DNA of 64,000 nucleotides. Origin: Massilia sp. YIM B02443 (GTDB lineage Bacteria > Pseudomonadota > Gammaproteobacteria > Burkholderiales > Burkholderiaceae_D). Each line of letters starts with the position of its first letter. The stretch's first letter is position 1. Positions 1 through 64,000 of this stretch are shown one piece after another. The stretch spans positions 62,001 through 126,000 of the forward strand of contig NZ_JASNRA010000017.1 of assembly GCF_030411955.1 (NCBI RefSeq), read 5' to 3'. Position numbers and translations under genes: made by a program. The notes beneath the pieces were generated by a model. That model made no database searches. It was not told where the DNA came from and was given only the letters and a program-made list of their open reading frames with translations.

Positions 1-249
1 CTTGCCGTCCACCGTGATCACCTTGTCCGAGACCTCCGCCGCCGGCAGGTTCACCTGCACGCTCTTCTGGGCGCCTTCCAGCACGGCGCGGGCATCGGCC
101 GGAGACAATTGCTCGAGCGGCTTGCCACCGCTGCCGTTCAGGGCGTCGAGGAATGCCTGGGTATGGCTTTCGACGCCGGGAGCGGCGCAGGCGGCGCCGG
201 CGCCGATGGCAAGGGTGGCTGCAACGAGGGCTTTGTTCAGGGTGTTCAT
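1..249 (-). CDS. Alpha/beta hydrolase, exported, N-terminal part (partial)
   Basis: The gene runs off the left edge; only the first 83 codons are visible. The start ATG (complement of 247-249) follows an AGGAAAG ribosome site. The N-terminus is a signal peptide: MNTLNKALVAATLAIGAGAA followed by CAAPG. The mature part continues with a stretch rich in ADARAVLEGAQKSV and ends at VITVDGK. I recognise this pattern from secreted alpha/beta-hydrolase-3 (HSL-like) esterases of Oxalobacteraceae, but the catalytic region lies outside the window, so the family is an inference. A MarR-type operator-like motif sits 123 bp upstream (372-393) and resembles the two in front of ohr, which suggests shared control. 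Confidence 0.6.
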   Translation of the reverse strand, partial: MNTLNKALVAATLAIGAGAACAAPGVESHTQAFLDALNGSGGKPLEQLSPADARAVLEGAQKSVQVNLPAAEVSDKVITVDGK

Positions 250-371
250 GGTGGACTTCCTTTCTTATATGTGGAATTGAATCAGCGGCATGGGGCCGTC
301 AGTGACGGTAGCAGCGCCATCCGCGCCGGCATTGCATAAACGAATCATTCTTTGCCAGAACTAGTAACACG

Positions 372-393
372 ATTAAATCGCACGCTACTTATT
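372..393 (-). promoter_or_regulatory. MarR/OhrR-like operator half-matching the ohr boxes
   Basis: This 22-bp stretch matches about 17 of 22 positions of the two operators in front of ohr (925-946 and 1009-1030), including the flanking ATTAA and the core half GCTA. It lies upstream of the minus-strand hydrolase. Being less symmetrical, it is probably a weaker site. Its function is inferred from similarity alone. Confidence 0.45.
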
Positions 394-457
394 TGGCCTT
401 TTTTAGCCCGCGTGAGCGGGCCCTCGCATGACTCCCCGGTTCCCGGGAAGCCCTGCC

Positions 458-883
458 TTACACCAGTTGCAGCGTGACGTCGATATTGCCGCGGGTCGCG
501 TTCGAGTACGGGCAGACGATGTGAGCGCGGTCGACCAGGGTCTGCGCTTCGTCGGCCGGCACGCCCGGCAGGCTGATCTTCAGTTGCACTTCGATGCCGA
601 AGCCGGTCGGGATCGGGCCGATGCCCACCGTGCCTTCGACCGACACGTCCGGCGAGATCTTCAGCTTGTCGCGCGCCGCGACGAACTTCATGGCGCCCAG
701 GAAGCAGGCCGAATAACCGGCCGCGAACAGCTGTTCCGGATTGGTGCCGGCCTGGCCGGCGCCGCCCAGTTCCTTCGGGGTGGTCAGCTTGACGTCCAGT
801 GCGCCATCCAACGAGACGGCGCGGCCTTCGCGGCCACCGGTGGCTTTGGCGTTGGCGCGGTAGAGCACTTGTTCGATTGCCAT
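458..883 (-). CDS. ohr: Organic hydroperoxide resistance protein Ohr
   Basis: This is a 141-aa OsmC/Ohr-family thiol peroxidase, which reduces organic hydroperoxides in the cytoplasm using lipoyl-protein electrons. The family's two redox cysteines are present as Cys60 (in FAAGYSACF) and Cys124 (in [11 protein letters not shown]). The conserved Arg18 and Glu50 are also present. Full length for the family. The start ATG follows AAGGAG at good spacing. Two identical 10-bp palindromes lie 42-150 bp upstream, one inside a promoter, so control by an OhrR/MarR-type repressor is likely. No such repressor is encoded in the window, which is unusual because ohrR is often adjacent. Confidence 0.95.
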
Positions 884-924
884 GATGAGACTCCTTGTAA
901 TGTTTCGGTGATATATAAAACGAT

Positions 925-946
925 ATTAAGTAGCGCGCTATGTATT
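925..946 (-). promoter_or_regulatory. OhrR/MarR-type operator, proximal copy
   Basis: The core TAGCGCGCTA (931-940) is a perfect palindrome, flanked by ATTAAG and TGTATT. It lies 42 bp upstream of ohr, and on the minus strand a TAATAT follows it directly. The identical core recurs at 1015-1024. Confidence 0.7.
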
Positions 947-1006
947 TGAGCGCCTTGCCTTGGCCCGCCGACCCCTTGCTTGTCGTTCGGCGCTGCCATG
1001 GAAAGC

Positions 1007-1035
1007 ATATTAACTAGCGCGCTATTTAATTGCAA
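1007..1035 (-). promoter_or_regulatory. ohr promoter with embedded OhrR/MarR-type operator
   Basis: On the minus strand there is a -35 TTGCAA (1030-1035), a 17-bp spacer and a -10 TAATAT (1007-1012). The near-perfect palindrome at 1009-1030, centred on TAGCGCGCTA, fills the spacer. A bound repressor would exclude RNA polymerase. Regulator identity (OhrR-like) is inferred from the target gene. Confidence 0.65.
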
Positions 1036-1095
1036 GCGATATTTGTGACAAGTTGTAAATGTGTGGATTTGCCGGCCACCGCCGGCGCAGCGCCG

Positions 1096-2103
1096 TCAGA
1101 CCAGCCGCACCGACTCGCGCACCACCAGGCTCAGGTCCGGCACCTGTTCCGGCGCCGCTTCATGACCCAGCATTGCCAGCATCCTGCGTCCCACACCGAT
1201 GCCGACCTCGTACAGCGGCTGGCGCACCGTGGTCAGGGGCGGCGTCGTGTACATCGAGCTGTGCAGGTCGTCGAAGCCGACCAGCGAAACGTCTTCCGGC
1301 ACTCGGATATTGCGCCGGTACAGCGCCAGGCGGGCACCGTAGGCGCTCAGGTCGTTGGCCGCAAAGATGGCGGAAAAGCGCAGGTTGGCCTGCAGCAGCG
1401 CATTCACCGCCAGCAGGCCGCTCGATTCGTCGAACTCGCCCGCCACCACCAGCCGCTCGTCGATCGCAATGCCGTGCTTGGCCAGGGTGTCGTGGTAGCC
1501 GGCCAGGCGCGCACGCGCGTCGCGGTGGTCGACCGGACCGCTGATGTGGGCAATGCGGCGGTGGCCCTGGGCGATCAGGTATTCCATCGCCTCGCAGGCG
1601 CCACGGTAATTGTCCAGGCAAAAGCCCTGGGTGCGCTCGCCCTGCACTTCGCGCCCGAAGGCGACGATCGGCACCCGGCGCGAGAAGTCCAGGATCTGCT
1701 GGTCGCTCATATTGCCGGTGAGGATGGCGACGCCGTCGACGCGGCGCCCGATCAGCAGCTCGACCCGCTCCGCCTCTTCGTCCGCATGCCAGTGGCCGCT
1801 CATGATCAGCAGCGCATAGCCGGCGGTCTTGACCGCATCCTCGATGCCGACCATGGCACGGTTGAAGTAGCCGCTCTCGAGCGACTGGGTCAGGACGCCG
1901 ATGGTGCGCGTGCTGCCCATCTTGAGGCTTTGCGCCAGCAGGTTCGGTTTGTAGTTGAGCTCGTCGATGACGCGTTCGATGGCGCGCCGCTTGTCGTCGG
2001 ACACCTTGGCGGTGCCGTTCAGGAAGCGCGACACCGTGGCCGGCGATACCCCGGCCGCGCTGGCGACCTGGTACAGGGTGGTGGTACTGCTCTCGTTTTT
2101 CAT
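1096..2103 (-). CDS. LacI-family transcriptional regulator
   Basis: This 335-aa repressor has a LacI helix-turn-helix at the N-terminus (TLYQVASAAGVSPATVSRFL), a hinge helix near YKPNLLAQSL, and a periplasmic-binding-protein-like sugar domain (from RTIGVLTQSLESGYF to the end). I chose the ATG at 2103 because it gives the usual family length and puts the HTH about ten residues in. A GTG at 2160 would add 19 atypical residues. It is divergent from a glucan-utilisation operon. LacI-type sites lie over that operon's promoter, so it most likely represses the operon until a beta-glucoside or glucose-derived inducer binds. The inducer is not visible from sequence. Confidence 0.93.
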   Translation of the reverse strand: MKNESSTTTLYQVASAAGVSPATVSRFLNGTAKVSDDKRRAIERVIDELNYKPNLLAQSLKMGSTRTIGVLTQSLESGYFNRAMVGIEDAVKTAGYALLIMSGHWHADEEAERVELLIGRRVDGVAILTGNMSDQQILDFSRRVPIVAFGREVQGERTQGFCLDNYRGACEAMEYLIAQGHRRIAHISGPVDHRDARARLAGYHDTLAKHGIAIDERLVVAGEFDESSGLLAVNALLQANLRFSAIFAANDLSAYGARLALYRRNIRVPEDVSLVGFDDLHSSMYTTPPLTTVRQPLYEVGIGVGRRMLAMLGHEAAPEQVPDLSLVVRESVRLV

Positions 2104-2202
2104 GGATCCGGCGGACGTCCTGGACAGGTTCAAGGCAGTTTGTTGCTTGAAGTATATCACGCGTTTTCAGGGCTTCAACCCGCCGTGGATAGGCGTCGAA
2201 GG

Positions 2203-2223
2203 TTTATGAAAGCGTTTCATAAA
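2203..2223. promoter_or_regulatory. 21-bp perfect palindrome, LacI-family-like site
   Basis: Nine-base arms TTTATGAAA and TTTCATAAA flank a central GCG. It contains the TGAAA...TTTCA half-sites of LacI-family operators, but with odd (13-bp) rather than even core spacing. It lies between lacI and the receptor operon, about 100 bp from the promoter-proximal sites. Confidence 0.55.
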
Positions 2224-2275
2224 AACAGCGTCGTTGATCTGCAACAAACTATTTTTTAGTTTTAAACGATTCTAT

Positions 2276-2305
2276 TTGACATTTTTTTACGGGTGATTTT
2301 ACTAT
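2276..2305 (+). promoter_or_regulatory. Sigma70-type promoter of the glucan operon
   Basis: A -35 TTGACA (2276-2281), an 18-bp spacer and a -10 TACTAT (2300-2305) place transcription start near 2312. LacI-type operators begin at the -10. Confidence 0.6.
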
Positions 2306-2339
2306 GAAACCGTTTTCAAGAATTCTGAAAACGATTTCT
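2305..2339. promoter_or_regulatory. Two tandem LacI-type operators
   Basis: TGAAACCGTTTTCA (2305-2318) and TGAAAACGATTTCT (2326-2339) are both 14-bp LacI-family sites with a central CG. Their centres are 21 bp apart, two helical turns, on the same DNA face. They overlap the -10 and start site of the operon promoter, which fits repression by the neighbouring LacI protein. Confidence 0.65.
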
Positions 2340-2398
2340 TGCCGGATGTATTGTTAGCGCTCGCAATATCAAATAAATCAACAATATCGGAGACAAGC

Positions 2399-4837
2399 AT
2401 GACAAACGCTGCACCCCTCGGCGCTCGCCGCCACGCGCCTATCCACCTTGCCGTCCTGGCCCTGCTGGCCGGCATCGCCGCCGGCGCCCAGGCCCAGTCG
2501 GCATCCGACCCGGCCTCGCCGGCCGCCGCCGTCAACAGCCCCACCACCGTGATCAACCCGGCGGCGAACGCCAACGCCAACGCCAACATCGCCGAGGTGG
2601 TGGTCACCGCCACCAAGCGCTCGACCTCGCTGCAAAAGACCCCGATCGCGGTCACCGCCCTGAACGCCGCCACCCTGGCCGACAACCACGTGCAGACCAT
2701 GCTCGACGTGGTGGCGCTGGTGCCGGGCTTCCAGGCCACCGCCCAGGGCGACCACGGCGTCACCACCATGACCCTGCGCGGCATCGGCAACGACAGCGCC
2801 AAGACCGAATACGCCGATCCCGAAGTCGCCTCGTTCGTCGACAACGTGTACTCGCCGCGCGCCGAAGGCGCCACCGCCCTGATGTTCGACGTCGAGGGCA
2901 TCGAGGTGCTGCGCGGCCCGCAAGGCACGCTGTGGGGCCGCAACTCCACCGTCGGCGCGGTCAACATCCAGACCGTCAAGCCGGAACTGGGCAGCCGCTC
3001 GGGCTACATCGAAGGCGGCATCGGCGACTACAACCGCCTGGGCGCGCGCGGCGCGGTCAACGTGCCGCTGTCGGATAACGCGGCGCTGCGTTTCGCCGTG
3101 GTGCACGAGCGCCATGACGGCTACGTCGACTACCAGAAATTCCAGAACCCGTCGGTCGACTCGCAGCGCGCGGCGTATCTTGCCGCCGGCGGCGACCCGG
3201 CCGCGTTCCGCCCGATCAACCCGAACAACTTCGTCTCGGGCGGCGACAAGTACAGCGCCCAGGACCAGAGCGCGGCGCGCCTGTCGCTGCTGTGGCAACT
3301 GGCGCCGAACGTGCGCTGGAACATCGCCTACGAGAAATTTATTGACCGTGGTACCCCGAGCGCCAACCTGATGCAAACCCCGCGTCCGGGCGAAAAACAC
3401 TGGTCGACCCTGTCGGACACCTCGCCCTGGGTCAACCGCGACAGCCATAACGTGCGCAGCCGCCTGAGCTGGGACATCAGCCCCGACCTGGCGCTGCAGT
3501 ACGTGGCCGGCTGGTCCAAGTTCAGCGGCGACATGCGCTTCGACCAGGACGGCGGCACCATCGTGCCGACCTCGATCATCTCGGGCGGCAAGTTCCAGGA
3601 ACACACCACGGTCGACTCCAACTACAAGAGCCACAGCCACGAGCTGCTGCTGCAATCGGTCGGCACCCGTACCGTCGACTGGCAGGTCGGCGCCTATTAC
3701 GGCAACGAGAAGAACGACATCCGCTTCGACATCGGCGGCATGAACGGCACCGAAGACGGCACCGTGGCCTGGCAGGGTTCGTTCATCCAGCCGAAGCAGA
3801 CCGTGGACACCAGCGCCGTGTTCGGCCAGGCCACGTGGAACATCACCGACCAGTGGCACCTGACCGGCGGCGTGCGCTACACCCACGACAAGCGCGTGCA
3901 CACCGGTGGCCGCGGCTACACCTGGGGCTACGACCCGGCCGCGCCGCAGCTGCCGCTCAATCCGCAGATCGACCCGCTCGACCCGGCCAACGGCTACGTC
4001 GCGGGCGTGCCCAACGACGGCCGCTACAGCGACAACAAGGCCACCGGCCTGGTGCGCCTGAACTACGACATCGACCGCAACAACATGGTCTATGCCAGCG
4101 TCTCGACCGGCTACAAGTCGGGCGGCGTGCAGGATCGCGGCCTGCCGTACAAGCCGGAAACCCTCACCAACTACGAGATCGGCTCGAAGAGCACCTTCCT
4201 GAACGGCGGCCTGCGCATCAACAACGCGCTGTTCTACATGGACTTCAAGGACTTCCAGTTCAATTCGCCGGTCAGCTTCCCGGACGGCAGCCGTGGCCTG
4301 GCCATCGAGAACGCGGACGGCGCCGAAGTCTACGGCCTGGAAACCGAGATCGCCGCGCGCATCGGCGACGGCCGCCTGTCGGTCGCGCTGGCGGTGCTGG
4401 ACACCAAGCTCGGCCACCTGATCGCCGGCTCGAACGACTACGCGCTGCCGCCATGCACGGTCGACACCCGCATCGAGACCTGCCTCGACGTCAGCGGCCA
4501 CAAGCTGCCGCACGCGCCGAAGTTCTCGACCACGGTGCAGTACCAGCACACCTTCCGCCTGGGCGACGGCTCGACGCTGGTCCCGCGCATCACCGCGCGC
4601 TACGAGGATGAAGTGCGCCTGAGCGTGTTCGACCTGGGTCCGGAAGACCGCCAGAAAGCCTACGCCAGCGCCGACCTCGGCCTGCGCTACGCAAAGGACA
4701 AATGGTGGGTCGACGCGTTTGTCCGCAACGTGAGCGACAAGAAGATCAAGACCAGCGCCTTCAACGGCTTCGGTCCGTGGCTGGCGCAGTACAAGCCGCC
4801 GCGCACGGTCGGCATCAACACCGGTTTCGATTTCTGA
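2399..4837 (+). CDS. TonB-dependent receptor, glucan locus
   Basis: This 812-aa outer-membrane receptor probably imports beta-gluco-oligosaccharides. The ATG at 2399 follows GGAGACA. A signal peptide ends near AGAQAQS (residue 33). Next come a short Asn/Ala repeat (56-63) and a TonB-box-like segment AEVVVTATKR (65-74). The plug carries MTLRGIGND and EVLRGPQGTLWGRN. A beta-barrel fills the rest and ends in an aromatic residue (GINTGFDF). It is the first gene after the LacI-controlled promoter and is followed by a strong hairpin terminator before the GH1 gene. That arrangement would make more receptor than enzyme mRNA. Substrate is inferred from the downstream GH1, GH9 and glucokinase genes. 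Confidence 0.92.
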   Translation: MTNAAPLGARRHAPIHLAVLALLAGIAAGAQAQSASDPASPAAAVNSPTTVINPAANANANANIAEVVVTATKRSTSLQKTPIAVTALNAATLADNHVQTMLDVVALVPGFQATAQGDHGVTTMTLRGIGNDSAKTEYADPEVASFVDNVYSPRAEGATALMFDVEGIEVLRGPQGTLWGRNSTVGAVNIQTVKPELGSRSGYIEGGIGDYNRLGARGAVNVPLSDNAALRFAVVHERHDGYVDYQKFQNPSVDSQRAAYLAAGGDPAAFRPINPNNFVSGGDKYSAQDQSAARLSLLWQLAPNVRWNIAYEKFIDRGTPSANLMQTPRPGEKHWSTLSDTSPWVNRDSHNVRSRLSWDISPDLALQYVAGWSKFSGDMRFDQDGGTIVPTSIISGGKFQEHTTVDSNYKSHSHELLLQSVGTRTVDWQVGAYYGNEKNDIRFDIGGMNGTEDGTVAWQGSFIQPKQTVDTSAVFGQATWNITDQWHLTGGVRYTHDKRVHTGGRGYTWGYDPAAPQLPLNPQIDPLDPANGYVAGVPNDGRYSDNKATGLVRLNYDIDRNNMVYASVSTGYKSGGVQDRGLPYKPETLTNYEIGSKSTFLNGGLRINNALFYMDFKDFQFNSPVSFPDGSRGLAIENADGAEVYGLETEIAARIGDGRLSVALAVLDTKLGHLIAGSNDYALPPCTVDTRIETCLDVSGHKLPHAPKFSTTVQYQHTFRLGDGSTLVPRITARYEDEVRLSVFDLGPEDRQKAYASADLGLRYAKDKWWVDAFVRNVSDKKIKTSAFNGFGPWLAQYKPPRTVGINTGFDF

Positions 4838-4848
4838 TCGACCGAACC

Positions 4849-4882
4849 ACGGCAGGTCCGCGCAAGCGGCCTGCCGTTTTTT
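4849..4882 (+). terminator. Intrinsic (partial) terminator inside the glucan operon
   Basis: The stem ACGGCAGG (4849-4856) pairs with CCTGCCGT (4870-4877). An inner CCGC/GCGG stem is closed by a GCAA tetraloop, and six T follow. It lies between the receptor stop and the GH1 gene. Confidence 0.8.
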
Positions 4883-4927
4883 GCACCAAGCCCTACCCGC
4901 AACGCGTAAGCACATCTAGAGAGTCCC

Positions 4928-6271
4928 ATGACCAAGAGCGCCCAATTCGATTTCCAGAACGATTTCCCGCATGACTTCACCTGGGGCGTCGCCACCAGTT
5001 CCTTCCAGATCGAAGGCGCCTGGGACGCCGACGGCAAGGGTCCCTCGATCTGGGACACCTTCTGCCTGGACAAGGCCAACATCAAGGACGGCAGCGACGG
5101 CACCGTCGCCTGCGACCATTACCACCGCTACCGCGAAGACGTGGCGCTGATGGCATCGCTGGGCGTGGACGCCTATCGCTTCTCGATGGCCTGGGCGCGC
5201 GTGCAGCCCGACGGCAAGGGCGCCTGGAACGAAGCCGGCTTCGATTTCTACAGCCGCCTGCTCGACGCCCTGGCGGAAAAGAACATCCGCGCCCACATCA
5301 CGCTGTACCACTGGGACCTGCCGCAAGGCCTGCAGGACGACGGCGGCTGGCTCAATCGCGACACCGCCTACCGCTTCGCCGACTACGCACGCGAAGTGGC
5401 GCGCCGCTTCGGCGACCGGGTCGAGGCGATCGCCACCCACAACGAACCGTGGTGCACGGCCAATCTCGGCTACGGCAATGCGCAATTCGCGCCCGGCGTG
5501 CGCGACCTGAAGCAGTCGATCCAGGTGTCGCACCACCTGCTGCTGTCGCACGGCCTGGCCATGACGGCAATGCGCGAAGTCGGCAGCAGCGCCAAGCTCG
5601 GGATCGTTCTGAATCAATGGACGGCAGATGCCGCCACCGATTCGCAGGCAGACCGCGACATGGCCGAATTCGAGTACGCGCGCTCGGTGCAGTGGTTCAT
5701 GGATCCGATCTTCAAGGGCCATTACCCGGAACTGGCGCTGCGCGGCCACGGCGACAATGCGCCCGTCGTTCATGACGGCGACTTCGCCATCATCCAGCAG
5801 AAGATCGATTTCCTCGGCTGTAACTACTACTTCCGCTCGTGGTGCAGCGCCGCCGTGCCGCCAGTGCCGGCGCCGGCGCGCCACGGCGTCACCGACATGG
5901 GCTGGGAGATTTTCCCGGAAGGCTTGCCCGAGCTGCTGCTGAAACTCAAAGCCGAGTATCCCGACCTGCCGCCGGTGTACATTACCGAAAACGGCATGGC
6001 CAATGCCGACACCATCGAGGGCGGGCAGGTGCACGACCCGGAGCGCATCGCCTACGTGCGCAGCCACCTGGCGGCGCTGAAAGAAGCGATGGACGCGGGC
6101 GTGAACGTGCAGGGCTACTTCCTCTGGAGCCTGCTGGACAACTTCGAGTGGAACTCGGGCTACGCCAAGCGCTTCGGCATCGTGCACGTGGACTATGCGA
6201 CCCAGCAGCGCACGCTGAAGGACAGCGCGCTGTGGTACCGCGAATTCATCGCGGCGCGCGCCACCGCCTGA
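4928..6271 (+). CDS. Beta-glucosidase, glycoside hydrolase family 1
   Basis: This 447-aa GH1 enzyme should hydrolyse cellobiose and short beta-glucosides to glucose. The N-terminal GH1 signature FTWGVATSSFQIEGAW is present. The acid/base is Glu173 in THNEP and the nucleophile is Glu354 in YITENG. The C-terminal LLDNFEWNSGYAKRFGIVHVD is also canonical. Length is normal for the family. There is no signal peptide, so it acts in the cytoplasm on sugars already taken up. The glucokinase gene follows by 39 bp, giving a direct route from imported glucoside to glucose 6-phosphate. Confidence 0.96.
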   Translation: MTKSAQFDFQNDFPHDFTWGVATSSFQIEGAWDADGKGPSIWDTFCLDKANIKDGSDGTVACDHYHRYREDVALMASLGVDAYRFSMAWARVQPDGKGAWNEAGFDFYSRLLDALAEKNIRAHITLYHWDLPQGLQDDGGWLNRDTAYRFADYAREVARRFGDRVEAIATHNEPWCTANLGYGNAQFAPGVRDLKQSIQVSHHLLLSHGLAMTAMREVGSSAKLGIVLNQWTADAATDSQADRDMAEFEYARSVQWFMDPIFKGHYPELALRGHGDNAPVVHDGDFAIIQQKIDFLGCNYYFRSWCSAAVPPVPAPARHGVTDMGWEIFPEGLPELLLKLKAEYPDLPPVYITENGMANADTIEGGQVHDPERIAYVRSHLAALKEAMDAGVNVQGYFLWSLLDNFEWNSGYAKRFGIVHVDYATQQRTLKDSALWYREFIAARATA

Positions 6272-6310
6272 TCGCAGCACCGCCAGTAGAAAAGAAGAAT
6301 CGAGGAGACA

Positions 6311-7360
6311 ATGCAAGCGAATACCCCCCACCCCGGCGGCCCGCGCCTGCTGGCCGACATCGGCGGCACCAATGCGCGCTTCGCGCTGGAGACGGCGCCA
6401 GGTTCCATCGAGGCGGTGCAGACCCTGGCCTGCGCCGACCATCCGCGCTTCGAGGACGCCGTGCGCGCCTACCTGGGCGCCAGCGTGGCCGGTTGCGGCG
6501 GGCAGGTGCGCCATGCGGCGATCGCGATCGCCAATCCGGTCGACGGCGACGAGATCAAGATGACCAACCACCACTGGGCGTTCTCGATCGAAGCGGCGCG
6601 CTACGCGCTGGGCCTGGACACGCTGCTGGTGGTGAACGACTTCACCGCATTGGCGATGTCGCTGCCGGCATTGCAGGACGCCGATCTGGTGCGGGTAGGC
6701 GGCGGCGCCGCCAGGGCCGGCTGCGCGATCGGCCTGGTCGGGGCCGGCACCGGCCTCGGCGTCTCGGGCCTGGTGCCGAGCAACGGGCGCTGGATCCCGC
6801 TGCACAGCGAAGGCGGCCACGTCGCCTTTTCTCCGCTCGACGAACGCGAGGCCGACGTGCTGCGCTTCGCCTGGCAGCGCTTCGACCACGTCTCGGCCGA
6901 ACGCTTCGTCTCCGGTCCCGGCCTGGCGCTGATCCACGAAGCGCTGGCGGATCGCGCCGGCATCGCGCTCGCCAGTGCGCTGGCGCCGTCCGACGTGGTC
7001 GCGCGCGGGCTCGAAGGCGGCGACGCCCTGTGCAAGCAAGCGGTCGACGTCTTCTGCGGCATGCTCGGCACCGTCGCCGCCAACCTCGCCGTCACCCTCG
7101 GCGCGCAGGGCGGCATCTATATCGGCGGCGGCGTGGTGCCGCGCCTGGGCGACTATTTCGCGTCGTCCCCGTTTCGCGAGCGCTTCGAGCGCAAAGGGCG
7201 CCTGAGCGGCTTCACGGCGCGCATCCCGACCTTCCTGATCACGGCCTCCTATCCGGCGCTGCAGGGCGCTTCGCGCTTACTTGCCGACCACTTGGCCGAC
7301 CATCCGGCGCGCCTGCACGCCGTGCCTTCGACCCGGGAGGCGGCCAATGCGTCCATCTAA
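6311..7360 (+). CDS. glk: Glucokinase (Glk family)
   Basis: This 349-aa cytoplasmic enzyme phosphorylates glucose with ATP. The phosphate-binding motif LLADIGGTNARFAL spans residues 13-26. The glucose-binding stretch VVNDFTALAMSLPAL and the GTGLGVSGLVP loop match the Glk family rather than ROK proteins, as does the later SGPGLALIHEAL. The start ATG is preceded by GAGGAGA. The stop overlaps the following permease gene by 14 bp, so translation is coupled. It traps the glucose released by the GH1 enzyme. Confidence 0.93.
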   Translation: MQANTPHPGGPRLLADIGGTNARFALETAPGSIEAVQTLACADHPRFEDAVRAYLGASVAGCGGQVRHAAIAIANPVDGDEIKMTNHHWAFSIEAARYALGLDTLLVVNDFTALAMSLPALQDADLVRVGGGAARAGCAIGLVGAGTGLGVSGLVPSNGRWIPLHSEGGHVAFSPLDEREADVLRFAWQRFDHVSAERFVSGPGLALIHEALADRAGIALASALAPSDVVARGLEGGDALCKQAVDVFCGMLGTVAANLAVTLGAQGGIYIGGGVVPRLGDYFASSPFRERFERKGRLSGFTARIPTFLITASYPALQGASRLLADHLADHPARLHAVPSTREAANASI

Positions 7361-8699
7361 AACCGCTTCGCCTTTGCTGTGGGTGCCGACCGGCTACTTC
7401 ACGATGGCGCTCGGCTACGTGATGCTCACCAGCGTCACCGCCATCATGTTCAAGAACCTGGGCATGGACAACGGCCGCGCGGCGCAGTATTCGAGCCTCC
7501 TGATCCTGGCCTACACGGTCAAGCCACTGTTCGCGCCCTTCGTCGAGATGTACCGCACCAAGAAGTTCTTCGTGCTGTGGGCGCAGATCCTGATCGGCGC
7601 CGGCTTCGCGGGCGTGGCGCTCTTGATGGAGCTGCCCGGCTACATGGCCTTCCTGATGGCGATCTTCTTTGCCTTGAGCTTCATCGGCGCGACGCAGGAC
7701 ATCGCCAGCGACGGCGTGTACGTCACCTCGCTGGATGCGCGCTCGCAGTCGCTGTACTGCGGCATCCAGAGCCTGTCGTGGAACATCGGTCCGATCGTCG
7801 CCGCCGGCGGCATGGTCTACCTGAGCGGTTACCTGCACACCACCGTGTTCGGCCATGACCCGGCCGTGTTCGGGCCGGACTGGATCGACGCCTGGCGCAT
7901 CATCTTCCTGCTGGTCGGCGGATTGACCCTCTTGATGGCGCTGTGGCACTGGCGCTTCATGCCGGAAGGCGCGCGCGCCGCCGATACGCCGTCGAACGTG
8001 AAGGACGCCGGCCGTATCCTGCTCGACGCCTTCGTCACCCTGTTCCAGAAGCGCGGCGTGTGGCGCATGATCGCCTTCGCCTTCCTGTTCCGCTTCAGCG
8101 TCGGGCTGCTGGAAAAGATCGGACCGTTCTTCATGGTCGATCCGGCCTCGAAAGGCGGCCTCGGATTGTCGAACGAGATGCTGGGCCTGATCTACGGCAC
8201 CTATGGACTGGCGGCGGTGCTGCTCGGCTCCCTGCTGGGCGGGTGGTATGTCGCCAGGCGCGGGCTGAAGTCGACCCTGCTGGTGCTGTGCTGCGCGATC
8301 AACATCCCGAACGCCACCTTCCTCATCATGAGCATCGCCATGCCATCGAGCCTGGTGCTGATCACGCTCGGCGTCGCGGTCGAAAAATTCTTCTTCGGCT
8401 TTGGCGCGGTCGGCTTCATGATCTACCTGATGCAGCAGCTGGCGCCCGGCAAGTACACCACCACCCACTACGCCTTCGGCACCGGCCTGATGGGCCTGTG
8501 CGGCATGGTCACCGGCGTGGTCAGCGGCCACCTGCAGGAGATGATGGGCTACGTCAGCTACTTCGTGCTGGTGATGGTGGCGACCATTCCCTCGTTCCTG
8601 GCGACCTGGTTCGCGCCGTTCTACCATGACGATGGCAGCGCGCCGCAACCGGACCAGGATGCCGGCAAGGATGCCGACGGCAAGGCGGTCCCCGCATGA
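7347..8699 (+). CDS. MFS transporter, AmpG-like, probably for beta-glucosides
   Basis: This 450-aa inner-membrane permease has about twelve hydrophobic segments. It resembles the AmpG/SLC33-like branch of the major facilitator superfamily: it starts PLLWVPTGYFTMALGYVML and has GATQDIASDGVYVTSL in the fourth/fifth helix region, where an Asp pair is typical. The ATG at 7347 overlaps the end of glk and has GGGAGG upstream; an earlier in-frame start would add 22 residues without membrane character. The stop overlaps the next start (ATGA). Its place between glucokinase and an endoglucanase suggests it carries oligoglucosides or glucose from periplasm to cytoplasm. Confidence 0.85.
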   Translation: MRPSKTASPLLWVPTGYFTMALGYVMLTSVTAIMFKNLGMDNGRAAQYSSLLILAYTVKPLFAPFVEMYRTKKFFVLWAQILIGAGFAGVALLMELPGYMAFLMAIFFALSFIGATQDIASDGVYVTSLDARSQSLYCGIQSLSWNIGPIVAAGGMVYLSGYLHTTVFGHDPAVFGPDWIDAWRIIFLLVGGLTLLMALWHWRFMPEGARAADTPSNVKDAGRILLDAFVTLFQKRGVWRMIAFAFLFRFSVGLLEKIGPFFMVDPASKGGLGLSNEMLGLIYGTYGLAAVLLGSLLGGWYVARRGLKSTLLVLCCAINIPNATFLIMSIAMPSSLVLITLGVAVEKFFFGFGAVGFMIYLMQQLAPGKYTTTHYAFGTGLMGLCGMVTGVVSGHLQEMMGYVSYFVLVMVATIPSFLATWFAPFYHDDGSAPQPDQDAGKDADGKAVPA

Positions 8700-10879
8700 G
8701 GCGCCTGTCGATTCCATTATTGTTCCTCGCTGCCGGCACGGCCGCCGCGCAAAGCAGCACCATCAAGCTCAATCAGGTCGGCTTTCTGCCGCAGGCGCAC
8801 AAGCTGGCCGTGGTGCCGCAGGGCGCCAGCGGCACCCGCTTCGAGGTGGTCGGCGCCGACGGCAAGACCGTGTTCGAAGGCGCGCTCGGGGCGCCGGGAC
8901 GCTGGGAGCCGTCCGGCGAAACCGTGCGCGTGGCCGACTTCAGCGCGCTGGCGCAGCCGGGCACCTATCGTTTGAAAGTCGCCGGTCTGGCGCTGTCCGA
9001 TCCGTTCGCGATCAAGCCTGACGCCTACCGCGCGCTGGGCGACGCCGCGCTCAAGGCATATTACTTCAACCGCAGCGGCATCGGCATCGACGCCAGATAC
9101 GGCGGCGCCTGGGCGCGTGCGGCCGGCCACCCGGACGACAAGGTGCTGGTGCACGTTTCCGCCGCCTCGCGCGCGCGGCCACAGGGCACGGTCATTGCCA
9201 GCCCCAAAGGCTGGTACGACGCCGGCGACTACAACAAATACGTGGTCAATTCCGGCATCTCGACCTACACCCTGCTGGCCGCGTTCGAGCACTATCCGGG
9301 CGCCTTCAAGCACGACGTCGGCATTCCCGAATCCGGCAACGGCGTGCCTGACATCCTCGACGAGGCGCTGTGGAATCTCGAGTGGATGCTGACCATGCAG
9401 GATCCGAACGACGGCGGCGTGTACCACAAGCTGACCAACCTGCGCTTCGACGGCACCGTCATGCCGCACGAGGCCAACCGCACGCCACGCTACGTGGTGG
9501 CCAAGAGCACGGCGGCGGCGCTCGACTTCGCCGCCACCATGGCCGCCGCCGGCCGCGTGCTGGCGCCGTACGAGAAACAGTGGCCCGGCATGGCGGCGCG
9601 CATGCTGGCGGCAGCCGAAGGCGCGTGGCGCTGGGCCGAGGCCAATCCGAAGGCGGTGTTCAAGAATCCGGCCGACGTCAAGACCGGCGAGTATGGCGAC
9701 GACCAACTGGACGACGAATTCTTCTGGGCCGCCGCCGAACTGTTCATCGCCACCGGCAAGGATGCGTATTCCCAAGCCCTGCGCAAGTACGATGCGCCAT
9801 TGACGACGCCATCCTGGGGCAATGTACGCGCGCTGGGCTGGATTTCATTAGCGCAGGCGCGCGAGCGCCTGGCGCCGTCGTTCGACCGCGCCCGGATCGA
9901 GGCGCGCCTGGACGGCCTGGCCGCGCAACTCGCCGAGACGTCACGCAACGCCGGCTACCGCGTGCCGATGGCGAGCAAGGACTTTGTCTGGGGCAGCAAC
10001 GCCATGATCCTGAACCAGGCCATGATGCTGCTGCAGGCCTATCGCCTCAACCGCAAGCCGGACTACCTGGCGGCGGCGCAGTCGGGCCTCGACTACGTGT
10101 TGGGCCGCAACGCCACCGGCTACGCGTTCGTGACCGGCATCGGCGCGCGTCCCTTCCTGCATCCGCACCACCGGCCGTCGATGGCCGACGGCGTCGCCGC
10201 GCCGGTGCCGGGCTGGCTGGCGGGCGGGCCGAATCCGGGCCAGCAGGACAAGAAGGATTGCCCGGCGCCGTATCCAAGTACGCGCCCCGCGCTCTCTTAC
10301 ATCGACCACGATTGCAGCTACGCCGCCAACGAGGTCGCCATCAACTGGAACGCGCCGCTGGTGTACGTCACGGCGGCGCTGTCCACCCTCACGCCCCGCC
10401 CCATGGACAAAGACCTGGTTGCGCTGGACCTGCTGGCGCGCGAAGAGCAGCAGCTGCAATTTGAACGCTTCGACCAATCCATCGCCGATGCGATCGGCGC
10501 GAAGATCGTCGAGCGCGCGCGTAACAAGCGCCAGACCGTGACGGTGCAGATCAAACAGGGCGAGACGGTGCTGTTCACCCAAGCGATGCCGGGCGCCTCG
10601 CCCGACCACCTGGACTGGATCCGGCGCAAGAACAATCTGGTCAAGCGCACCGGCCACAGCTCGTTCTACACCCACAACGAAGTGCGCCAGGGCGGCGGCG
10701 ACCACGACGCCCTGCCCGGCCTGGACATGCGCGACTACGCGGCCCACGGCGGCGCCTTCCCCGTGGTGGTGCGCGGCCAGGGCCTGGTCGGCACCGTCAC
10801 CGTCTCGGGCCTGCCGGGGGCGGACGACCACGCCCTGGCGGTGGCCGGCGTGAAGGATTACCTGGGAGTGCAGCCATGA
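8696..10879 (+). CDS. GH9 endoglucanase fused to a UPF0303 (HbpS/GlcG-like) domain
   Basis: The product is 727 aa with a signal peptide ending near TAAAQS. Residues 20-105 form the Ig-like CelD_N domain (IKLNQVGFLP). Residues 110-565 are a GH9 catalytic domain with the DAGD motif (Asp175/Asp178), HHRPS, and the acid Glu546 in NEVAINWNAP. From Met570 the reading frame continues as a complete 158-aa UPF0303 protein: LDLLAREEQQLQFERF, DWIRRKNNLVKR, DYAAHGGAFPV and GTVTVSGLPGADDHALAV. UPF0303 proteins are normally separate and cytosolic. Here only about a dozen bases separate the modules, with no ribosome site before ATG 10403. Start and stop overlap both neighbours (ATGA), so this is an integral operon member. 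The fusion is either real or a stop-loss error. Confidence 0.88.
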   Translation: MRRLSIPLLFLAAGTAAAQSSTIKLNQVGFLPQAHKLAVVPQGASGTRFEVVGADGKTVFEGALGAPGRWEPSGETVRVADFSALAQPGTYRLKVAGLALSDPFAIKPDAYRALGDAALKAYYFNRSGIGIDARYGGAWARAAGHPDDKVLVHVSAASRARPQGTVIASPKGWYDAGDYNKYVVNSGISTYTLLAAFEHYPGAFKHDVGIPESGNGVPDILDEALWNLEWMLTMQDPNDGGVYHKLTNLRFDGTVMPHEANRTPRYVVAKSTAAALDFAATMAAAGRVLAPYEKQWPGMAARMLAAAEGAWRWAEANPKAVFKNPADVKTGEYGDDQLDDEFFWAAAELFIATGKDAYSQALRKYDAPLTTPSWGNVRALGWISLAQARERLAPSFDRARIEARLDGLAAQLAETSRNAGYRVPMASKDFVWGSNAMILNQAMMLLQAYRLNRKPDYLAAAQSGLDYVLGRNATGYAFVTGIGARPFLHPHHRPSMADGVAAPVPGWLAGGPNPGQQDKKDCPAPYPSTRPALSYIDHDCSYAANEVAINWNAPLVYVTAALSTLTPRPMDKDLVALDLLAREEQQLQFERFDQSIADAIGAKIVERARNKRQTVTVQIKQGETVLFTQAMPGASPDHLDWIRRKNNLVKRTGHSSFYTHNEVRQGGGDHDALPGLDMRDYAAHGGAFPVVVRGQGLVGTVTVSGLPGADDHALAVAGVKDYLGVQP

Positions 10880-11861
10880 GCGCCGCGATGGGGAACAACC
10901 GTACCATCCGCTGGGGCATCCTCGGCACCGGCCGCATCGCGCGCGACTTCGCGGCCGGCCTGCGCGACACGCCGGATGCGGTGCTGGCGGCGGTCGGCTC
11001 GCGCACGCAGGCCAGCGCGCAAGCCTTTGCCGACGATGTCGGCGCGCCGGCCGCCTACGGCTCGTACGAAGAGCTGGCGCAGGCGAACGACGTCGACATC
11101 ATCTACATCGCCACCCCGCACACCCTGCACGCCGAGAACGCCATCCTGGCGCTACGCGGCGGCAAGGCGGTACTGTGCGAGAAGCCGTTCGCCCTCAACC
11201 GGCGCGAAGCCGGCGAAGTGGTGGCGCTGGCGCGCGCCAAGAACCTGTTCCTGATGGAGGCGATGTGGACCCGCTTCATGCCGGCGCTCAGTGAAGTCAA
11301 GCGCATCATCGCCAGCGGCGAGATCGGCAGCGTGACCCAGGTGCACGCCGACTTCGGCTTCGCCGCCACCCATGACCCCGAACACCGCGTCAACAATCTG
11401 GCGCTGGGCGGCGGCGCGCTGCTCGACCTGGGCATCTATCCGCTGTCGATCGCCTGCGCCCTGCTGGGCAAGGTCGAATCGGTGCAGGCCCAGGCCATCA
11501 TGGGGGAGACCGGGGTCGATCTCACCACCGCCTTCACCATGAAGCACGCCGGCGGCACGCTGTCGATCTGCAGCTGCTCGCTGCGCGCACGGGCGCCGGG
11601 CGAACTGACGGTGTCGGGCACGCGCGGCAGCGTGCGCATGGAGCGCATGTTCCACATGGCCGAACGGGTCACGGTGGATGTGCTGGACGGGCCGTCGCGC
11701 ACGATCGAAACACCATGGCTGGGCAACGGCTACACCCACGAGGCGATCGCCGCCGGCCAGTGCCTGCGCGACGGCATGCTCGAGCATCCGGACATGCCGC
11801 TCGACGAGACCCTGGCCCTGATGGGCGTGTTGGACACCATCCGGCGCCAGATCGGCCTGCG

Positions 11862-11880
<19 letters not shown>
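10876..11880 (+). CDS. Gfo/Idh/MocA-family NAD(P)-dependent oxidoreductase
   Basis: This 334-aa cytoplasmic dehydrogenase has an N-terminal Rossmann fold (GILGTGRIA, residues 14-22) and the family signature CEKPFALN with Glu102-Lys103-Pro104. The C-terminal half carries the substrate domain, with GGGALLDLGIYPLSIA typical of the dihydrodiol/D-xylose dehydrogenase-like branch. The ATG overlaps the stop of the GH9 gene. It is the last gene of the glucan operon and probably oxidises or reduces a sugar derived from it. The exact substrate cannot be read from sequence. Its 3' end overlaps the convergent kinase gene by 19 bp. Confidence 0.88.
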
Positions 11881-13874
<1,994 letters not shown>

Positions 13875-13985
13875 GGTGCGACACTGCGCGAACGTGATGC
13901 AAGAACGCTAATGCTACCAGCCGCAGCCGCCAGAGATGCTCCTGATTCGCTACGACAATCAAATCAGTCCGCACCGTGGGCGCTA

Positions 13986-15146
13986 TCAGGGCGGCAATCC
14001 GTGCCGGTACCATCCGTATTCCCACCGCCACGGCATGTCGTTCGGGCCCAGCGCCAGGCGCGCGATGTCGGGGAAGATGCGCTCGGCGCGCACGTCGTTG
14101 GCCAGCATGACCAGGCAGCGCCGGCGCGCCTCCAGGCAGATCACCATATTGCCGGTGCTGTCGTTGTGGCCGCCCTTGAACCAGGCCGGCCCGCTGCGGT
14201 CGCGGAAGGTGACCATGCCCAGGCCCGCCGCCAGCCCGGGCACCGGCGCCGCAGTGTCGACTGCCAGCGTGGGGAACTGGCTGGCCGAGCGGATCGGCAG
14301 CTGCGCGCGCAGCATCTCGGCGCGCATCGCCGCGCCCAGCACCGCGCCGCGCTGCAGCGCCGCCCACAGGCGCGCCTGGTCGGCGATGCTGGTGTCCATC
14401 GAGCCGGCCGCCACCGGGCTGCCGCGCTCATCGTGCGGCTCCATGCGGCCCTCGGTCGTATAGCCGTCGGCCAGGTTGGCGGCAAAATCGGGGCGCCACT
14501 GCATGCCCGTATCCGGCATGCCGACGCGGTCGAACACCCGCTCCTGCATCGCGCGCCCGAGCTCCAGCCCCAGGCCCTCTTCGACGATCAGCTGCAGCAC
14601 ATAGAAGCCCTCGGCCGAGTAAGCGTAGCGGCTGCCGGGCGTGAAATGAAAGCGCAGCCGCCCGTCCGGTTCGAGCCAGCGGAAGTTGGCGAAGCCGGCG
14701 GCGTGGATGAGCAGGATGCGCGGCGTGAGCAGGCGCCAGCGATCGTCGCCGGCCAGCTGGCGGAAGTCGAAGCGGCCATCGCCGCGCGCCAGCGCGTATT
14801 CCGGCAGCGGCTTGGGCAGCAGCGTCGCGACCGGGGCGTCGAGATCGAGCTTTCCTTCCTGCGCCAGCTGCAGCACCGGCAGCGCGAACACGGTCTTGGT
14901 CAGCGAGGCGCCGTACATCACGGTGTCGGTGCGCAGCGGCAGGCGGCGCCCGGCGTTGCGCCAGCCGTAGGCGGCCTGCTTGAGCACGCGGCCGTCGTCG
15001 ACCAGCGCCAGCGCCAGTCCCTGCACGCCTTCGCGCGCCATCAGGCGCTCGATGTCGGCATCGACCCAGCCGGGATCGGCGCCACCGGGCGGCGTGGCGC
15101 AGGACCCGAGGCACAGCAGCAGGACGACCGCGAACAGCGCTTTCAT
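13986..15146 (-). CDS. Serine hydrolase, class C beta-lactamase-like, lipoprotein
   Basis: This 386-aa envelope hydrolase has a lipobox LGSC (Cys16) after a hydrophobic N-terminus. The catalytic SxxK is Ser81-Leu-Thr-Lys84 in YGASLTK, a YS-type second motif occurs in RYAYSAEGFYVLQ, and the third motif is replaced by KGGHNDSTGN. This is the beta-lactamase/D-aminopeptidase/esterase superfamily (Pfam Beta-lactamase). Most such members are esterases or peptidases rather than resistance enzymes. I chose the ATG at 15146 because AAGGTGA precedes it and it begins the signal peptide directly. Confidence 0.85.
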   Translation of the reverse strand: MKALFAVVLLLCLGSCATPPGGADPGWVDADIERLMAREGVQGLALALVDDGRVLKQAAYGWRNAGRRLPLRTDTVMYGASLTKTVFALPVLQLAQEGKLDLDAPVATLLPKPLPEYALARGDGRFDFRQLAGDDRWRLLTPRILLIHAAGFANFRWLEPDGRLRFHFTPGSRYAYSAEGFYVLQLIVEEGLGLELGRAMQERVFDRVGMPDTGMQWRPDFAANLADGYTTEGRMEPHDERGSPVAAGSMDTSIADQARLWAALQRGAVLGAAMRAEMLRAQLPIRSASQFPTLAVDTAAPVPGLAAGLGMVTFRDRSGPAWFKGGHNDSTGNMVICLEARRRCLVMLANDVRAERIFPDIARLALGPNDMPWRWEYGWYRHGLPP

Positions 15147-15323
15147 GGTGTCACCTTCAAGATGCCTGTATTGACAGCGAACCATCGAAGTGTAGCGCGC
15201 AGCCCGGCAGCAGGCAATCGGCGCTGCCTTGACGCTGCTTTACCCGGCTTTACATTTGCCGCCCTGTTGGCGCGCTCATGCCAGGCCGTTAATGAAAGAC
15301 GATCAGCTCAACAAGGTATGAAC

Positions 15324-15923
15324 ATGGTTACCAGTATCGGCGGCGCAAGCGCCACCCAGGCGGCGTACGCGACGCGCTCCGTCACCAGCACCCAGACGGC
15401 GGCCGGCGCCGAAGACACGTCCGCAGCCGTCACCCAGGAGGTGGCCGACAGCGGCGCACAAGTCGCCACCCTGAGCGACGAATCGGCAGCCGCCGCGCGC
15501 CTGGGCGACCAGCTGAGCGCACAGGCCGACGCCGCGCGCGTGCAGCGCGCCGTGGACGAGAGCACGGCAACGGCGACCGACAGCGGCGAGACCACGGAAA
15601 CGCTCGAAGCGACCGACACTGCAGAAACGCAAGCTGCGGCGCCGGCGAGTGGCGGTGGGGCGCCGATGGCGGCCGGCGGCGCCACGGCCGCGTCGACCAC
15701 CACCGATACCGACTATATCGAAGAAGCCGACACCAACTCGGACAAGACCGTCAGCGACCAGGAACGCGCGGTGTACGACGCCAAACAGCGGCGCCAGGCC
15801 GAGGAAACGGCAGCGAAAGAGCAGGCCTCCGCGACCGATCCGGCCGAGGCCCGCTCGGCCGAGGTGCGCAGCGCCTATGGCCTCGACGGCGAGGCCGCAC
15901 CGGCGCTCGACATCACCGCCTGA
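15324..15923 (+). CDS. Ala/Thr-rich acidic protein with one EF-hand loop
   Basis: I do not recognise a family. The 199-aa product is low in complexity, rich in Ala, Thr, Asp and Glu, and probably largely disordered. Residues 136-147 (DTNSDKTVSDQE) fit a 12-residue EF-hand calcium loop, with Asp1, Asn3, Asp5, Thr7, Ser9 and Glu12 in place. There is no signal peptide. AAGG lies eight bases before ATG 15324; another ATG six bases earlier (15318) is too close to it. The gene stands alone between the serine hydrolase and the stress protein. A calcium-responsive role is possible but untested. Confidence 0.7.
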   Translation: MVTSIGGASATQAAYATRSVTSTQTAAGAEDTSAAVTQEVADSGAQVATLSDESAAAARLGDQLSAQADAARVQRAVDESTATATDSGETTETLEATDTAETQAAAPASGGGAPMAAGGATAASTTTDTDYIEEADTNSDKTVSDQERAVYDAKQRRQAEETAAKEQASATDPAEARSAEVRSAYGLDGEAAPALDITA

Positions 15924-16076
15924 CGCCGCGCCCGGGCCCCGCGCAGGGCGCAGCTTCGCCGCAGCGCACCAAATTTACCTGCTCTCAATTTTCAAAAATC
16001 GGGAGAAACGCGTTGTAGTCAGGTCGTCAACTACGGTAGAGTGTCGCCTCCGAGAAGACTTTCCACGAGGCGGCGC

Positions 16077-16946
16077 ATGTCCGAACACAGCCAAACTACG
16101 CCCCCCGGATTGTTGCTTGCGACGGACCTGAGCGCCCGCTGCGACCGGCCGCTCGAGCGCGCGAAGCAGCTGGCGGGCCAATTCCATTCCCCTTTGACGG
16201 TGCTGACCGTCCACGATGCGCCGCAGGCGCCGGCCGACGTCACCGGCTGGCTCGACGGCGACATCGGCCGCGAACGCGAGGAACAGCTCGCGCGCACCGA
16301 GCTCGCGCGCGAGTTCGCCGGCAGCATGCTGCAGGTCACCCCGCGCTTCGCCAGCGGCGCGGTCGACAGCGCCATCCTCGACGCCGCCGCTGCGCTGCCG
16401 GGCGCGATCGTGGTCACCGGCGCGTCGAGCCACGACAGCCTGGGCGGCCTGCTGCTCGGCTCCACGGTCGAGAAACTCGCCCACAAGCTGCAGCAGCCGC
16501 TGCTGGTGGTGCGCCAGCGCGTGCGCGGGCCGTACCGCCGCATCATGGTGGCTACCGACTTCACCCCAGCCGCGCAACTGGCGCTGGCAACGGCCGTGCG
16601 CCTGTTCCCGGGCTGCCCGATCACGCTCTTCCACGCCCACGACAGCGCCGAGCTGCTGGGCGATGATGCCCTACCGCGCGCGGAGTTCACGCGCTTCCTG
16701 GCCGCCTGCGCGCTGCCGGATGCGGCGCGCGCCCACGTCACGCCGGTGATCGGCGAAGGCGAACCGGCCTCGCAACTCACCCGCTACGTGCTCGAGCACG
16801 ACATCGACCTGGCCGTGTTCGGCCTGCACGAAGAGTCGGCCCTCAAGCGCCTGCTGGCCGGCAGCCGCAGCGATCAATTATTGCAGGATGTCGCCAGCGA
16901 CACCCTGGTCGTCCGTTTATCTGATCCTTCTGGAGAACACCCTTGA
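16077..16946 (+). CDS. Universal stress protein, tandem UspA domains
   Basis: This 289-aa cytoplasmic protein contains two Usp folds. The first covers about residues 8-150 (LLLATDLSARCDRPLERA, with the nucleotide-loop-like stretch GASSHDSLGGLLLGS). The second covers about 155-285 (RRIMVATDFTPAAQLAL, with LLAGSRSDQLLQDVASDTLVVR). The ATG at 16077 has GAGG six bases upstream. It sits 70 bp before mrpA on the same strand and may be cotranscribed with the antiporter. Between them is a hairpin (16964-16979) without a T tract. Confidence 0.88.
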   Translation: MSEHSQTTPPGLLLATDLSARCDRPLERAKQLAGQFHSPLTVLTVHDAPQAPADVTGWLDGDIGREREEQLARTELAREFAGSMLQVTPRFASGAVDSAILDAAAALPGAIVVTGASSHDSLGGLLLGSTVEKLAHKLQQPLLVVRQRVRGPYRRIMVATDFTPAAQLALATAVRLFPGCPITLFHAHDSAELLGDDALPRAEFTRFLAACALPDAARAHVTPVIGEGEPASQLTRYVLEHDIDLAVFGLHEESALKRLLAGSRSDQLLQDVASDTLVVRLSDPSGEHP

Positions 16947-17016
16947 AATCGCTCATCCGCTCCGTGCGCCTGTGCGCACGTCCTTACACCTGCCACTGCC
17001 CTGAAGGATGACATCG

Positions 17017-19935
17017 ATGACATCGCTGGCATTGCTGCTGCTCGTCCTTCTCCCCTTCGCCGGCGCCTTCGTGTGCGCCTGCCTGCCCAACGGTTCACGC
17101 AACCGCCCCGCCGTCGCGGCCGGTGCGTTCACACTGGTGGCCCTCGCTACCGCCATCTTCCAGTTCGACCGTCTCGACACCGAAGTCCTCACTTCGCGCC
17201 ACGAATGGCTGCCGACATTCGGCCTCGACATCATCCTGCGCATGGACGGCCTGGCCTGGCTGTTCTCGGTGATGGTGCTCGGCATCGGCCTGCTGGTGGT
17301 GCTGTATGCGCGCTACTACATGAGCAAGCGCGACCCGGTCGCGCGCTTCTACGCCTACATGCTGGCCTTCATGGGCGCCATGATGGGCGTGGTCCTGTCG
17401 GGCAACCTGATCCAGCTGGTGGTGTTCTGGGAACTCACCAGCCTCACCTCCTTCCTCCTGATCGGCTACTGGCAGGAGCGCAACGACGCCCGCCGCGGCG
17501 CGCGCATGGCGTTCACCGTCACCACCGCCGGCGGCCTGTGCCTGCTGGCCGGGGTGCTGGTCGTCGGCCACATCGTCGGCAGCTATGAGCTGGACGTGGT
17601 GCTGGCCGCGGGCGACCAGATCCGCGCGCACGCGCTGTACCTGCCGGCCCTGATCCTGATCGCGCTCGGCGCCCTGACCAAGAGCGCGCAGTTCCCGTTC
17701 CACTTCTGGCTGCCGCACGCGATGGCGGCGCCCACGCCCGTCTCGGCCTACCTGCACTCGGCGACGATGGTGAAGGCCGGCGTGTTCCTGCTGATCCGTC
17801 TGTTCCCGGCGCTGGGCGGCACCGAGGAATGGACCTGGCTGATCGTCGGCGCCGGCGTCAGCACGCTGGTGCTGGGCTCCTTCTTCGCGATCTTCCAGCA
17901 CGACATGAAGGGCTTGCTGGCGTATTCCACCATCAGCCACCTGGGCCTGATCACGGTACTGATGGGCATCGGCAGCCCGATGTCGGTGGTGGCGGCGATC
18001 TTCCACGTGATGAACCACGCGATCTTCAAGGCCTCGCTGTTCATGGCGGTCGGCATCATCGACCACGAGACAGGCACGCGCGACATGCGCATCCTGCGCG
18101 GCCTGCGCCGCGCGATGCCGGTCACCGCCGCGCTGGCGATCGTGGCCTCGGCCTCGATGGCCGGGGTGCCGCTGATGAACGGCTTCCTGTCGAAAGAGAT
18201 GTTCTTCGCCGAGACCGCGCACGTGGGCGGCACCGAGGACTGGTCGATGTCGTACGCCGCGCTGGCGATGGGCATCTTCAGCGTGGCCTATTCGCTGCGC
18301 TTCATCAGCGTGTTCTTCGGCCGCCTGGCCAAGGACCTGCCGCTTGAGCCGCACGAGCCGGCGCGCTGGATGCGCTTCCCGGTCGAATGCCTGGTGGTGC
18401 TGTGCATCGCGGTCGGCATGTTCCCCGAGCGCGTGGTGGGCGACATCCTGGCGGTGGCATCGAGCTCGGTGCTGGGCGTGGCAATGCCGGAATACGACCT
18501 GGCGATCTGGCACGGCTTCAACCTGCCGCTGTTGATGAGCGGCGCGGCGCTGGTGCTGGGCGCGGGACTGTACTACTTTTTGCTGCGTCGCCACGACCTG
18601 CGCGAGCGCACGCAAGTGCCGGTGCTGCACCGCCTGAAGGGCGCGCAAGCCTACGAGAACACCATGCTCGGCCTGGCGACCGGCGCCAACTGGCTGATCC
18701 GCTGGACCGGCACCAAGCGCCTGCAGCCGCAGTTGCTGGTGTTGATGGCGCTGATGGTGGCGGCGCCGCTGCTGCTGGTCGATCCGCTGCCGTCGCTGCC
18801 CGACCTCACCGCCTTCACCTCGCGCGAATTCAGTCCGCTGTTCGCCGTGCTGTGGCTGATCGGCGCCGGCTGCGCCGTGGGCGCGGCCTATAAGGCCAAG
18901 TACCACCGGCTGGCGGCGCTGTCGATGGTCGGCGGCACCGGCATCGTCACCGCGATCACCTTCGTGTGGCTGTCGGCGCCCGACCTGGCGCTGACCCAGC
19001 TGATGGTGGAAACCGTGACCACGGTGCTGATCCTGCTCGGCCTGCGCTGGCTGCCGCCGCGCTTCGCTCCGCCGGGCCTGAAGGACAAGGCGCCGCCCAG
19101 CACCTGGCTGCGCCGTTCGCGCGACGGCCTGATCGCCGCCGCCGGCGGCCTCGGGCTGGCCGCGGCCAGCTACGCGATCCTGATGCGCAGCCCGCCGCCG
19201 TCGATCGGCGACTTCTTCGTGCTGCGCGCGCTGCCCGAAGGCGGCGGCTCGAACGTGGTCAACGTGCTGCTGGTGGACTTCCGCGGCTTCGACACCATGG
19301 GCGAGATCACCGTGCTGTCGGCCGTGGCCCTGACCGTGTATGCGCTGCTGCGCCGCTTCCGTCCGGCCACCGAGTCGATCGCGATTCCGGTCCAGCAGGC
19401 CAGCGACGTCGATCCGGCCGTGAGCCAGACCCCGGCGGTGCAGGCGGCCAGTGGCTACCTGATGATCCCGGCCGTCTACCTGCGCCTGCTGCTGCCGGTA
19501 ATGGGCGTGATGGCGGCCTACTTCTTCATGCGCGGCCACAACCTGCCGGGCGGCGGTTTCGTCGCCGGCCTGATCTTCGCCACCGCGCTGATCGTGCAGT
19601 ACATGGTGGCCGGCACCGACTGGGTCGAATCGCACCTGCGCCTGCGCCCGCACCGCTGGATCGCCTGGGGCCTGTGGTGCGCCTGCCTCACCGGCATCGG
19701 CGCCTGGTTCCTCGGCTACCCGTTCCTGACCAGCCATACGGCGCACCTGACGCTGCCGCTGCTGGATGAAATCCACGTGCCGAGCGCTTTCGTGTTCGAC
19801 CTCGGCGTGTTCCTGGTGGTGGTCGGTTCCACCATGTTGACCCTGGTCGCGCTGGCGCACCAGTCGCTGCGCAGCCATCGCGTGGCGGCCGACGCCACCC
19901 GCGCCACCATCCCGCCCGCCAAGGAGATCTTCTGA
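17017..19935 (+). CDS. mrpA: Mrp Na+/H+ antiporter subunit A (A/B fused)
   Basis: This 972-aa membrane protein is the largest Mrp subunit. It is homologous to NuoL-type proton-pumping subunits of complex I (NLIQLVVFWELTSLTSFLLIGYW, ALTKSAQFPFHFWLPHAMAAPTPVSAYLHSATMVKAGVFLL). The C-terminal ~140 residues (GHNLPGGGFVAGLIFA onward) are an MnhB/MrpB-like domain, the fused arrangement seen in proteobacterial Pha/Mrp operons. I prefer ATG 17017 because AAGGA lies eight bases upstream; ATG 17008 lacks a site. It is followed with 1-bp overlap by mrpC. The complex exports Na+ (or K+) in exchange for protons. Confidence 0.95.
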   Translation: MTSLALLLLVLLPFAGAFVCACLPNGSRNRPAVAAGAFTLVALATAIFQFDRLDTEVLTSRHEWLPTFGLDIILRMDGLAWLFSVMVLGIGLLVVLYARYYMSKRDPVARFYAYMLAFMGAMMGVVLSGNLIQLVVFWELTSLTSFLLIGYWQERNDARRGARMAFTVTTAGGLCLLAGVLVVGHIVGSYELDVVLAAGDQIRAHALYLPALILIALGALTKSAQFPFHFWLPHAMAAPTPVSAYLHSATMVKAGVFLLIRLFPALGGTEEWTWLIVGAGVSTLVLGSFFAIFQHDMKGLLAYSTISHLGLITVLMGIGSPMSVVAAIFHVMNHAIFKASLFMAVGIIDHETGTRDMRILRGLRRAMPVTAALAIVASASMAGVPLMNGFLSKEMFFAETAHVGGTEDWSMSYAALAMGIFSVAYSLRFISVFFGRLAKDLPLEPHEPARWMRFPVECLVVLCIAVGMFPERVVGDILAVASSSVLGVAMPEYDLAIWHGFNLPLLMSGAALVLGAGLYYFLLRRHDLRERTQVPVLHRLKGAQAYENTMLGLATGANWLIRWTGTKRLQPQLLVLMALMVAAPLLLVDPLPSLPDLTAFTSREFSPLFAVLWLIGAGCAVGAAYKAKYHRLAALSMVGGTGIVTAITFVWLSAPDLALTQLMVETVTTVLILLGLRWLPPRFAPPGLKDKAPPSTWLRRSRDGLIAAAGGLGLAAASYAILMRSPPPSIGDFFVLRALPEGGGSNVVNVLLVDFRGFDTMGEITVLSAVALTVYALLRRFRPATESIAIPVQQASDVDPAVSQTPAVQAASGYLMIPAVYLRLLLPVMGVMAAYFFMRGHNLPGGGFVAGLIFATALIVQYMVAGTDWVESHLRLRPHRWIAWGLWCACLTGIGAWFLGYPFLTSHTAHLTLPLLDEIHVPSAFVFDLGVFLVVVGSTMLTLVALAHQSLRSHRVAADATRATIPPAKEIF

Positions 19936-20279
19936 TGGAGCTGATCATTTCGCTCGCCATCGGCATCGTGTTCGGCTCCGGCATCTGGCTGGTGCTGCGT
20001 CCGCGCAGCTTCCAGGTGCTCAGCGGCCTGATGCTGATGTCGTATGCCGTCAACCTGTTCATTTTCGTCATGGGGCGGCTGTGGGTCGACGCCCCGCCGC
20101 TCACGCCGCCCGGCGCCACGCCGGTGCCGAGCGACCTGGCCGACCCGCTGCCGCAGGCGCTGGTGCTGACCGCGATCGTGATCGGCTTCGCCACCACCGC
20201 GCTGTACCTGGTGGTGATGATCGGTTCGCGCGGCCTGACCGGCACCGACCACGTCGACGGCAAGGAGCCTGAAGTATGA
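19935..20279 (+). CDS. mrpC: Mrp antiporter subunit C
   Basis: This 114-aa NuoK-like membrane subunit has three hydrophobic helices (ELIISLAIGIVFGSGIWLVL, SGLMLMSYAVNLFIFVMG, LPQALVLTAIVIGFATTALYLVVM). The PLPQALVLTAIVIGFATTA segment is the subunit hallmark. Its ATG overlaps the mrpA stop by one base after AAGGAGAT, and its stop overlaps mrpD by four bases. Confidence 0.94.
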   Translation: MELIISLAIGIVFGSGIWLVLRPRSFQVLSGLMLMSYAVNLFIFVMGRLWVDAPPLTPPGATPVPSDLADPLPQALVLTAIVIGFATTALYLVVMIGSRGLTGTDHVDGKEPEV

Positions 20280-21913
20280 ATCAACTGTTGTCGCTGGACT
20301 GGAGCCAGCACCTGATCATGGCGCCGATCCTGCTGCCGCTGCTGGTCGGCGCGATCCTGGCGCCGCTCACCCAGGGCTGGCACCGCCTCAAGTTCTGGCT
20401 CAGCTACGCCTCGGTGCTGGGCATGCTGGCCACCGCGCTCGCGCTGATCGGGATGACCGACGGCGGCCACTGGCAGGACGGCATGGGCGTCTACCTGGCC
20501 GCCAACTGGAGCGCGCCGTTCGGCATCGCGCTGCTGGCCGACCGCCTGAGCAGCATCATGCTGCTGCTGTGCGCCGTGCTGGCCCTCGCCGCGCTGCACT
20601 TCACGCGCCTGCGCTGGGGCCGCATCGGGGTGCACTTCCATACCCTGTTCCAGTTCCTGCTGATGGGGATCAACGGCGCCTTTTTGACGCACGACCTGTT
20701 CAACCTGTTCGTGTTCTTCGAAGTGATGCTGGCCGCCTCGTACGGCCTGGTGCTGCACGGGTATAACGCCGAACGGATTCGCGCCAGCATGCAGTACATC
20801 GCGATCAACCTGGCCGCGGCGCTGCTGTTCCTGATCGGCACCGCGCTGATCTACGCCACCACCGGCACGCTGAACATGGCCGACCTGTCGGCGCGCGTGG
20901 CGCTGCTGGCGGGCGAAGAGCTGGCCCTGTTCAAGGTCGGCGCGGCGGTGCTGGCGCTGGCCTTTTTGACCAAGGGCGCCATGTGGCCGCTGGGCTTCTG
21001 GCTGCCGACCACCTACGCCGCGGCCTCGCCGCCGGTGGCGGTGATGCTGGTGTTGATGACCAAGGTCGGCGCCTACATCGTGCTGCGTCTGTGGCTGTTG
21101 ATGTTCTCCGATGGCAACGGCGCCGCGGCCGGCTTCGGCCAGGACGCGCTGCTGTATGGCGGCATGCTGACCATCGTGTTCGGCGCCGCCGGCATGCTGT
21201 CCACCGACACCGCTGGCCGCATGGCGGGCTATGGCGCGATCGTCTCGTCCGGCACGCTGCTGGCGGTGATCGGCTACGGCCAGCCGTCCCTGGTCACGGC
21301 CGGCCTGTACTACCTGATCGGTTCGACCGTCGCGGTGGCCGCCTTCCTGCTGTTGATCGAACTGATCGACCGCATCCGCACGCCACGTTCGGCGATGCTG
21401 GCCCTGACCATGGAAGCCTATGCGGTCGAGGATACGCCGGCCGAGCCGAGCGGACGCGGGGTGCCGGCGGCGATGGCCTTTCTGTCGCTGGCGTTTGCCG
21501 CCTGCGCGCTGATGATCGCCGGCCTGCCGCCGCTGTCCGGCTTCGTCGCCAAGTTCGGCATGTTCCATGCGCTGCTCAATCCGGCCGACGGCGGCGCGAT
21601 TCCCGCCTCCGGCTGGAGCCTGATGGCGCTGATCGTGCTCTCGGGCCTGATCGCGGTGATCTCGATGATGCGCTTCGGCGTGCGCACCTTCTGGGCCAAC
21701 GCCGGCGCCGAGCCGCCCAAGCTGCACCGCTCCGAAGTGGCGCCGGTGCTGTTCCTGCTGGGTCTTTCGGTGCTGATGACGGTGCACGCCAACGCGCTGT
21801 TCGGTTACCTGGGGCGCGCCAGCGACGACATCCACCGCCCCGCCACCTATGTCCAGCGCGTGCTGGGCACGCCCACGGTCCCCGGACCGGTGTCAAACCC
21901 GGAGGTGCCATGA
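20276..21913 (+). CDS. mrpD: Mrp antiporter subunit D
   Basis: This 545-aa NuoM/N-like membrane protein has about fourteen helices. It carries TKGAMWPLGFWLPTTYAAASPPVAVMLVLMTKVGAYIVLRL, the conserved proton-channel region with its Lys, and FNLFVFFEVMLAASYGLVLHG with the conserved Glu. It is coupled by ATGA overlaps to mrpC and mrpE. With MrpA it forms the presumed ion-translocating pair. Confidence 0.95.
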   Translation: MNQLLSLDWSQHLIMAPILLPLLVGAILAPLTQGWHRLKFWLSYASVLGMLATALALIGMTDGGHWQDGMGVYLAANWSAPFGIALLADRLSSIMLLLCAVLALAALHFTRLRWGRIGVHFHTLFQFLLMGINGAFLTHDLFNLFVFFEVMLAASYGLVLHGYNAERIRASMQYIAINLAAALLFLIGTALIYATTGTLNMADLSARVALLAGEELALFKVGAAVLALAFLTKGAMWPLGFWLPTTYAAASPPVAVMLVLMTKVGAYIVLRLWLLMFSDGNGAAAGFGQDALLYGGMLTIVFGAAGMLSTDTAGRMAGYGAIVSSGTLLAVIGYGQPSLVTAGLYYLIGSTVAVAAFLLLIELIDRIRTPRSAMLALTMEAYAVEDTPAEPSGRGVPAAMAFLSLAFAACALMIAGLPPLSGFVAKFGMFHALLNPADGGAIPASGWSLMALIVLSGLIAVISMMRFGVRTFWANAGAEPPKLHRSEVAPVLFLLGLSVLMTVHANALFGYLGRASDDIHRPATYVQRVLGTPTVPGPVSNPEVP

Positions 21914-22440
21914 GCCGCTGGCTACCCTATCCTTTCGTGTCGCTGGCGCTGTGCGCGCTGTGGCTGTTGCTGAACCAGACCCTGTACCCGGGCCACATCC
22001 TGCTCGGCGTCCTGCTCGGCGTGGCCGGACCGCTGCTGACGCGGCGCCTGCAGCCGCTCGGCTACCCGCGCCTGAGGAAGCCGATCGTCATCGTGCGCCT
22101 GCTGGGCTTCGCCTCGGTCGAGGTGGTGCGCTCGTGCTTCAACGTGTGCCGCGTGATCCTGTTCGCCGACTACGCCAACCTGAACTCGCAGTTCATCCGC
22201 GTGCCGCTGACGATGCGCGATCCGTACGGGCTGGCGGCGCTGTCCTGCCTGATCAACATGACGCCCGGTACCGTCTGGACCGAGGTGCAACCCGGGGATC
22301 AGCCTGAGAAGCGGCACGAACTGGTGCTGCACGTGTTCGACCTGCACGACGCCGGCTGGTGGGTCGACACGATCAAGACGCGCTACGAAGCGCCGCTGAT
22401 CCAGATCTTCGAGACCAAACCATTCGAGGCACAACCATGA
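21910..22440 (+). CDS. mrpE: Mrp antiporter subunit E
   Basis: The 176-aa product begins MSRWLPYPFVSLALCALWLLLNQTL and has two N-terminal membrane helices, then a cytoplasmic domain with SCLINMTPGTVW and VHVFDLHD, typical of MnhE. The ATG overlaps the mrpD stop, after GGAGG. Normal length. Confidence 0.94.
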   Translation: MSRWLPYPFVSLALCALWLLLNQTLYPGHILLGVLLGVAGPLLTRRLQPLGYPRLRKPIVIVRLLGFASVEVVRSCFNVCRVILFADYANLNSQFIRVPLTMRDPYGLAALSCLINMTPGTVWTEVQPGDQPEKRHELVLHVFDLHDAGWWVDTIKTRYEAPLIQIFETKPFEAQP

Positions 22441-22464
22441 ACCGCATTGAATCGGAGGCCAACC

Positions 22465-22743
22465 ATGGCAACCCTGCTTGAACTGTCGATCGGCTACGCG
22501 CTCGTGTGCGTGCTGGCGGCCATGGTGCTGTGCGCCGGACGCCTGCTGATCGGTCCCTCGGCCCACGACCGCGTGCTGGCCCTGGACACCCTGTGGATGT
22601 GCGGCATGCTGCTGGCGCTGGTGCTCGGCATCCGCTACGGCACCCAGGTCTATTTTGAAGTGGCGATGCTGATCGCGCTGGTCGGCTTCGTGTCGACGAT
22701 CGCCATGGCCAAGTTCCTGATGCGCGGGGAGATCATCGAATGA
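22465..22743 (+). CDS. mrpF: Mrp antiporter subunit F
   Basis: This 92-aa membrane subunit has three helices, with GPSAHDRVLALDTL, the MnhF signature, after the first. I place the start at ATG 22465, preceded by GGAGG; an upstream TTG would add six residues. Its stop overlaps mrpG by four bases. Confidence 0.93.
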   Translation: MATLLELSIGYALVCVLAAMVLCAGRLLIGPSAHDRVLALDTLWMCGMLLALVLGIRYGTQVYFEVAMLIALVGFVSTIAMAKFLMRGEIIE

Positions 22744-23111
22744 GCGAACTCGAACAGCTGCCCGCATGGGCGTCATTGATCGTGTCGCTGCTGCTGATCC
22801 TGGGCGCCAGCATCATCCTGATCGGCGCGCTCGGCCTGCTGCGCCTGCGCACCTTTTATCAACGCATCCACGGCCCGGCGATCACGGTCACGCTCGGCGC
22901 CGGCAGCCTGCTGCTGGCGTCGATGCTGTACTTCACCGTGGGGCAATCACGGCTGGTGGTGCACGAGGTGATCATCACCTGCTTCGTGCTGCTCACGGCG
23001 CCGGTGGTGGCGATGATGATCATGCGCGCGGCCGTGTACCGCGACCTGCGGGCGAAGAAGGGGGATAGCGGGGCGACGGCGGGGGAGGTTTACACCACCA
23101 CGCGCGAGTGA
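22740..23111 (+). CDS. mrpG: Mrp antiporter subunit G
   Basis: This 123-aa membrane protein has three helices and the MnhG pattern GALGLLRLRTFYQRIHGPAITVTLGAG. It completes the A(B)CDEFG set, so the operon encodes a full antiporter. The gene ends 16 bp before the convergent DUF1089 gene. Confidence 0.94.
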   Translation: MSELEQLPAWASLIVSLLLILGASIILIGALGLLRLRTFYQRIHGPAITVTLGAGSLLLASMLYFTVGQSRLVVHEVIITCFVLLTAPVVAMMIMRAAVYRDLRAKKGDSGATAGEVYTTTRE

Positions 23112-23127
23112 AGTCGCCAGTGCGACA

Positions 23128-23691
23128 TCAGCCTGTGATGCGCCGGAACAGGCCGGGATAGTGGACTACCAGACCATCGGCATCGGTCACGATCTCGGCC
23201 TGGAACGGATTCGACAAGCTCTCGAACAGGTAGCGCCCCGTGCCCAGCGCCGTATAGGCCTGGCGCGACGGCGCCACGCTCGCCTCGGGCAGCGTGATGT
23301 AGGCCACGCGAATTTCCTGCCGCTCGTGCAAGCGCTCTCCCAGGCGACGGATCGGCAGCGTATTGGTGAACGGCGTGCCGGTGATGTCGATGTCGATGCA
23401 GCCGTCGAGCGCCGGTAGCGGATCGCCGTCGACGCCGCTCCAGTGTCCCTCGCCATCGCCGCGCAGCAGCAGCGTGGCGCCGCCCGCCACCCGCAGCTGC
23501 ACCCGGCGCACGCGCCAGCGCGCGTCGCAACGCACGGCATAGCTGCAGCCGAACAGCTCGCCCGTGAACATGGACCCGAACGACGGTCCGATGACGACGC
23601 CGTCGGCGGCGAAACCCTCCTCGGTCTGCGCCAGCGTGAAGTGTTCCAATCCTTCGCCTTCTTCGGTCGTCCAGCGGCACATGCGTTGCAT
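23128..23691 (-). CDS. Putative glycolipid-binding protein (DUF1089 family)
   Basis: This 187-aa cytoplasmic protein matches the PF06475 pattern as I recall it: RWRVRRVQLRV, then GHWSGVDGDPLPALDGCIDIDITGTPFTNTLPIRRL, then ADGLVVHYPGLFRRI near the end. The family is annotated as glycolipid-binding from structure; its biology is poorly known. The start ATG at 23691 has GGAGGAGA seven bases upstream, which excludes the longer frame beginning at 23736. It has no obvious partner and converges on the mrp operon. Confidence 0.82.
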   Translation of the reverse strand: MQRMCRWTTEEGEGLEHFTLAQTEEGFAADGVVIGPSFGSMFTGELFGCSYAVRCDARWRVRRVQLRVAGGATLLLRGDGEGHWSGVDGDPLPALDGCIDIDITGTPFTNTLPIRRLGERLHERQEIRVAYITLPEASVAPSRQAYTALGTGRYLFESLSNPFQAEIVTDADGLVVHYPGLFRRITG

Positions 23692-23859
23692 GTCAATCTC
23701 CTCCAAGGTCGTCACAAGACCTTGTCGACCCTCCACGGTAGCCGATTGCCCGCCTCGATCACAGCCACACCTTAGCCGCTATACGCTTGTCGAATAGTTA
23801 TTCAACGACTGCGTGTTGTAATTACAACGCGCACAACTTTCGATGGCGCGGCGCAGCAG

Positions 23860-23873
23860 TGTTAGCGCTATCA
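23860..23873. promoter_or_regulatory. GntR-like operator, distal
   Basis: TGTTAGCGCTATCA is a 14-bp LacI/GntR-type site around AGCGCT. The same site occurs in reverse orientation 166 bp downstream. Gluconate repressors of the LacI family bind TGTTA..TAACA-type palindromes, so control of gntK and the following operon is likely. Confidence 0.6.
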
Positions 23874-24025
23874 AATACAGTCCAAGTTTTCTGAGTGAAA
23901 ACCCTAATCAAGCGCTTTGTCCCGTGACGCGAAAACTCGCGCTCCTATCTTTATTTTTATTGCACCGCACCATCGTTGCCCCGTTTACAAATTTTCAAGC
24001 GAGGCAGAGACTGAAAAAAACGCAA

Positions 24026-24039
24026 TGATAGCGCTAACG
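24026..24039. promoter_or_regulatory. GntR-like operator, proximal
   Basis: TGATAGCGCTAACG is the reverse complement of the distal site over 13 bases. It lies only 18 bp before the gntK start, inside the 5' leader, where a bound repressor would block transcription or looping could join the two sites. Confidence 0.6.
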
Positions 24040-24056
24040 GTAGTCAAGGAGACAAT

Positions 24057-24584
24057 ATGCAGGCAGAACCGCTTCAGGTCCGGCAAGGCAGCCGTACGCG
24101 CTGGATCATCATGGGTGTCAGCGGGTGCGGCAAGAGCACCATCGGCGCCCTGCTCGCTTCATCGTTCGCTGTTCCCTTTCTCGAAGGCGATGCCTTCCAC
24201 CCGGCCGACAACGTCAGCAAGATGGCGTCCGGCGTCCCGCTCGACGACGACGACCGCGCCGGCTGGCTGCAGGCGCTGGCCGCCGAACTGCAACAGGCGC
24301 ACGCCGAAGACCGCGGCCTGGTGCTGTCCTGCTCCGCGCTCAAGCGCCGCTACCGCGACCTGCTGCGCGAGGCCGACCCTCAGCTGCGCTTCGTGCACCT
24401 GGCCGGCCCGCGCGCGCTGATCGCCGACCGCATGCACCAGCGCCCGGACCACTACATGCCGCCCTCGCTGCTCGACAGCCAGCTGCGCATCCTCGAACCG
24501 CTTCAGCCCGACGAGGGCGGGCTCACCCTCGACATCACCCAGCAGCCGGCGGCGCTGGTGGACCGCATCACCGCATCAAGCTGA
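24057..24584 (+). CDS. gntK: Gluconokinase
   Basis: This 175-aa P-loop kinase makes 6-phosphogluconate from gluconate. Walker A is GVSGCGKST (residues 20-28). FLEGDAFHPADNVSKMASGVPLDDDDRAGWL is the gluconokinase substrate signature, followed by VLSCSALKRRYRDLLR. The length is that of GntK. The ATG follows AAGGAGACA. It heads a six-gene operon with a TonB receptor, GntP permease, beta-helix protein, esterase and ThuA protein, preceded by GntR-like operators. Confidence 0.95.
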   Translation: MQAEPLQVRQGSRTRWIIMGVSGCGKSTIGALLASSFAVPFLEGDAFHPADNVSKMASGVPLDDDDRAGWLQALAAELQQAHAEDRGLVLSCSALKRRYRDLLREADPQLRFVHLAGPRALIADRMHQRPDHYMPPSLLDSQLRILEPLQPDEGGLTLDITQQPAALVDRITASS

Positions 24585-24694
24585 ACCCGCCGGGTTCAGG
24601 CGCAGCGACAGCATCGATTCAAACGCAAGCCGGGGCGCCGCCGCCCGCCAATGAGGCGGCGCGCCCTGAATACAACAAGCGACAGGAGACAACC

Positions 24695-27600
24695 ATGCGC
24701 ACCCCAGTTCAAAGGACCTTGATCAGCCTTGCCGTCGCCAGCGCCTGCTGGACGCTCGGCGCACTCGCCCACGCCCAGCAGGCGCCGGCCGCTGCGGCTA
24801 TGCCGGCGCAGGCCACCACTACGGCGGCAAGTACCGACGCCGCCACCGATACTTCCGGCGGCGCTGCTGCCGGCGCCACCGCTTCCGGCGCCGGCCAGGA
24901 AGCCGCGCCGGAGACCGCGCCCGCCGGCACCGCTCCGGCCAGCGCCGAAGGCGGCAACGTGGTGCGCATCTCCGGCTCGCGCATCGCGGCGCGCGGCTTC
25001 ACCCAGCCGACGCCGACCACCAGCCTGAGCACCGCCGACCTGGAAAAGGCGGCCAAGCCGAACCTGTTCAACACCCTGGCCGAACTGCCGGCGCTGCAGG
25101 GCAGCACCGGGCGCACCACCAGCACCAACAGCACCAGCAGCGGTATCCAGGGCCTCAGCTCCCTGAGCCTGCGCGGCCTGGGCACGATCCGGACCCTGAC
25201 CCTGCTCGACGGCCAGCGCGTGGTCGGCGCCAACGTCACCGGCGTCACCGACGTCAGCCAGTTCCCGCAGCTTTTGGTAAAACGCGTCGACGTGGTCACC
25301 GGCGGCGCCTCGGCCTCGTACGGTTCGGACGCGGTGGGCGGCGTGGTCAACTTCGTCACCGATAAAAAATTCGAGGGCTTCAAGGCCAACGTCCAGGCCG
25401 GGCAGACCAAATACGACGACGACCGCGGCGGCACCGTGCAGGCGGCGTGGGGCCGCGCCTTCATGGATGGCCGTTTCCACGTCACCGCCAGCGGCGAGTT
25501 CACCAAGGAGAACGGCATCGAGTCGCCCGGCGTCGGCGGCGTCGGCCCCAACGGCCGCACCTGGTACCAGAACCCGGCGTATTCGGTGCGCCCGCTGAAC
25601 CAGACCGGCGACGGCCTGCCGCAATACCGCGTGATCCAGAACGCGCAGCAGTACCAGTACTCGAAATATGGCCTGATCACCAGCGGCCCGCTGCAAGGCA
25701 CGGCCTTCGGCGACGGCGGCGTGCCGTACCAGTTCCAGTACGGCTCCAATGGCCGGCCGACCGGCACCGGCGCCGTCACCGGTTGCGTCAATCCGTTCTG
25801 CATCGGCGGCGACCTGAGTGGCAGCGTGGGTTCCGGCACCAACCTGGCGATGAACTTCAAGCGGCAGGTGGCCTACACCCGCATGTCGTTCGACCTCGAC
25901 GCCGACAACGAGATCTACTTCACCGCCAACTACGGCCAGGTGGCGTCCGAGTTCTCGCCCAACCCGGGCGCGGCCAAGAACGCCAACCTGACCATCCAGT
26001 GCTCGAATCCGTTCCTGCCGGCGTCGATCGTGGCCGCCTGCGCCCAGAACAACATCACCAGCTTCCAGTACGGCACCTCGAACGCGATCTTCCCCGAGTA
26101 CATCAACGTCCACCCGACCCGCACCCAGCGCCGCTTCGTGCTCGGCGCCGACGGCAAATTCAATATGTTCGGCAAGGAGTGGTCGTACGACGCCTACGTG
26201 ACCCACGGCGAGAACAAGACCAATCTCGACGCGCGCGCCATGACCATCAACCGCCGCTACAACGCCGCCATCGATGCGGTCAGGGCGCCGGACGGCAGCA
26301 TCGTCTGCCGCAACCCGGTCGCAGCAAGCTCCGGCTGCGTACCGCTCAACATCATCGGCAACAACCCGGTCGATCCGCGCGCCTGGGCCTACATCGCGCC
26401 GGAAAACGGTCCGCGCCAGCGCACCACGCAAAGCCAGGACGTGGGCAGCTTCAACATCAACGGCGAACTCTTCGAAGGCTGGGCCGGCCCGGTCTCGCTG
26501 GCCACGGGCGCCGAATACCGGCGCGAGAAATACCGCGTGCGCGGCGACGCCTACGGCAACGGCGTCACGCCCGATTCGCCCAACAACGCGCAGTACCCGG
26601 CCGATCCGCTGCTCGACAGCGTGGTGGGCAACAACTGGTACGCCGGTAACTTCCACAACGGTGAAGGCAGCTACAACGTGCGCGAAGCCTACGTGGAGCT
26701 GAACATCCCGCTGCTCAAGTCCGACACCTGGGGCGAGGCCAACATCAACCTGGCCGACCGCGAAACCAAGTACAGCACCGCCGGCAGCGTCGGCAGCTGG
26801 AAGCTGGGCGCCACCTGGCAGACCCCGATCGACGGCCTGCGCCTGCGCGGCGTGACCTCGAAAGACGTGCGCGCACCGAATCTGAGCGAACTGTTCGCGG
26901 CGCCGGTGGTGGTCAACAACGTGGTCCAGTACCAGGGCAACACCATCAGCGTGCAGGAGCGCACCGTCGGCAACACCAACCTGCGGCCCGAGATCGCGCG
27001 CAACAACTCGTTCGGCATCGTGCTGAGCCAGCCGAAGTGGGCGCCGGGCTTCTCGGTCTCGCTCGACTACTTCGACATCAAGGTCAAGGGCGTGATCTCG
27101 GCGCTGACGATCCAGCAGGAAGTCGACCTGTGCGTGGCCGGCAACCAGGAGATCTGCTCGGCCATGGTGCTCAACAACCCGGGCAACAACTACGTCACGG
27201 TGCAGAACTTCAACCTGGCGTCCCTGCACGCGAAAGGCTTCGACATCGAGACCGCCTACAGGACGGGGCTCGAGCGTCTGAACCTGCCGGGCCGCTTCAC
27301 CTTCCGCGCGCTGGCCACCCGCAACCTGCACTTCATCACCGATTCGGGCGTGGTCGGCACGGCGCCGGTGGACGCCGCCGGTTCGAACATGGGCAACACG
27401 CCGAAGTGGAAGCTGCTGGCGCAGCAGACCTGGGACCACGACAAGTTGAGCCTGACGCTGACCGAACGCTGGATCAGCGACGGCACCTACCGCAACGACT
27501 TCATCGAGTGCCAGACCGGCTGCCCGGTGTCGACCCTGATCAACCCGACCATCTACAGCAACAAGATGAAGGGCGCGACCTACTTCGACTTGGGCGGCAG

Positions 27601-27763
27601 CTACCAGCTGTCGAAAGCGATGCAGCTGTACTTCAAGATCGACAACCTGACCGACCAGGATCCGGAACCGGCGCCGCAGACCAATGCCAGCTACGGCATC
27701 AACCCCGCGCTGTACGACGTGGTCGGGCGCACCTACCGGGTCGGCCTGCGCTACGGTTTCTGA
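24695..27763 (+). CDS. TonB-dependent receptor, gluconate locus
   Basis: This 1022-aa outer-membrane receptor starts at ATG 24695 after AGGAGACA. A signal peptide ends near ALAHAQQ, followed by a long Ala/Thr/Pro-rich low-complexity stretch (about residues 30-90). The TonB-box-like segment is VVRISGSRI. The plug has LSLRGLGTIRTLTLLDGQRVV and KRVDVVTGGASASYGSDAVGGVVNF. The C-terminus is RVGLRYGF. The plug belongs to the large Oar/CarA-like sugar-receptor class common in glycan loci of Gram-negatives. It lies between gntK and gntP, so the cargo is probably an aldonate-bearing or glucan oligosaccharide. Confidence 0.92.
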   Translation: MRTPVQRTLISLAVASACWTLGALAHAQQAPAAAAMPAQATTTAASTDAATDTSGGAAAGATASGAGQEAAPETAPAGTAPASAEGGNVVRISGSRIAARGFTQPTPTTSLSTADLEKAAKPNLFNTLAELPALQGSTGRTTSTNSTSSGIQGLSSLSLRGLGTIRTLTLLDGQRVVGANVTGVTDVSQFPQLLVKRVDVVTGGASASYGSDAVGGVVNFVTDKKFEGFKANVQAGQTKYDDDRGGTVQAAWGRAFMDGRFHVTASGEFTKENGIESPGVGGVGPNGRTWYQNPAYSVRPLNQTGDGLPQYRVIQNAQQYQYSKYGLITSGPLQGTAFGDGGVPYQFQYGSNGRPTGTGAVTGCVNPFCIGGDLSGSVGSGTNLAMNFKRQVAYTRMSFDLDADNEIYFTANYGQVASEFSPNPGAAKNANLTIQCSNPFLPASIVAACAQNNITSFQYGTSNAIFPEYINVHPTRTQRRFVLGADGKFNMFGKEWSYDAYVTHGENKTNLDARAMTINRRYNAAIDAVRAPDGSIVCRNPVAASSGCVPLNIIGNNPVDPRAWAYIAPENGPRQRTTQSQDVGSFNINGELFEGWAGPVSLATGAEYRREKYRVRGDAYGNGVTPDSPNNAQYPADPLLDSVVGNNWYAGNFHNGEGSYNVREAYVELNIPLLKSDTWGEANINLADRETKYSTAGSVGSWKLGATWQTPIDGLRLRGVTSKDVRAPNLSELFAAPVVVNNVVQYQGNTISVQERTVGNTNLRPEIARNNSFGIVLSQPKWAPGFSVSLDYFDIKVKGVISALTIQQEVDLCVAGNQEICSAMVLNNPGNNYVTVQNFNLASLHAKGFDIETAYRTGLERLNLPGRFTFRALATRNLHFITDSGVVGTAPVDAAGSNMGNTPKWKLLAQQTWDHDKLSLTLTERWISDGTYRNDFIECQTGCPVSTLINPTIYSNKMKGATYFDLGGSYQLSKAMQLYFKIDNLTDQDPEPAPQTNASYGINPALYDVVGRTYRVGLRYGF

Positions 27764-27775
27764 CGGGGCCGGGGC

Positions 27776-29086
27776 ATGGGGAACCTGCTACCCGTCCTGC
27801 TGGCCGTCGGCCTGCTCACGCTGATGATCGCCTGGGGCAAGGTCCAGCCGCTGCTGGCCTTCGTCGTCGCCTCGCTGGTGGCGGCCCTGCTGCTCGGGGT
27901 GCCGCCAGAGCGCATCCCGGGCGCGATCGAGAAAGGCATCGGCGACCTGCTCGGATCGCTGGTGGTGGTGATCTGCCTGGGCGCCGTGTTCGGCAAGCTG
28001 ATCGCCGACAGCGGCGCCGCGCGCCGCATCGCCACCTGTCTGCTCGACGCGCTGGGGCCGGCGCGCATTCCGGTTGCGCTGACCGTGACCGGCTTCGTGG
28101 TCGGCATTCCGCTGTACTACAACGTCGGCTTCGTGCTCCTGGTGCCGCTGATCTTTTCGCTGGTGGCCGGCAGTGGCCGGCCGGCGGTGGCGCTGGCGAT
28201 TCCGTTATTGGCCGGGCTCTCGATCGCGCATGGCTTCTTGCCGCCGCATCCGTCGCCGGTGGCGCTGGTGGCGGCGATCCACGCCGACATGGGCACCACG
28301 CTGCTGTACGGGATCGTGGTGGCGGTGCCGACGCTGATCCTGGCCGGCCCGGTGTTCGCGATGTCGCTGCGCCGCATCCAGGCCACGCCCGCGGCCATCT
28401 TCCGCGACGGCGCGCAGGTCGACGACACGCGCCTGCCCGGGGCCTTCAACAGTTTCGCCAGCGCGCTGCTGCCGGTGCTGCTGCTCGCGGCCACCACCTT
28501 GCTGGCGATGGCGCGCCCGGACCTGGATGGCGCGCTCAAGTTCTTCTCGAATCCGCTGGTGGTGATGCTGCTGTCGTACCTGGTGGCGGTGTTCACGCTC
28601 GGCCTGGCGCAGGGGCGCACTTTGTCCCAGGTGATGCAGGGCCCGGGCGAGGCGATGCGCGAGATCGCGCCGATCCTCCTGATCATCGCCGGCGCCGGCG
28701 CGCTCAAGCAGGTGCTGGTCGAGTCGGGCGTCAGCGCCGAACTGGGCGCGCAGCTGCAAAGCCTGCCGGTGCAGCCGCTGGTGCTGGGCTGGCTGGTGGC
28801 GACCGTGATCCGCATCTGCCTCGGCTCGGCCACCGTGGCCGGCGTCACGGCGGGCGGCATCGTGGCGCCGCTGGTGCACAGCTCCGGCGTGGATCCGAAC
28901 CTGATGGTGCTGGCGATCGGCGCCGGAAGCCTGATGTGCAGCCACGTCAACGATTCGGGGTTCTGGATGTTCAAGGAGTACTTCGGCCTGTCGCTGAAGG
29001 ACACCTTCCGTTCCTGGACGCTGATGGAAACCCTGGTCGGGGTGTTCGGCCTGCTGTTCGTACTGCTGCTGTCGATGTTCTTGTGA
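27776..29086 (+). CDS. gntP: Gluconate:H+ symporter, GntP family
   Basis: This 436-aa inner-membrane permease has about twelve to fourteen helices. GntP-family hallmarks are ALTVTGFVVGIPLYYNVGFVLLVPLIFSL, GLSIAHGFLPPHPSPVALV and GAGSLMCSHVNDSGFWMFKEYF. It begins 12 bp after the receptor stop and is probably translationally coupled to it. It would bring gluconate into the cytoplasm for gntK. Confidence 0.94.
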   Translation: MGNLLPVLLAVGLLTLMIAWGKVQPLLAFVVASLVAALLLGVPPERIPGAIEKGIGDLLGSLVVVICLGAVFGKLIADSGAARRIATCLLDALGPARIPVALTVTGFVVGIPLYYNVGFVLLVPLIFSLVAGSGRPAVALAIPLLAGLSIAHGFLPPHPSPVALVAAIHADMGTTLLYGIVVAVPTLILAGPVFAMSLRRIQATPAAIFRDGAQVDDTRLPGAFNSFASALLPVLLLAATTLLAMARPDLDGALKFFSNPLVVMLLSYLVAVFTLGLAQGRTLSQVMQGPGEAMREIAPILLIIAGAGALKQVLVESGVSAELGAQLQSLPVQPLVLGWLVATVIRICLGSATVAGVTAGGIVAPLVHSSGVDPNLMVLAIGAGSLMCSHVNDSGFWMFKEYFGLSLKDTFRSWTLMETLVGVFGLLFVLLLSMFL

Positions 29087-29117
29087 ATGCCGTAAAAAAT
29101 AAGAGGGGACTACAACG

Positions 29118-32100
29118 ATGATGACAACCTTACCTGTTCGTCCGCGCATGCTTGCGTTGGCACTGCTGCTTGGCGCAGCCGCTGCCGGCGTCGCCGTTGA
29201 CACGCATGCTGCACCCACGCCTTCGGTGTCCGCCTACCAGGCCATGCCGGTCGACCCGCGCGCGATCGTCGTGCGTGCCACCGGCAACGGCAGCAGCGAC
29301 GATACCGCCGCGATCCAGGCCGCGCTCGATTCCGCCGCCAACAAGGGCCAGGGCGGCGTGGTATTCCTGCCGTCGGGACGCTATCGCATCACGCGCTCGC
29401 TCCTGATCCCGCTGGCGGTGCGCCTGTACGGCGTCGGGCCGACCCGTCCCGTGCTGGTGCTGGCCGAGAACACGCCCGGCTTCCAGAAGGGCGTCGCCAA
29501 CATGGTGATCTTCACCGGCGGCGACCAGTACACGGTGGGCAAGGTGCCGATGCCGGTGCCGAGCGCGGTGCCGTTCAGTGCCGAAGAAGGCAAGGCGGTG
29601 CGCAACGCGAACTCCTCGACCTTCTATTCGGCGCTGTCGAACGTCGACTTCGAGATCAAGGACGGCAACCCGGCCGCCGCCGCGGTGCGCATGCACACCG
29701 CCCAGCACTCGAACCTGAGCCACATCGATTTTCATCTCGGCTCGGGCCTGGCCGGCGTCTACCAGGTCGGCAACGTCGCCTACAACCTGCGCTTCTACGG
29801 CGGCCGCTACGGCATCCTGAGCGAGAAGACCTCGCCCGCCTGGCAGTTCACGCTGATGGATTCGAGCTTCGAAGGCCAGCGCGACGCGGCGATCCGCGAG
29901 CACGAGGCCAGCCTTACCATGATCAATACCGAGATCAAGGATACGCCGGTGGGCGTCGAGATCAACCGCGGCTACGGCGACTGGTTGTGGGGCAAGGACG
30001 TGCGCTTCGAGAACGTCAGCAAGGCCGCGCTCATCGTCAGCAACGAGGACAACGTCTATACCCAGGTCGGCATGGAAAACGCCATCGCGCGCAACGTGCC
30101 GACTTTTGTCCGCTTCCGCGACAGCGGCAAGACCATCGCCGGCAAGGGCCGCGACTACCGCGTGAATGAATTCAACTACGGCCTGTTCGTCAAGCAGATG
30201 GGCGAGATGGGCACGTTCGGCACCAACTACAAGACGGGCGCCATTCCCGCCAACGCCGCGCCGACGCGCGCATTGCGCCCGCTGCCATCGTCGAAGGACT
30301 GGGCCAATGTGCTCGACTATGGCGCCAGGGGCGACGGCCAGACCGACGACACCGCCGCGCTGCAGAAGGCAATCGACAGCAACCGCACCGTCTACCTGCC
30401 GCTCGGCTTCTACGTGGTCAACGACACCATCCGCATGCGGCCCGATACCGTCATCGTCGCCCTGCATCCGGGCCTGACCCAGCTGGTGATCCCGAACGGC
30501 TCGCCCAAGTTCCAGGGTGTGGATGCGCCCAAGGCGCTGCTGGAAAGCGCGCGCGGCGGCGACGGCATCGTGTCCGGCATTGGCCTGGCCACCGGTGAAG
30601 TCAACAACCGCGCCGTCGCCCTGCTGTGGCGCGCCGGCGAGCAGTCGCTGGTGGACGACGTGCGCATCCAGGGCGGCCACGGCACCCGCCTGTACGACGG
30701 CAGCCGCGCCGACCCGTACAAGAAGGATGCCAAATTCGACACCACCGCGCACTGGGACCGCCAGTACCCGAGCGTATGGGTGACGGACGGCGGCGGCGGC
30801 ACCTTCTCCGGCATCTGGTCGCCCAGCGGCTACGCACAGGCGGGCTTCTACGTGACCAATACCAAGACCCCGGGCAAGGTCTACGAACTGTCGGCCGAGC
30901 ACCATATCCGCGCCGAGATCGTGCTCGACAACGTGGAGAACTGGGAATTCCTGGCGCCGCAGACCGAAGAGGAAATCCGCGACGGTGCCGATGCAGTGTC
31001 GCTCGAGATCCGCAACTCGAAGAACCTGCTGTTCGCGAACTACCACGCCTACCGCGTGACGCGATCGTACAAGCCGATGCCGGCCGCCGTCTTGATCACG
31101 AACTCGAGCGACATTCGCTTTCGCAACGTGCACGTGAACGCGGAGAGCGGCTACGCCACCTGCGACGACGCCGGCTGCACCACCTATCTGCGCGCCAGCA
31201 AGTACGCCTACGAGAACGCGATCCGCGACGTCACCAACAAGCTCGACGTGCGCGAGCGCGAATTCGCGATGTTCGACTACAGCGGCAAGCAGCGCACGGC
31301 ACCTGGCGCGCAGGGCAAGGTCGAGAAACTGGAAGGCGGCTTCTATGCGATCGCCGGCGGCGCGGTCGATGCCAAAGGCAAGCTGTACTTCGTCGACCGC
31401 TACTGGAAGCGCATCTTCAGCTACAGCAAGAGCCAGGGCCTGAGCGTGGTGCGCGACGCGCCGCTCGATCCGGTCAACCTGGCGATCGACAACAGCGGCA
31501 ACGTGATGGTGTTGTCGTCGTACGGTCCGCAGGCCAGCGTGTACGCGTTCAAGCCGGACATGCCGGGGCTTGATCTCACCATGATCAAGCCGACGCCGGT
31601 TGCTGCGCGCAATGGTGCACGCGTGGCGGTGCCGGTCAACTTCTGGCAGAACGGCGAATTCAAGGACCAGCTCAACTTCGACACCTACGAGTTCACCACG
31701 CTGGCCGAGATGTTCGCGCGCGACGTCGCGCTGCCGAAGGCGAACGAATACGTGTCGCCCGACGGCAGCCTGGTGCTGCCAGCCTACCGCGTGCTGCGCC
31801 AGGGCGGGCCGGACCACCTGGGCTGGCGCTGGGCCGATTCGCTGCAGGCGCACGGCTTCGTGACCGCACCGGTGGGACAGCGCGTGGTGTTTACCAACGG
31901 CTCCGAGAACCGCACCTTCAGCGGCGTGGTGAACCAGGGCGGCGGCCTCACCGACCTGAAGCAGGTGGCGAATCGCGGCGGCGAGAGCGCGGCGCTGGGA
32001 CCGGACGGCAACGTGTACGTCGCCAACGGCCAGGTCTTCATCTATGGCCAGGACGGCAAGCAGAAGGGCCGCATCGACGTGCCGGAGCGTCCGCTGCAGC

Positions 32101-32180
32101 TGATCTTCGGCGGCGCCGATAAACGCACGCTGTACATCCTGACGCATCACTCGCTGTACGCGACCCAGGTCGGACGATGA
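29118..32180 (+). CDS. Exported double beta-helix (pectate-lyase-3/GH55-like) protein with SMP-30-like tail
   Basis: The product is 1020 aa with a signal peptide ending near THAAPT. Two right-handed beta-helix modules each start with the pectate-lyase-3 pattern: about residue 52 (ATGNGSSDDTAAIQAALD) and about residue 395 (VLDYGARGDGQTDDTAALQ). This tandem form recalls GH55 beta-1,3-glucanases. From about residue 735 the sequence changes to beta-propeller-like blades (GGAVDAKGKLYFVDRYW, AIDNSGNVMVLSSYG, LGPDGNVYVANGQVFIYG). It closes with an SMP-30/gluconolactonase-like end (GRIDVPERPLQLIFGGADKRTLYIL). In a gluconate operon this suggests cleavage of an oxidised glucan and opening of its lactone. 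The activity is inferred. Its stop overlaps the esterase start. Confidence 0.8.
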   Translation: MMTTLPVRPRMLALALLLGAAAAGVAVDTHAAPTPSVSAYQAMPVDPRAIVVRATGNGSSDDTAAIQAALDSAANKGQGGVVFLPSGRYRITRSLLIPLAVRLYGVGPTRPVLVLAENTPGFQKGVANMVIFTGGDQYTVGKVPMPVPSAVPFSAEEGKAVRNANSSTFYSALSNVDFEIKDGNPAAAAVRMHTAQHSNLSHIDFHLGSGLAGVYQVGNVAYNLRFYGGRYGILSEKTSPAWQFTLMDSSFEGQRDAAIREHEASLTMINTEIKDTPVGVEINRGYGDWLWGKDVRFENVSKAALIVSNEDNVYTQVGMENAIARNVPTFVRFRDSGKTIAGKGRDYRVNEFNYGLFVKQMGEMGTFGTNYKTGAIPANAAPTRALRPLPSSKDWANVLDYGARGDGQTDDTAALQKAIDSNRTVYLPLGFYVVNDTIRMRPDTVIVALHPGLTQLVIPNGSPKFQGVDAPKALLESARGGDGIVSGIGLATGEVNNRAVALLWRAGEQSLVDDVRIQGGHGTRLYDGSRADPYKKDAKFDTTAHWDRQYPSVWVTDGGGGTFSGIWSPSGYAQAGFYVTNTKTPGKVYELSAEHHIRAEIVLDNVENWEFLAPQTEEEIRDGADAVSLEIRNSKNLLFANYHAYRVTRSYKPMPAAVLITNSSDIRFRNVHVNAESGYATCDDAGCTTYLRASKYAYENAIRDVTNKLDVREREFAMFDYSGKQRTAPGAQGKVEKLEGGFYAIAGGAVDAKGKLYFVDRYWKRIFSYSKSQGLSVVRDAPLDPVNLAIDNSGNVMVLSSYGPQASVYAFKPDMPGLDLTMIKPTPVAARNGARVAVPVNFWQNGEFKDQLNFDTYEFTTLAEMFARDVALPKANEYVSPDGSLVLPAYRVLRQGGPDHLGWRWADSLQAHGFVTAPVGQRVVFTNGSENRTFSGVVNQGGGLTDLKQVANRGGESAALGPDGNVYVANGQVFIYGQDGKQKGRIDVPERPLQLIFGGADKRTLYILTHHSLYATQVGR

Positions 32181-33070
32181 AGCGCTTCGCCATCGCCGTC
32201 GGCGCCCTGCTGCTCGGCGCTGGCGCCCTTGCCCAGCAGCCGCCGGCGCCGCAGCAGGTGCGCCTGTGGCCGGACGGCGCGCCCGGATCGGAACGCCGTC
32301 ATGGCGAACCCGAGAACGTGCGCGACGTCTACATCAGCAACGTGCACGATCCGTCACTGACCGTGCTGCGCGCCGACCCGCGCCACGCCAACGGCGCCGC
32401 CGTGGTCGTGGCGCCGGGCGGCGGCCACCGCATGCTGGTGTTCCAGAACGAAGGCGTGGTGGCGGCCAAGGCGCTGAACCGGATCGGCGTCACCGCCTTC
32501 GTGCTGAAGTACCGGCTGGCGCGCGATGGCGACGCGGGCTACACGATCGAAGGCCACGCCGCCGCCGACCTGCGGCGCGCGCTGCGCTGGGTGCGCGCGC
32601 ATGCGCGGGAGTATGGCGTCGATCCGCAGCGGCTGGGCGCGATGGGCTTTTCGGCCGGCGGCGAGCTGGTGACGCTGGTCGCCGATCATCCGCAGCCCGT
32701 TGCCGGGGCCAGGCGCGATGCAATCGATGGCTTCGACGCCCGTCCCGACTTCCAGGTGCTGGTTTATCCCGGCCCCGGGGGCATGCCGGCGACAAATGCG
32801 AAAGACGCGCCGCCGGCCTTCCTGGTGGCCGGCTCGCGCGACGAATGCTGCATGCCGCCGACGCTGGCGCTGTACCAGCAGCTGGTCGCCGCCGGCGTGT
32901 CGGCCGAGCTGCACCTGTATGCCGATACCGATCACGCGTTCAATATGGGCCAGCGCGGCGAGCGCGTCTCGCTGCAGCACTGGCCCGATCGCCTGGCCGA
33001 CTGGCTGGCCGACGGCGGCTGGCTGGTGCCGCACAACGGGCGCAAGCCCGAAGGCGTGCCCGCGCCATGA
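32177..33070 (+). CDS. Exported alpha/beta hydrolase, acetyl-xylan-esterase-like
   Basis: This 297-aa protein has a signal peptide ending near GALAQQ. The alpha/beta-hydrolase oxyanion motif is VVVAPGGGHRMLVFQNEG and the nucleophile elbow is GFSAGG. The acid/His part has LVAGSRDECCMPPTLALYQQL and YADTDHAFNMG. The pattern is that of BD-FAE/acetyl-xylan-esterase-type enzymes that deacylate polysaccharides. The ATG overlaps the beta-helix gene stop, so the two are made together. It probably removes acyl groups from the oligosaccharide handled by this operon. Confidence 0.85.
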   Translation: MKRFAIAVGALLLGAGALAQQPPAPQQVRLWPDGAPGSERRHGEPENVRDVYISNVHDPSLTVLRADPRHANGAAVVVAPGGGHRMLVFQNEGVVAAKALNRIGVTAFVLKYRLARDGDAGYTIEGHAAADLRRALRWVRAHAREYGVDPQRLGAMGFSAGGELVTLVADHPQPVAGARRDAIDGFDARPDFQVLVYPGPGGMPATNAKDAPPAFLVAGSRDECCMPPTLALYQQLVAAGVSAELHLYADTDHAFNMGQRGERVSLQHWPDRLADWLADGGWLVPHNGRKPEGVPAP

Positions 33071-33093
33071 GAATGACTACCAAGGAGACACGA

Positions 33094-33882
33094 TTGAAGA
33101 ATCGACGTTTGACGCGGATGACCCGCACACTGGCGGCCGGCCTGGCGCTGGCAACGCTCGGCATGCCCGACGCCCTGGCCGACAACCAGTTCAAGCTGCT
33201 GGTGCTGGCGATCCCGAACAAGTACCACTACGAGTACATCCCGATTGCGCGCGACAGCCTGGAACGGCTGGCCAAGCTGCACGCGTTCGAGCTGGTATGG
33301 ACCAACAAGACCCAGGTGTTCGAGGGCGACCTGCGCCAGTATGCGGCGGTGATGTTCCTGAATACGCCGGGCGAAGAACTCAATCCGGCGCAGCGCGCGA
33401 AGTTTGAAGAGTACATGCGCGCTGGCGGCAATGCGATCGTGGTGCACCGGGCCGCAATCACGCCGGCTGACAATTGGCCGTGGTACGAGAAGCTGGTGGG
33501 GCGCCGCGTGGGCGTGCACCCGATGCTGCAGACCGGCGTGGTCACCACCGTCGACAAGGGCTTCCCTGCCACCTACGGCCTGCCCGAGCGCTGGATCTGG
33601 AGCGACGAGTTCTACGTCACCACCAATCCGTACAACGTGAAGATCAACCCGGTGCTGAACGTGGACGAATCGAGCTACGACCCGCGCAAGATCTGGCCGG
33701 GACAGGTGTCGGAGCCGATGGGCAAGGACCATCCGATCGCGTGGCATCACCGGCACGAGCAGGGGCGTGTATTCGTGACCACGCTCGGGCATAACGGCGA
33801 GATGTACCGGGATCCGCAGTATGTCGGGCACCTGATGGGCGGGATCTACTGGACGGCGACGGGGTTGGGGCAGCGGCGCTAA
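33094..33882 (+). CDS. Exported ThuA-domain protein
   Basis: This 262-aa protein has the ThuA/trehalose-utilisation fold, a glutamine-amidotransferase-like domain. Visible patterns are AAVMFLNTPGEELNPAQRAKFEEYMRAGGNAIVVHRAA and, near the end, HHRHEQGRVFVTTLGHNGEMY. The only good ribosome site, AAGGAG (33082-33087), points to a TTG start at 33094; the in-frame ATGs at 33067 and 33073 lie upstream of it. With this start the signal peptide runs from LKNRRLTRM to GMPDALA. ThuA proteins occur with sugar-oxidising genes, and some act on 3-keto sugars. The role here is open. It is the last gene of the operon. Confidence 0.85.
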   Translation: MKNRRLTRMTRTLAAGLALATLGMPDALADNQFKLLVLAIPNKYHYEYIPIARDSLERLAKLHAFELVWTNKTQVFEGDLRQYAAVMFLNTPGEELNPAQRAKFEEYMRAGGNAIVVHRAAITPADNWPWYEKLVGRRVGVHPMLQTGVVTTVDKGFPATYGLPERWIWSDEFYVTTNPYNVKINPVLNVDESSYDPRKIWPGQVSEPMGKDHPIAWHHRHEQGRVFVTTLGHNGEMYRDPQYVGHLMGGIYWTATGLGQRR

Positions 33883-33953
33883 CACGTCGCTTTACCACGC
33901 ATCCCATGCAATTTGTCCGCGCCTCATGCAATCGGCCTGCGCCCTTCGCACAT

Positions 33954-34054
33954 CGTCCCCGTGAAGGCGGGGACCCAAGTTTGCGTGCGCACTGATTACT
34001 TTGAACGCAGTGGCAGCGCAACGGACTTGGGTTCCCGCCTTCGCGGGAACGACG
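33954..34054. repeat. REP-like inverted pair (family 2)
   Basis: The left arm is 33954-33980 and the right arm 34025-34054, imperfect reverse complements around GAAGGCGGG. Each arm can also fold alone (GTTCCCGCCTTCGCGGGAAC in the right arm). It sits in the 229-bp gap between two converging genes and probably serves as a bidirectional stop as well as a repeat. Confidence 0.7.
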
Positions 34055-34111
34055 TGCTAGCGATATCGACCGAGCATGAGATGTATGGCCCGCATCCAGC
34101 CACTTCCCTGC

Positions 34112-35563
34112 TCAAATGATCCGCTTGAGGCGCCGCCAGCCCAGCACCAAGCCGCTGGCGGTCAGCAGCGCCCCCAGCACGCACAGCGTGATCACGACCA
34201 CGTCCCACATCGGCCGCGCGCGCAGGACAGCGAAGTCGAACCGGTGCAGCCCGTTGAACAGCCAGCGGTCCCAGCGCGTATCGCGGTCGACGAACCCCAC
34301 CAGCTGCCCCTGGCGCGGATCGACGTAGAACACCGGCGCCGCGGGCAGGTCGAAGCGCGCCCGCAGCACCGGAAAGGCCGCCTGGCGATGATGGCTGTAA
34401 TAGTAATCGTCGGCCGCGTGCAGCATCTCCAGCTCCAGCTGCGCGCCCGGCCTGAGCGCCTGCAGCGCGTGCTCGAGCGCCGCCTGCGGCAGCAGCTCGA
34501 CCGACGCGCCATCGCGCCCGTCGAACAAGGCACGCCCGCCCCGCCCCAGCGCGGACAGATACAGCGTGCCGTCGACGCGCCGCCATTCCAGCTCCAGCAC
34601 GCCCGGATGGCGGCGCAGGATCGCCGCCGCGTCGATCGCCAGGTCGGAAGATTCCAGCGCCCCGCCGGCGAATGCCAGCCGGTCCTGCGCCGACGGCCCC
34701 GGCGCCGATGGAAACCCGAACGGTCCCACCGACAGCCAGCCACTGAACAGCCAGGTGATCGCCAGCGTTCCTACGCCGAGCCCCAGCCAGTGATGCCAGG
34801 CCTGCCAGCCTTTATAGGGCGACATGCGCCCGCCCGCATAGCGGCGCCGCAGGCGCAGGCGTTGGACGCCCAGCACCATGCCCGACAGCGCCAGCAGCAG
34901 CGCCGTGCCGGAGGTCCACATCACCACCTGGCGCCACGCCTCGCCGTGCTTGCGCAGCGGCGTCAGGTACACCCAGTGCACCACCGAGCCGACCCAGTTC
35001 CAGGCGCGCTCGCTGCGCGTGGTGTCGCGCACCAGCTCCCCGGTGCGGCCGGACACGTACAGCACGCTGCCGGCGGCATCGTCCGCCGTCACCCGGTACA
35101 GCGGCCGGTGCGCGCTGACACGTCCAAAAGTCCACTGGTCCAGGTCGATCACGTCGGCCGCGAACCACTGCGCGCCCGGCGCGGCGGCGAGCGCGCTGGC
35201 GTTGACGACTTCTCCGGTAACGTCGAGCGGCGCACCGCTGTCGGCCCACACCGAATGGTGCACGCGCTCGCGCTCGCGCTCATGCTGAAAATGCCAGGCC
35301 GGCCTCCCCGCGACGGTGTTCAGGCGCACCGCGTCCGGCAAGCCCGTGACCCCGGTCGCGGCCCATGCTGCGGCGGCATCGACCGCCACGTGCTGCGCGT
35401 CGAGCGGCGCCAGCCAGGCCATGCGTTCCTGTTCGGTAAGCTCGGGATACGGCACGTACATCATCACGATGCCGGAGCCGAACCACAGCAGCACCAGCAG
35501 GCCGATGCCGATCCCGGACCAGCGGTGCAGCAGGTGCAGCCAGCGCTTGAGCGATCCCGTCAT
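34112..35563 (-). CDS. PepSY-associated membrane protein
   Basis: This 483-aa inner-membrane protein starts with KRWLHLLHRWSGIGIGLLVLLWFGSGIVMMYV, a typical PepSY_TM first helix with paired histidines. Further helices lie near WRQVVMWTSGTALLLALSG, WHHWLGLGVGTLAITWLFSGWLS and MWDVVVITLCVLGALL. Large periplasmic PepSY segments lie between them. Such proteins accompany siderophore receptors and some reduce iron-siderophores at the inner membrane. Its start lies 4 bp after the stop of the upstream receptor gene, so both share the cobalamin-riboswitch leader. Confidence 0.88.
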   Translation of the reverse strand: MTGSLKRWLHLLHRWSGIGIGLLVLLWFGSGIVMMYVPYPELTEQERMAWLAPLDAQHVAVDAAAAWAATGVTGLPDAVRLNTVAGRPAWHFQHERERERVHHSVWADSGAPLDVTGEVVNASALAAAPGAQWFAADVIDLDQWTFGRVSAHRPLYRVTADDAAGSVLYVSGRTGELVRDTTRSERAWNWVGSVVHWVYLTPLRKHGEAWRQVVMWTSGTALLLALSGMVLGVQRLRLRRRYAGGRMSPYKGWQAWHHWLGLGVGTLAITWLFSGWLSVGPFGFPSAPGPSAQDRLAFAGGALESSDLAIDAAAILRRHPGVLELEWRRVDGTLYLSALGRGGRALFDGRDGASVELLPQAALEHALQALRPGAQLELEMLHAADDYYYSHHRQAAFPVLRARFDLPAAPVFYVDPRQGQLVGFVDRDTRWDRWLFNGLHRFDFAVLRARPMWDVVVITLCVLGALLTASGLVLGWRRLKRII

Positions 35564-35567
35564 CGGC

Positions 35568-37676
35568 TCAATAACGCCAGTGGACGGTCAGCTCGGCGTT
35601 GCGGCGGTCGCCCAGCAGGTATTGGGTCGAACCATATGACGTGGTCGCATACAGCTTGTCGCTCAGGTTGCGCAGGTTGAGCTGCAGTTGGACGTTGCGG
35701 CTCAAGCTCCAGCCGAGCGAGGCGTCGAGCGTGGTGTAGGCCGGCAGCGTCTGCGTGTTGGCGTTGCTGATGAAGCGCTCGCCCACGTGGCGCAGGCCGG
35801 CGCTGGCACGCCATGCGTCGGCGCGGTAGTTGAGCCACAGGTTGGCCGAGGTCTTCGGCACGTCGGCCGGGCGGTTGCCGGCGCGCGAGACGCCGCCCGC
35901 CTCCAGCAGCGCGTCGAATTCGGCATCGGTGTAGACGGCATTCGCGTCCACGCGCCAGCCTGGCGCCAGAGCCGCGCTGGCGGTGAACTCCACGCCGCGC
36001 GAACTCTGCGAGCCGCCCTGGATCGACAGCGCGGCGTTGTTCGGGTCGCGCGTGATGATGTCGTCCTTCTTGATGTCGTAGACCGCGGCGGTCCATTCGG
36101 CGCGGCCGCCCGCCAGCATCTGCTTGACGCCCGCCTCGACCTGGCGCGCGTCGCTCAGCCTGAAGCGGCTGTTGGCCAGGTTCAGCGACAGGATGCTGGT
36201 GACCGGATCGCTGCCGGTGCTGAACTGGCCGTACAGCGAAGTATCGGGCGCCAGCTTCCAGGTCGCGCCCAGGCGCACCGAGTTCGAACGCAGCGTCGCG
36301 TCAAAACTGCCGCTGGCGGCCAGCAGGTTGGCACGGTCGACCTTGTAGCGGTCGTGGCGCGCACCTAGCAGCAGCACCAGGCGCTGGTTCACGCGGTAAG
36401 CGTCTTCGAGGTAGAAGGCGTGGGTCAGCGTGTCGGTGGCGAAGTTGGGCCGCAGCGGGTCTGGCGTATCCCAAAAACTGCCGGGATCGAAGCCGGTCGG
36501 CGCCACGCTCGACGCGCCGCCGTACGGCGAATTATTGGTGTGCTTGAAGTTGACGGTCGAGACTTCCCAGCCCGCCACCACCCGATTCGAGCCGCTGCTG
36601 AAACGCGCTTCCAGCCGGTTCGCGGTCTGCTCCTGGTCGTGGCGGATGCCGATGTAGTCGCTGCGCTCGACCATGTCGGCCAGCGGATCGTAGCTGTACG
36701 ACTCGATGTTGCGCCAATCGCGGCGCGCCTTGAAGTAGGCCAGCTCGTTGCTGATCTCTAGGCCTGGCGCGACTTGCCAGTTCAGGCGCGCCACCGCCTT
36801 GTCGTCGACGTAGCGCAGCATCGCGTCGCCGGCGTTGTAGTTCTGGTCGCGCAGGTGGCCCGCCAGGCGGCCGCCGACCAGCGGCGTGCCGAAGTAGCGG
36901 CGCGGTTCCTGCTCGGCGTGGTCGAGCTGGGCGTACAGCGTGACGCCCGGCGCCAGGGTGGTGCTCATGCTGGAGAGGATTTTGCCGTGACGCGATTCGC
37001 CGCGGTCGATGAAGCCGTCGCTGCGGCCGGCGTAGGCGTCGACGCGGAACGCGCCCGCCTCGCCCAGCGCACCGGTGGCGCCGATGCCGGCGCGCAGCGA
37101 CTCGCTGCTGCCGGCGCCGAGCAGGACTTCGACCGAGGCTTCGCGCCTGGGGAGTTTACGCACGGCGTTGATGATGGCGCCGGTAGTGCCGCTGCCGTGG
37201 ACCACCGAGCCGGGGCCGCGCAGCACTTCGATGCGCTCGTAGCCCCACGGATCGGCCGGGGTGGTGGCGGTGCCGGAGCCGACCAGCAGGCGCTGGCCGT
37301 TCTCCAGCAGGCCGATCGAGCTGTTGCCGCTGAAGCCGCGCGCCGAATAGCTGATGCCGTTGCCGGGCGAGCTGCTGTCGGTCAGGCCCGTGGTGCGGGT
37401 GACGGCGTCCTTGATCTGCAGGTCGCCGCGCGCCTCGATGGTGGCGGCGTTCAGCGTCTCGGCGCTGGCCGGCAGGTCGAGAGCGCTCATCGCGAGGCGG
37501 CTGCCGCTGGCGTGCGGGCGGTCGAGCGACAGGCCGTCGTCGGCGACTGTGCCGCGTACGGTGACAGTAGGCAGCGGCTGATCGGCGAAGGCGTGGGCTT
37601 GGGCGGCGACCGACAGGCTGGCCTGAACAAGGACGATACGCGCCAGGTGGGCGCGGGAAAGCTTGGGCGTGTTCAT
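35568..37676 (-). CDS. TonB-dependent siderophore-type receptor, riboswitch-controlled
   Basis: This 702-aa receptor is of the FhuA/FpvA type. The signal peptide ends near AAQAHA and the TonB box is PTVTVRG. The plug has ISYSARGFSGNSSIGLLENGQRLL and YERIEVLRGPGSVVHGSGTTGAIINAV. It ends in LTVHWRY, the barrel's terminal aromatic strand. The ATG at 37676 follows GGAAG; longer frames run into the leader RNA. A cobalamin riboswitch lies upstream on the same strand. It could therefore import a corrinoid or a cobalt/iron chelate rather than a simple ferric siderophore. Confidence 0.9.
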   Translation of the reverse strand: MNTPKLSRAHLARIVLVQASLSVAAQAHAFADQPLPTVTVRGTVADDGLSLDRPHASGSRLAMSALDLPASAETLNAATIEARGDLQIKDAVTRTTGLTDSSSPGNGISYSARGFSGNSSIGLLENGQRLLVGSGTATTPADPWGYERIEVLRGPGSVVHGSGTTGAIINAVRKLPRREASVEVLLGAGSSESLRAGIGATGALGEAGAFRVDAYAGRSDGFIDRGESRHGKILSSMSTTLAPGVTLYAQLDHAEQEPRRYFGTPLVGGRLAGHLRDQNYNAGDAMLRYVDDKAVARLNWQVAPGLEISNELAYFKARRDWRNIESYSYDPLADMVERSDYIGIRHDQEQTANRLEARFSSGSNRVVAGWEVSTVNFKHTNNSPYGGASSVAPTGFDPGSFWDTPDPLRPNFATDTLTHAFYLEDAYRVNQRLVLLLGARHDRYKVDRANLLAASGSFDATLRSNSVRLGATWKLAPDTSLYGQFSTGSDPVTSILSLNLANSRFRLSDARQVEAGVKQMLAGGRAEWTAAVYDIKKDDIITRDPNNAALSIQGGSQSSRGVEFTASAALAPGWRVDANAVYTDAEFDALLEAGGVSRAGNRPADVPKTSANLWLNYRADAWRASAGLRHVGERFISNANTQTLPAYTTLDASLGWSLSRNVQLQLNLRNLSDKLYATTSYGSTQYLLGDRRNAELTVHWRY

Positions 37677-37903
37677 GTGAACGACTTCCATCAATGCGCG
37701 GGAATGCGCGTGAAAACACGGCGGCCGCGATCGCTCCATGATTGCCTGGCGCGCGCGTGCGCAGTACCGGCGTGCGCAAGCATCGCCGGAACCACGGCAA
37801 GCAGGCGACAACCAGGCGACCGCGATGCAGTCACAGGAAACAGGGAACGACGAACCACCAACCGGCACGTCCACACCCCGGGACATGCGCAATGCTTCGT
37901 GAA

Positions 37904-38086
37904 GGCCGGTCTTCTGGCTTGCCGTCATCCTTCCCTGGTCATGCCTTCCCGTGCAGGGCACAGTGGCGTTGGACCAGGGTCGTCAGGCTTACAGCAGCGG
38001 GGGCTGCGCCGGACTGGCGCGCGATGGCTATCGCGCACGTCACCGGCTTCCCGTTTCACCCTCCGGCAGACGAGCAGGAGGGCACC
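37904..38086 (-). promoter_or_regulatory. Cobalamin (B12) riboswitch
   Basis: Read on the minus strand, the conserved elements occur in the right order: GGTGCCC at the 5' end, GGGTGAAACGGGAAGCCGGTG-type P3-P4 segment, GGCGCAGCCCCCGCTGCTGT, CCACTGTG, GGGAAGGC and the closing AAGCCAGAAGACCGGCC. This is the classical adenosylcobalamin aptamer. About 225 nt of leader separate it from the receptor ATG; I could not identify the expression platform with confidence. Confidence 0.94.
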
Positions 38087-38104
38087 ATTCACTTTGTGTG
38101 CGGG

Positions 38105-38133
38105 ATTCTAAGTCAGGAATACCTGATTGTCAC
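38105..38133 (-). promoter_or_regulatory. Promoter of the riboswitch-receptor operon
   Basis: On the minus strand a -35 GTGACA (38128-38133), a 17-bp spacer and a -10 TAGAAT (38105-38110) sit just upstream of the aptamer. The spacer holds a small inverted repeat TCAGG-AATA-CCTGA (38113-38126), which could be an additional operator. Confidence 0.65.
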
Positions 38134-38199
38134 CGCATTATTGTCAGCTCGAACAAGGAAACTGCCGGCGCACGAACAAGATAATCGGCAGGCAGTGCT

Positions 38200-39324
38200 T
38201 CAATTCTGGCGCATCAAGCGTGCAAAAAACATCCATATCGCCACGATCGGAACCGACAACCACGGGTAGGCGGCAACCAGACTGGCCATGAAAGCGATAA
38301 CCAGGCTGCCCAATGCGACCTGGATCAGGAATGTGATTCGATCACCCCATTTGCCATTCGACCTCGATATGCTTTGTTGAGTTGGTGCGTCCGGTGACGA
38401 AGCGCCTTCTTTTGCGCCTTCTTCTGCGTCATCATCGGCCGCGGTAGGGCGCGGAGGCGGCGCCGTATGCACGCGCGCGAGCGGCGTGTTCTTTCCGGTC
38501 AGGTCGAAGCTGCGCGTCTCGTTGGCGCAGCGCAGTTGCACCTCAAGCATCCAGCTATCGAGACTCCGGCTCCAGATCGTCAGCTTTGCCGCGCCTTCCT
38601 GATCCAGGAACTGATAGGGGTTACTCTCATTCCTGGGATTGGTGTCATGGCTGAATGTCGACTGCATCCGGACGAGCGTGGACATGATGCGATGTGCCAG
38701 CGAGGTGAAATTCGAGCTCGGGAACAGCGGGAATTTCGCCCACGGCACATCGTGCGGAAGTGGCCCGAAATACGGCCCGGCAGGGGCAAGGCTGGACGGC
38801 ACCGGCGATTCCAGATCCGTGGCAATCGCGCGCGCCAGCGCTTTCCAGTCGGTGTCGGGCACGTCCAGTTGGCCCGGCCTGTCTTCGAGACACCAATAGC
38901 TGTCGATCGGGCCGCCATAACAGGCCGCATCCGGGAAGACTGGATAGCCCTGGCCTTCTTCGTTGGGGAACAAGGGATGGGACAGCCACGTCGCCTGCTC
39001 TTCTCCCACCACCCATATCTGGTGGCGATCGGGGAAATGGACGACTACGGCATAAGCACCACCTTTGTCGGCGCGCGCAACGCCCGCCTCGAACGCTGCC
39101 GCCAGATGCAAGGACAACCGGGTCGCACCCGACGCCTTCAATATGCCCAGCCACAAAGTGAAATCGTCGGCCAGCAAACCATTATCGGCGAGCGCACGAA
39201 ACTGCAGGCGCGCGTTGAACAAGGTGCCGTGGCGATGCCAGTCATCCAATGCAATCTTTCCGCGCAGGTATTGTGTGCCGTAGCTGACCAGGACAACCTG
39301 GCGTTCGATCGTCTCACTTCGCAA
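38200..39324 (-). CDS. Hypothetical protein with two C-terminal membrane helices
   Basis: I do not recognise this protein. From a TTG at 39324 it is 374 aa; that start has AGGAGA six bases upstream, while ATG 39339 and GTG 39345 lack a site. The first ~260 residues are soluble and Trp/Pro-rich, with FTLWLGILKASGATRLSLHLAAAFEAG and PYFGPLPHDVPWAKFPLFPSS. A Pro/Asp/Glu-rich linker (about 285-325) follows, and then two hydrophobic helices (ITFLIQVALGSLVIAFMASLVAA, WLSVPIVAIWMFFARLM). It is tail-anchored by prediction. It stands alone between the riboswitch promoter region and ssb. Confidence 0.65.
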   Translation of the reverse strand: MRSETIERQVVLVSYGTQYLRGKIALDDWHRHGTLFNARLQFRALADNGLLADDFTLWLGILKASGATRLSLHLAAAFEAGVARADKGGAYAVVVHFPDRHQIWVVGEEQATWLSHPLFPNEEGQGYPVFPDAACYGGPIDSYWCLEDRPGQLDVPDTDWKALARAIATDLESPVPSSLAPAGPYFGPLPHDVPWAKFPLFPSSNFTSLAHRIMSTLVRMQSTFSHDTNPRNESNPYQFLDQEGAAKLTIWSRSLDSWMLEVQLRCANETRSFDLTGKNTPLARVHTAPPPRPTAADDDAEEGAKEGASSPDAPTQQSISRSNGKWGDRITFLIQVALGSLVIAFMASLVAAYPWLSVPIVAIWMFFARLMRQN

Positions 39325-39390
39325 ACTGATTCTCCTCATGGACACGCATGATGCTCACAGCCCGCTGGTATCGCGATGCACTGTGGGTAA

Positions 39391-39432
39391 AAACAAAAAG
39401 GCCCTGCAGGTCATCACCTGCAGGGCCATTTT
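39391..39432 (-). terminator. Bidirectional intrinsic terminator after ssb
   Basis: A 12-bp perfect stem, GGCCCTGCAGGT (39400-39411) with its complement (39416-39427), is closed by CATC. T-rich tracts follow it on both strands. It ends ssb transcription and insulates the next gene. Confidence 0.9.
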
Positions 39433-39459
39433 TCAGATCAGCACAGAAGACTGAGACGA

Positions 39460-39957
39460 TCAGAACGGAATGTCGTCATCCATGTCCGAGAAGTTCGGCG
39501 CCGGTTTCGGCTGCGGACGTGCGGCTGGCGGCGGCGGAGCCTGGCGCGGGGCCGGGCGCTGCGGCGCCGAGTAGTCGTCGTCCATGCCGCCGCCCATGCC
39601 CATGTCGTTGCCGCCCATGCCCTGGCGGCCGCCCAGCATCTGCATGTTCTCGGCGATGATGTCGGTGGCGTAGCGCTCGATGCCGTCCTTGTCGGTGTAC
39701 TTGCGGGTCTGCAGGCGGCCTTCGACGTAGACCGACGAGCCCTTTTTCAGGTACTGGCCGACGATCTCGGCCAGGCGGCCGAAGAACGAGATGCGGTGCC
39801 ACTCGGTCAGCTCTTTCTGCTCGCCGGTGTTGCGATCTTTCGATTTGTACGAGGTGGCCACGGCGATGTTGGCGATGGCGTCGCCGCTCGGCATGTAGCG
39901 GATTTCCGGATCGCGGCCGAGATTGCCGACGATGATGACCTTGTTGACTGAAGCCAT
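39460..39957 (-). CDS. ssb: Single-stranded DNA-binding protein
   Basis: This 165-aa protein has an OB fold ([31 protein letters not shown], with [32 protein letters not shown]). A Gly/Pro-rich flexible tail follows and ends in the acidic tip DMDDDIPF, which recruits repair and replication proteins. It acts as a tetramer on single-stranded DNA. It is divergent from uvrA as in many proteobacteria, with a LexA-like box in the shared 460-bp gap, closer to uvrA. Confidence 0.97.
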
Positions 39958-40417
39958 GTTGTTACTCCTACTGGGTAAAGTGAGCCCTGACTCTGCATGC
40001 TTCTAAGCGTCAGGGAACGTTGTGGTGCAGCTCATTATTATGGGGGTGTTGAGCCGGATTAACTAGCCATATTTTTGGTGGGGATCATCGAAAATGGTGG
40101 CACGGTACAACCGGCTGGGTGTCATAGCCAACCCTGCATTAAACCGCTATCCGGCAAAAAAATTTTCGGATTCTGAACGGTTTGTCATTGAAGCGCGTCG
40201 AGTTCGGCCCAAATACATCACGCACGGCTGCCAGCAGCCACCGTCATCGTTCCAGAATGGCATGCCAGTTGATCATCGCTGACACACCAACCACTGGATA
40301 AATGTACAGCCGTAACGAAAACCAGCTACACTAATGGGTTCCCCCTGATTGGCCCGCTCACCCCGCATCCAGCGTGCGCGGCCCCGCTAAACACTGATAG
40401 AAAGTCTGCCGACCTTA
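39958..40417. other. Intergenic region between ssb and uvrA
   Basis: This 460-bp gap holds the ssb promoter region and the uvrA LexA box (40294-40309). A short open frame at 40094-40282 has no ribosome site and no recognisable content. I see no RNA gene. Confidence 0.5.
40294..40309. promoter_or_regulatory. LexA (SOS) box of uvrA
   Basis: CTGGATAAATGTACAG matches the CTGT-N8-ACAG consensus at all but one base of the outer arms, with an AT-rich centre. It lies 108 bp before the uvrA start, so uvrA is probably DNA-damage inducible. Confidence 0.7.
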
Positions 40418-43267
40418 ATGGAAGAAATTCGCATTCGTGGTGCCCGCACGCACAATCTGAAGAACATCAATCTCGACCTGCCACGCAACAAGCTGATCGT
40501 GATCACCGGCCTGTCGGGTTCCGGCAAGTCTTCGCTCGCCTTCGACACCCTGTACGCCGAAGGCCAGCGCCGCTACGTCGAATCGCTGTCGGCCTATGCG
40601 CGCCAGTTCCTGCAGCTGATGGAAAAGCCGGACGTCGACCTGATCGAAGGCCTGTCGCCGGCAATCTCGATCGAGCAGAAAGCGACCTCGCACAACCCGC
40701 GCTCGACCGTCGGCACCGTCACCGAGATCCACGACTACCTGCGCCTGCTGTACGCACGCGTCGGCACGCCGTACTGCCCGCAGCACCCGCACGAGCCGCT
40801 GTCGGCCCAGACCGTGTCGCAGATGGTCGACGCCGTGCTGGCGATGCCGGAAGGCACCAAGCTGATGATCCTGGCGCCGGTGGTGGCCGGCCGCAAGGGC
40901 GAGCATAGCGACCTGTTCCAGGCAATGCAGGCCCAGGGCTTCGTGCGCTTCCGCGTCGCCAGCGGCGTGAATGCCGCCAAGATCTATGAGATCGACGAAC
41001 TGCCCAAGCTCAAGAAGACCGAGAAGCACAGCATCGACGTCGTGATCGACCGCGTCAAGGTCAATCCCGAGATCAAGCAGCGCCTGGCGGAAAGCTTCGA
41101 GACCGCGCTGCGCCTGGCCGATGGCCGTGCGATCGCCTACGAAATGGATACCGAGAACATGACGGTGTTCTCGAACAAGTTCGCCTGTAACGTGTGCGGC
41201 TACTCGCTGCAAGAGCTGGAACCGCGCCTGTTCTCGTTCAACAACCCGATGGGCGCCTGCCAGGAGTGTGACGGCCTGGGCCACATCGAGTTCTTCGATC
41301 CGAAGCGTATCGTCGCCTTCCCGCACCTGTCGCTGGCCTCCGGCGCCGTCAAGGGCTGGGACCGCCGCAACCAGTTCTATTTCCAGATGCTGCAGAACCT
41401 GGCGGCCCATTACGACTTCGACCTGGACAAGCCGTTCGAGCAATTGCCGAAGGCTTCGCAGGAAGCCGTGCTGTTCGGTTCGGGCAAGACCGCGATCCCG
41501 TTCACCTATGTGAACGAGCGCGGCCGCACCGTGATCCGCGAGCACACCTTCGAGGGCGTGGTCAACAACCTGCAGCGTCGTTACCGCGAGACCGACTCGA
41601 TGGCGGTCAAGGAAGAGCTGGCCAAGTTCATCAACGAAAAGAAATGCCCGGTGTGCGATGGCGCGCGCCTGCGCACCGAAGCGCGCTTCGTCAAGATCGG
41701 CCAGGGCCCGCAGCAGCGCGCCATTTATGAAGTGTCGGACAAGCCATTGCGCGAAACGCTCGACTACTTCAACACGCTCGAACTGTCCGGCGCCAAGCGC
41801 GACATCGCCGAGCGCGTGATCAAGGAAATCGTGGCGCGCCTGCAGTTCCTGAACAACGTCGGCCTGGATTACCTGTCGCTCGACCGCAGCGCGGACACCC
41901 TGTCCGGTGGCGAAGCGCAGCGCATCCGCCTGGCGTCGCAGATCGGTTCGGGCCTGACCGGCGTCATGTACGTGCTGGATGAACCGTCGATCGGCCTGCA
42001 CCAGCGCGACAACGACCGCCTGATCGCGACCCTGAAGCATTTGCGCGACATCGGCAACAGCGTGCTGGTGGTCGAGCACGACGAAGACGCGATCCGCACC
42101 GCCGACTACATCGTCGACATGGGTCCGGGCGCGGGCGTGCACGGCGGCGCCGTGATCGCCGAAGGCACGCTCGAGCAGATCATGCAGAACGAGCACTCGC
42201 TGACCGCGCAGTACCTGGACGGCCGGCGCAAGATCGAGGTGCCGAAGAAGCGCACCAAGTCCGATCCGGCGCGCCAGCTGGTGATTACCGGCGCCACCGG
42301 CAACAACCTGAAGAACGTGTCGCTGAACCTGCCGGTCGGCCTGATGACCTGCATCACGGGCGTGTCGGGTTCGGGTAAATCGACGCTGATCAACGACACG
42401 CTGTACCCGGCGCTGTCGCGCCACCTGTACGGCTCGCAGACGGAACCGGCGCCGCACACCGCGATCCACGGCCTGGAACACTTCGACAAGGTGATCTCGG
42501 TCGACCAGGCGCCGATCGGCCGCACCCCGCGCTCGAACCCGGCGACGTATACCGGCGTGTTCACCCCGATCCGCGACCTGTTCGCGACCGTGCCGACCGC
42601 CAAGGAACGCGGCTACTCGGCCGGACGCTTCTCGTTCAACGTCAAGGGCGGGCGCTGCGAGGCGTGCCAGGGCGATGGCGTGATCAAGGTCGAGATGCAC
42701 TTCCTGCCGGACGTGTACGTGCCGTGCGACGTCTGCCACGGCAAGCGCTACAACCGCGAAACGCTGGAAGTGCAGTACAAGGGCAAGAGCATCACCGAAG
42801 TGCTGGAGATGACGGTCGAGGATGCGCACGAGTTCTTCAAGCCGGTGCCGGTGATTGCGCGTAAACTCCAGACGCTGCTCGACGTCGGCCTCGGCTACAT
42901 CAAGCTGGGACAGAGTGCGACCACGCTGTCGGGTGGCGAGGCGCAGCGCGTCAAGCTGTCGCTCGAGCTGTCCAAGCGCGACACCGGACGCACGCTGTAC
43001 ATCCTGGATGAACCGACCACCGGCCTGCACTTCGCCGACATCGATTTGCTGCTGAAGGTGATCCACCGCCTGCGCGACCAGGGCAACACGCTCGCCATCA
43101 TCGAGCACAATCTGGACGTGATCAAGACCGCGGACTGGATCGTCGACCTGGGGCCGGAAGGCGGCGCCGGCGGCGGCACGATCGTGGCGTGCGGCACGCC
43201 GGAGCAGGTGGCGAAGGTGAAGGATAGCCCGACCGGCAAGTACCTGAAGCCGTTGTTGAAAGCGTGA
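40418..43267 (+). CDS. uvrA: Excinuclease ABC subunit A
   Basis: This 949-aa damage sensor of nucleotide excision repair is full length. The first ABC half has Walker [17 protein letters not shown] and signature [17 protein letters not shown]. The second has [16 protein letters not shown] and [16 protein letters not shown]. Zinc modules [11 protein letters not shown]...CQEC and [14 protein letters not shown]...CDVCHG are both intact. It forms the UvrA2-UvrB complex. A LexA box upstream and a strong terminator downstream make it a single-gene unit. Confidence 0.98.
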
Positions 43268-43271
43268 CCTG

Positions 43272-43374
43272 CGTAGGGTTGGCGGGTCCCCCGCCGACGC
43301 GTTCAACCAGTGCAAGCACAGTGGCAATGCACGCCGGAATTGAACGCGTCGGCGGCCAAGCCGCCAACCCTACG
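43272..43374. repeat. REP-like inverted pair (family 1), copy 1
   Basis: The element is 103 bp, bounded by CGTAGGGTTGGCGG and its complement CCGCCAACCCTACG. Each arm has an internal GGCGG/CCGCC hairpin followed by GACGCGTT. A second copy with the same arms but a different centre lies at 51220-51326. Confidence 0.85.
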
Positions 43375-43393
43375 GTATGACAGCCATCCATGA

Positions 43394-43429
43394 CAGGGGC
43401 AGCGCCAGCAACGCTGCCCCTGTTTTTTT
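43394..43429 (+). terminator. Intrinsic terminator of uvrA
   Basis: Stem CAGGGGCAGCG (43394-43404) pairs with CGCTGCCCCTG (43412-43422) across a 7-nt loop, followed by seven T. Between here and 43692 I see only an 18-bp palindrome, CCCTGCAATTTTGCAGGG (43586-43603). Confidence 0.92.
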
Positions 43430-43692
43430 CATGGCTACGCTTGCATCACCCCGCCCGCAACGCGCCCATCGTCGCGCGAATGAAGTCGAGCATCGTGTCA
43501 TCCACCATCCGTTCCTTCAAACTTACGTAAAACTATTTACAGCGTGCTTTACTGTTGAATTCCTGCGTCGTCGAAGCTGGTTTCACCCTGCAATTTTGCA
43601 GGGCCAGAGCCGTCTTCTCCACAGGCTGACACGGTGGAACTCACCGCCGTATGATAAGACTACACAGGTTTGAATGAGTTCCAAGCTAACTG

Positions 43693-44661
43693 CTAAAACC
43701 CCGACTCCGTCAACGCCGGCTCGTTCTGCAGCGCCTGCCGGATCTTCTGCTGCGTCGCCGGATCGTCCCCCGCGAACGAACGGAACAGGTCGAACCATGC
43801 CAGCGCCAGCTCGCGCGCTTCCGATGAATCGGGCGCGCAGCCGTTGTCGATCGCGGTGCGTACCCGGGCAATCAAGGGCGGCCATTCGGCGTCGCGCCGG
43901 CCGAGGTTGGCGCGCATGAAGGCCAGCTCGTTCTCATTCAGGTACTTGGCGTAAATCGACAGCTGGTGCGCCTTCGAGGCGGCCAGGATGAAGGCCATCA
44001 TCGCCGGCGTGATGCCGGTGCGTTCCTGCACTGCAGGCTCTTGCTCGTGCATCGTGTTGAGCTTGGCGAACAGCACCGGATTGCCGCCCGTATCGCGCTT
44101 GACCATCGCCATCCAGCGTTGCGACAACGCCTGTGCCTGGGCGTCATCCGGCGCGACGCCGGCGTCGATCAGGGCTTGCACCTGCGCCACCAGATGCTGC
44201 CACTGCGGTTCCACCTCCTCGGCCCGCGTGTAGATCGGCAGTTGCGTGAGTTCTTCCTGCGAAAAATACTTGTCGTACATGGTCATCTGCTCCAGGGTCG
44301 TCAGCCAGTCGGCCAGATCCGGTTCCTGCCCATCGGCCAGCTGGCCTTACAGTCGCGTCAGGCGGCTGCGCAAGGTGCGCGCCTGCTGGATCTGCTCGGT
44401 CAGCGTCTCGATCTGGCGCGCCACCAGGGCGGCCAGCGACAGGTCCGGTCTGGTGAGGGTGGTTCCGATGTCGGCCAGCGCCAGCCCGAACCGGCGCAAG
44501 GCCAGGATGCGGTGCAGGCGGGCGATGTCGGCTTCGTTGTACAGGCGGTAGCCGGCATCGGAACGCGCAGAAGGCGACATCAGGCCGATGGCGTCGTAGT
44601 GGTGCAAGGTGCGCACCGTCAGGCCGGTGCGTTTTGCCAGTTCTCCAATTTTCAGCAGCAT
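43693..44661 (-). pseudogene. MerR-family regulator with TipAS domain, interrupted by an in-frame stop
   Basis: The MerR part (44661 down to 44350, 104 aa) has the HTH KIGELAKRTGLTVRTLHHYDAIGLM and a dimerisation helix ending RSRLTRL. A TAA follows at 44347-44349, and the same frame then continues as GQLADGQEPDLADWLTTLEQM into a complete TipAS drug-recognition domain (YDKYFSQEELTQLP to the stop at 43693). Nothing is missing or shifted. A single C-to-T change of a CAA glutamine codon would explain it. TipAS-type regulators normally join both parts and activate efflux or resistance genes on drug binding. The TipAS half could restart at ATG 44286, preceded by CTGGAG, giving a free drug-binding protein of 197 aa. 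Confidence 0.85.
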
Positions 44662-44744
44662 CGTTCTGGTCCTCTCTTCATGCGTCCGGACAGGATGGAG
44701 CCTGACGCAGCGTGAGGGTCAAGCCTACAATTGTTCAAGCCTAC

Positions 44745-44780
44745 AATAAAACAGGGGCGACGCCACCGGCGCCGCCCCTG
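44745..44780 (-). terminator. Intrinsic terminator of pckG
   Basis: On the minus strand, stem CAGGGGCG pairs with CGCCCCTG (44752-44759 and 44773-44780) around a GC-rich loop that can fold itself, followed by TTTTATT. Confidence 0.85.
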
Positions 44781-44835
44781 CTTCTTCTTGTATGGCCGCT
44801 GGTCGTGCAGCGGCCTCTCCCCCACTTAGCCGTTG

Positions 44836-46704
44836 TTAGCCGGCCAGTTGCTTCTCCAGCCTGGCCTTGGTATCCACCAGCTCTTGCGGCAGACGGTAGG
44901 CCAGTTTGTCGAACAGTTCGCCGTGCAGCTTCAGTTCCTCGGCCCAGGCTTGATTGTCGATCGAGGTGATCTGGGTGAACTGCGCTTCGGTGAATTCGGT
45001 GCCATCCCAGTTCAGGTCGCCGTATGCGGGCGAGGTGCCGAACAGGTGCGCGGTGCCGGCGGCGGCGCTGCCTTCGGTGCGGTCGAGGATCCACTTCAGC
45101 ACGCGCATATTGTCGCCGTATCCCGGCCACACGAAGCCGCCGTCTTCGCCGGTGCGGAACCAATTGACGCAGAAGATCTTCGGCAGCGCGGCAGGATCGA
45201 TCGCGGCCACTTTCTTGCCGAGATCGAGCCAGTGCTGGAAGTAGTCGCTCATGTTGTAGCCGATGAAAGGCAGCATCGCGAACGGATCGCGCCGCACCAC
45301 GCCCATCTGGCCGGCGGCGGCGGCGGTGGTTTCCGAGCCCATGGTGGCGGCCATGTAGACGCCGTCCACCCAGTTGCCGGCCTCGGTCACCAGCGGCACC
45401 GTGGTCGAACGGCGCCCGCCAAAGATGAAGGCCGAGATCGGCACACCGGCCGGATCGTCCCAGGCCGGGTCGATCACCGGATTCTGGGTCGCGGCCACGG
45501 TGAAGCGCGCGTTCGGGTGCGCCGCCTTGGTGCCCGAGGCCGGGGTCCAGTCCTTGCCCTGCCAGTCGATCAGGTGCGCCGGGGCCTCTTTGGTCATGCC
45601 TTCCCACCACACGTCGCCGTCGTCGGTCAGCGCCACGTTGGTGAAGATCACGTTCTCGCGCAGCGAGGCCATGCAGTTGGGGTTGGTCTTGTCGTTGGTG
45701 CCCGGCGCCACGCCGAAGTAGCCGGCTTCCGGATTGATCGCGACCAGCTTGCCGTCCGCGCCCGGCTTGATCCAGGCGATATCGTCGCCGATGGTGGTCA
45801 CCTTCCAGCCGTCGAACGCCTTCGGCGGGATCAGCATCGCGAAATTGGTCTTGCCGCAGGCCGAGGGGAAGGCGGCGGCCACGTATTTTTTATCTCCTTG
45901 CGGCGACTCGACGCCCAGGATCAGCATGTGCTCGGCCAGCCAGCCGGTGCCACCCTGCTGCGCTTCCTGGTAGCCCATGTTGGAAGCGATGCGCAGCGCG
46001 AAGCACTTCTTGCCCAGCAGCGCGTTGCCGCCGTAGCCGGAACCGAAGGACCAGATCTCGCGCGTCTCGGGATAGTGGACGATGTACTTGGTGGCGTTGC
46101 ATGGCCACGCCACGTCTTGCTGGCCGGCGGCCAGCGGCATGCCGACCGAGTGCACGCAGGGCACGAACTCGCCGTCCGCGCCGAGCACGTCGTACACGGC
46201 CTTGCCCATGCGCGTCATGATGCGCATGTTGACGGCGACATAGGGAGAATCGGACAGCTCGACGCCGATGTGGGCGATCGGCGAACCGAGCGGCCCCATC
46301 GAGAACGGCACCACGTACAGGGTGCGGCCGGCCATGCAGCCGTCGAACAGGCCGTGCAGGGTGCGGCGCATCTCGCTTGGTGCCATCCAGTTGTTGGTGG
46401 GGCCGGCCTGTTCTTTGGTGGCGGAGCAGATGAAGGTGCGGTCTTCGACGCGCGCCACGTCCGACGGATCGGACCAGGCCAGGTAGGAATTCGGACGCTT
46501 GGCCGGATTCAGTTTCTTCATAGTGCCGGCCTCGACCATCTGTGCGCACAGGCGGTCGTACTCTTGTTCCGAGCCGTCGCACCAGTAGATGCTGTCAGGC
46601 TTGGTCAGGGCAGCGATTTCCGCCACCCAATTGATGAGCTTTTGGTGTTTGATGTAAGCTGGAACGTTCAGTGCGGCGATGCCGCCCATCACGGGCTGAT
46701 TCAT
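44836..46704 (-). CDS. pckG: Phosphoenolpyruvate carboxykinase (GTP)
   Basis: This 622-aa cytoplasmic enzyme converts oxaloacetate and GTP to phosphoenolpyruvate in gluconeogenesis. The GTP-type signature [13 protein letters not shown] forms the P-loop. The Mn2+ and substrate region includes [42 protein letters not shown], and [14 protein letters not shown] is the PEP-binding segment. Normal length. It has a terminator downstream and a 339-bp leader region upstream. This enzyme allows growth on organic acids when the glucan loci are idle. Confidence 0.98.
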
Positions 46705-47043
46705 GGTGCCTCCAATGCCAATTAAGAATTCTGGTCTGGAATGGTCTGGATCGCCTCGTTCGGTTCCGTCTACAGGTCAATGGCCCGGCGGAATCAGCGC
46801 ATGCGGCGGTTCAGCGGTGGTGTCGCCAGCCCCTGGCAAGGCTGGGATCGGTGCTTCGCAAGCACCGTTGGATACGTGTCATTCGCTCAAGTTCCGGCCA
46901 ATTGTACACCCGGAAAACAGCGTTTCGACCTCATCCATTACAAAAAAGTAGGAATATTGGTTGACTAATGTAGTAGGCTATTCGACCCTCGGCTGGATCC
47001 TGTTATTTGTTTACGCACGATAGATGCAATTGAGACAACTCAC
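46705..47043. other. Intergenic region between pckG and the dehydrogenase gene
   Basis: This 339-bp gap separates divergent genes. It contains a stable hairpin CGGTGCTT-CGC-AAGCACCG (46849-46867) in what would be the pckG leader or promoter region. Overlapping short frames here lack ribosome sites. I see no confident promoter or RNA gene. Confidence 0.45.
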
Positions 47044-48036
47044 ATGAAAATCGCGATTCTCGACGACTACCAGGATGCGGTGCGCAGCCTGGACTGCTTC
47101 CGCATGCTCGACGGCCACGAGGTCAAGGTGCTCACCAGCTCGACCCGCGGCCTGGGCCAATTGGCGATCCGGCTGGCGCCGTTCGATGCGCTGGTATTGA
47201 TCCGCGAACGCACCGCGTTTCCGCGCGCGCTGCTGGCCAAGCTGCCTAACCTGAAGCTGATCTCACAGACCGGCAAGGTCAGCGGCCATGTCGACGTGGC
47301 GGCCGCGAGCGAACACGGGATCGCCATTGCGGAAGGCAGCGGTTCGCCGACCGCGCCGGCCGAGCTGACCTGGGCCCTGATCATGGCGGCCAGCCGCAAG
47401 ATCGTGCCATATGCGAACAATCTGAAAGATGGCTTGTGGCAGACGGCGTCGATCAATCCGCTGCTGAATGGCGTCGGGCGCGTGCTGCAGGGCCATACGC
47501 TGGCGCTCTGGAGCTACGGCAAGATCGGCAAGCTGGTGGCCGGCTACGGGCGTGCGTTCGGGATGCGGGTGCTCGTGTGGGGAAGCGAAGCCAGCCGGCA
47601 AGCGGCGCTGGCCGACGGCTTCGAGGCGGCGGCCTCGCGCGAAGCGCTGTTCGAGCAGGCCGACGTGCTCAGTTTGCATCTGCGGCTGGCCGACGCCACG
47701 CGCGGCATCGTCACCGCGGCCGACCTGGCGCGCATGAAGCCAGATGCGCTGTTCGTGAATACCAGCCGCGCCGAGCTGGTGGAAGAAGGCGCGCTCGAGG
47801 CGGCGCTCAAGCGCGGCCAGCCGGGCGGCGCGGCGCTGGACGTGTTCACGAGCGAGCCGCTGGCCGCCGATTCACCCTTGCTGCGCATCCCGACCGTGCT
47901 GGCGACCCCGCACTTGGGCTATGTCGAGAAGGACAGTTACGAGTTGTATTTCAGGACTGCCTTCGAGAACCTGCTGCGTTTTGCACAAGGTGAGCCGAGC
48001 AATATCCTGAATCCGGAAGCGCTCGGCAAACGCTGA
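47044..48036 (+). CDS. D-isomer-specific 2-hydroxyacid dehydrogenase family protein
   Basis: This 330-aa NAD(P)-dependent dehydrogenase has the family's catalytic Arg242 (NTSRAELV), Glu271 (FTSEPL) and His290 (TPHLGY). The nucleotide loop reads LWSYGKIG (155-162), so the first glycine of GxGxxG is Ser157. Most relatives I recall have Gly there. The N-terminal part AILDDYQDAVRSLDCFRML is typical of the SerA-like subfamily annotated only as D-2-hydroxyacid dehydrogenase. It is a stand-alone gene. Substrate unknown. Confidence 0.88.
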   Translation: MKIAILDDYQDAVRSLDCFRMLDGHEVKVLTSSTRGLGQLAIRLAPFDALVLIRERTAFPRALLAKLPNLKLISQTGKVSGHVDVAAASEHGIAIAEGSGSPTAPAELTWALIMAASRKIVPYANNLKDGLWQTASINPLLNGVGRVLQGHTLALWSYGKIGKLVAGYGRAFGMRVLVWGSEASRQAALADGFEAAASREALFEQADVLSLHLRLADATRGIVTAADLARMKPDALFVNTSRAELVEEGALEAALKRGQPGGAALDVFTSEPLAADSPLLRIPTVLATPHLGYVEKDSYELYFRTAFENLLRFAQGEPSNILNPEALGKR

Positions 48037-48061
48037 GCGCCAAGCGAGCCAGGCGCCGGCT

Positions 48062-48838
48062 TCAGGCGCGGTCGCTCTCGGTGCGGCGCGCTTCCGGCTC
48101 GCCCGTGATCGTGATCTTCGGCGCCGGCATCACGTGGGTGCCGGTCCACAAGCCGGCCCAGCCAGGCGGCCAGCCGATGTCGCGTCCGCTGTACGGCTTG
48201 AGCCCGGCCCGCACCGGCACGATCGGCACCGGCGGCGCTTCCACCAGGCCGGCGCCCGCGGGCCGCTCCATATTGAGGCTGTACATGTATCCCGGCAGCA
48301 GCAGGTCGCAGGCTTGCGCGAACCACGCGGTATGGTCTTCGTCGCGTCCCAGCGCCTGCGCCAGGCCCTGCGGATCGAACTTCGCCAGCGCATGGATCAG
48401 CTCGTCGGTTGAGGCGCCCGGCACGTCTCCCCATCCCAGCACCGGATTGTTGTTGTAGTCCGCGCCCGAGCCATACCAGCCTTCGCGCCAGGTGCGCTGC
48501 ATCCAGTTGCGCGGGCCGGTGAACAGGTGCCAGCGCCAGTGCAGGCCGGATGGCTTGGGCCAGGAATACAGGTACAGCTTCTGGTAGCCGGCCTGGTGCA
48601 GCGCGCGCACCACGGCCATCAGGCGCGCATGCGGCATGCGGTCGGGCGGCTCGCGCCGGAACAGGATCGGCTCGCCGTCGGCGTGCTGCACTTCGTCGCT
48701 CGACAGGTTCAGGTCCAGCGTGCGCGACTCGTTGCCGAAGCGCGCCGAGATCCAGCCGGTCAGCAGGTTGACGTGGGTAATCACGCCATAGCCTCGATGG
48801 CGGTGGAAGATGACGGTTCCGGGTGCGACGGCTTTCAT
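48062..48838 (-). CDS. Hypothetical protein with a KOW/CarD-like N-terminus
   Basis: I do not recognise a named family. The protein is 258 aa from ATG 48838; an in-frame ATG at 48880 would add 14 hydrophobic residues, and neither has a strong ribosome site. Residues 4-45 (GTVIFHRHRGYGVITHVN, then TGWISARFGNESRTLDLNLS) look like a small beta-barrel with a KOW- or CarD-like turn. The middle is Trp-rich (WPKPSGLHWRWHLFTGPRNWMQRTWREGWYGSG). There is no signal peptide if the shorter start is right. It converges on the dehydrogenase gene. Confidence 0.6.
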   Translation of the reverse strand: MKAVAPGTVIFHRHRGYGVITHVNLLTGWISARFGNESRTLDLNLSSDEVQHADGEPILFRREPPDRMPHARLMAVVRALHQAGYQKLYLYSWPKPSGLHWRWHLFTGPRNWMQRTWREGWYGSGADYNNNPVLGWGDVPGASTDELIHALAKFDPQGLAQALGRDEDHTAWFAQACDLLLPGYMYSLNMERPAGAGLVEAPPVPIVPVRAGLKPYSGRDIGWPPGWAGLWTGTHVMPAPKITITGEPEARRTESDRA

Positions 48839-48972
48839 GGGAGCAGGAGAAGTAAGGAAAACGACGATGAGTGTACTCATCCGATCCGGTCAATTCTAGC
48901 GCAGTCACATCTCGAAACAGGCGCTTTGGCGCTATCATGACGCACCTTATTTCTGCGAGTGGATAAACCAAC

Positions 48973-49458
48973 ATGACTTTGCGACTCATCGCCACCGGCG
49001 GCACTTTCGACAAGCATTACAACGAACTGAACGGCGTCCTCGGCTTTGCCGAAAGCCACTTGCCGGAGGTGATTAAACGCAGCCGCATGACGGTGCCGGT
49101 GGCGCTCGAAGTGCTGCCGCTGCTCGACTCGCTCGACATGGGAGACCTGGATCGCCAGCGCGTGCTGGCCTCGTGCCAGGCGTCGGCGGAGCAGGCGATC
49201 GTGATCGTGCACGGCACCGACACCATGCGCGACACCGCCGCCGTGCTGGGCGAAGCCGCGCTGGGCAAGACCATCATCCTCACCGGCGCCATGATCCCGT
49301 ACGAGATCGCCAATTCGGATGCGCTGTTCAACCTGGGCTTCGCCTGTGGCGTGGCGCAGGCCCTGGCGGCCGGCGTCTACGTGGCGATGAACGGCCAGGT
49401 GTTCCCTTGGGATAACGTCACCAAGAACCGCAGCGAAGGCGTGTTCCAGCCGCTGTAA
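48973..49458 (+). CDS. Asparaginase N-domain protein
   Basis: This 161-aa protein is about half the length of a standard L-asparaginase. All four family catalytic residues are present: Thr11 (ATGGTFDK), Thr82 and Asp83 (HGTDTM) and Lys99 (GKTIILTGAM). The C-terminal domain, which completes the neighbouring active site in classical tetramers, is absent, and the gene ends cleanly with a hairpin downstream. Short single-domain forms are known in proteobacteria, so it is probably intact rather than truncated. Activity is uncertain. Confidence 0.8.
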   Translation: MTLRLIATGGTFDKHYNELNGVLGFAESHLPEVIKRSRMTVPVALEVLPLLDSLDMGDLDRQRVLASCQASAEQAIVIVHGTDTMRDTAAVLGEAALGKTIILTGAMIPYEIANSDALFNLGFACGVAQALAAGVYVAMNGQVFPWDNVTKNRSEGVFQPL

Positions 49459-49496
49459 CCGGTACTCGACAACATGTGTTGACAGGGTCTGAAAGC

Positions 49497-49523
49497 GAAG
49501 GCAGCCGCGCGCTGCCTTCTTGT
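49497..49523 (+). terminator. Hairpin terminator after the asparaginase-domain gene
   Basis: Stem GAAGGCAGC (49497-49505) pairs with GCTGCCTTC (49511-49519) around CGCGC and is followed by TTGT, a weak T tract. Confidence 0.6.
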
Positions 49524-49573
49524 CCGACTTCCTATACTGCCCTTCTCTTTGATCGAACCAGAAGGAGCAGGCA

Positions 49574-51217
49574 ATGAACGAACAGCGCCCCACCTTGACC
49601 ACGCGCCAGGGTCATCCTGTCCGCGACAATCAATCGCTGCGATCCGTCGGCGAACGTGGCCCGGCCACGCTCGAGAACTACCAGTTCATCGAAAAGATCA
49701 CCCACTTCGACCGCGAGCGCATTCCCGAGCGCGTTGTCCACGCACGCGGCACCGGCGCCCACGGCGTCTTCGAAGCCTACGGCAAGATCGGCAATGAACC
49801 GGCTTCCAAATACACCTGCGCCCGCGTGCTCAACGAGACCGGCGTCCAGACCCCGATGTTCGTGCGCTTCTCGACCGTGATCGGCGCCAAGGAGTCGCCG
49901 GAAACGGCGCGCGATCCACGCGGCTTCGCCGTCAAGTTCAAGACCGTCGACGGCAACTGGGATCTGGTGGGCAATAACCTGAAGGTGTTCTTCATCCGCG
50001 ATGCGATCAAGTTCCCGGACATGATCCACGCCTTCAAGCCGGATCCCGTCACCAACCAGCAGGAGCCGTGGCGCTTCTACGACTTCATCTGCAGCCATCC
50101 GGAAGCGCTGCACATGATTACCTGGGTCAAGAGCCCATGGGGCATTCCAGCCAACTACCGCGAGATGGAAGGTTCGGGCGTCAACACCTATAAACTGGTC
50201 AACGACCAGGGCGTGGCGCACCTGTGCAAATTCCATTGGCAGCCGAAACAGGGCGTGCGCAACCTGACCAGCGCGCAAGCCGCCGAGATCCAGGGCCGCG
50301 ATACCAGCCACGCCACGCGCGACCTGTACGATGCGATCGAGCGCGGCGACTATCCGGAATGGGAATTCTGTGTCCAGATCATGGCCGACGGCGAACATCC
50401 CGAGCTCGACTTCGACCCGCTGGACGACACCAAGCGATGGCCGGAAGACCAGTTCCCGCTGCTGCCCGTGGGCCGCATGGTGCTCAACAAGAACCCGGAC
50501 AACGTCTTTGCAGAAACCGAGCAATCGGCCTTCGGCACCGGCGTGCTGGTCGAAGGCATCGACTTCTCGGACGACAAGATGCTGCAGGGCCGCACCCTGT
50601 CGTATTCGGACACCCAGCGCTACCGCGTCGGGCCGAACTACCTGCAACTGCCAATCAATGCCCCGCAAGAAAAAGCCCGCGCCCGCACCAACCAGCGCGA
50701 CGGCCAGATGACCTTCTATGTGGACGGCGTCGACGGCAGCCAGGATGAGAACAAGCACATCAACTACGAGCCGAGCCTGATGGGCGGCTACCAGGAAGCC
50801 GAGACGCCGGGCTCCGAATACCACCAGTGGGTGGAAGGTCACCTGGGCCGCTACCAGACCACCACGACGCAGTCGGATTACCACCAGGCAGGCGTGCGCT
50901 ACCGGACCTTCGAGGACTGGGAGCGTGACGACCTGGTGGCCAACGTCGGCGGGGATTTGAAACAGTGCCCGGAGCCGATCCAGCTGCGCATGGTGTGGCA
51001 CCTGTGGCATTGCGACGAGGATTACGGCCGGCGCGTGGCCGAGGTTGCCGGGATCGACCTGGAAAAGGCGAAGGCCTTGCCGCCGTTGCCGAACCGTCCG
51101 GCGCCGCATCAGAAGCGGCAGGGGCCGACCTATACCAGTGGCGAACTGGAGAACGGGTCGTCGGAAGGCGGCAAGAAAGAACCAGCGACCAGTGAGGAGA
51201 TTGCAGCTGCCAAGTAA
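49574..51217 (+). CDS. Catalase, monofunctional haem type
   Basis: This 547-aa haem catalase decomposes hydrogen peroxide in the cytoplasm. The distal His56 lies in [22 protein letters not shown] and the distal Asn in WDLVGNN (about 134). The proximal haem Tyr is in [20 protein letters not shown]. The size matches small-subunit (KatA/clade 3-like) catalases with a C-terminal extension rich in Pro, Gly and Glu. No regulator lies adjacent. Together with ohr it forms the window's peroxide defence. Confidence 0.96.
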
Positions 51218-51219
51218 AC

Positions 51220-51326
51220 CGTAGGGTTGGCGGCTCTGCCGCCGACGCGTCCAACCGGCCGTCAATTTGCCGTACGATGTGCCAGCGTATGTTGAACGCG
51301 TCGGCGGGGAACCCGCCAACCCTACG
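51220..51326. repeat. REP-like inverted pair (family 1), copy 2
   Basis: This 107-bp element has the same outer arms as 43272-43374 (CGTAGGGTTGGCGG and its complement, with GACGCGT inside each arm) but an unrelated centre. It begins 3 bp after the catalase stop. Confidence 0.85.
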
Positions 51327-51358
51327 TATGGTGGACGGCGGAGTCGTCCACCGTCATA

Positions 51359-51386
51359 TCGATCCGCCATCCAGATGGCGGATCGA
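51359..51386. other. Perfect hairpin between catalase and rdgC
   Basis: Thirteen-base arms TCGATCCGCCATC (51359-51371) and GATGGCGGATCGA (51374-51386) enclose CA. There is no T tract on either side. It lies next to the rdgC stop and may act as an mRNA-end stabiliser. Confidence 0.6.
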
Positions 51387-51390
51387 ACAA

Positions 51391-52287
51391 TCAGGCTTTC
51401 GCTTCGCCGCCCAGCGCGTCCACCACGTCGGCCAGCATCTTGGCCAGCTCGCCCGTCATCAGCACGACGTCGTTGTCGAAACGTTCTTCGTCATTGTAGG
51501 TCGGGCTTTCGCCTTCCTTGATCACGTCCAGCGGCTTGACGCCCTTGATCGCCAGCGACTCGGTCAGCACGAAGCTGATGCGGTCGTTCCAGGTCATGGC
51601 CAGGCGCGTGCACTGCTTGCCGGCGGCGATGTGGCGGCGGATGTCGTCCGGTTCCAGCGTGTGCTTGACGTAGCGCACCGCGGCGCGGCTTTCGCCGGTG
51701 GCGCGCAGTTCGGTGTCCTGGTCGATGGTGAAGCCGTACGGCGCTTCATCCGCTTCCAGCCAGCCGGTCATCACGGCCACCGGCGACTTCTGCACGCGCA
51801 GCGACTCCAGCGGCATCTTGTCCACGGCCTTCAGCAGCAGCTTGACCACGTCATCGGCCTTGGCCGGGCTGGCGGCATCGACCACCAGCCAGCCGTTGAC
51901 CGGGTCGATCCAGGTCCAGACATTGCTGCGCAGGGTGAAGGCGCGCGGCAGCAGTTCGTCGGCCACGCGCTCCTTCAGGTCTTTCATTGCCTTCTTGCCT
52001 GGCGGGAAGCCTTGCTGCTCTTCCAGTTCGGCCGCCTTGGCCTTGGCCACCTGGTTGATGACCGATGCCGGCAGCAGTTTCTTTTCGGTGCCGAGCATGA
52101 TCAGCATCTGCTTGTTCACGGTGTGCACCAGGCCGCCGTTCGGACGCGGCGCATCCCAGCCCTGGCGCAGCAGTTCATTGCTTTCGGAGGGAACGAAACT
52201 CTGCGGTTCGAGGGCTTTTTCCAGTTGCTCGGGGGTGTAGTTCCATGGTGCGGGAAGACGGTAGATCTGAAGATTCTTGAACCACAT
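51391..52287 (-). CDS. rdgC: Recombination-associated protein RdgC
   Basis: This 298-aa protein starts MWFKNLQIYRLPAPW, the conserved RdgC N-terminus, and contains KQMLIMLGTEKKLLPASVINQVAKAKAAELEEQQG and a Lys/Arg-containing helix near GRKAMK-like GKKAMKDLKERV. RdgC forms a ring around duplex DNA and limits RecA activity. Full length. It lies 84 bp downstream of dinB on the same strand. Confidence 0.96.
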   Translation of the reverse strand: MWFKNLQIYRLPAPWNYTPEQLEKALEPQSFVPSESNELLRQGWDAPRPNGGLVHTVNKQMLIMLGTEKKLLPASVINQVAKAKAAELEEQQGFPPGKKAMKDLKERVADELLPRAFTLRSNVWTWIDPVNGWLVVDAASPAKADDVVKLLLKAVDKMPLESLRVQKSPVAVMTGWLEADEAPYGFTIDQDTELRATGESRAAVRYVKHTLEPDDIRRHIAAGKQCTRLAMTWNDRISFVLTESLAIKGVKPLDVIKEGESPTYNDEERFDNDVVLMTGELAKMLADVVDALGGEAKA

Positions 52288-52371
52288 AGGTTTATCCGAT
52301 TGTTTCTATTTCAAAGGAACGATATTTTACGCTGCTGCGCAGAAATATCCGCATAAAGGGACGGGGGAAAA

Positions 52372-53460
52372 TTAATGTGTTGTCGAGTCGTCCAGAGAAT
52401 CGTCGAACAGCCGTAATTGCTCGACGATCTCGGTGTCGCTCAGGCGCACGCCGACGCCCAATAACCGCACCGGCCGGCTGGCGCGCGCCCAGCCGGTCTC
52501 CATCAGGCGCGCATAGGTCGGGATATGTGGCGCGTATCCAACGCACTCGACGGTGGTCTGCTGGAAGTCCGAAAACTTGATTTTCACGAACAGCTTGTTG
52601 ATGAATTTTTCGGCATTCGCGCGCTTGATGCGGCCCAGCAGGTGTTCGTGCAGTTCGGGGAGCAATTTCAGGCAGCCGGCCAGGTCCGGCACGTCGGGCG
52701 TATAGGTTTCTTCGGTGCTGATCGACTTGCGCTCGCGCGAGACGTTGACTTCGCGACCGTCGATGCCGCGGCTCAGCTCATACAGGCGGGCGCCGAAGCT
52801 GCCGAAGTGCTCTTGCAGCTGGTCCATGGTCCAGGCGCGCAGGTCGGCGCAGGTCTGCAGGCCGAGCCGGTTCATCTTTTCTGCCGTGACCTTGCCCACT
52901 CCGTGGAGCTTCTTGACCGGCAGCGCCGCGACAAACGCATCGACTTCTTCCGGCCGCACCAGGAACAGGCCGTCCGGCTTGTTCCAGTCGCTGGCGATTT
53001 TCGCCACAAACTTGTTCGGCGCCACGCCGGCCGAGGCGGTGATGCCGACGGTCTCGAAGATGCGGCGCCGGATCTCTTGCGCGATCAGGGTGGCGCTGCC
53101 CTTGCAGTGCGGCGAGTTGGTCACGTCCAGGTAGGCTTCGTCGAGCGACAGCGGCTCGACGATCTCGGTGTAGTCCTGGTAGATGTCCATGATCTGGCGC
53201 GAGGCGATGCGGTACTTCTCCATCGCCGGCGGAATCACCAGCAGGTCCGGGCACAGCTTGATCGCGGTGGCGGTGGCCATCGCCGAATGGATGCCGTAGC
53301 GGCGCGCCTCGTAGTTGCAGGTGGCGACCACGCCGCGCTGGTCCTGGCGCCCGCCGACCGCCAGCGGCCGGCCGCGCAGGGACGGGTCGTCCCGCATCTC
53401 GACGGACGCGTAGAAACAATCGCAATCGCAATGGATGATTTTTCGGACTGGGGCGTTCAC
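52372..53460 (-). CDS. dinB: DNA polymerase IV
   Basis: This 362-aa Y-family translesion polymerase has metal ligands Asp12 (IIHCDCDCFYASVE) and Asp107-Glu108 (SLDEAYLDVT). It has the HhH fingers/thumb segment KKLHGVGKVTAEKMNRLGL and a little-finger domain. The C-terminus (LRLFDDSLDD) resembles a beta-clamp-binding QLxLF motif. A perfect-arm LexA box lies 49 bp upstream. Together with uvrA and rdgC it forms the window's repair set. Confidence 0.97.
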   Translation of the reverse strand: MNAPVRKIIHCDCDCFYASVEMRDDPSLRGRPLAVGGRQDQRGVVATCNYEARRYGIHSAMATATAIKLCPDLLVIPPAMEKYRIASRQIMDIYQDYTEIVEPLSLDEAYLDVTNSPHCKGSATLIAQEIRRRIFETVGITASAGVAPNKFVAKIASDWNKPDGLFLVRPEEVDAFVAALPVKKLHGVGKVTAEKMNRLGLQTCADLRAWTMDQLQEHFGSFGARLYELSRGIDGREVNVSRERKSISTEETYTPDVPDLAGCLKLLPELHEHLLGRIKRANAEKFINKLFVKIKFSDFQQTTVECVGYAPHIPTYARLMETGWARASRPVRLLGVGVRLSDTEIVEQLRLFDDSLDDSTTH

Positions 53461-53508
53461 GCTGGCGAGGCCGCCCCACGGGTGGAATGCCGGCGATGGG
53501 AACGACTA

Positions 53509-53524
53509 CTGTAGTTGCATACAG
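53509..53524. promoter_or_regulatory. LexA (SOS) box of dinB
   Basis: CTGTAGTTGCATACAG matches CTGT-N8-ACAG exactly in both arms and lies 49 bp upstream of the dinB ATG. Confidence 0.85.
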
Positions 53525-53573
53525 TATCGTTCCAAATCGCGTTGTTGGCAAGCCGGATGGCTTGCAGATGCGC

Positions 53574-55400
53574 TTACCAGTTCAGCTTCAGCGTATAGCG
53601 GCCGTTGGTCGATCCGGTGCCGCCGCTGTAGTACACCACGCGCACGTAGCGTGCCGCAGCCGCGCTGCCGGTGTTCGACAGGCTGATGCTATCGGCCTTC
53701 CCTGCACTGTTCTCGCTCTTGGCCAGCTGGGTGCCGCTGGCGTTGTAGACGTACAGGTCGTAGTCGGCCGTGCTCGCTCCCGGGGTCAGGGTCGCGCCCA
53801 GCGTCTTGCCGGCCGGCAGATCGACACGGAAATAATCGCTGTCGGTGGTGCTGCCCATATTGCCGCTGACCGTGGTGTTGCTGGTAGAAACAAGATCGGC
53901 AGTGGCGATGGTGTCGTTGGCCTCGCTCTCGGCCAGCGTCACCGTCGGCGTGGCCGGTGCGGTGGCAGACGCCACGGCCGCCGCCGCGTCGACGATGCCG
54001 CTGCCGCAACCCGAGCAGCTGGCCGGGAAGGCGCGCGCGGTCGACTTCAGCCGCGCTTCGATCTCGTCCGGCGTCAGGTTGGCGTTCAGCGCCAGCATCA
54101 GCGCCGCGACGCCGGCCACGTGCGGCGTGGCCATCGAGGTGCCCTGGTAGCCGGCATAGCTGTCGCTGGCCGGAGCGCCGGTGCCGCTATTGAGCGTCGA
54201 CAGCACGCTGTAGCTGCCGTCGCCGCCTGGCGCCGCCACGTCGACCAGGGTGCCGTAGTTCGAGTACGAGGCGCGGCCCCCGGTGCGGCCGGTGGCGGCC
54301 ACCGCGATCACGCCCGAGCAGTTGGCCGGGCTGGCGTTGCTGACGTTGGTGGCGTCGTTGCCGGCCGCCACCACCACCACCGCGCCGCGCGAGCGGGCGC
54401 CGTTGATGGCGTTCTGGGTGGTGACGTCGCACGAGCCGCCGCCGCCCAGCGACAGGTTCAGCACGCGCGCCTTGTTGGCGTTGGCCGGCACGCCCGACAC
54501 CGTGCCGCCCGAGGACCAGGTGATGGCGTCGGCGATGTCCGAGGTGTAGCCGCCGCACTTGCCCAGCACGCGCACCGGCACGATCTTGGCGTTGTAGGCC
54601 ACGCCGGCGACGCCGACGCTGTTGTTGGTGCGCGCCGCGATGGTGCCGGCCACGTGGGTGCCGTGCCAGCTCGAGGTCTGGTCGCGCACCGGCTGGCCGC
54701 TGCCGCAGGAACCGGCGGTGACGGCGTCGCCGGTGTCGCTGGCGTCGCTGTCGCGCCCGCCGCCGTCGTTGGCGATGGCGGCGCTGCTGATGAAGTCATA
54801 GCCCTGCAGGAACTGGCCACTCAGGTCGGCATGCGGACGATAACCGGTGTCGATCACGGCCACCACCACGCCGCTGCCGGTCGAGCTGTCCCAGGCGGCC
54901 GGCAGGCGCAGGCCGCCGGTGGTGTCGAAGTAATGCCACTGCTCGCCGTAGCGCGGATCATTGGCGGTGGCCATGTGGGTCATGATGCGGTCCGGCTCGG
55001 CGTACTCGATCGACGGATCGCGCGCCATCATTTCGGCCGCCAGCGACTGCACTTCCTTGAGGCCGCGCTTGCGGTCCAGGTTGAACACCTGGGCGCCGGT
55101 CGAGATTGCATGGCTTTCGCGCACCACGATGCCGAACTGCTGGCCGGCGCGGTCGAGGATGGCCTTGCGGTTGCCGCTCAGCGGCGCCACGCGCGCGGCG
55201 ACGCCCCTGGCGGCGGCCTTGGCGTCCTTGTACTTCACGATGATACGGTCTGTCTCCAGGATGAATTGGGGTCCTTCGGCTTGCCCGGCCGCCTGGCCCA
55301 CCGCGCCCGCGGTCGCCAGGGCCGAGGACGCCGCGATCGCCAGCGAGACCGCTGCACACATCTTCAACATTGCAGGATGAATCGAATGCGCTTGCTTCAT
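53574..55400 (-). CDS. Secreted S8-family serine peptidase (subtilase)
   Basis: This 608-aa secreted protease has a signal peptide to about residue 32 and an inhibitor-I9-like prodomain (FILETDRIIVKYKD to YAEPDRIM). The catalytic residues are Asp184 (AVIDTGY), His246 (SWHGTHVAG) and Ser422 (GTSMATPHVAG), with oxyanion Asn348. The catalytic domain ends near 475. A pre-peptidase C-terminal (PPC) domain follows (DSDYFRVDLPAGKTLGATLTPG, ADYDLYVYNASG), which is usually cleaved. Cys pairs in the catalytic part fit export. No partner genes. It probably supplies amino acids from protein. Confidence 0.95.
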   Translation of the reverse strand: MKQAHSIHPAMLKMCAAVSLAIAASSALATAGAVGQAAGQAEGPQFILETDRIIVKYKDAKAAARGVAARVAPLSGNRKAILDRAGQQFGIVVRESHAISTGAQVFNLDRKRGLKEVQSLAAEMMARDPSIEYAEPDRIMTHMATANDPRYGEQWHYFDTTGGLRLPAAWDSSTGSGVVVAVIDTGYRPHADLSGQFLQGYDFISSAAIANDGGGRDSDASDTGDAVTAGSCGSGQPVRDQTSSWHGTHVAGTIAARTNNSVGVAGVAYNAKIVPVRVLGKCGGYTSDIADAITWSSGGTVSGVPANANKARVLNLSLGGGGSCDVTTQNAINGARSRGAVVVVAAGNDATNVSNASPANCSGVIAVAATGRTGGRASYSNYGTLVDVAAPGGDGSYSVLSTLNSGTGAPASDSYAGYQGTSMATPHVAGVAALMLALNANLTPDEIEARLKSTARAFPASCSGCGSGIVDAAAAVASATAPATPTVTLAESEANDTIATADLVSTSNTTVSGNMGSTTDSDYFRVDLPAGKTLGATLTPGASTADYDLYVYNASGTQLAKSENSAGKADSISLSNTGSAAAARYVRVVYYSGGTGSTNGRYTLKLNW

Positions 55401-55714
55401 GGTTCTTCCTTATTTAGATTTTTCCGTCGGGCGAAGAGCTTCGCCCGTGTCGTTGTATGGCCCGCATGGGAGCCGGTGCCGTCTGAACGCGGCTGGTCCA
55501 GCGTAGCCCTAAAGGAAGAGCAGCCGAAGCGAAAATTCAGCGGTTTTCGGCGTCTGTACAACAGTCACAAAGGTGAAATCTGTAAAAACATCGTTTCTTT
55601 GGCTGTTCAGTTAATTCACAAAATTTCTTGAGCCACACTCTTGGTGGATATCAATGAGTAACCGGAAGCGTCTGGCGGACATCATGCTTTATCCGGATCG
55701 CTTAGCATGAATGC
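55401..55714. other. Intergenic region between subtilase and MATE genes
   Basis: This 314-bp gap between divergent genes is AT-richer than its surroundings around 55550-55635. I see no clear promoter hexamer pair, palindrome or small open frame with a ribosome site. Confidence 0.4.
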
Positions 55715-57139
55715 ATGAAATCCGACCGCAAGACACTGTTCCTCGAAGGCTCGATTCCCCGCGCGCTGGTCACGCTGGCGGTCCCGATCATGCTCGCCAA
55801 CCTGCTGCAGACCGGCTACCAGCTGACCGACGCCTTCTGGGTCGGCCGGCTCGGGGCCTCGGCGGTGGCCGCGATCTCGGTCAGCTTCCCGGTCACCTTC
55901 CTGGTGATCGCGCTCGGCTCGGGCCTGGCCATGGCCGGCGCCACGATGGGGGCGCAGTACGCCGGCGCCGGGCGCCAGGACATGGTCAACCATGTGGCGG
56001 CGCAGACCATGCTGATGGTGGTGATCACCTCGATCATGTTCGGCGCGATCGGCTTCATGCTGGCCCCTACCCTGCTGCACCTGCTCAGCGTGGCGCCCGA
56101 AGTGTATAGCGGCGCGCTCGGCTTCCTGCGCGTGTCATTCGTCGGCATCCTGTTCGTGTTCATGTACGCCATGTTCCAGGCGCTGATGCGCGGCGTCGGC
56201 CAGACCCGGATTCCGCTAATGATCGTGACCGGCACCGTATTGCTGAACTTCGTGCTCGATCCGCTGTTCATCTTCGGCTGGGGACCGATCCCCGGCCAGG
56301 GCGTGATGGGCGCGGCCTACGCGACCCTGATCACCCAGGCGCTGGCGGCCGGCCTGGGCATGCTGGTGTTCCTGCGCGGGCGGCACGGCATCGCGCTGTC
56401 CTGGCGCGGCTTCAAGCCCGATCCGGTGTACCTGAAGCGCGCCTTCTTCCTCGGCCTGCCGGGGTCGGTGGAACTGTCGACCCGGGCGCTGGGGCTGATG
56501 GTGATGTCGTTCCTGGTGGCCAGCTTCGGCACGCTGGCGATCGCCACCTATGGCGTCGGCTCCAACATCCTGCAGGTGATCACGATCCCGGTGATGGGCA
56601 TCGCGATGGCGGTGGCGACGCTGGTCGGGCAGAACATTGGCGCCGGCAACACCGCGCGCGCCGAGCGCATTACCTGGCTGGGCACGGTGGCCAGCTTCGC
56701 CATCCTGACGCTGCTGGGCGGCATCGCCTGGCTGTGCGCACCGTGGCTGGTACGCTTCTTCATTCCCGACGACGCTGCGGTGATCGAAGGCGGCGCCCAC
56801 TTCATCCGCATCATGTGCCTGGCCTGGGGCGGGATCGGCATCCAGCTGTGCATCGTGTCGGCGTTCCGCGCCTCGGGCAATATGCTCAGCGCCATGATCA
56901 TCGCGATGGTGTCGCAGTGGATGATCCAGTTTCCCCTGGCCTATGTGCTGGCCAAGCACACCACATTGGGCGCGGACGGGCTGTGGTGGTCGTTCCCGGT
57001 GACCAATGTGGCGGTGGCGCTGGTGTCGGTGGCGTGGTTCGCGCGCGGCAGCTGGAAGACGGTGCGCCTGACCGAGGATGACCGCCAGGTGGCCGAGGTG
57101 GCCAGGGAGACGATGGTCGAGGAAGGCAGCCTGCGCTGA
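55715..57139 (+). CDS. MATE-family efflux transporter
   Basis: This 474-aa inner-membrane antiporter has twelve helices in two MatE repeats (ALVTLAVPIMLANLLQTGYQLTDAFWVGRLG and FFLGLPGSVELSTRALGLMVMSFLVASFG). FVLDPLFIFGWGPIPGQGVMGAAYATLI is typical of the NorM/DinF-like branch. It expels cationic drugs or metabolites using Na+ or H+. The ATG at 55715 has only a weak ribosome site. It converges on the TonB receptor gene, with a terminator in between. Confidence 0.93.
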   Translation: MKSDRKTLFLEGSIPRALVTLAVPIMLANLLQTGYQLTDAFWVGRLGASAVAAISVSFPVTFLVIALGSGLAMAGATMGAQYAGAGRQDMVNHVAAQTMLMVVITSIMFGAIGFMLAPTLLHLLSVAPEVYSGALGFLRVSFVGILFVFMYAMFQALMRGVGQTRIPLMIVTGTVLLNFVLDPLFIFGWGPIPGQGVMGAAYATLITQALAAGLGMLVFLRGRHGIALSWRGFKPDPVYLKRAFFLGLPGSVELSTRALGLMVMSFLVASFGTLAIATYGVGSNILQVITIPVMGIAMAVATLVGQNIGAGNTARAERITWLGTVASFAILTLLGGIAWLCAPWLVRFFIPDDAAVIEGGAHFIRIMCLAWGGIGIQLCIVSAFRASGNMLSAMIIAMVSQWMIQFPLAYVLAKHTTLGADGLWWSFPVTNVAVALVSVAWFARGSWKTVRLTEDDRQVAEVARETMVEEGSLR

Positions 57140-57170
57140 ACGAGCGCCGGAGAAAAAAAGGGCTGCGCAA

Positions 57171-57198
57171 TGAAAAAGGGCTGCGCTGTGCGCAGCCC
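57171..57198 (-). terminator. Intrinsic terminator of the downstream TonB receptor gene
   Basis: Stem GGGCTGCGC (57178-57186) pairs with GCGCAGCCC (57190-57198). Read on the minus strand it is followed by TTTTTCA and, after a second GCGCAGCCC, by seven T. Confidence 0.85.
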
Positions 57199-57239
57199 CT
57201 TCTACATCCGGCCGATATTACCCGGCCAGAGCGTGCAAC

Positions 57240-59468
57240 TTAGAAGTTGCCCTTGACCTGCAGACCCCATTGACGCGGCTCGTTGGTGAAGCCGGTCAGG
57301 TTGTTGAAGTCGATGGCGCCGGTGATGCGGCGCTGGTCGAGGATGTTGCGGCCGAATGCTGCCACTTCATACTTGCCGTCGGCGAAGATGTAGCCCACGC
57401 GCAGGCCGCCTTCGGTCAGCGGCGCACCGGTGAACTCGGCCGCTTCGTACAGGAAGAAGTTGACCTTGCTGCGGTACGACCAGTCGGTGAACACGTACAG
57501 TTCGCCGTCCGCGAACGGCACGCCGTAGCGCGCGGTCGCGTTGAAGGTCCAGCGCGGCGCCTGCGGCAGCATGTTGCCATTGATCTCGACGCGGCCGGCG
57601 GCGTTGATCGGATCGGTAATGGTGCACTGGGCACAGGTGTTGACCGACAGGCTGCCGTCGCGGATCTGGGTGTAGTTGTAGCTGGCGCCGGCGCTCACGC
57701 GCAGGGCGGTGCTGACGGCCGCTTCGAAGTCGAACTCGGCGCCCTTGCCCTTGGTCTTGTCGGCGTTGATCAGGCGGTTCACGTTCGAGTTGCCGCCGAC
57801 CACGGTCAGCTGCTGGTCTTCGATGGTGTAGTCGTAGATCGAGAACGAGGTGCGTGCGCGGCGTTCGAACAGGTCGGCCTTCACGCCCAGTTCGACCGAC
57901 TTGATGGTCTCAGCGTCGGCCACGGTGATCGGCACCGATGCCGAGGCGGCGGCAATGCTCGGGGCGCGGAAGCCGGTGGCGGCGCGGCCGTACAGGTTGA
58001 CGTTGTTGTTCAGCTTGTAGGTTGCCGAGACGTCCCAGCTGGTCTTGCTGCTGTCCGCTTCAACCGACCTTGGGCCGATCTGCACCACGTTGTCCGCCAC
58101 CAGGGTCTGGAACTCTTTCTCGTCCTTGGTGTAGCGCACGCCGCCGCGGATGGTCCAGTCCGGGGTCAGGTTGTAGGTCGCCGAACCGAACACGGCCCAG
58201 GCCTTGTTCTGCTGGCTCGACACCAGGCGCGAGGTGCGGCTGTAGTTGACGCTCTCGAAGTTGTCGCTGCCGCCGGTGACGTCTTCATCGAAGTAGTAGA
58301 CGCCGGTCTGCCAGTTGAACGGACCTTCGTTCTTCGACTCCAGGCGGAATTCCTGGGTGTACTGGTCGAGGTCGCTGATATAACCGTTGGTCTCGACCTG
58401 GAACGGGATGAAGCCCGGACCGGCCGGAGTGCCGCCGTCGATGTCGCCGCGGCTGCTGTAGTTGCTGATGTGCTCGAAGCCGGTGATCGAGAACAGGCGG
58501 AACGCGCCGATGTCCCATTGCAGGCGCAGGTTGGCGCCATTGGTCTTCAGGCTCTGGTCGTTCTGGCCGTTGGTGACGATGCGGTCGAGGTCGGTGCCGG
58601 CGGCGAAGGTATTGCTGCCCTTCTTGATCAGGTTGGCGCGGAACAGGCGCGCGCTGCCGGTGGTCTGGCGCTGGTGCAGGTTGAGCAGGGCATTGAAGTT
58701 CTCGTCCGGGCGGTACAGGAACTGGACGCGCTCGGCGTGCTCGTTGTAGCCGTCCAGCTTGCCGCGTTCCTGGGTCATGCCGGTGTCGGCGTAGTTGCGC
58801 ACGTAGTCGTCGCGGTGCTGGCCGACGGCCGACACGCGCATCGCCCATTTATCGGACAGCGGCACGTTGACGGCGCCTTCGGCGTTGGCGGTGGTGTGGG
58901 TGGCGAGCGAGGCGTTCCAGTAGCCCTCGACCTTGCCCAGCTTCGGCTTCTCGGATTCGAACTTGACCACGCCGGCCGGGGTGTTGCGGCCGAACAGGGT
59001 GCCCTGCGGGCCGCGCAGCACTTCGACGCTGGCCAGGTCGAAGATCGGGAAGCCTTTCAGGATCGGGTTTTCCTGCACGACGTCGTCGTACACCAGCGAG
59101 ACCGGCTGCGAGGCGAAGGTGTTGAAGTCGGTGTTGCCGTAGCCGCGGATGTAGAAGCGCGGGAAGGTGCGGCCGTTCGACGATTCGATGTTCAGGCTCG
59201 GCACCTTGCTGGCCAGCACGCGAATGTCTTCGCCGCCGGAGACCAGGACGTCCAGGCGGTCGCCTTTGAGCGCGGTGACCGACACCGGCACGTCGCGGAT
59301 ATTTTCCGTGCGGCGCTGGGCCGTCACGGTCACCGACTGCAGCTCGGGAGCGGCTTGTGCGGTCGTCGTCTGCGCCACCGCCTGTGCGATCGGCATCAAT
59401 GCGGTAAAGGCCAGCGCTGCGCCGTGCGCGCTGATAACGCGCTGGTGCATCTTGGACATCTTGATCAT
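57240..59468 (-). CDS. TonB-dependent receptor, stand-alone
   Basis: This 742-aa outer-membrane receptor starts at ATG 59468 after AGGAAA. A signal peptide ends near QAVAQTT. TonB box LQSVTVTAQRR, plug PRFYIRGYGNTDFN and VEVLRGPQGTLFGRNTPAGVV, and a barrel ending WGLQVKGNF are all present. The plug resembles the sphingomonad/Caulobacter-type receptors with the AQRRTENIRDVPVSVTAL start. No enzyme or regulator lies beside it, so the cargo is unknown. It has its own terminator. Confidence 0.92.
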   Translation of the reverse strand: MIKMSKMHQRVISAHGAALAFTALMPIAQAVAQTTTAQAAPELQSVTVTAQRRTENIRDVPVSVTALKGDRLDVLVSGGEDIRVLASKVPSLNIESSNGRTFPRFYIRGYGNTDFNTFASQPVSLVYDDVVQENPILKGFPIFDLASVEVLRGPQGTLFGRNTPAGVVKFESEKPKLGKVEGYWNASLATHTTANAEGAVNVPLSDKWAMRVSAVGQHRDDYVRNYADTGMTQERGKLDGYNEHAERVQFLYRPDENFNALLNLHQRQTTGSARLFRANLIKKGSNTFAAGTDLDRIVTNGQNDQSLKTNGANLRLQWDIGAFRLFSITGFEHISNYSSRGDIDGGTPAGPGFIPFQVETNGYISDLDQYTQEFRLESKNEGPFNWQTGVYYFDEDVTGGSDNFESVNYSRTSRLVSSQQNKAWAVFGSATYNLTPDWTIRGGVRYTKDEKEFQTLVADNVVQIGPRSVEADSSKTSWDVSATYKLNNNVNLYGRAATGFRAPSIAAASASVPITVADAETIKSVELGVKADLFERRARTSFSIYDYTIEDQQLTVVGGNSNVNRLINADKTKGKGAEFDFEAAVSTALRVSAGASYNYTQIRDGSLSVNTCAQCTITDPINAAGRVEINGNMLPQAPRWTFNATARYGVPFADGELYVFTDWSYRSKVNFFLYEAAEFTGAPLTEGGLRVGYIFADGKYEVAAFGRNILDQRRITGAIDFNNLTGFTNEPRQWGLQVKGNF

Positions 59469-59814
59469 GGAGTTTTCCTGTTGATTAAAAAAAGAACCGA
59501 TGTCCCCGTTTCTCTTCTTATGGACGCTGCCTCCCGTGGAATGTTCCATCAAGGGAGAGCGCAAGCGGATATGGCCGCCTTCGGCTCGCGCATCTGGGGC
59601 GCGCATCTTGTCGATGTTGTAGTTGCCGACTTGTCAAAGACGGTATTGTCCGTGATCGCTCCCTGCAACTGCAAGTAAAACACTGCCGCCTGATCCGATT
59701 ACAACACATGCATATGCGCTTTTCGTCATCAAGCCGGGGTTGCGCTTTCCCGAGGCACCCTGATGGTGCGAATGAACGTGACAAAACGGGCATATGGTTT
59801 TTTTTGAAAAACCC
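59469..59814. other. Intergenic region upstream of the TonB receptor and tRNA cluster
   Basis: About 345 bp without a supported gene. Short overlapping frames on both strands lack ribosome sites. It must contain the receptor promoter, which I could not place confidently. Confidence 0.4.
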
Positions 59815-59844
59815 TTGCACACTTCGAAAGGGAGCCTCTATAAT
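59815..59844 (+). promoter_or_regulatory. tRNA-cluster promoter
   Basis: A -35 TTGCAC (59815-59820), an 18-bp spacer and a perfect -10 TATAAT (59839-59844) are followed by a GC-rich discriminator (TCGGGCC), as expected for a stringently controlled stable-RNA promoter. Confidence 0.8.
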
Positions 59845-59893
59845 TCGGGCCTCTTCGGACGCAATGACAAGCGTCGGATAGAAACCACGAAAT

Positions 59894-59969
59894 GGGCGCT
59901 TAGCTCAGTTGGTAGAGCGGATCCCTTACAAGGATTAGGTCGGGAGTTCGAGCCTCTCAGCGCCCACCA
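59894..59969 (+). tRNA. tRNA-Val (anticodon UAC)
   Basis: This 76-nt cloverleaf includes an encoded CCA. The acceptor GGGCGCT pairs with AGCGCCC, the D-arm is CTCAGTTGGTAGAG, the anticodon loop CTTACAA carries TAC, and the T-arm is GGGAGTTCGAGCCTCTC (one mispair). It is the first gene of the tRNA cluster. Confidence 0.96.
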
Positions 59970-60009
59970 AACATTTCGATGGTTGATCGAAGTAATGATC
60001 AGAGTAAAC

Positions 60010-60086
60010 GGAGCGGTAGTTCAGTTGGTTAGAATACCGGCCTGTCACGCCGGGGGTCGCGGGTTCGAGCCCCGTCCGCTCCGCCA
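60010..60086 (+). tRNA. tRNA-Asp (anticodon GUC), copy 1
   Basis: This 77-nt cloverleaf with encoded CCA has acceptor GGAGCGG/CCGCTCC, anticodon loop CTGTCAC and T-loop TTCGAGC. It is 40 bp after tRNA-Val with no promoter between, so it is probably cotranscribed. A T-rich terminator-like hairpin follows at 60098-60130. Confidence 0.97.
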
Positions 60087-60168
60087 GTATCAGGGAAGAG
60101 GGTCCGCTGTGTCGGGCCCTTCTTCTTTTCACGTTCGACGGTCCGGTCGCAGTTTGATCGAATCGAAA

Positions 60169-60245
60169 GGAGCGGTAGTTCAGTTGGTTAGAATACCGGC
60201 CTGTCACGCCGGGGGTCGCGGGTTCGAGCCCCGTCCGCTCCGCCA
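60169..60245 (+). tRNA. tRNA-Asp (anticodon GUC), copy 2
   Basis: Identical in sequence to copy 1. It and the flanking spacer form a 159-bp tandem duplication; the same terminator-like hairpin follows at 60257-60289. Confidence 0.97.
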
Positions 60246-60327
60246 GTATCAGGGAAGAGGGTCCGCTGTGTCGGGCCCTTCTTCTTTTCACGTTCGACGG
60301 TCCGGTCGCAGTTTGATCGAATCGAAA

Positions 60328-60404
60328 GGAGCGGTAGTTCAGTTGGTTAGAATACCGGCCTGTCACGCGGGGGGTCGCGTTTTCGAGCCCCGTCCGCTCG
60401 GCCA
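60328..60404 (+). pseudogene. Degenerate third tRNA-Asp
   Basis: It lies exactly one further 159-bp period downstream. Four substitutions relative to copies 1 and 2 break pairs in three stems: one C-to-G in the 3' anticodon stem, GG-to-TT in the 5' T stem and C-to-G at position 72 of the acceptor (pairs with G1). The anticodon is intact, but a stable functional tRNA is unlikely. Confidence 0.85.
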
Positions 60405-60636
60405 GCATATAGCAGAAAGAGTGATCCCCCTGCGGGGAACACGCGAGTGGGCGAGAAGGGATTCCCTTGCATGGGAAGCCGCGGCCGGCAGAATGTCGGC
60501 GAGCCCCGTCCGCTCCGCCAGCATATAGCAGTAAGAGTGTTCCCCCTGCGGGGAACACGAGAGTGGGCGAGAAGGGATTCCCTTGCAAGGGAATCCGCGG
60601 CCGGCAGAATGTCGGCGAGCCCCGTCCGCTCCGCCA
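60385..60636 (+). repeat. 116-bp tandem array carrying the tRNA-Asp 3' end
   Basis: The last 20 bases of tRNA-Asp (GAGCCCCGTCCGCTCCGCCA) recur at 60385 (one mismatch), 60501 and 60617. Two 116-bp units lie between, differing at about six positions. Each unit holds a hairpin GTGTTCCCC-CTGC-GGGGAACAC type and a second palindrome that is perfect over 22 bp in unit 2 (60574-60595) but mutated in unit 1. I see no gene in it. Confidence 0.92.
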
Positions 60637-60649
60637 GCTTCAAAAGTAG

Positions 60650-60680
60650 AAGGGTCCGATTCGTCGGACCCTTTTTCTTT
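60650..60680 (+). terminator. UUCG-loop intrinsic terminator of the tRNA cluster
   Basis: Stem AAGGGTCCGA (60650-60659) pairs with TCGGACCCTT (60664-60673) around TTCG, followed by TTTCTTT. It resembles the hairpins after tRNA-Asp copies 1 and 2. Confidence 0.93.
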
Positions 60681-60716
60681 TTCCGCTTCCGGTTTTGAAG
60701 CGATCGGCTTCAGGCT

Positions 60717-61868
<1,152 letters not shown>

Positions 61869-62112
61869 TGCCTGTCCTTTTGAAAAAGCACGGCATCACC
61901 ACGTGCGACGGCTCACGCAGTAAATATACTAGTGACAATTTGTGTTGCCACAAAGAATTATGTTACACCGAATCAACTGAACCGGTGCGCACAGTTGAAT
62001 CTCGTATGAACGAGCCGCTACACCCCGCCGCGCACGGATGGGAATTTGATGCGCGGCATCATCCGATCAGGGATAATCAAGCGACAACTTCCTGTATTGA
62101 CCTGGAATCACC

Positions 62113-62598
62113 GTGATTTTCCGCTTCCTCAAGCCTCCCCGCATGTCGCCGCGTCTGCACCGGCTCAAAAGTTCTTCGCTGTTCGCGGCCTTGACGCCGC
62201 TGGAGCTGAAGATCGTCGACGGCCTGCTGCACGAGCGCCGCTACCTGAAGGACGAGATCGTCTTCGACGAGGGCGAGGAAGGCCAGGCACTGTACCTGCT
62301 CATGAGCGGCCGGGTGCGCATCAGCCGCCTGCACGAAGGCATGACTCAGGTGGTGGCCGAGCTCGAGCCGGGCGGCTTCTTCGGCGATCTGGCGCTGCTC
62401 GACAACTCGCCGCGCAACGCCCAGGCGCGCGCGCTCGAACCGTGCGAGATGGCGGTGTTCTTCCGCGCCGACTTCCTGGGCCTGATGGAAACCGACGCCG
62501 TGATCGGCTACAAGATCTCGCTGGCACTGGCGCGCCACATCGGCCTGCGCCTGCGCGAATGGATGGGCACCGGACGGCCCCAGCTGGAAGCGCTATGA
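62113..62598 (+). CDS. Cyclic-nucleotide-binding-domain protein without HTH
   Basis: The 161-aa product is a Crp-like beta-barrel (SLFAALTPLELKIVDGLL, GEEGQALYLLMSGRVRISR, PGGFFGDLALLDNSPRNAQARALEPCEMAVFF), with the phosphate-binding cassette FFGDLALLDNSPRNAQA. It stops after the dimer helix, and there is no DNA-binding domain. The start is a GTG with a weak ribosome site. It overlaps the next gene by ATGA, suggesting that it regulates or partners the membrane protein. Confidence 0.85.
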   Translation: MIFRFLKPPRMSPRLHRLKSSSLFAALTPLELKIVDGLLHERRYLKDEIVFDEGEEGQALYLLMSGRVRISRLHEGMTQVVAELEPGGFFGDLALLDNSPRNAQARALEPCEMAVFFRADFLGLMETDAVIGYKISLALARHIGLRLREWMGTGRPQLEAL

Positions 62599-63773
62599 AC
62601 GGCATGATGGACAGCGAGCGGTCCGGACCGGTTGTCTGGTCCGGCATCATCGCCGCCACCTGCCTGTTGCTGCTGGTAGTCAAGCAGCTGCTGTGGCTGG
62701 CCCTGCCCTTCATCTTCGGCGCCGTGCTGTATTACGCCCTGCTGCGGCCGATGCAGCGCATGGTGCGTTCCGGCTTCAGCCGCAATGCGGCCGCGCTGTG
62801 GGTGTGCGCGCTGTTCTTCGGGCTGGCCACGCTGGCGATGGTGCTGGCGCTGAACTGGAGCGACGGACCGGAAGAAGATTCGTGGGAAGCCACCATCGGC
62901 CTGTACCTCGATGGCGGGGTCTCATTTGTGCGCAACACCATGACGCTGCTGGAAGCCAAGTTTCCGATCCTGGCCGAGATGCGCCTGACCTCGACCGTCA
63001 ACACCGCCTTCGCGGCCTACACCAATGATTTCGCCAGCAACCACTTGGGCGAGATCGTGGTCGGCGTGGTGACCTGGGTGCCGTCGCTGCTGCTGGCGCC
63101 CTTCCTGACTTTCTTCCTGCTGCGCGACGGCCTGCGTTTCAAGAAATTCTTGGCGCGCGCGGTGCCGAACGCGTATTTCGAGCGCGCGCTGTACCTGTTG
63201 CACGAGGTCGACCAGACCGCGCGCCGCTATTTCGAAGGCCTGCTCAAGCTGACCGTGCTCGACACCGTGGTGCTGGCGCTCGGGCTGTGGATCATCGGCG
63301 TCTCGTCTCCCCTGCTGCTGGGGCTGATCTCGGCGGTGCTGGCCTGGGTGCCGTTCGTCGGCTCGATCGCCGGCTGCGTGCTGGTGGTGATCGTAGCCTC
63401 GACCGACGCGCCGGCGACGCCGCTGGTGGCCTACGGCGCGATCGTGGTGTTCGTGCTGGTGCGGCTGCTGGACGACTTCGTGTTCATGCCGCTGACGCTG
63501 GGGCGCAGCCTGCACATCCATCCGCTGGTCACGGTAATCATGATTTTCGTGGGCGGCATGCTGGCCGGCGTGGTCGGGCTGATGCTGGTGCTGCCGCTGC
63601 TGGGGGTGGTGATGGTGGTCGGCGAGACGCTCGGACGGCTGGTCACCAATCCGCGGCTGCGCGCGCGCCATCGGTATGCCAAGGCCTTGCGCGTGCGCCA
63701 GGCCAGCATCGACCTCGATATCGCGCGCGAGCGGCGTGGGGCGCCGACGGCGTCGACCAAGCCGCTCAAGTAG
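62595..63773 (+). CDS. AI-2E-family (PerM-like) membrane transporter
   Basis: This 392-aa inner-membrane protein has seven to eight helices. The family pattern is visible in LLLAPFLTFFLLRDGLRFKKFLARAVPN, LLGLISAVLAWVPFVGSIAGCVLVVIVA and DDFVFMPLTLGRSLHIHPLVTVIMIFVGGMLAGVVGLMLVLPLLGVV. Members are annotated as AI-2 exporters, but many are Na+/H+ antiporter-like, so the substrate is open. Start and stop couple it to the cyclic-nucleotide-binding protein. Confidence 0.9.
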   Translation: MNGMMDSERSGPVVWSGIIAATCLLLLVVKQLLWLALPFIFGAVLYYALLRPMQRMVRSGFSRNAAALWVCALFFGLATLAMVLALNWSDGPEEDSWEATIGLYLDGGVSFVRNTMTLLEAKFPILAEMRLTSTVNTAFAAYTNDFASNHLGEIVVGVVTWVPSLLLAPFLTFFLLRDGLRFKKFLARAVPNAYFERALYLLHEVDQTARRYFEGLLKLTVLDTVVLALGLWIIGVSSPLLLGLISAVLAWVPFVGSIAGCVLVVIVASTDAPATPLVAYGAIVVFVLVRLLDDFVFMPLTLGRSLHIHPLVTVIMIFVGGMLAGVVGLMLVLPLLGVVMVVGETLGRLVTNPRLRARHRYAKALRVRQASIDLDIARERRGAPTASTKPLK

Positions 63774-63791
63774 CGCTCGCGTTCACTGGCC

Positions 63792-64000
63792 TCAAGCCGA
63801 TGGCGGCGGTTCGGATGCGCCGCCTTTCAGCTGGCGCAGCAGATGCCAGGCCATGCCGGCCAGCGCCGCGACGCCGCCGGCCAGCAGCGCCCATAGCCAG
63901 ACCTGCTTGTTGCCGGCCGCGCTGCCACGCTCCCTGCTGTCGGCATCTTGTTCGAGCCTGTTCTGCACGATGACCTCACCCGGCGTGGCCGGCGTCAGCG
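63792..64000 (-). CDS. C-terminal part of a membrane-anchored protein (partial, possibly DUF3999)
   Basis: Only the last 69 codons are in the window. They read LTPATPGEVIVQNRLEQDAD, then a charged linker, then one membrane helix (VWLWALLAGGVAALAGMAWHLL) and a short tail ending PPPSA. This tail pattern recalls DUF3999 proteins, but too little is visible to be sure. The gene converges on the transporter. Confidence 0.55.
   Translation of the reverse strand, partial: LTPATPGEVIVQNRLEQDADSRERGSAAGNKQVWLWALLAGGVAALAGMAWHLLRQLKGGASEPPPSA

Follow-up and report, generated by a model that had tools for sequence, protein, structure and literature searches.

Does the long open frame described here, from a Massilia genome, encode a genuine fusion of a cellulase with a second domain, and is that fusion the only protein it specifies? 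A preliminary description of the window (the whole 64,000-nucleotide stretch analysed) had reported a GH9 endoglucanase joined in frame to a whole UPF0303 (HbpS/GlcG-like) protein in a gene overlapping both neighbors. We found a single open frame of 727 codons (8696-10879) with no stop or break and with ATGA overlaps at 8696-8699 and 10876-10879. Pfam and NCBIfam profiles gave the domain order CelD_N (Ig-like), GH9, and whole UPF0303/HbpS (DUF336), behind an exported-type N-terminus recognized by eye. The features of the gene and its surroundings are as follows.

1096..2160, - strand: LacI-type regulator, divergent.
2339..4837, + strand: TonB-dependent receptor, upstream, start uncertain.
4928..6271, + strand: GH1 beta-glucosidase, same gene run.
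6311..7360, + strand: glucokinase, same gene run.
7281..8699, + strand: MFS transporter gene, start uncertain, ATGA overlap with the fused gene.
8696..10879, + strand: fused GH9 endoglucanase-UPF0303/HbpS gene, long product of 727 aa (uninterrupted frame; Pfam/NCBIfam matches; relatives with the same join).
8696..8752, + strand: signal-peptide-like N-terminus (charged start, hydrophobic stretch, AAAQ), by eye from the sequence.
8750..8989, + strand: CelD_N Ig-like domain, residues 19-98 (Pfam PF02927, 79.5 bits).
9026..10369, + strand: GH9 catalytic domain, residues 111-558 (Pfam PF00759; nearest solved structure BoGH9A, 6dht).
10391..10423, + strand: variable linker, residues 566-576 (column changes in the alignment; low pLDDT).
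10403..10405, + strand: in-frame ATG within the gene, Met570, candidate second start (Met kept across fused proteins and DNA loci).
10403..10879, + strand: proposed short product, complete UPF0303/HbpS of 158 aa without a signal peptide (NCBIfam NF002696 above cut-off; structure model).
10876..11880, + strand: Gfo/Idh/MocA oxidoreductase gene, ATGA overlap with the fused gene.

The GH9 half belongs to its family by a PF00759 score of 297 bits, above the curated cut-off of 27.7, and the match covered positions 1-443 of the 444 in the profile. As the preliminary description had it, the domain is complete with DAGD and Glu546; D175 and D178 of DAGD and E546, which we take to be the catalytic residues of GH9, showed no variation across 56 aligned fused proteins. 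In the other half, the HbpS-like profile PF03928 matched residues 592-719 with 96.6 bits (cut-off 25), and NF002696 scored 165 bits for the HbpS domain alone and 160 for the whole protein (cut-off 146). The model of the short product had a pLDDT of 93 and folded like 4clc, 3fpv, 5cx7, and 6bws; a fold search assigned it the DUF336 fold through matches to 4clc, 4nkp, 6bws, 2a2l, 3fpv, 5cx7, and 9jth, each with E <1e-5. In the predicted structure of the 727-aa protein, pLDDT fell below 50 at residues 1-5 and 7-18 and at linker residues 570-572. Judging from its sequence, the N-terminal signal should export the HbpS domain. No Tat box of the Streptomyces reticuli type was seen there by eye, and where the window's N-terminus has RR, 56 fused proteins have KR as their consensus.

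We then asked how widely the join occurs. Of 62 genomes in the genus, 17 had it at full length (counted from coverage rows), and it occurred in other genera of the family too, with named Massilia and Duganella records among its carriers (80 of 85 loci kept in the named-record search). All 120 matches listed of 230 in a protein search, the window's protein included, carried it, and 24 distinct DNA loci with the join were collected, one of which, L125, is frameshifted inside GH9. Recurrence in relatives was what the preliminary description had proposed as a sign of a real join, with two separate genes in close relatives as the sign against it; relatives of the latter kind do exist (L012/L124, L174, L039, L040, L162, and L163), but beside many fused species. 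Since many independent genomes and contigs share it, the join is not due to chance or error: it is a real, conserved domain architecture, neither a lost stop nor a sequencing error. Where source names were given for fused relatives among the matches listed, these were 'endoglucanase', 'heme-degrading domain-containing protein', or similar. The literature searched yielded no description of this architecture; both internal starts and DUF336 fusions have precedents, and it is the GH9-HbpS pairing that was not found there. In a GH9 tree of 113 tips, each GH9 with hbpS beside or behind it fell in one 32-tip clade (support 0.987), three tips of which had no HbpS match in the DNA covered. L012, with separate genes, was nested among fused loci (support 0.999), indicating at least one later split; the tree does not resolve the order inside this clade, and hence one versus several fusion events.

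The second part of the question turns on Met570. The preliminary description had placed the domain border there and took the frame as a fusion only, whereas the conserved internal Met points to free HbpS as a second product. Among the 120 matches listed of 230, 118 fused proteins had Met at this spot (P0112 and P0118 being the exceptions), as did 84 of 86 distinct linkers among the matches listed (85 of 87 when the linker was ended elsewhere) and all 24 DNA loci. On a 117-tip tree, made from the 120 listed proteins with three short ones omitted and the two Met-less ones set at a fixed offset, the Met column changed twice, against 14-42 changes (14-43 in another count) at other columns from -8 to +10, counts that anchoring on the Met itself inflates for the neighbors. 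Numbering from the HbpS side, with the Met disregarded, gave 19-37 changes at columns 6-20, and the linker length before the Met changed 21 times on the 117-tip tree (23 in the other count). In the 62-tip subclade including the window, there were 0 changes at the Met and 3-17 at neighboring columns. The columns of the HbpS helix start were conserved too, one Leu with 0 changes. By this comparison, the internal start codon is kept by selection. In a dispersed family of signal-peptide HbpS proteins (120 matches listed of 316), the Met was invariant, four proteins that missed the anchor showing it by eye; since other nearby residues were also invariant, the Met is less telling in that family.

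The RNA around the internal ATG was examined at the 24 loci, L125 included. Over these loci, folding energy averaged -3.1 kcal/mol there and -11.6 kcal/mol along the gene; at 22 of the 24, the RNA was more open than its synonymous recodings were on average (mean z 1.60, whereas 96 control Met codons gave -0.27). In the window alone, openness was ordinary, with 13% of recodings equally open. A Shine-Dalgarno (SD) sequence of -5 kcal/mol or stronger preceded the internal ATG at 8 of 24 loci and 32 of 362 control Mets (Fisher p 0.0014), while mean SD energy did not differ between the 24 loci and control Mets (p 0.21); both p-values are rough, the loci being related. A strong SD precedes the internal start in some lineages only. 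The window has none, as the preliminary description had remarked, its anti-SD duplex being +1.9 kcal/mol. An SD as the sole signal of the internal start was rejected, since mean SD energy was like that of control Mets. At the GH1 start of the operon, none of 24 loci had an SD of -5 or stronger (mean fold -1.2), showing that a start without a strong SD does occur in this operon; the GH9 gene's own start was structured (mean fold -14.6), so a start in this operon need not lie in open RNA. Six MFS start rows were left out of this comparison, as the choice of start looks wrong.

Relatives with other arrangements bear on both forms of HbpS. Where the genes are separate, HbpS starts at the homologous Met or two codons away. 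In L174, the GH9 stop TAA lies within AAGGAG and hbpS then begins at the homologous Met, at which the five solo copies read in another group (g30, L156-L160) also start; L134 and L137 have an AGGA site in front of the Met and no signal peptide ahead. Separate signal-less HbpS genes occur in the sister lineages L039, L040, L162, L163, and L174. Four operons without GH9 (L121, L122, L123, and L126) keep a signal peptide in frame with HbpS, and the Met as well. In L166-L168, the HbpS is of the exported type but lacks the Met, and the only HbpS of the separate-gene g36 relatives is signal-less, so neither form is needed everywhere. In L125 (G077), HbpS and its start are intact behind the frameshifted GH9; since glucokinase is broken as well, assembly errors are likely, and we did not take this locus as evidence of GH9 loss. 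No common theme emerged in four neighborhoods of dispersed HbpS genes that were read; one of these genes, L166, adjoins an FMN alpha-hydroxy-acid oxidase-like gene (by reading, without a family search). Around the operon, a TonB-dependent receptor was found nearby in 26 of 32 related loci.

Our preferred reading, to which we give a probability of about 0.68 from sequence comparison, is that in Massilia-type soil bacteria one gene of a beta-glucan-use operon specifies two proteins: a GH9-HbpS fusion for export and, by initiation at an in-frame codon within the gene, HbpS on its own in the cytosol. Ribosomes starting at 8696 would make a pre-protein of CelD_N, GH9, and C-terminal UPF0303/HbpS, whose N-terminus suggests export; those starting at the ATG at 10403 would make the bare 158-aa HbpS, which, without a signal, would stay in the cytosol alongside GH1, glucokinase, and the Gfo/Idh/MocA enzyme. 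The exported form is favored by the signal peptide kept in frame with HbpS in four GH9-less operons. Several copies of it may join to form a particle with multiple GH9 enzymes, since related DUF336 proteins are oligomeric (octamers for HbpS and PduOC and a decamer for Ybr137w). Together, the two forms would place the same ligand-binding module on either side of the inner membrane.

It is also conceivable, though somewhat unlikely, that the fused protein alone is made, with HbpS as a cellulase accessory domain (for oligomerization or ligand binding) and the Met as a relic of a once separate gene. The frame without any stop and the lack of an SD before Met570 in the window agree with this, as do the signal peptides of the four GH9-less relatives and the exported-only HbpS of L166-L168. 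However, a relic Met would decay like its neighbors, and this one shows 2 changes against 14-42 among the listed proteins and 0 against 3-17 in the subclade; synonymous choice, moreover, keeps the RNA open in 22 of 24 loci, and an SD is present in some lineages. Conversely, HbpS might function only as the free cytosolic protein from the internal start, the join being a tolerated by-product of GH9 stop loss. Such a view could draw on the sister lineages with separate signal-less HbpS and on L125, where HbpS and its start are intact behind a frameshifted GH9, but the broken glucokinase weakens the latter; the survival of the frame through 21 linker-length changes, the GH9-less operons with an in-frame signal peptide, and the existence of the dispersed signal-peptide family make it improbable. 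Finally, a sequencing or assembly fault in this genome might have erased the stop that parted two ordinary genes. Some relatives do have separate genes, but many independent genomes and contigs share the join, which refutes this view and leaves its chance close to nil.

An extension of the two-product reading, which we offer tentatively and consider rather unlikely as a whole, is a matched pair: an exported UPF0303/HbpS ring carrying GH9 cellulases might encounter pieces of glucan outside the cytosol, and the cytosol might hold the same ring in free form beside the sugar oxidoreductase. Both would bind one small ligand from beta-glucan use, so that this ligand would be handled or read both in the cytosol and beyond the inner membrane, a design that internal start codons would retain in Massilia and relatives, with or without a cellulase between signal peptide and HbpS. 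If two products are made, a cellulase gene would also encode a second, cytosolic protein invisible to ordinary annotation. The locus would also make UPF0303/DUF336 proteins, which to our knowledge mostly lack a known role, easy to approach genetically, since a linker stop or one start-codon change would remove the exported or the cytosolic form separately. A conserved Met in a variable linker, together with locally open RNA, suggests itself as a sequence test for hidden internal starts at domain joins.

Among known proteins, the CelD_N-GH9 order is shared with BoGH9A endoglucanase (PDB 6dht; E 4.7e-147 by sequence and also the best fold match) and other CelD_N-GH9 enzymes; the aligned BoGH9A chain stops at the GH9 end (569 residues), and no HbpS domain is seen in it. 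Among solved structures, both sequence and fold place yeast Ybr137w (UPF0303, PDB 4clc) closest to the HbpS half. It is a fungal decamer tied to tail-anchored protein targeting (PMC4923194 and PMC8153426); no enzyme is fused in its solved chain, whereas the window's HbpS is joined to GH9. According to PMC4923194, evidence that Ybr137w binds haem is lacking, and the link of redox or haem chemistry to glucan cleavage suggested by the preliminary description gained no direct support. Its view of HbpS proteins as mostly cytosolic needs qualifying, since S. reticuli HbpS is Tat-secreted (PMC3754957) and 10 of 12 dispersed HbpS loci have a signal-peptide-like leader by eye. The S. reticuli protein (PDB 3fpv) shares the DUF336 fold (20-22% identity in the fold alignment) but is Tat-exported alone, as an octamer linked to haem/iron. 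A hybrid kinase at 11862-13874 led us to consider a Streptomyces-like HbpS-SenS system; among 32 related loci, 5 had such a kinase close to the operon, the downstream DNA covered differing by locus and a partner not needing to adjoin. Salmonella PduO (PDB 5cx7) likewise has a C-terminal DUF336 domain behind an enzyme in a catabolic operon; it differs in being an intracellular adenosyltransferase without export, and a second start goes unmentioned in the part of PMC4923194 consulted. On dual localization by internal start, the literature searched gave general background only. Close parallels are the in-frame internal-start isoforms detected by Ribo-RET in Mycobacterium tuberculosis (PMC9094748) and Escherichia coli (Meydan 2019, cited there), in which one gene likewise has two starts and a shared stop; in the present gene, where the second start is proposed from sequence comparison, the two starts would differ from these in sending their products to different compartments and dropping a whole enzyme from one of them.

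The reading frame at 8696–10879 (+) was open throughout its 727 codons, as the preliminary description had stated, and encoded CelD_N (residues 19–98), GH9 (111–558) and HbpS-like PF03928 (592–719) domains, all above the Pfam cut-offs, behind an N-terminus that by eye resembled a signal peptide. NCBIfam identified the C-terminal portion as a complete UPF0303-type protein, bearing out the claim of a whole domain behind GH9, and the gene overlapped its neighbors at both ends, as had also been described, through ATGA motifs shared with an upstream MFS gene and a downstream Gfo/Idh/MocA oxidoreductase gene. The nearest relative of the GH9 half was BoGH9A and that of the HbpS half was Ybr137w; the HbpS half has the DUF336 fold in common with HbpS, PduOC, and EfgA. 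Two further proteins of this genome contained PF03928, and only the fused protein matched the UPF0303-type query. A LacI regulator, a TonB-dependent receptor, GH1, and glucokinase were also encoded nearby; the receptor was found in 26 of 32 related loci and GH1 and MFS in 29, while glucokinase and Gfo were absent from some. This gene content suggests a beta-glucan or cello-oligosaccharide operon. Beyond it lie:

11862–13874 (-), hybrid histidine kinase gene, convergent with the operon and present nearby in 5 of the 32 related loci
13986–15185 (-), serine beta-lactamase-type hydrolase gene, adjoining the kinase gene; 6 of the 32 related loci had it close to this operon

The preliminary description took the same join in other strains as the mark of a real fusion, and a whole-genome search found it at full length (stop-free, with coverage beginning no later than about residue 7 and reaching at least residue 723) in 17 of the 62 genomes of the genus. 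Four further fused genomes outside the genus (G176, G246, G242, and G320; groups g36 and g64) came from a family-wide draw of 294 genomes, and named records with the join included Massilia aurea, M. niastensis, and several Duganella. Searching residues 540–727 against 5.8 billion proteins gave 230 matches, and all 120 matches listed, the query's own protein among them, combined GH9 with an HbpS-like domain; candidates were length-limited, hence stand-alone HbpS could not appear. The GH9–HbpS join is real. The literature searched (titles and abstract openings, with subscription journals little covered) described neither a GH9–HbpS fusion nor an internal start in one; the fused sequences are already in public databases, filed under the name of either half.

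We consider it probable, at roughly two in three, that the gene yields two products, the long GH9–HbpS protein from 8696 and a 158-aa HbpS from the in-frame ATG at 10403 (Met570) in the linker. An ATG was present at the join of each fused locus displayed, while the preceding linker and following residues varied. Among the 120 listed fused proteins, the Met lay between the GH9 end and the first HbpS helix in 118, standing 11–17 residues before the helix, and occurred in 84 of 86 distinct linkers. On a tree of 117 of these proteins, built with the linker left out, the Met changed twice versus 14–42 times at the remaining columns between -8 and +10, although anchoring on the Met itself inflates the counts of neighboring columns; the linker length before it changed 21 times. 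When positions were counted from the HbpS helix instead, columns 6–20 changed 19–37 times, and a single Leu five residues ahead of the helix, which by its position is presumably part of the HbpS fold, did not change. In the 62-tip subclade containing this protein, the Met changed 0 times versus 3–17 at its neighbors. A structural requirement for the Met is unlikely, because the linker is predicted with low confidence (pLDDT < 50 at residues 570–572).

Each linker of the 24 distinct fused DNA loci contained exactly one in-frame ATG, around which (-20 to +20) folding averaged -3.1 kcal/mol versus -11.6 for the gene. Against synonymous recodings, which take out the effect of protein composition, 22 of the 24 sites exceeded the average recoding in openness (mean z, 1.60 versus -0.27 at 96 control Met sites); the site at 10403 was unremarkable alone, with 13% of recodings equally open. 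Strong Shine–Dalgarno (SD) sequences (-5 kcal/mol or stronger) preceded 8 of the 24 internal ATGs, among them those of all four Duganella loci (L035, L036, L037, and L065), versus 32 of 362 control Mets. The mean SD energy of the 24 loci did not differ from that of control Mets (p = 0.21), and no SD preceded the internal ATG in the seven DNA loci analyzed from the lineage of this gene (L001, L002, L003, L031, L038, L111, and L113). That the gene makes the fusion protein only is unlikely in light of this openness and the conserved Met; it would fit the lack of an SD at the join noted in the preliminary description, as none preceded ATG 10403 (+1.9). In the same operon, with starts picked as the nearest ATG and figures therefore approximate, GH1 starts were open (mean, -1.2) with a strong SD in 0 of 24, Gfo starts averaged -5.8, 16 of 21 having a strong SD, and GH9 starts had one in 15 of 21 yet were structured (mean, -14.6). 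Since these starts are mixed, an open start without an SD is usable in this operon, and openness is not a required mark.

The preliminary description had set close relatives with two genes against a real fusion, and such relatives also exist. Four loci (L039, L040, L162, and L163) encoded GH9 and a separate signal-less HbpS with a four-base overlap, the latter beginning roughly two codons ahead of the Met position; in L174 the GH9 TAA lay inside AAGGAG, followed by hbpS beginning at the homologous ATG; and L012/L124 is a later split of the fused gene. The HbpS frame of L124 (G018) was only 128 aa, and its C-terminus looked truncated. Separately, frameshifts in L125 (G077), probably assembly errors or possibly decay, broke GH9 and glucokinase and left HbpS intact. 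That free HbpS is the only product is very improbable, as the frame is kept through the changes in linker length; the separate genes of L039, L040, L162, L163, and L174, and the intact HbpS of L125, are what would favor it. Five solo HbpS copies in genomes of group g30 start at the Met position.

Exported forms were encoded as well. In L121, L122, L123, and L126, the same operon lacked GH9 and a signal peptide ran directly in frame with HbpS, the Met being kept (no SD at the Met in L121–L123); by sequence, these are natural variants leaving a putatively exported HbpS, and the L123 arrangement matched L110 of M. arenae. Among 12 dispersed HbpS loci read (L127–L138), ten (L127–L133, L135, L136, and L138) had a signal-peptide-like leader, linker, and Met, with AGGA before the Met in eight, and these genes may possibly be dual-start too. 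L134 and L137 lacked a signal peptide, and their upstream frame was not closed at once; most simply, their HbpS would begin at the conserved Met. Over 14 signal-peptide HbpS loci, openness z averaged 1.26 and was near zero in L135, L136, and L138. Among 120 listed matches to dispersed HbpS, the Met was present in 116 of 116 anchored proteins, and all 83 distinct N-termini had a Gly (GGA of AGGA) three positions ahead of it; this is weaker evidence because further residues nearby were likewise invariant. L166–L168 encoded exported-type HbpS without the Met. In L166 (5285–6966), this gene adjoined one that we assigned as FMN alpha-hydroxy-acid oxidase-like, a pair recalling E. coli GlcG, which sits in the glycolate operon. 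As judged from these arrangements, both exported and cytosolic HbpS occur in nature, and the lineages with the fusion seem to have retained a means of making both.

In the two-product reading, HbpS in the exported GH9–HbpS would oligomerize to act as a scaffold for GH9 and would also be its ligand site, and the short product would place the same module in the cytosol. The steps established are comparative; we infer the making of both products, export, assembly, and ligand. According to excerpts of PMC8153426, PMC4923194, and PMC3754957, the DUF336 proteins HbpS and PduO bind haem or cobalamin, EfgA senses formaldehyde, and some DUF336 proteins belong to operons or compartments where aldehydes form. 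Internal in-frame starts as such are already known (PMC9094748, in excerpt), and PduO is another, previously known, DUF336 fusion.
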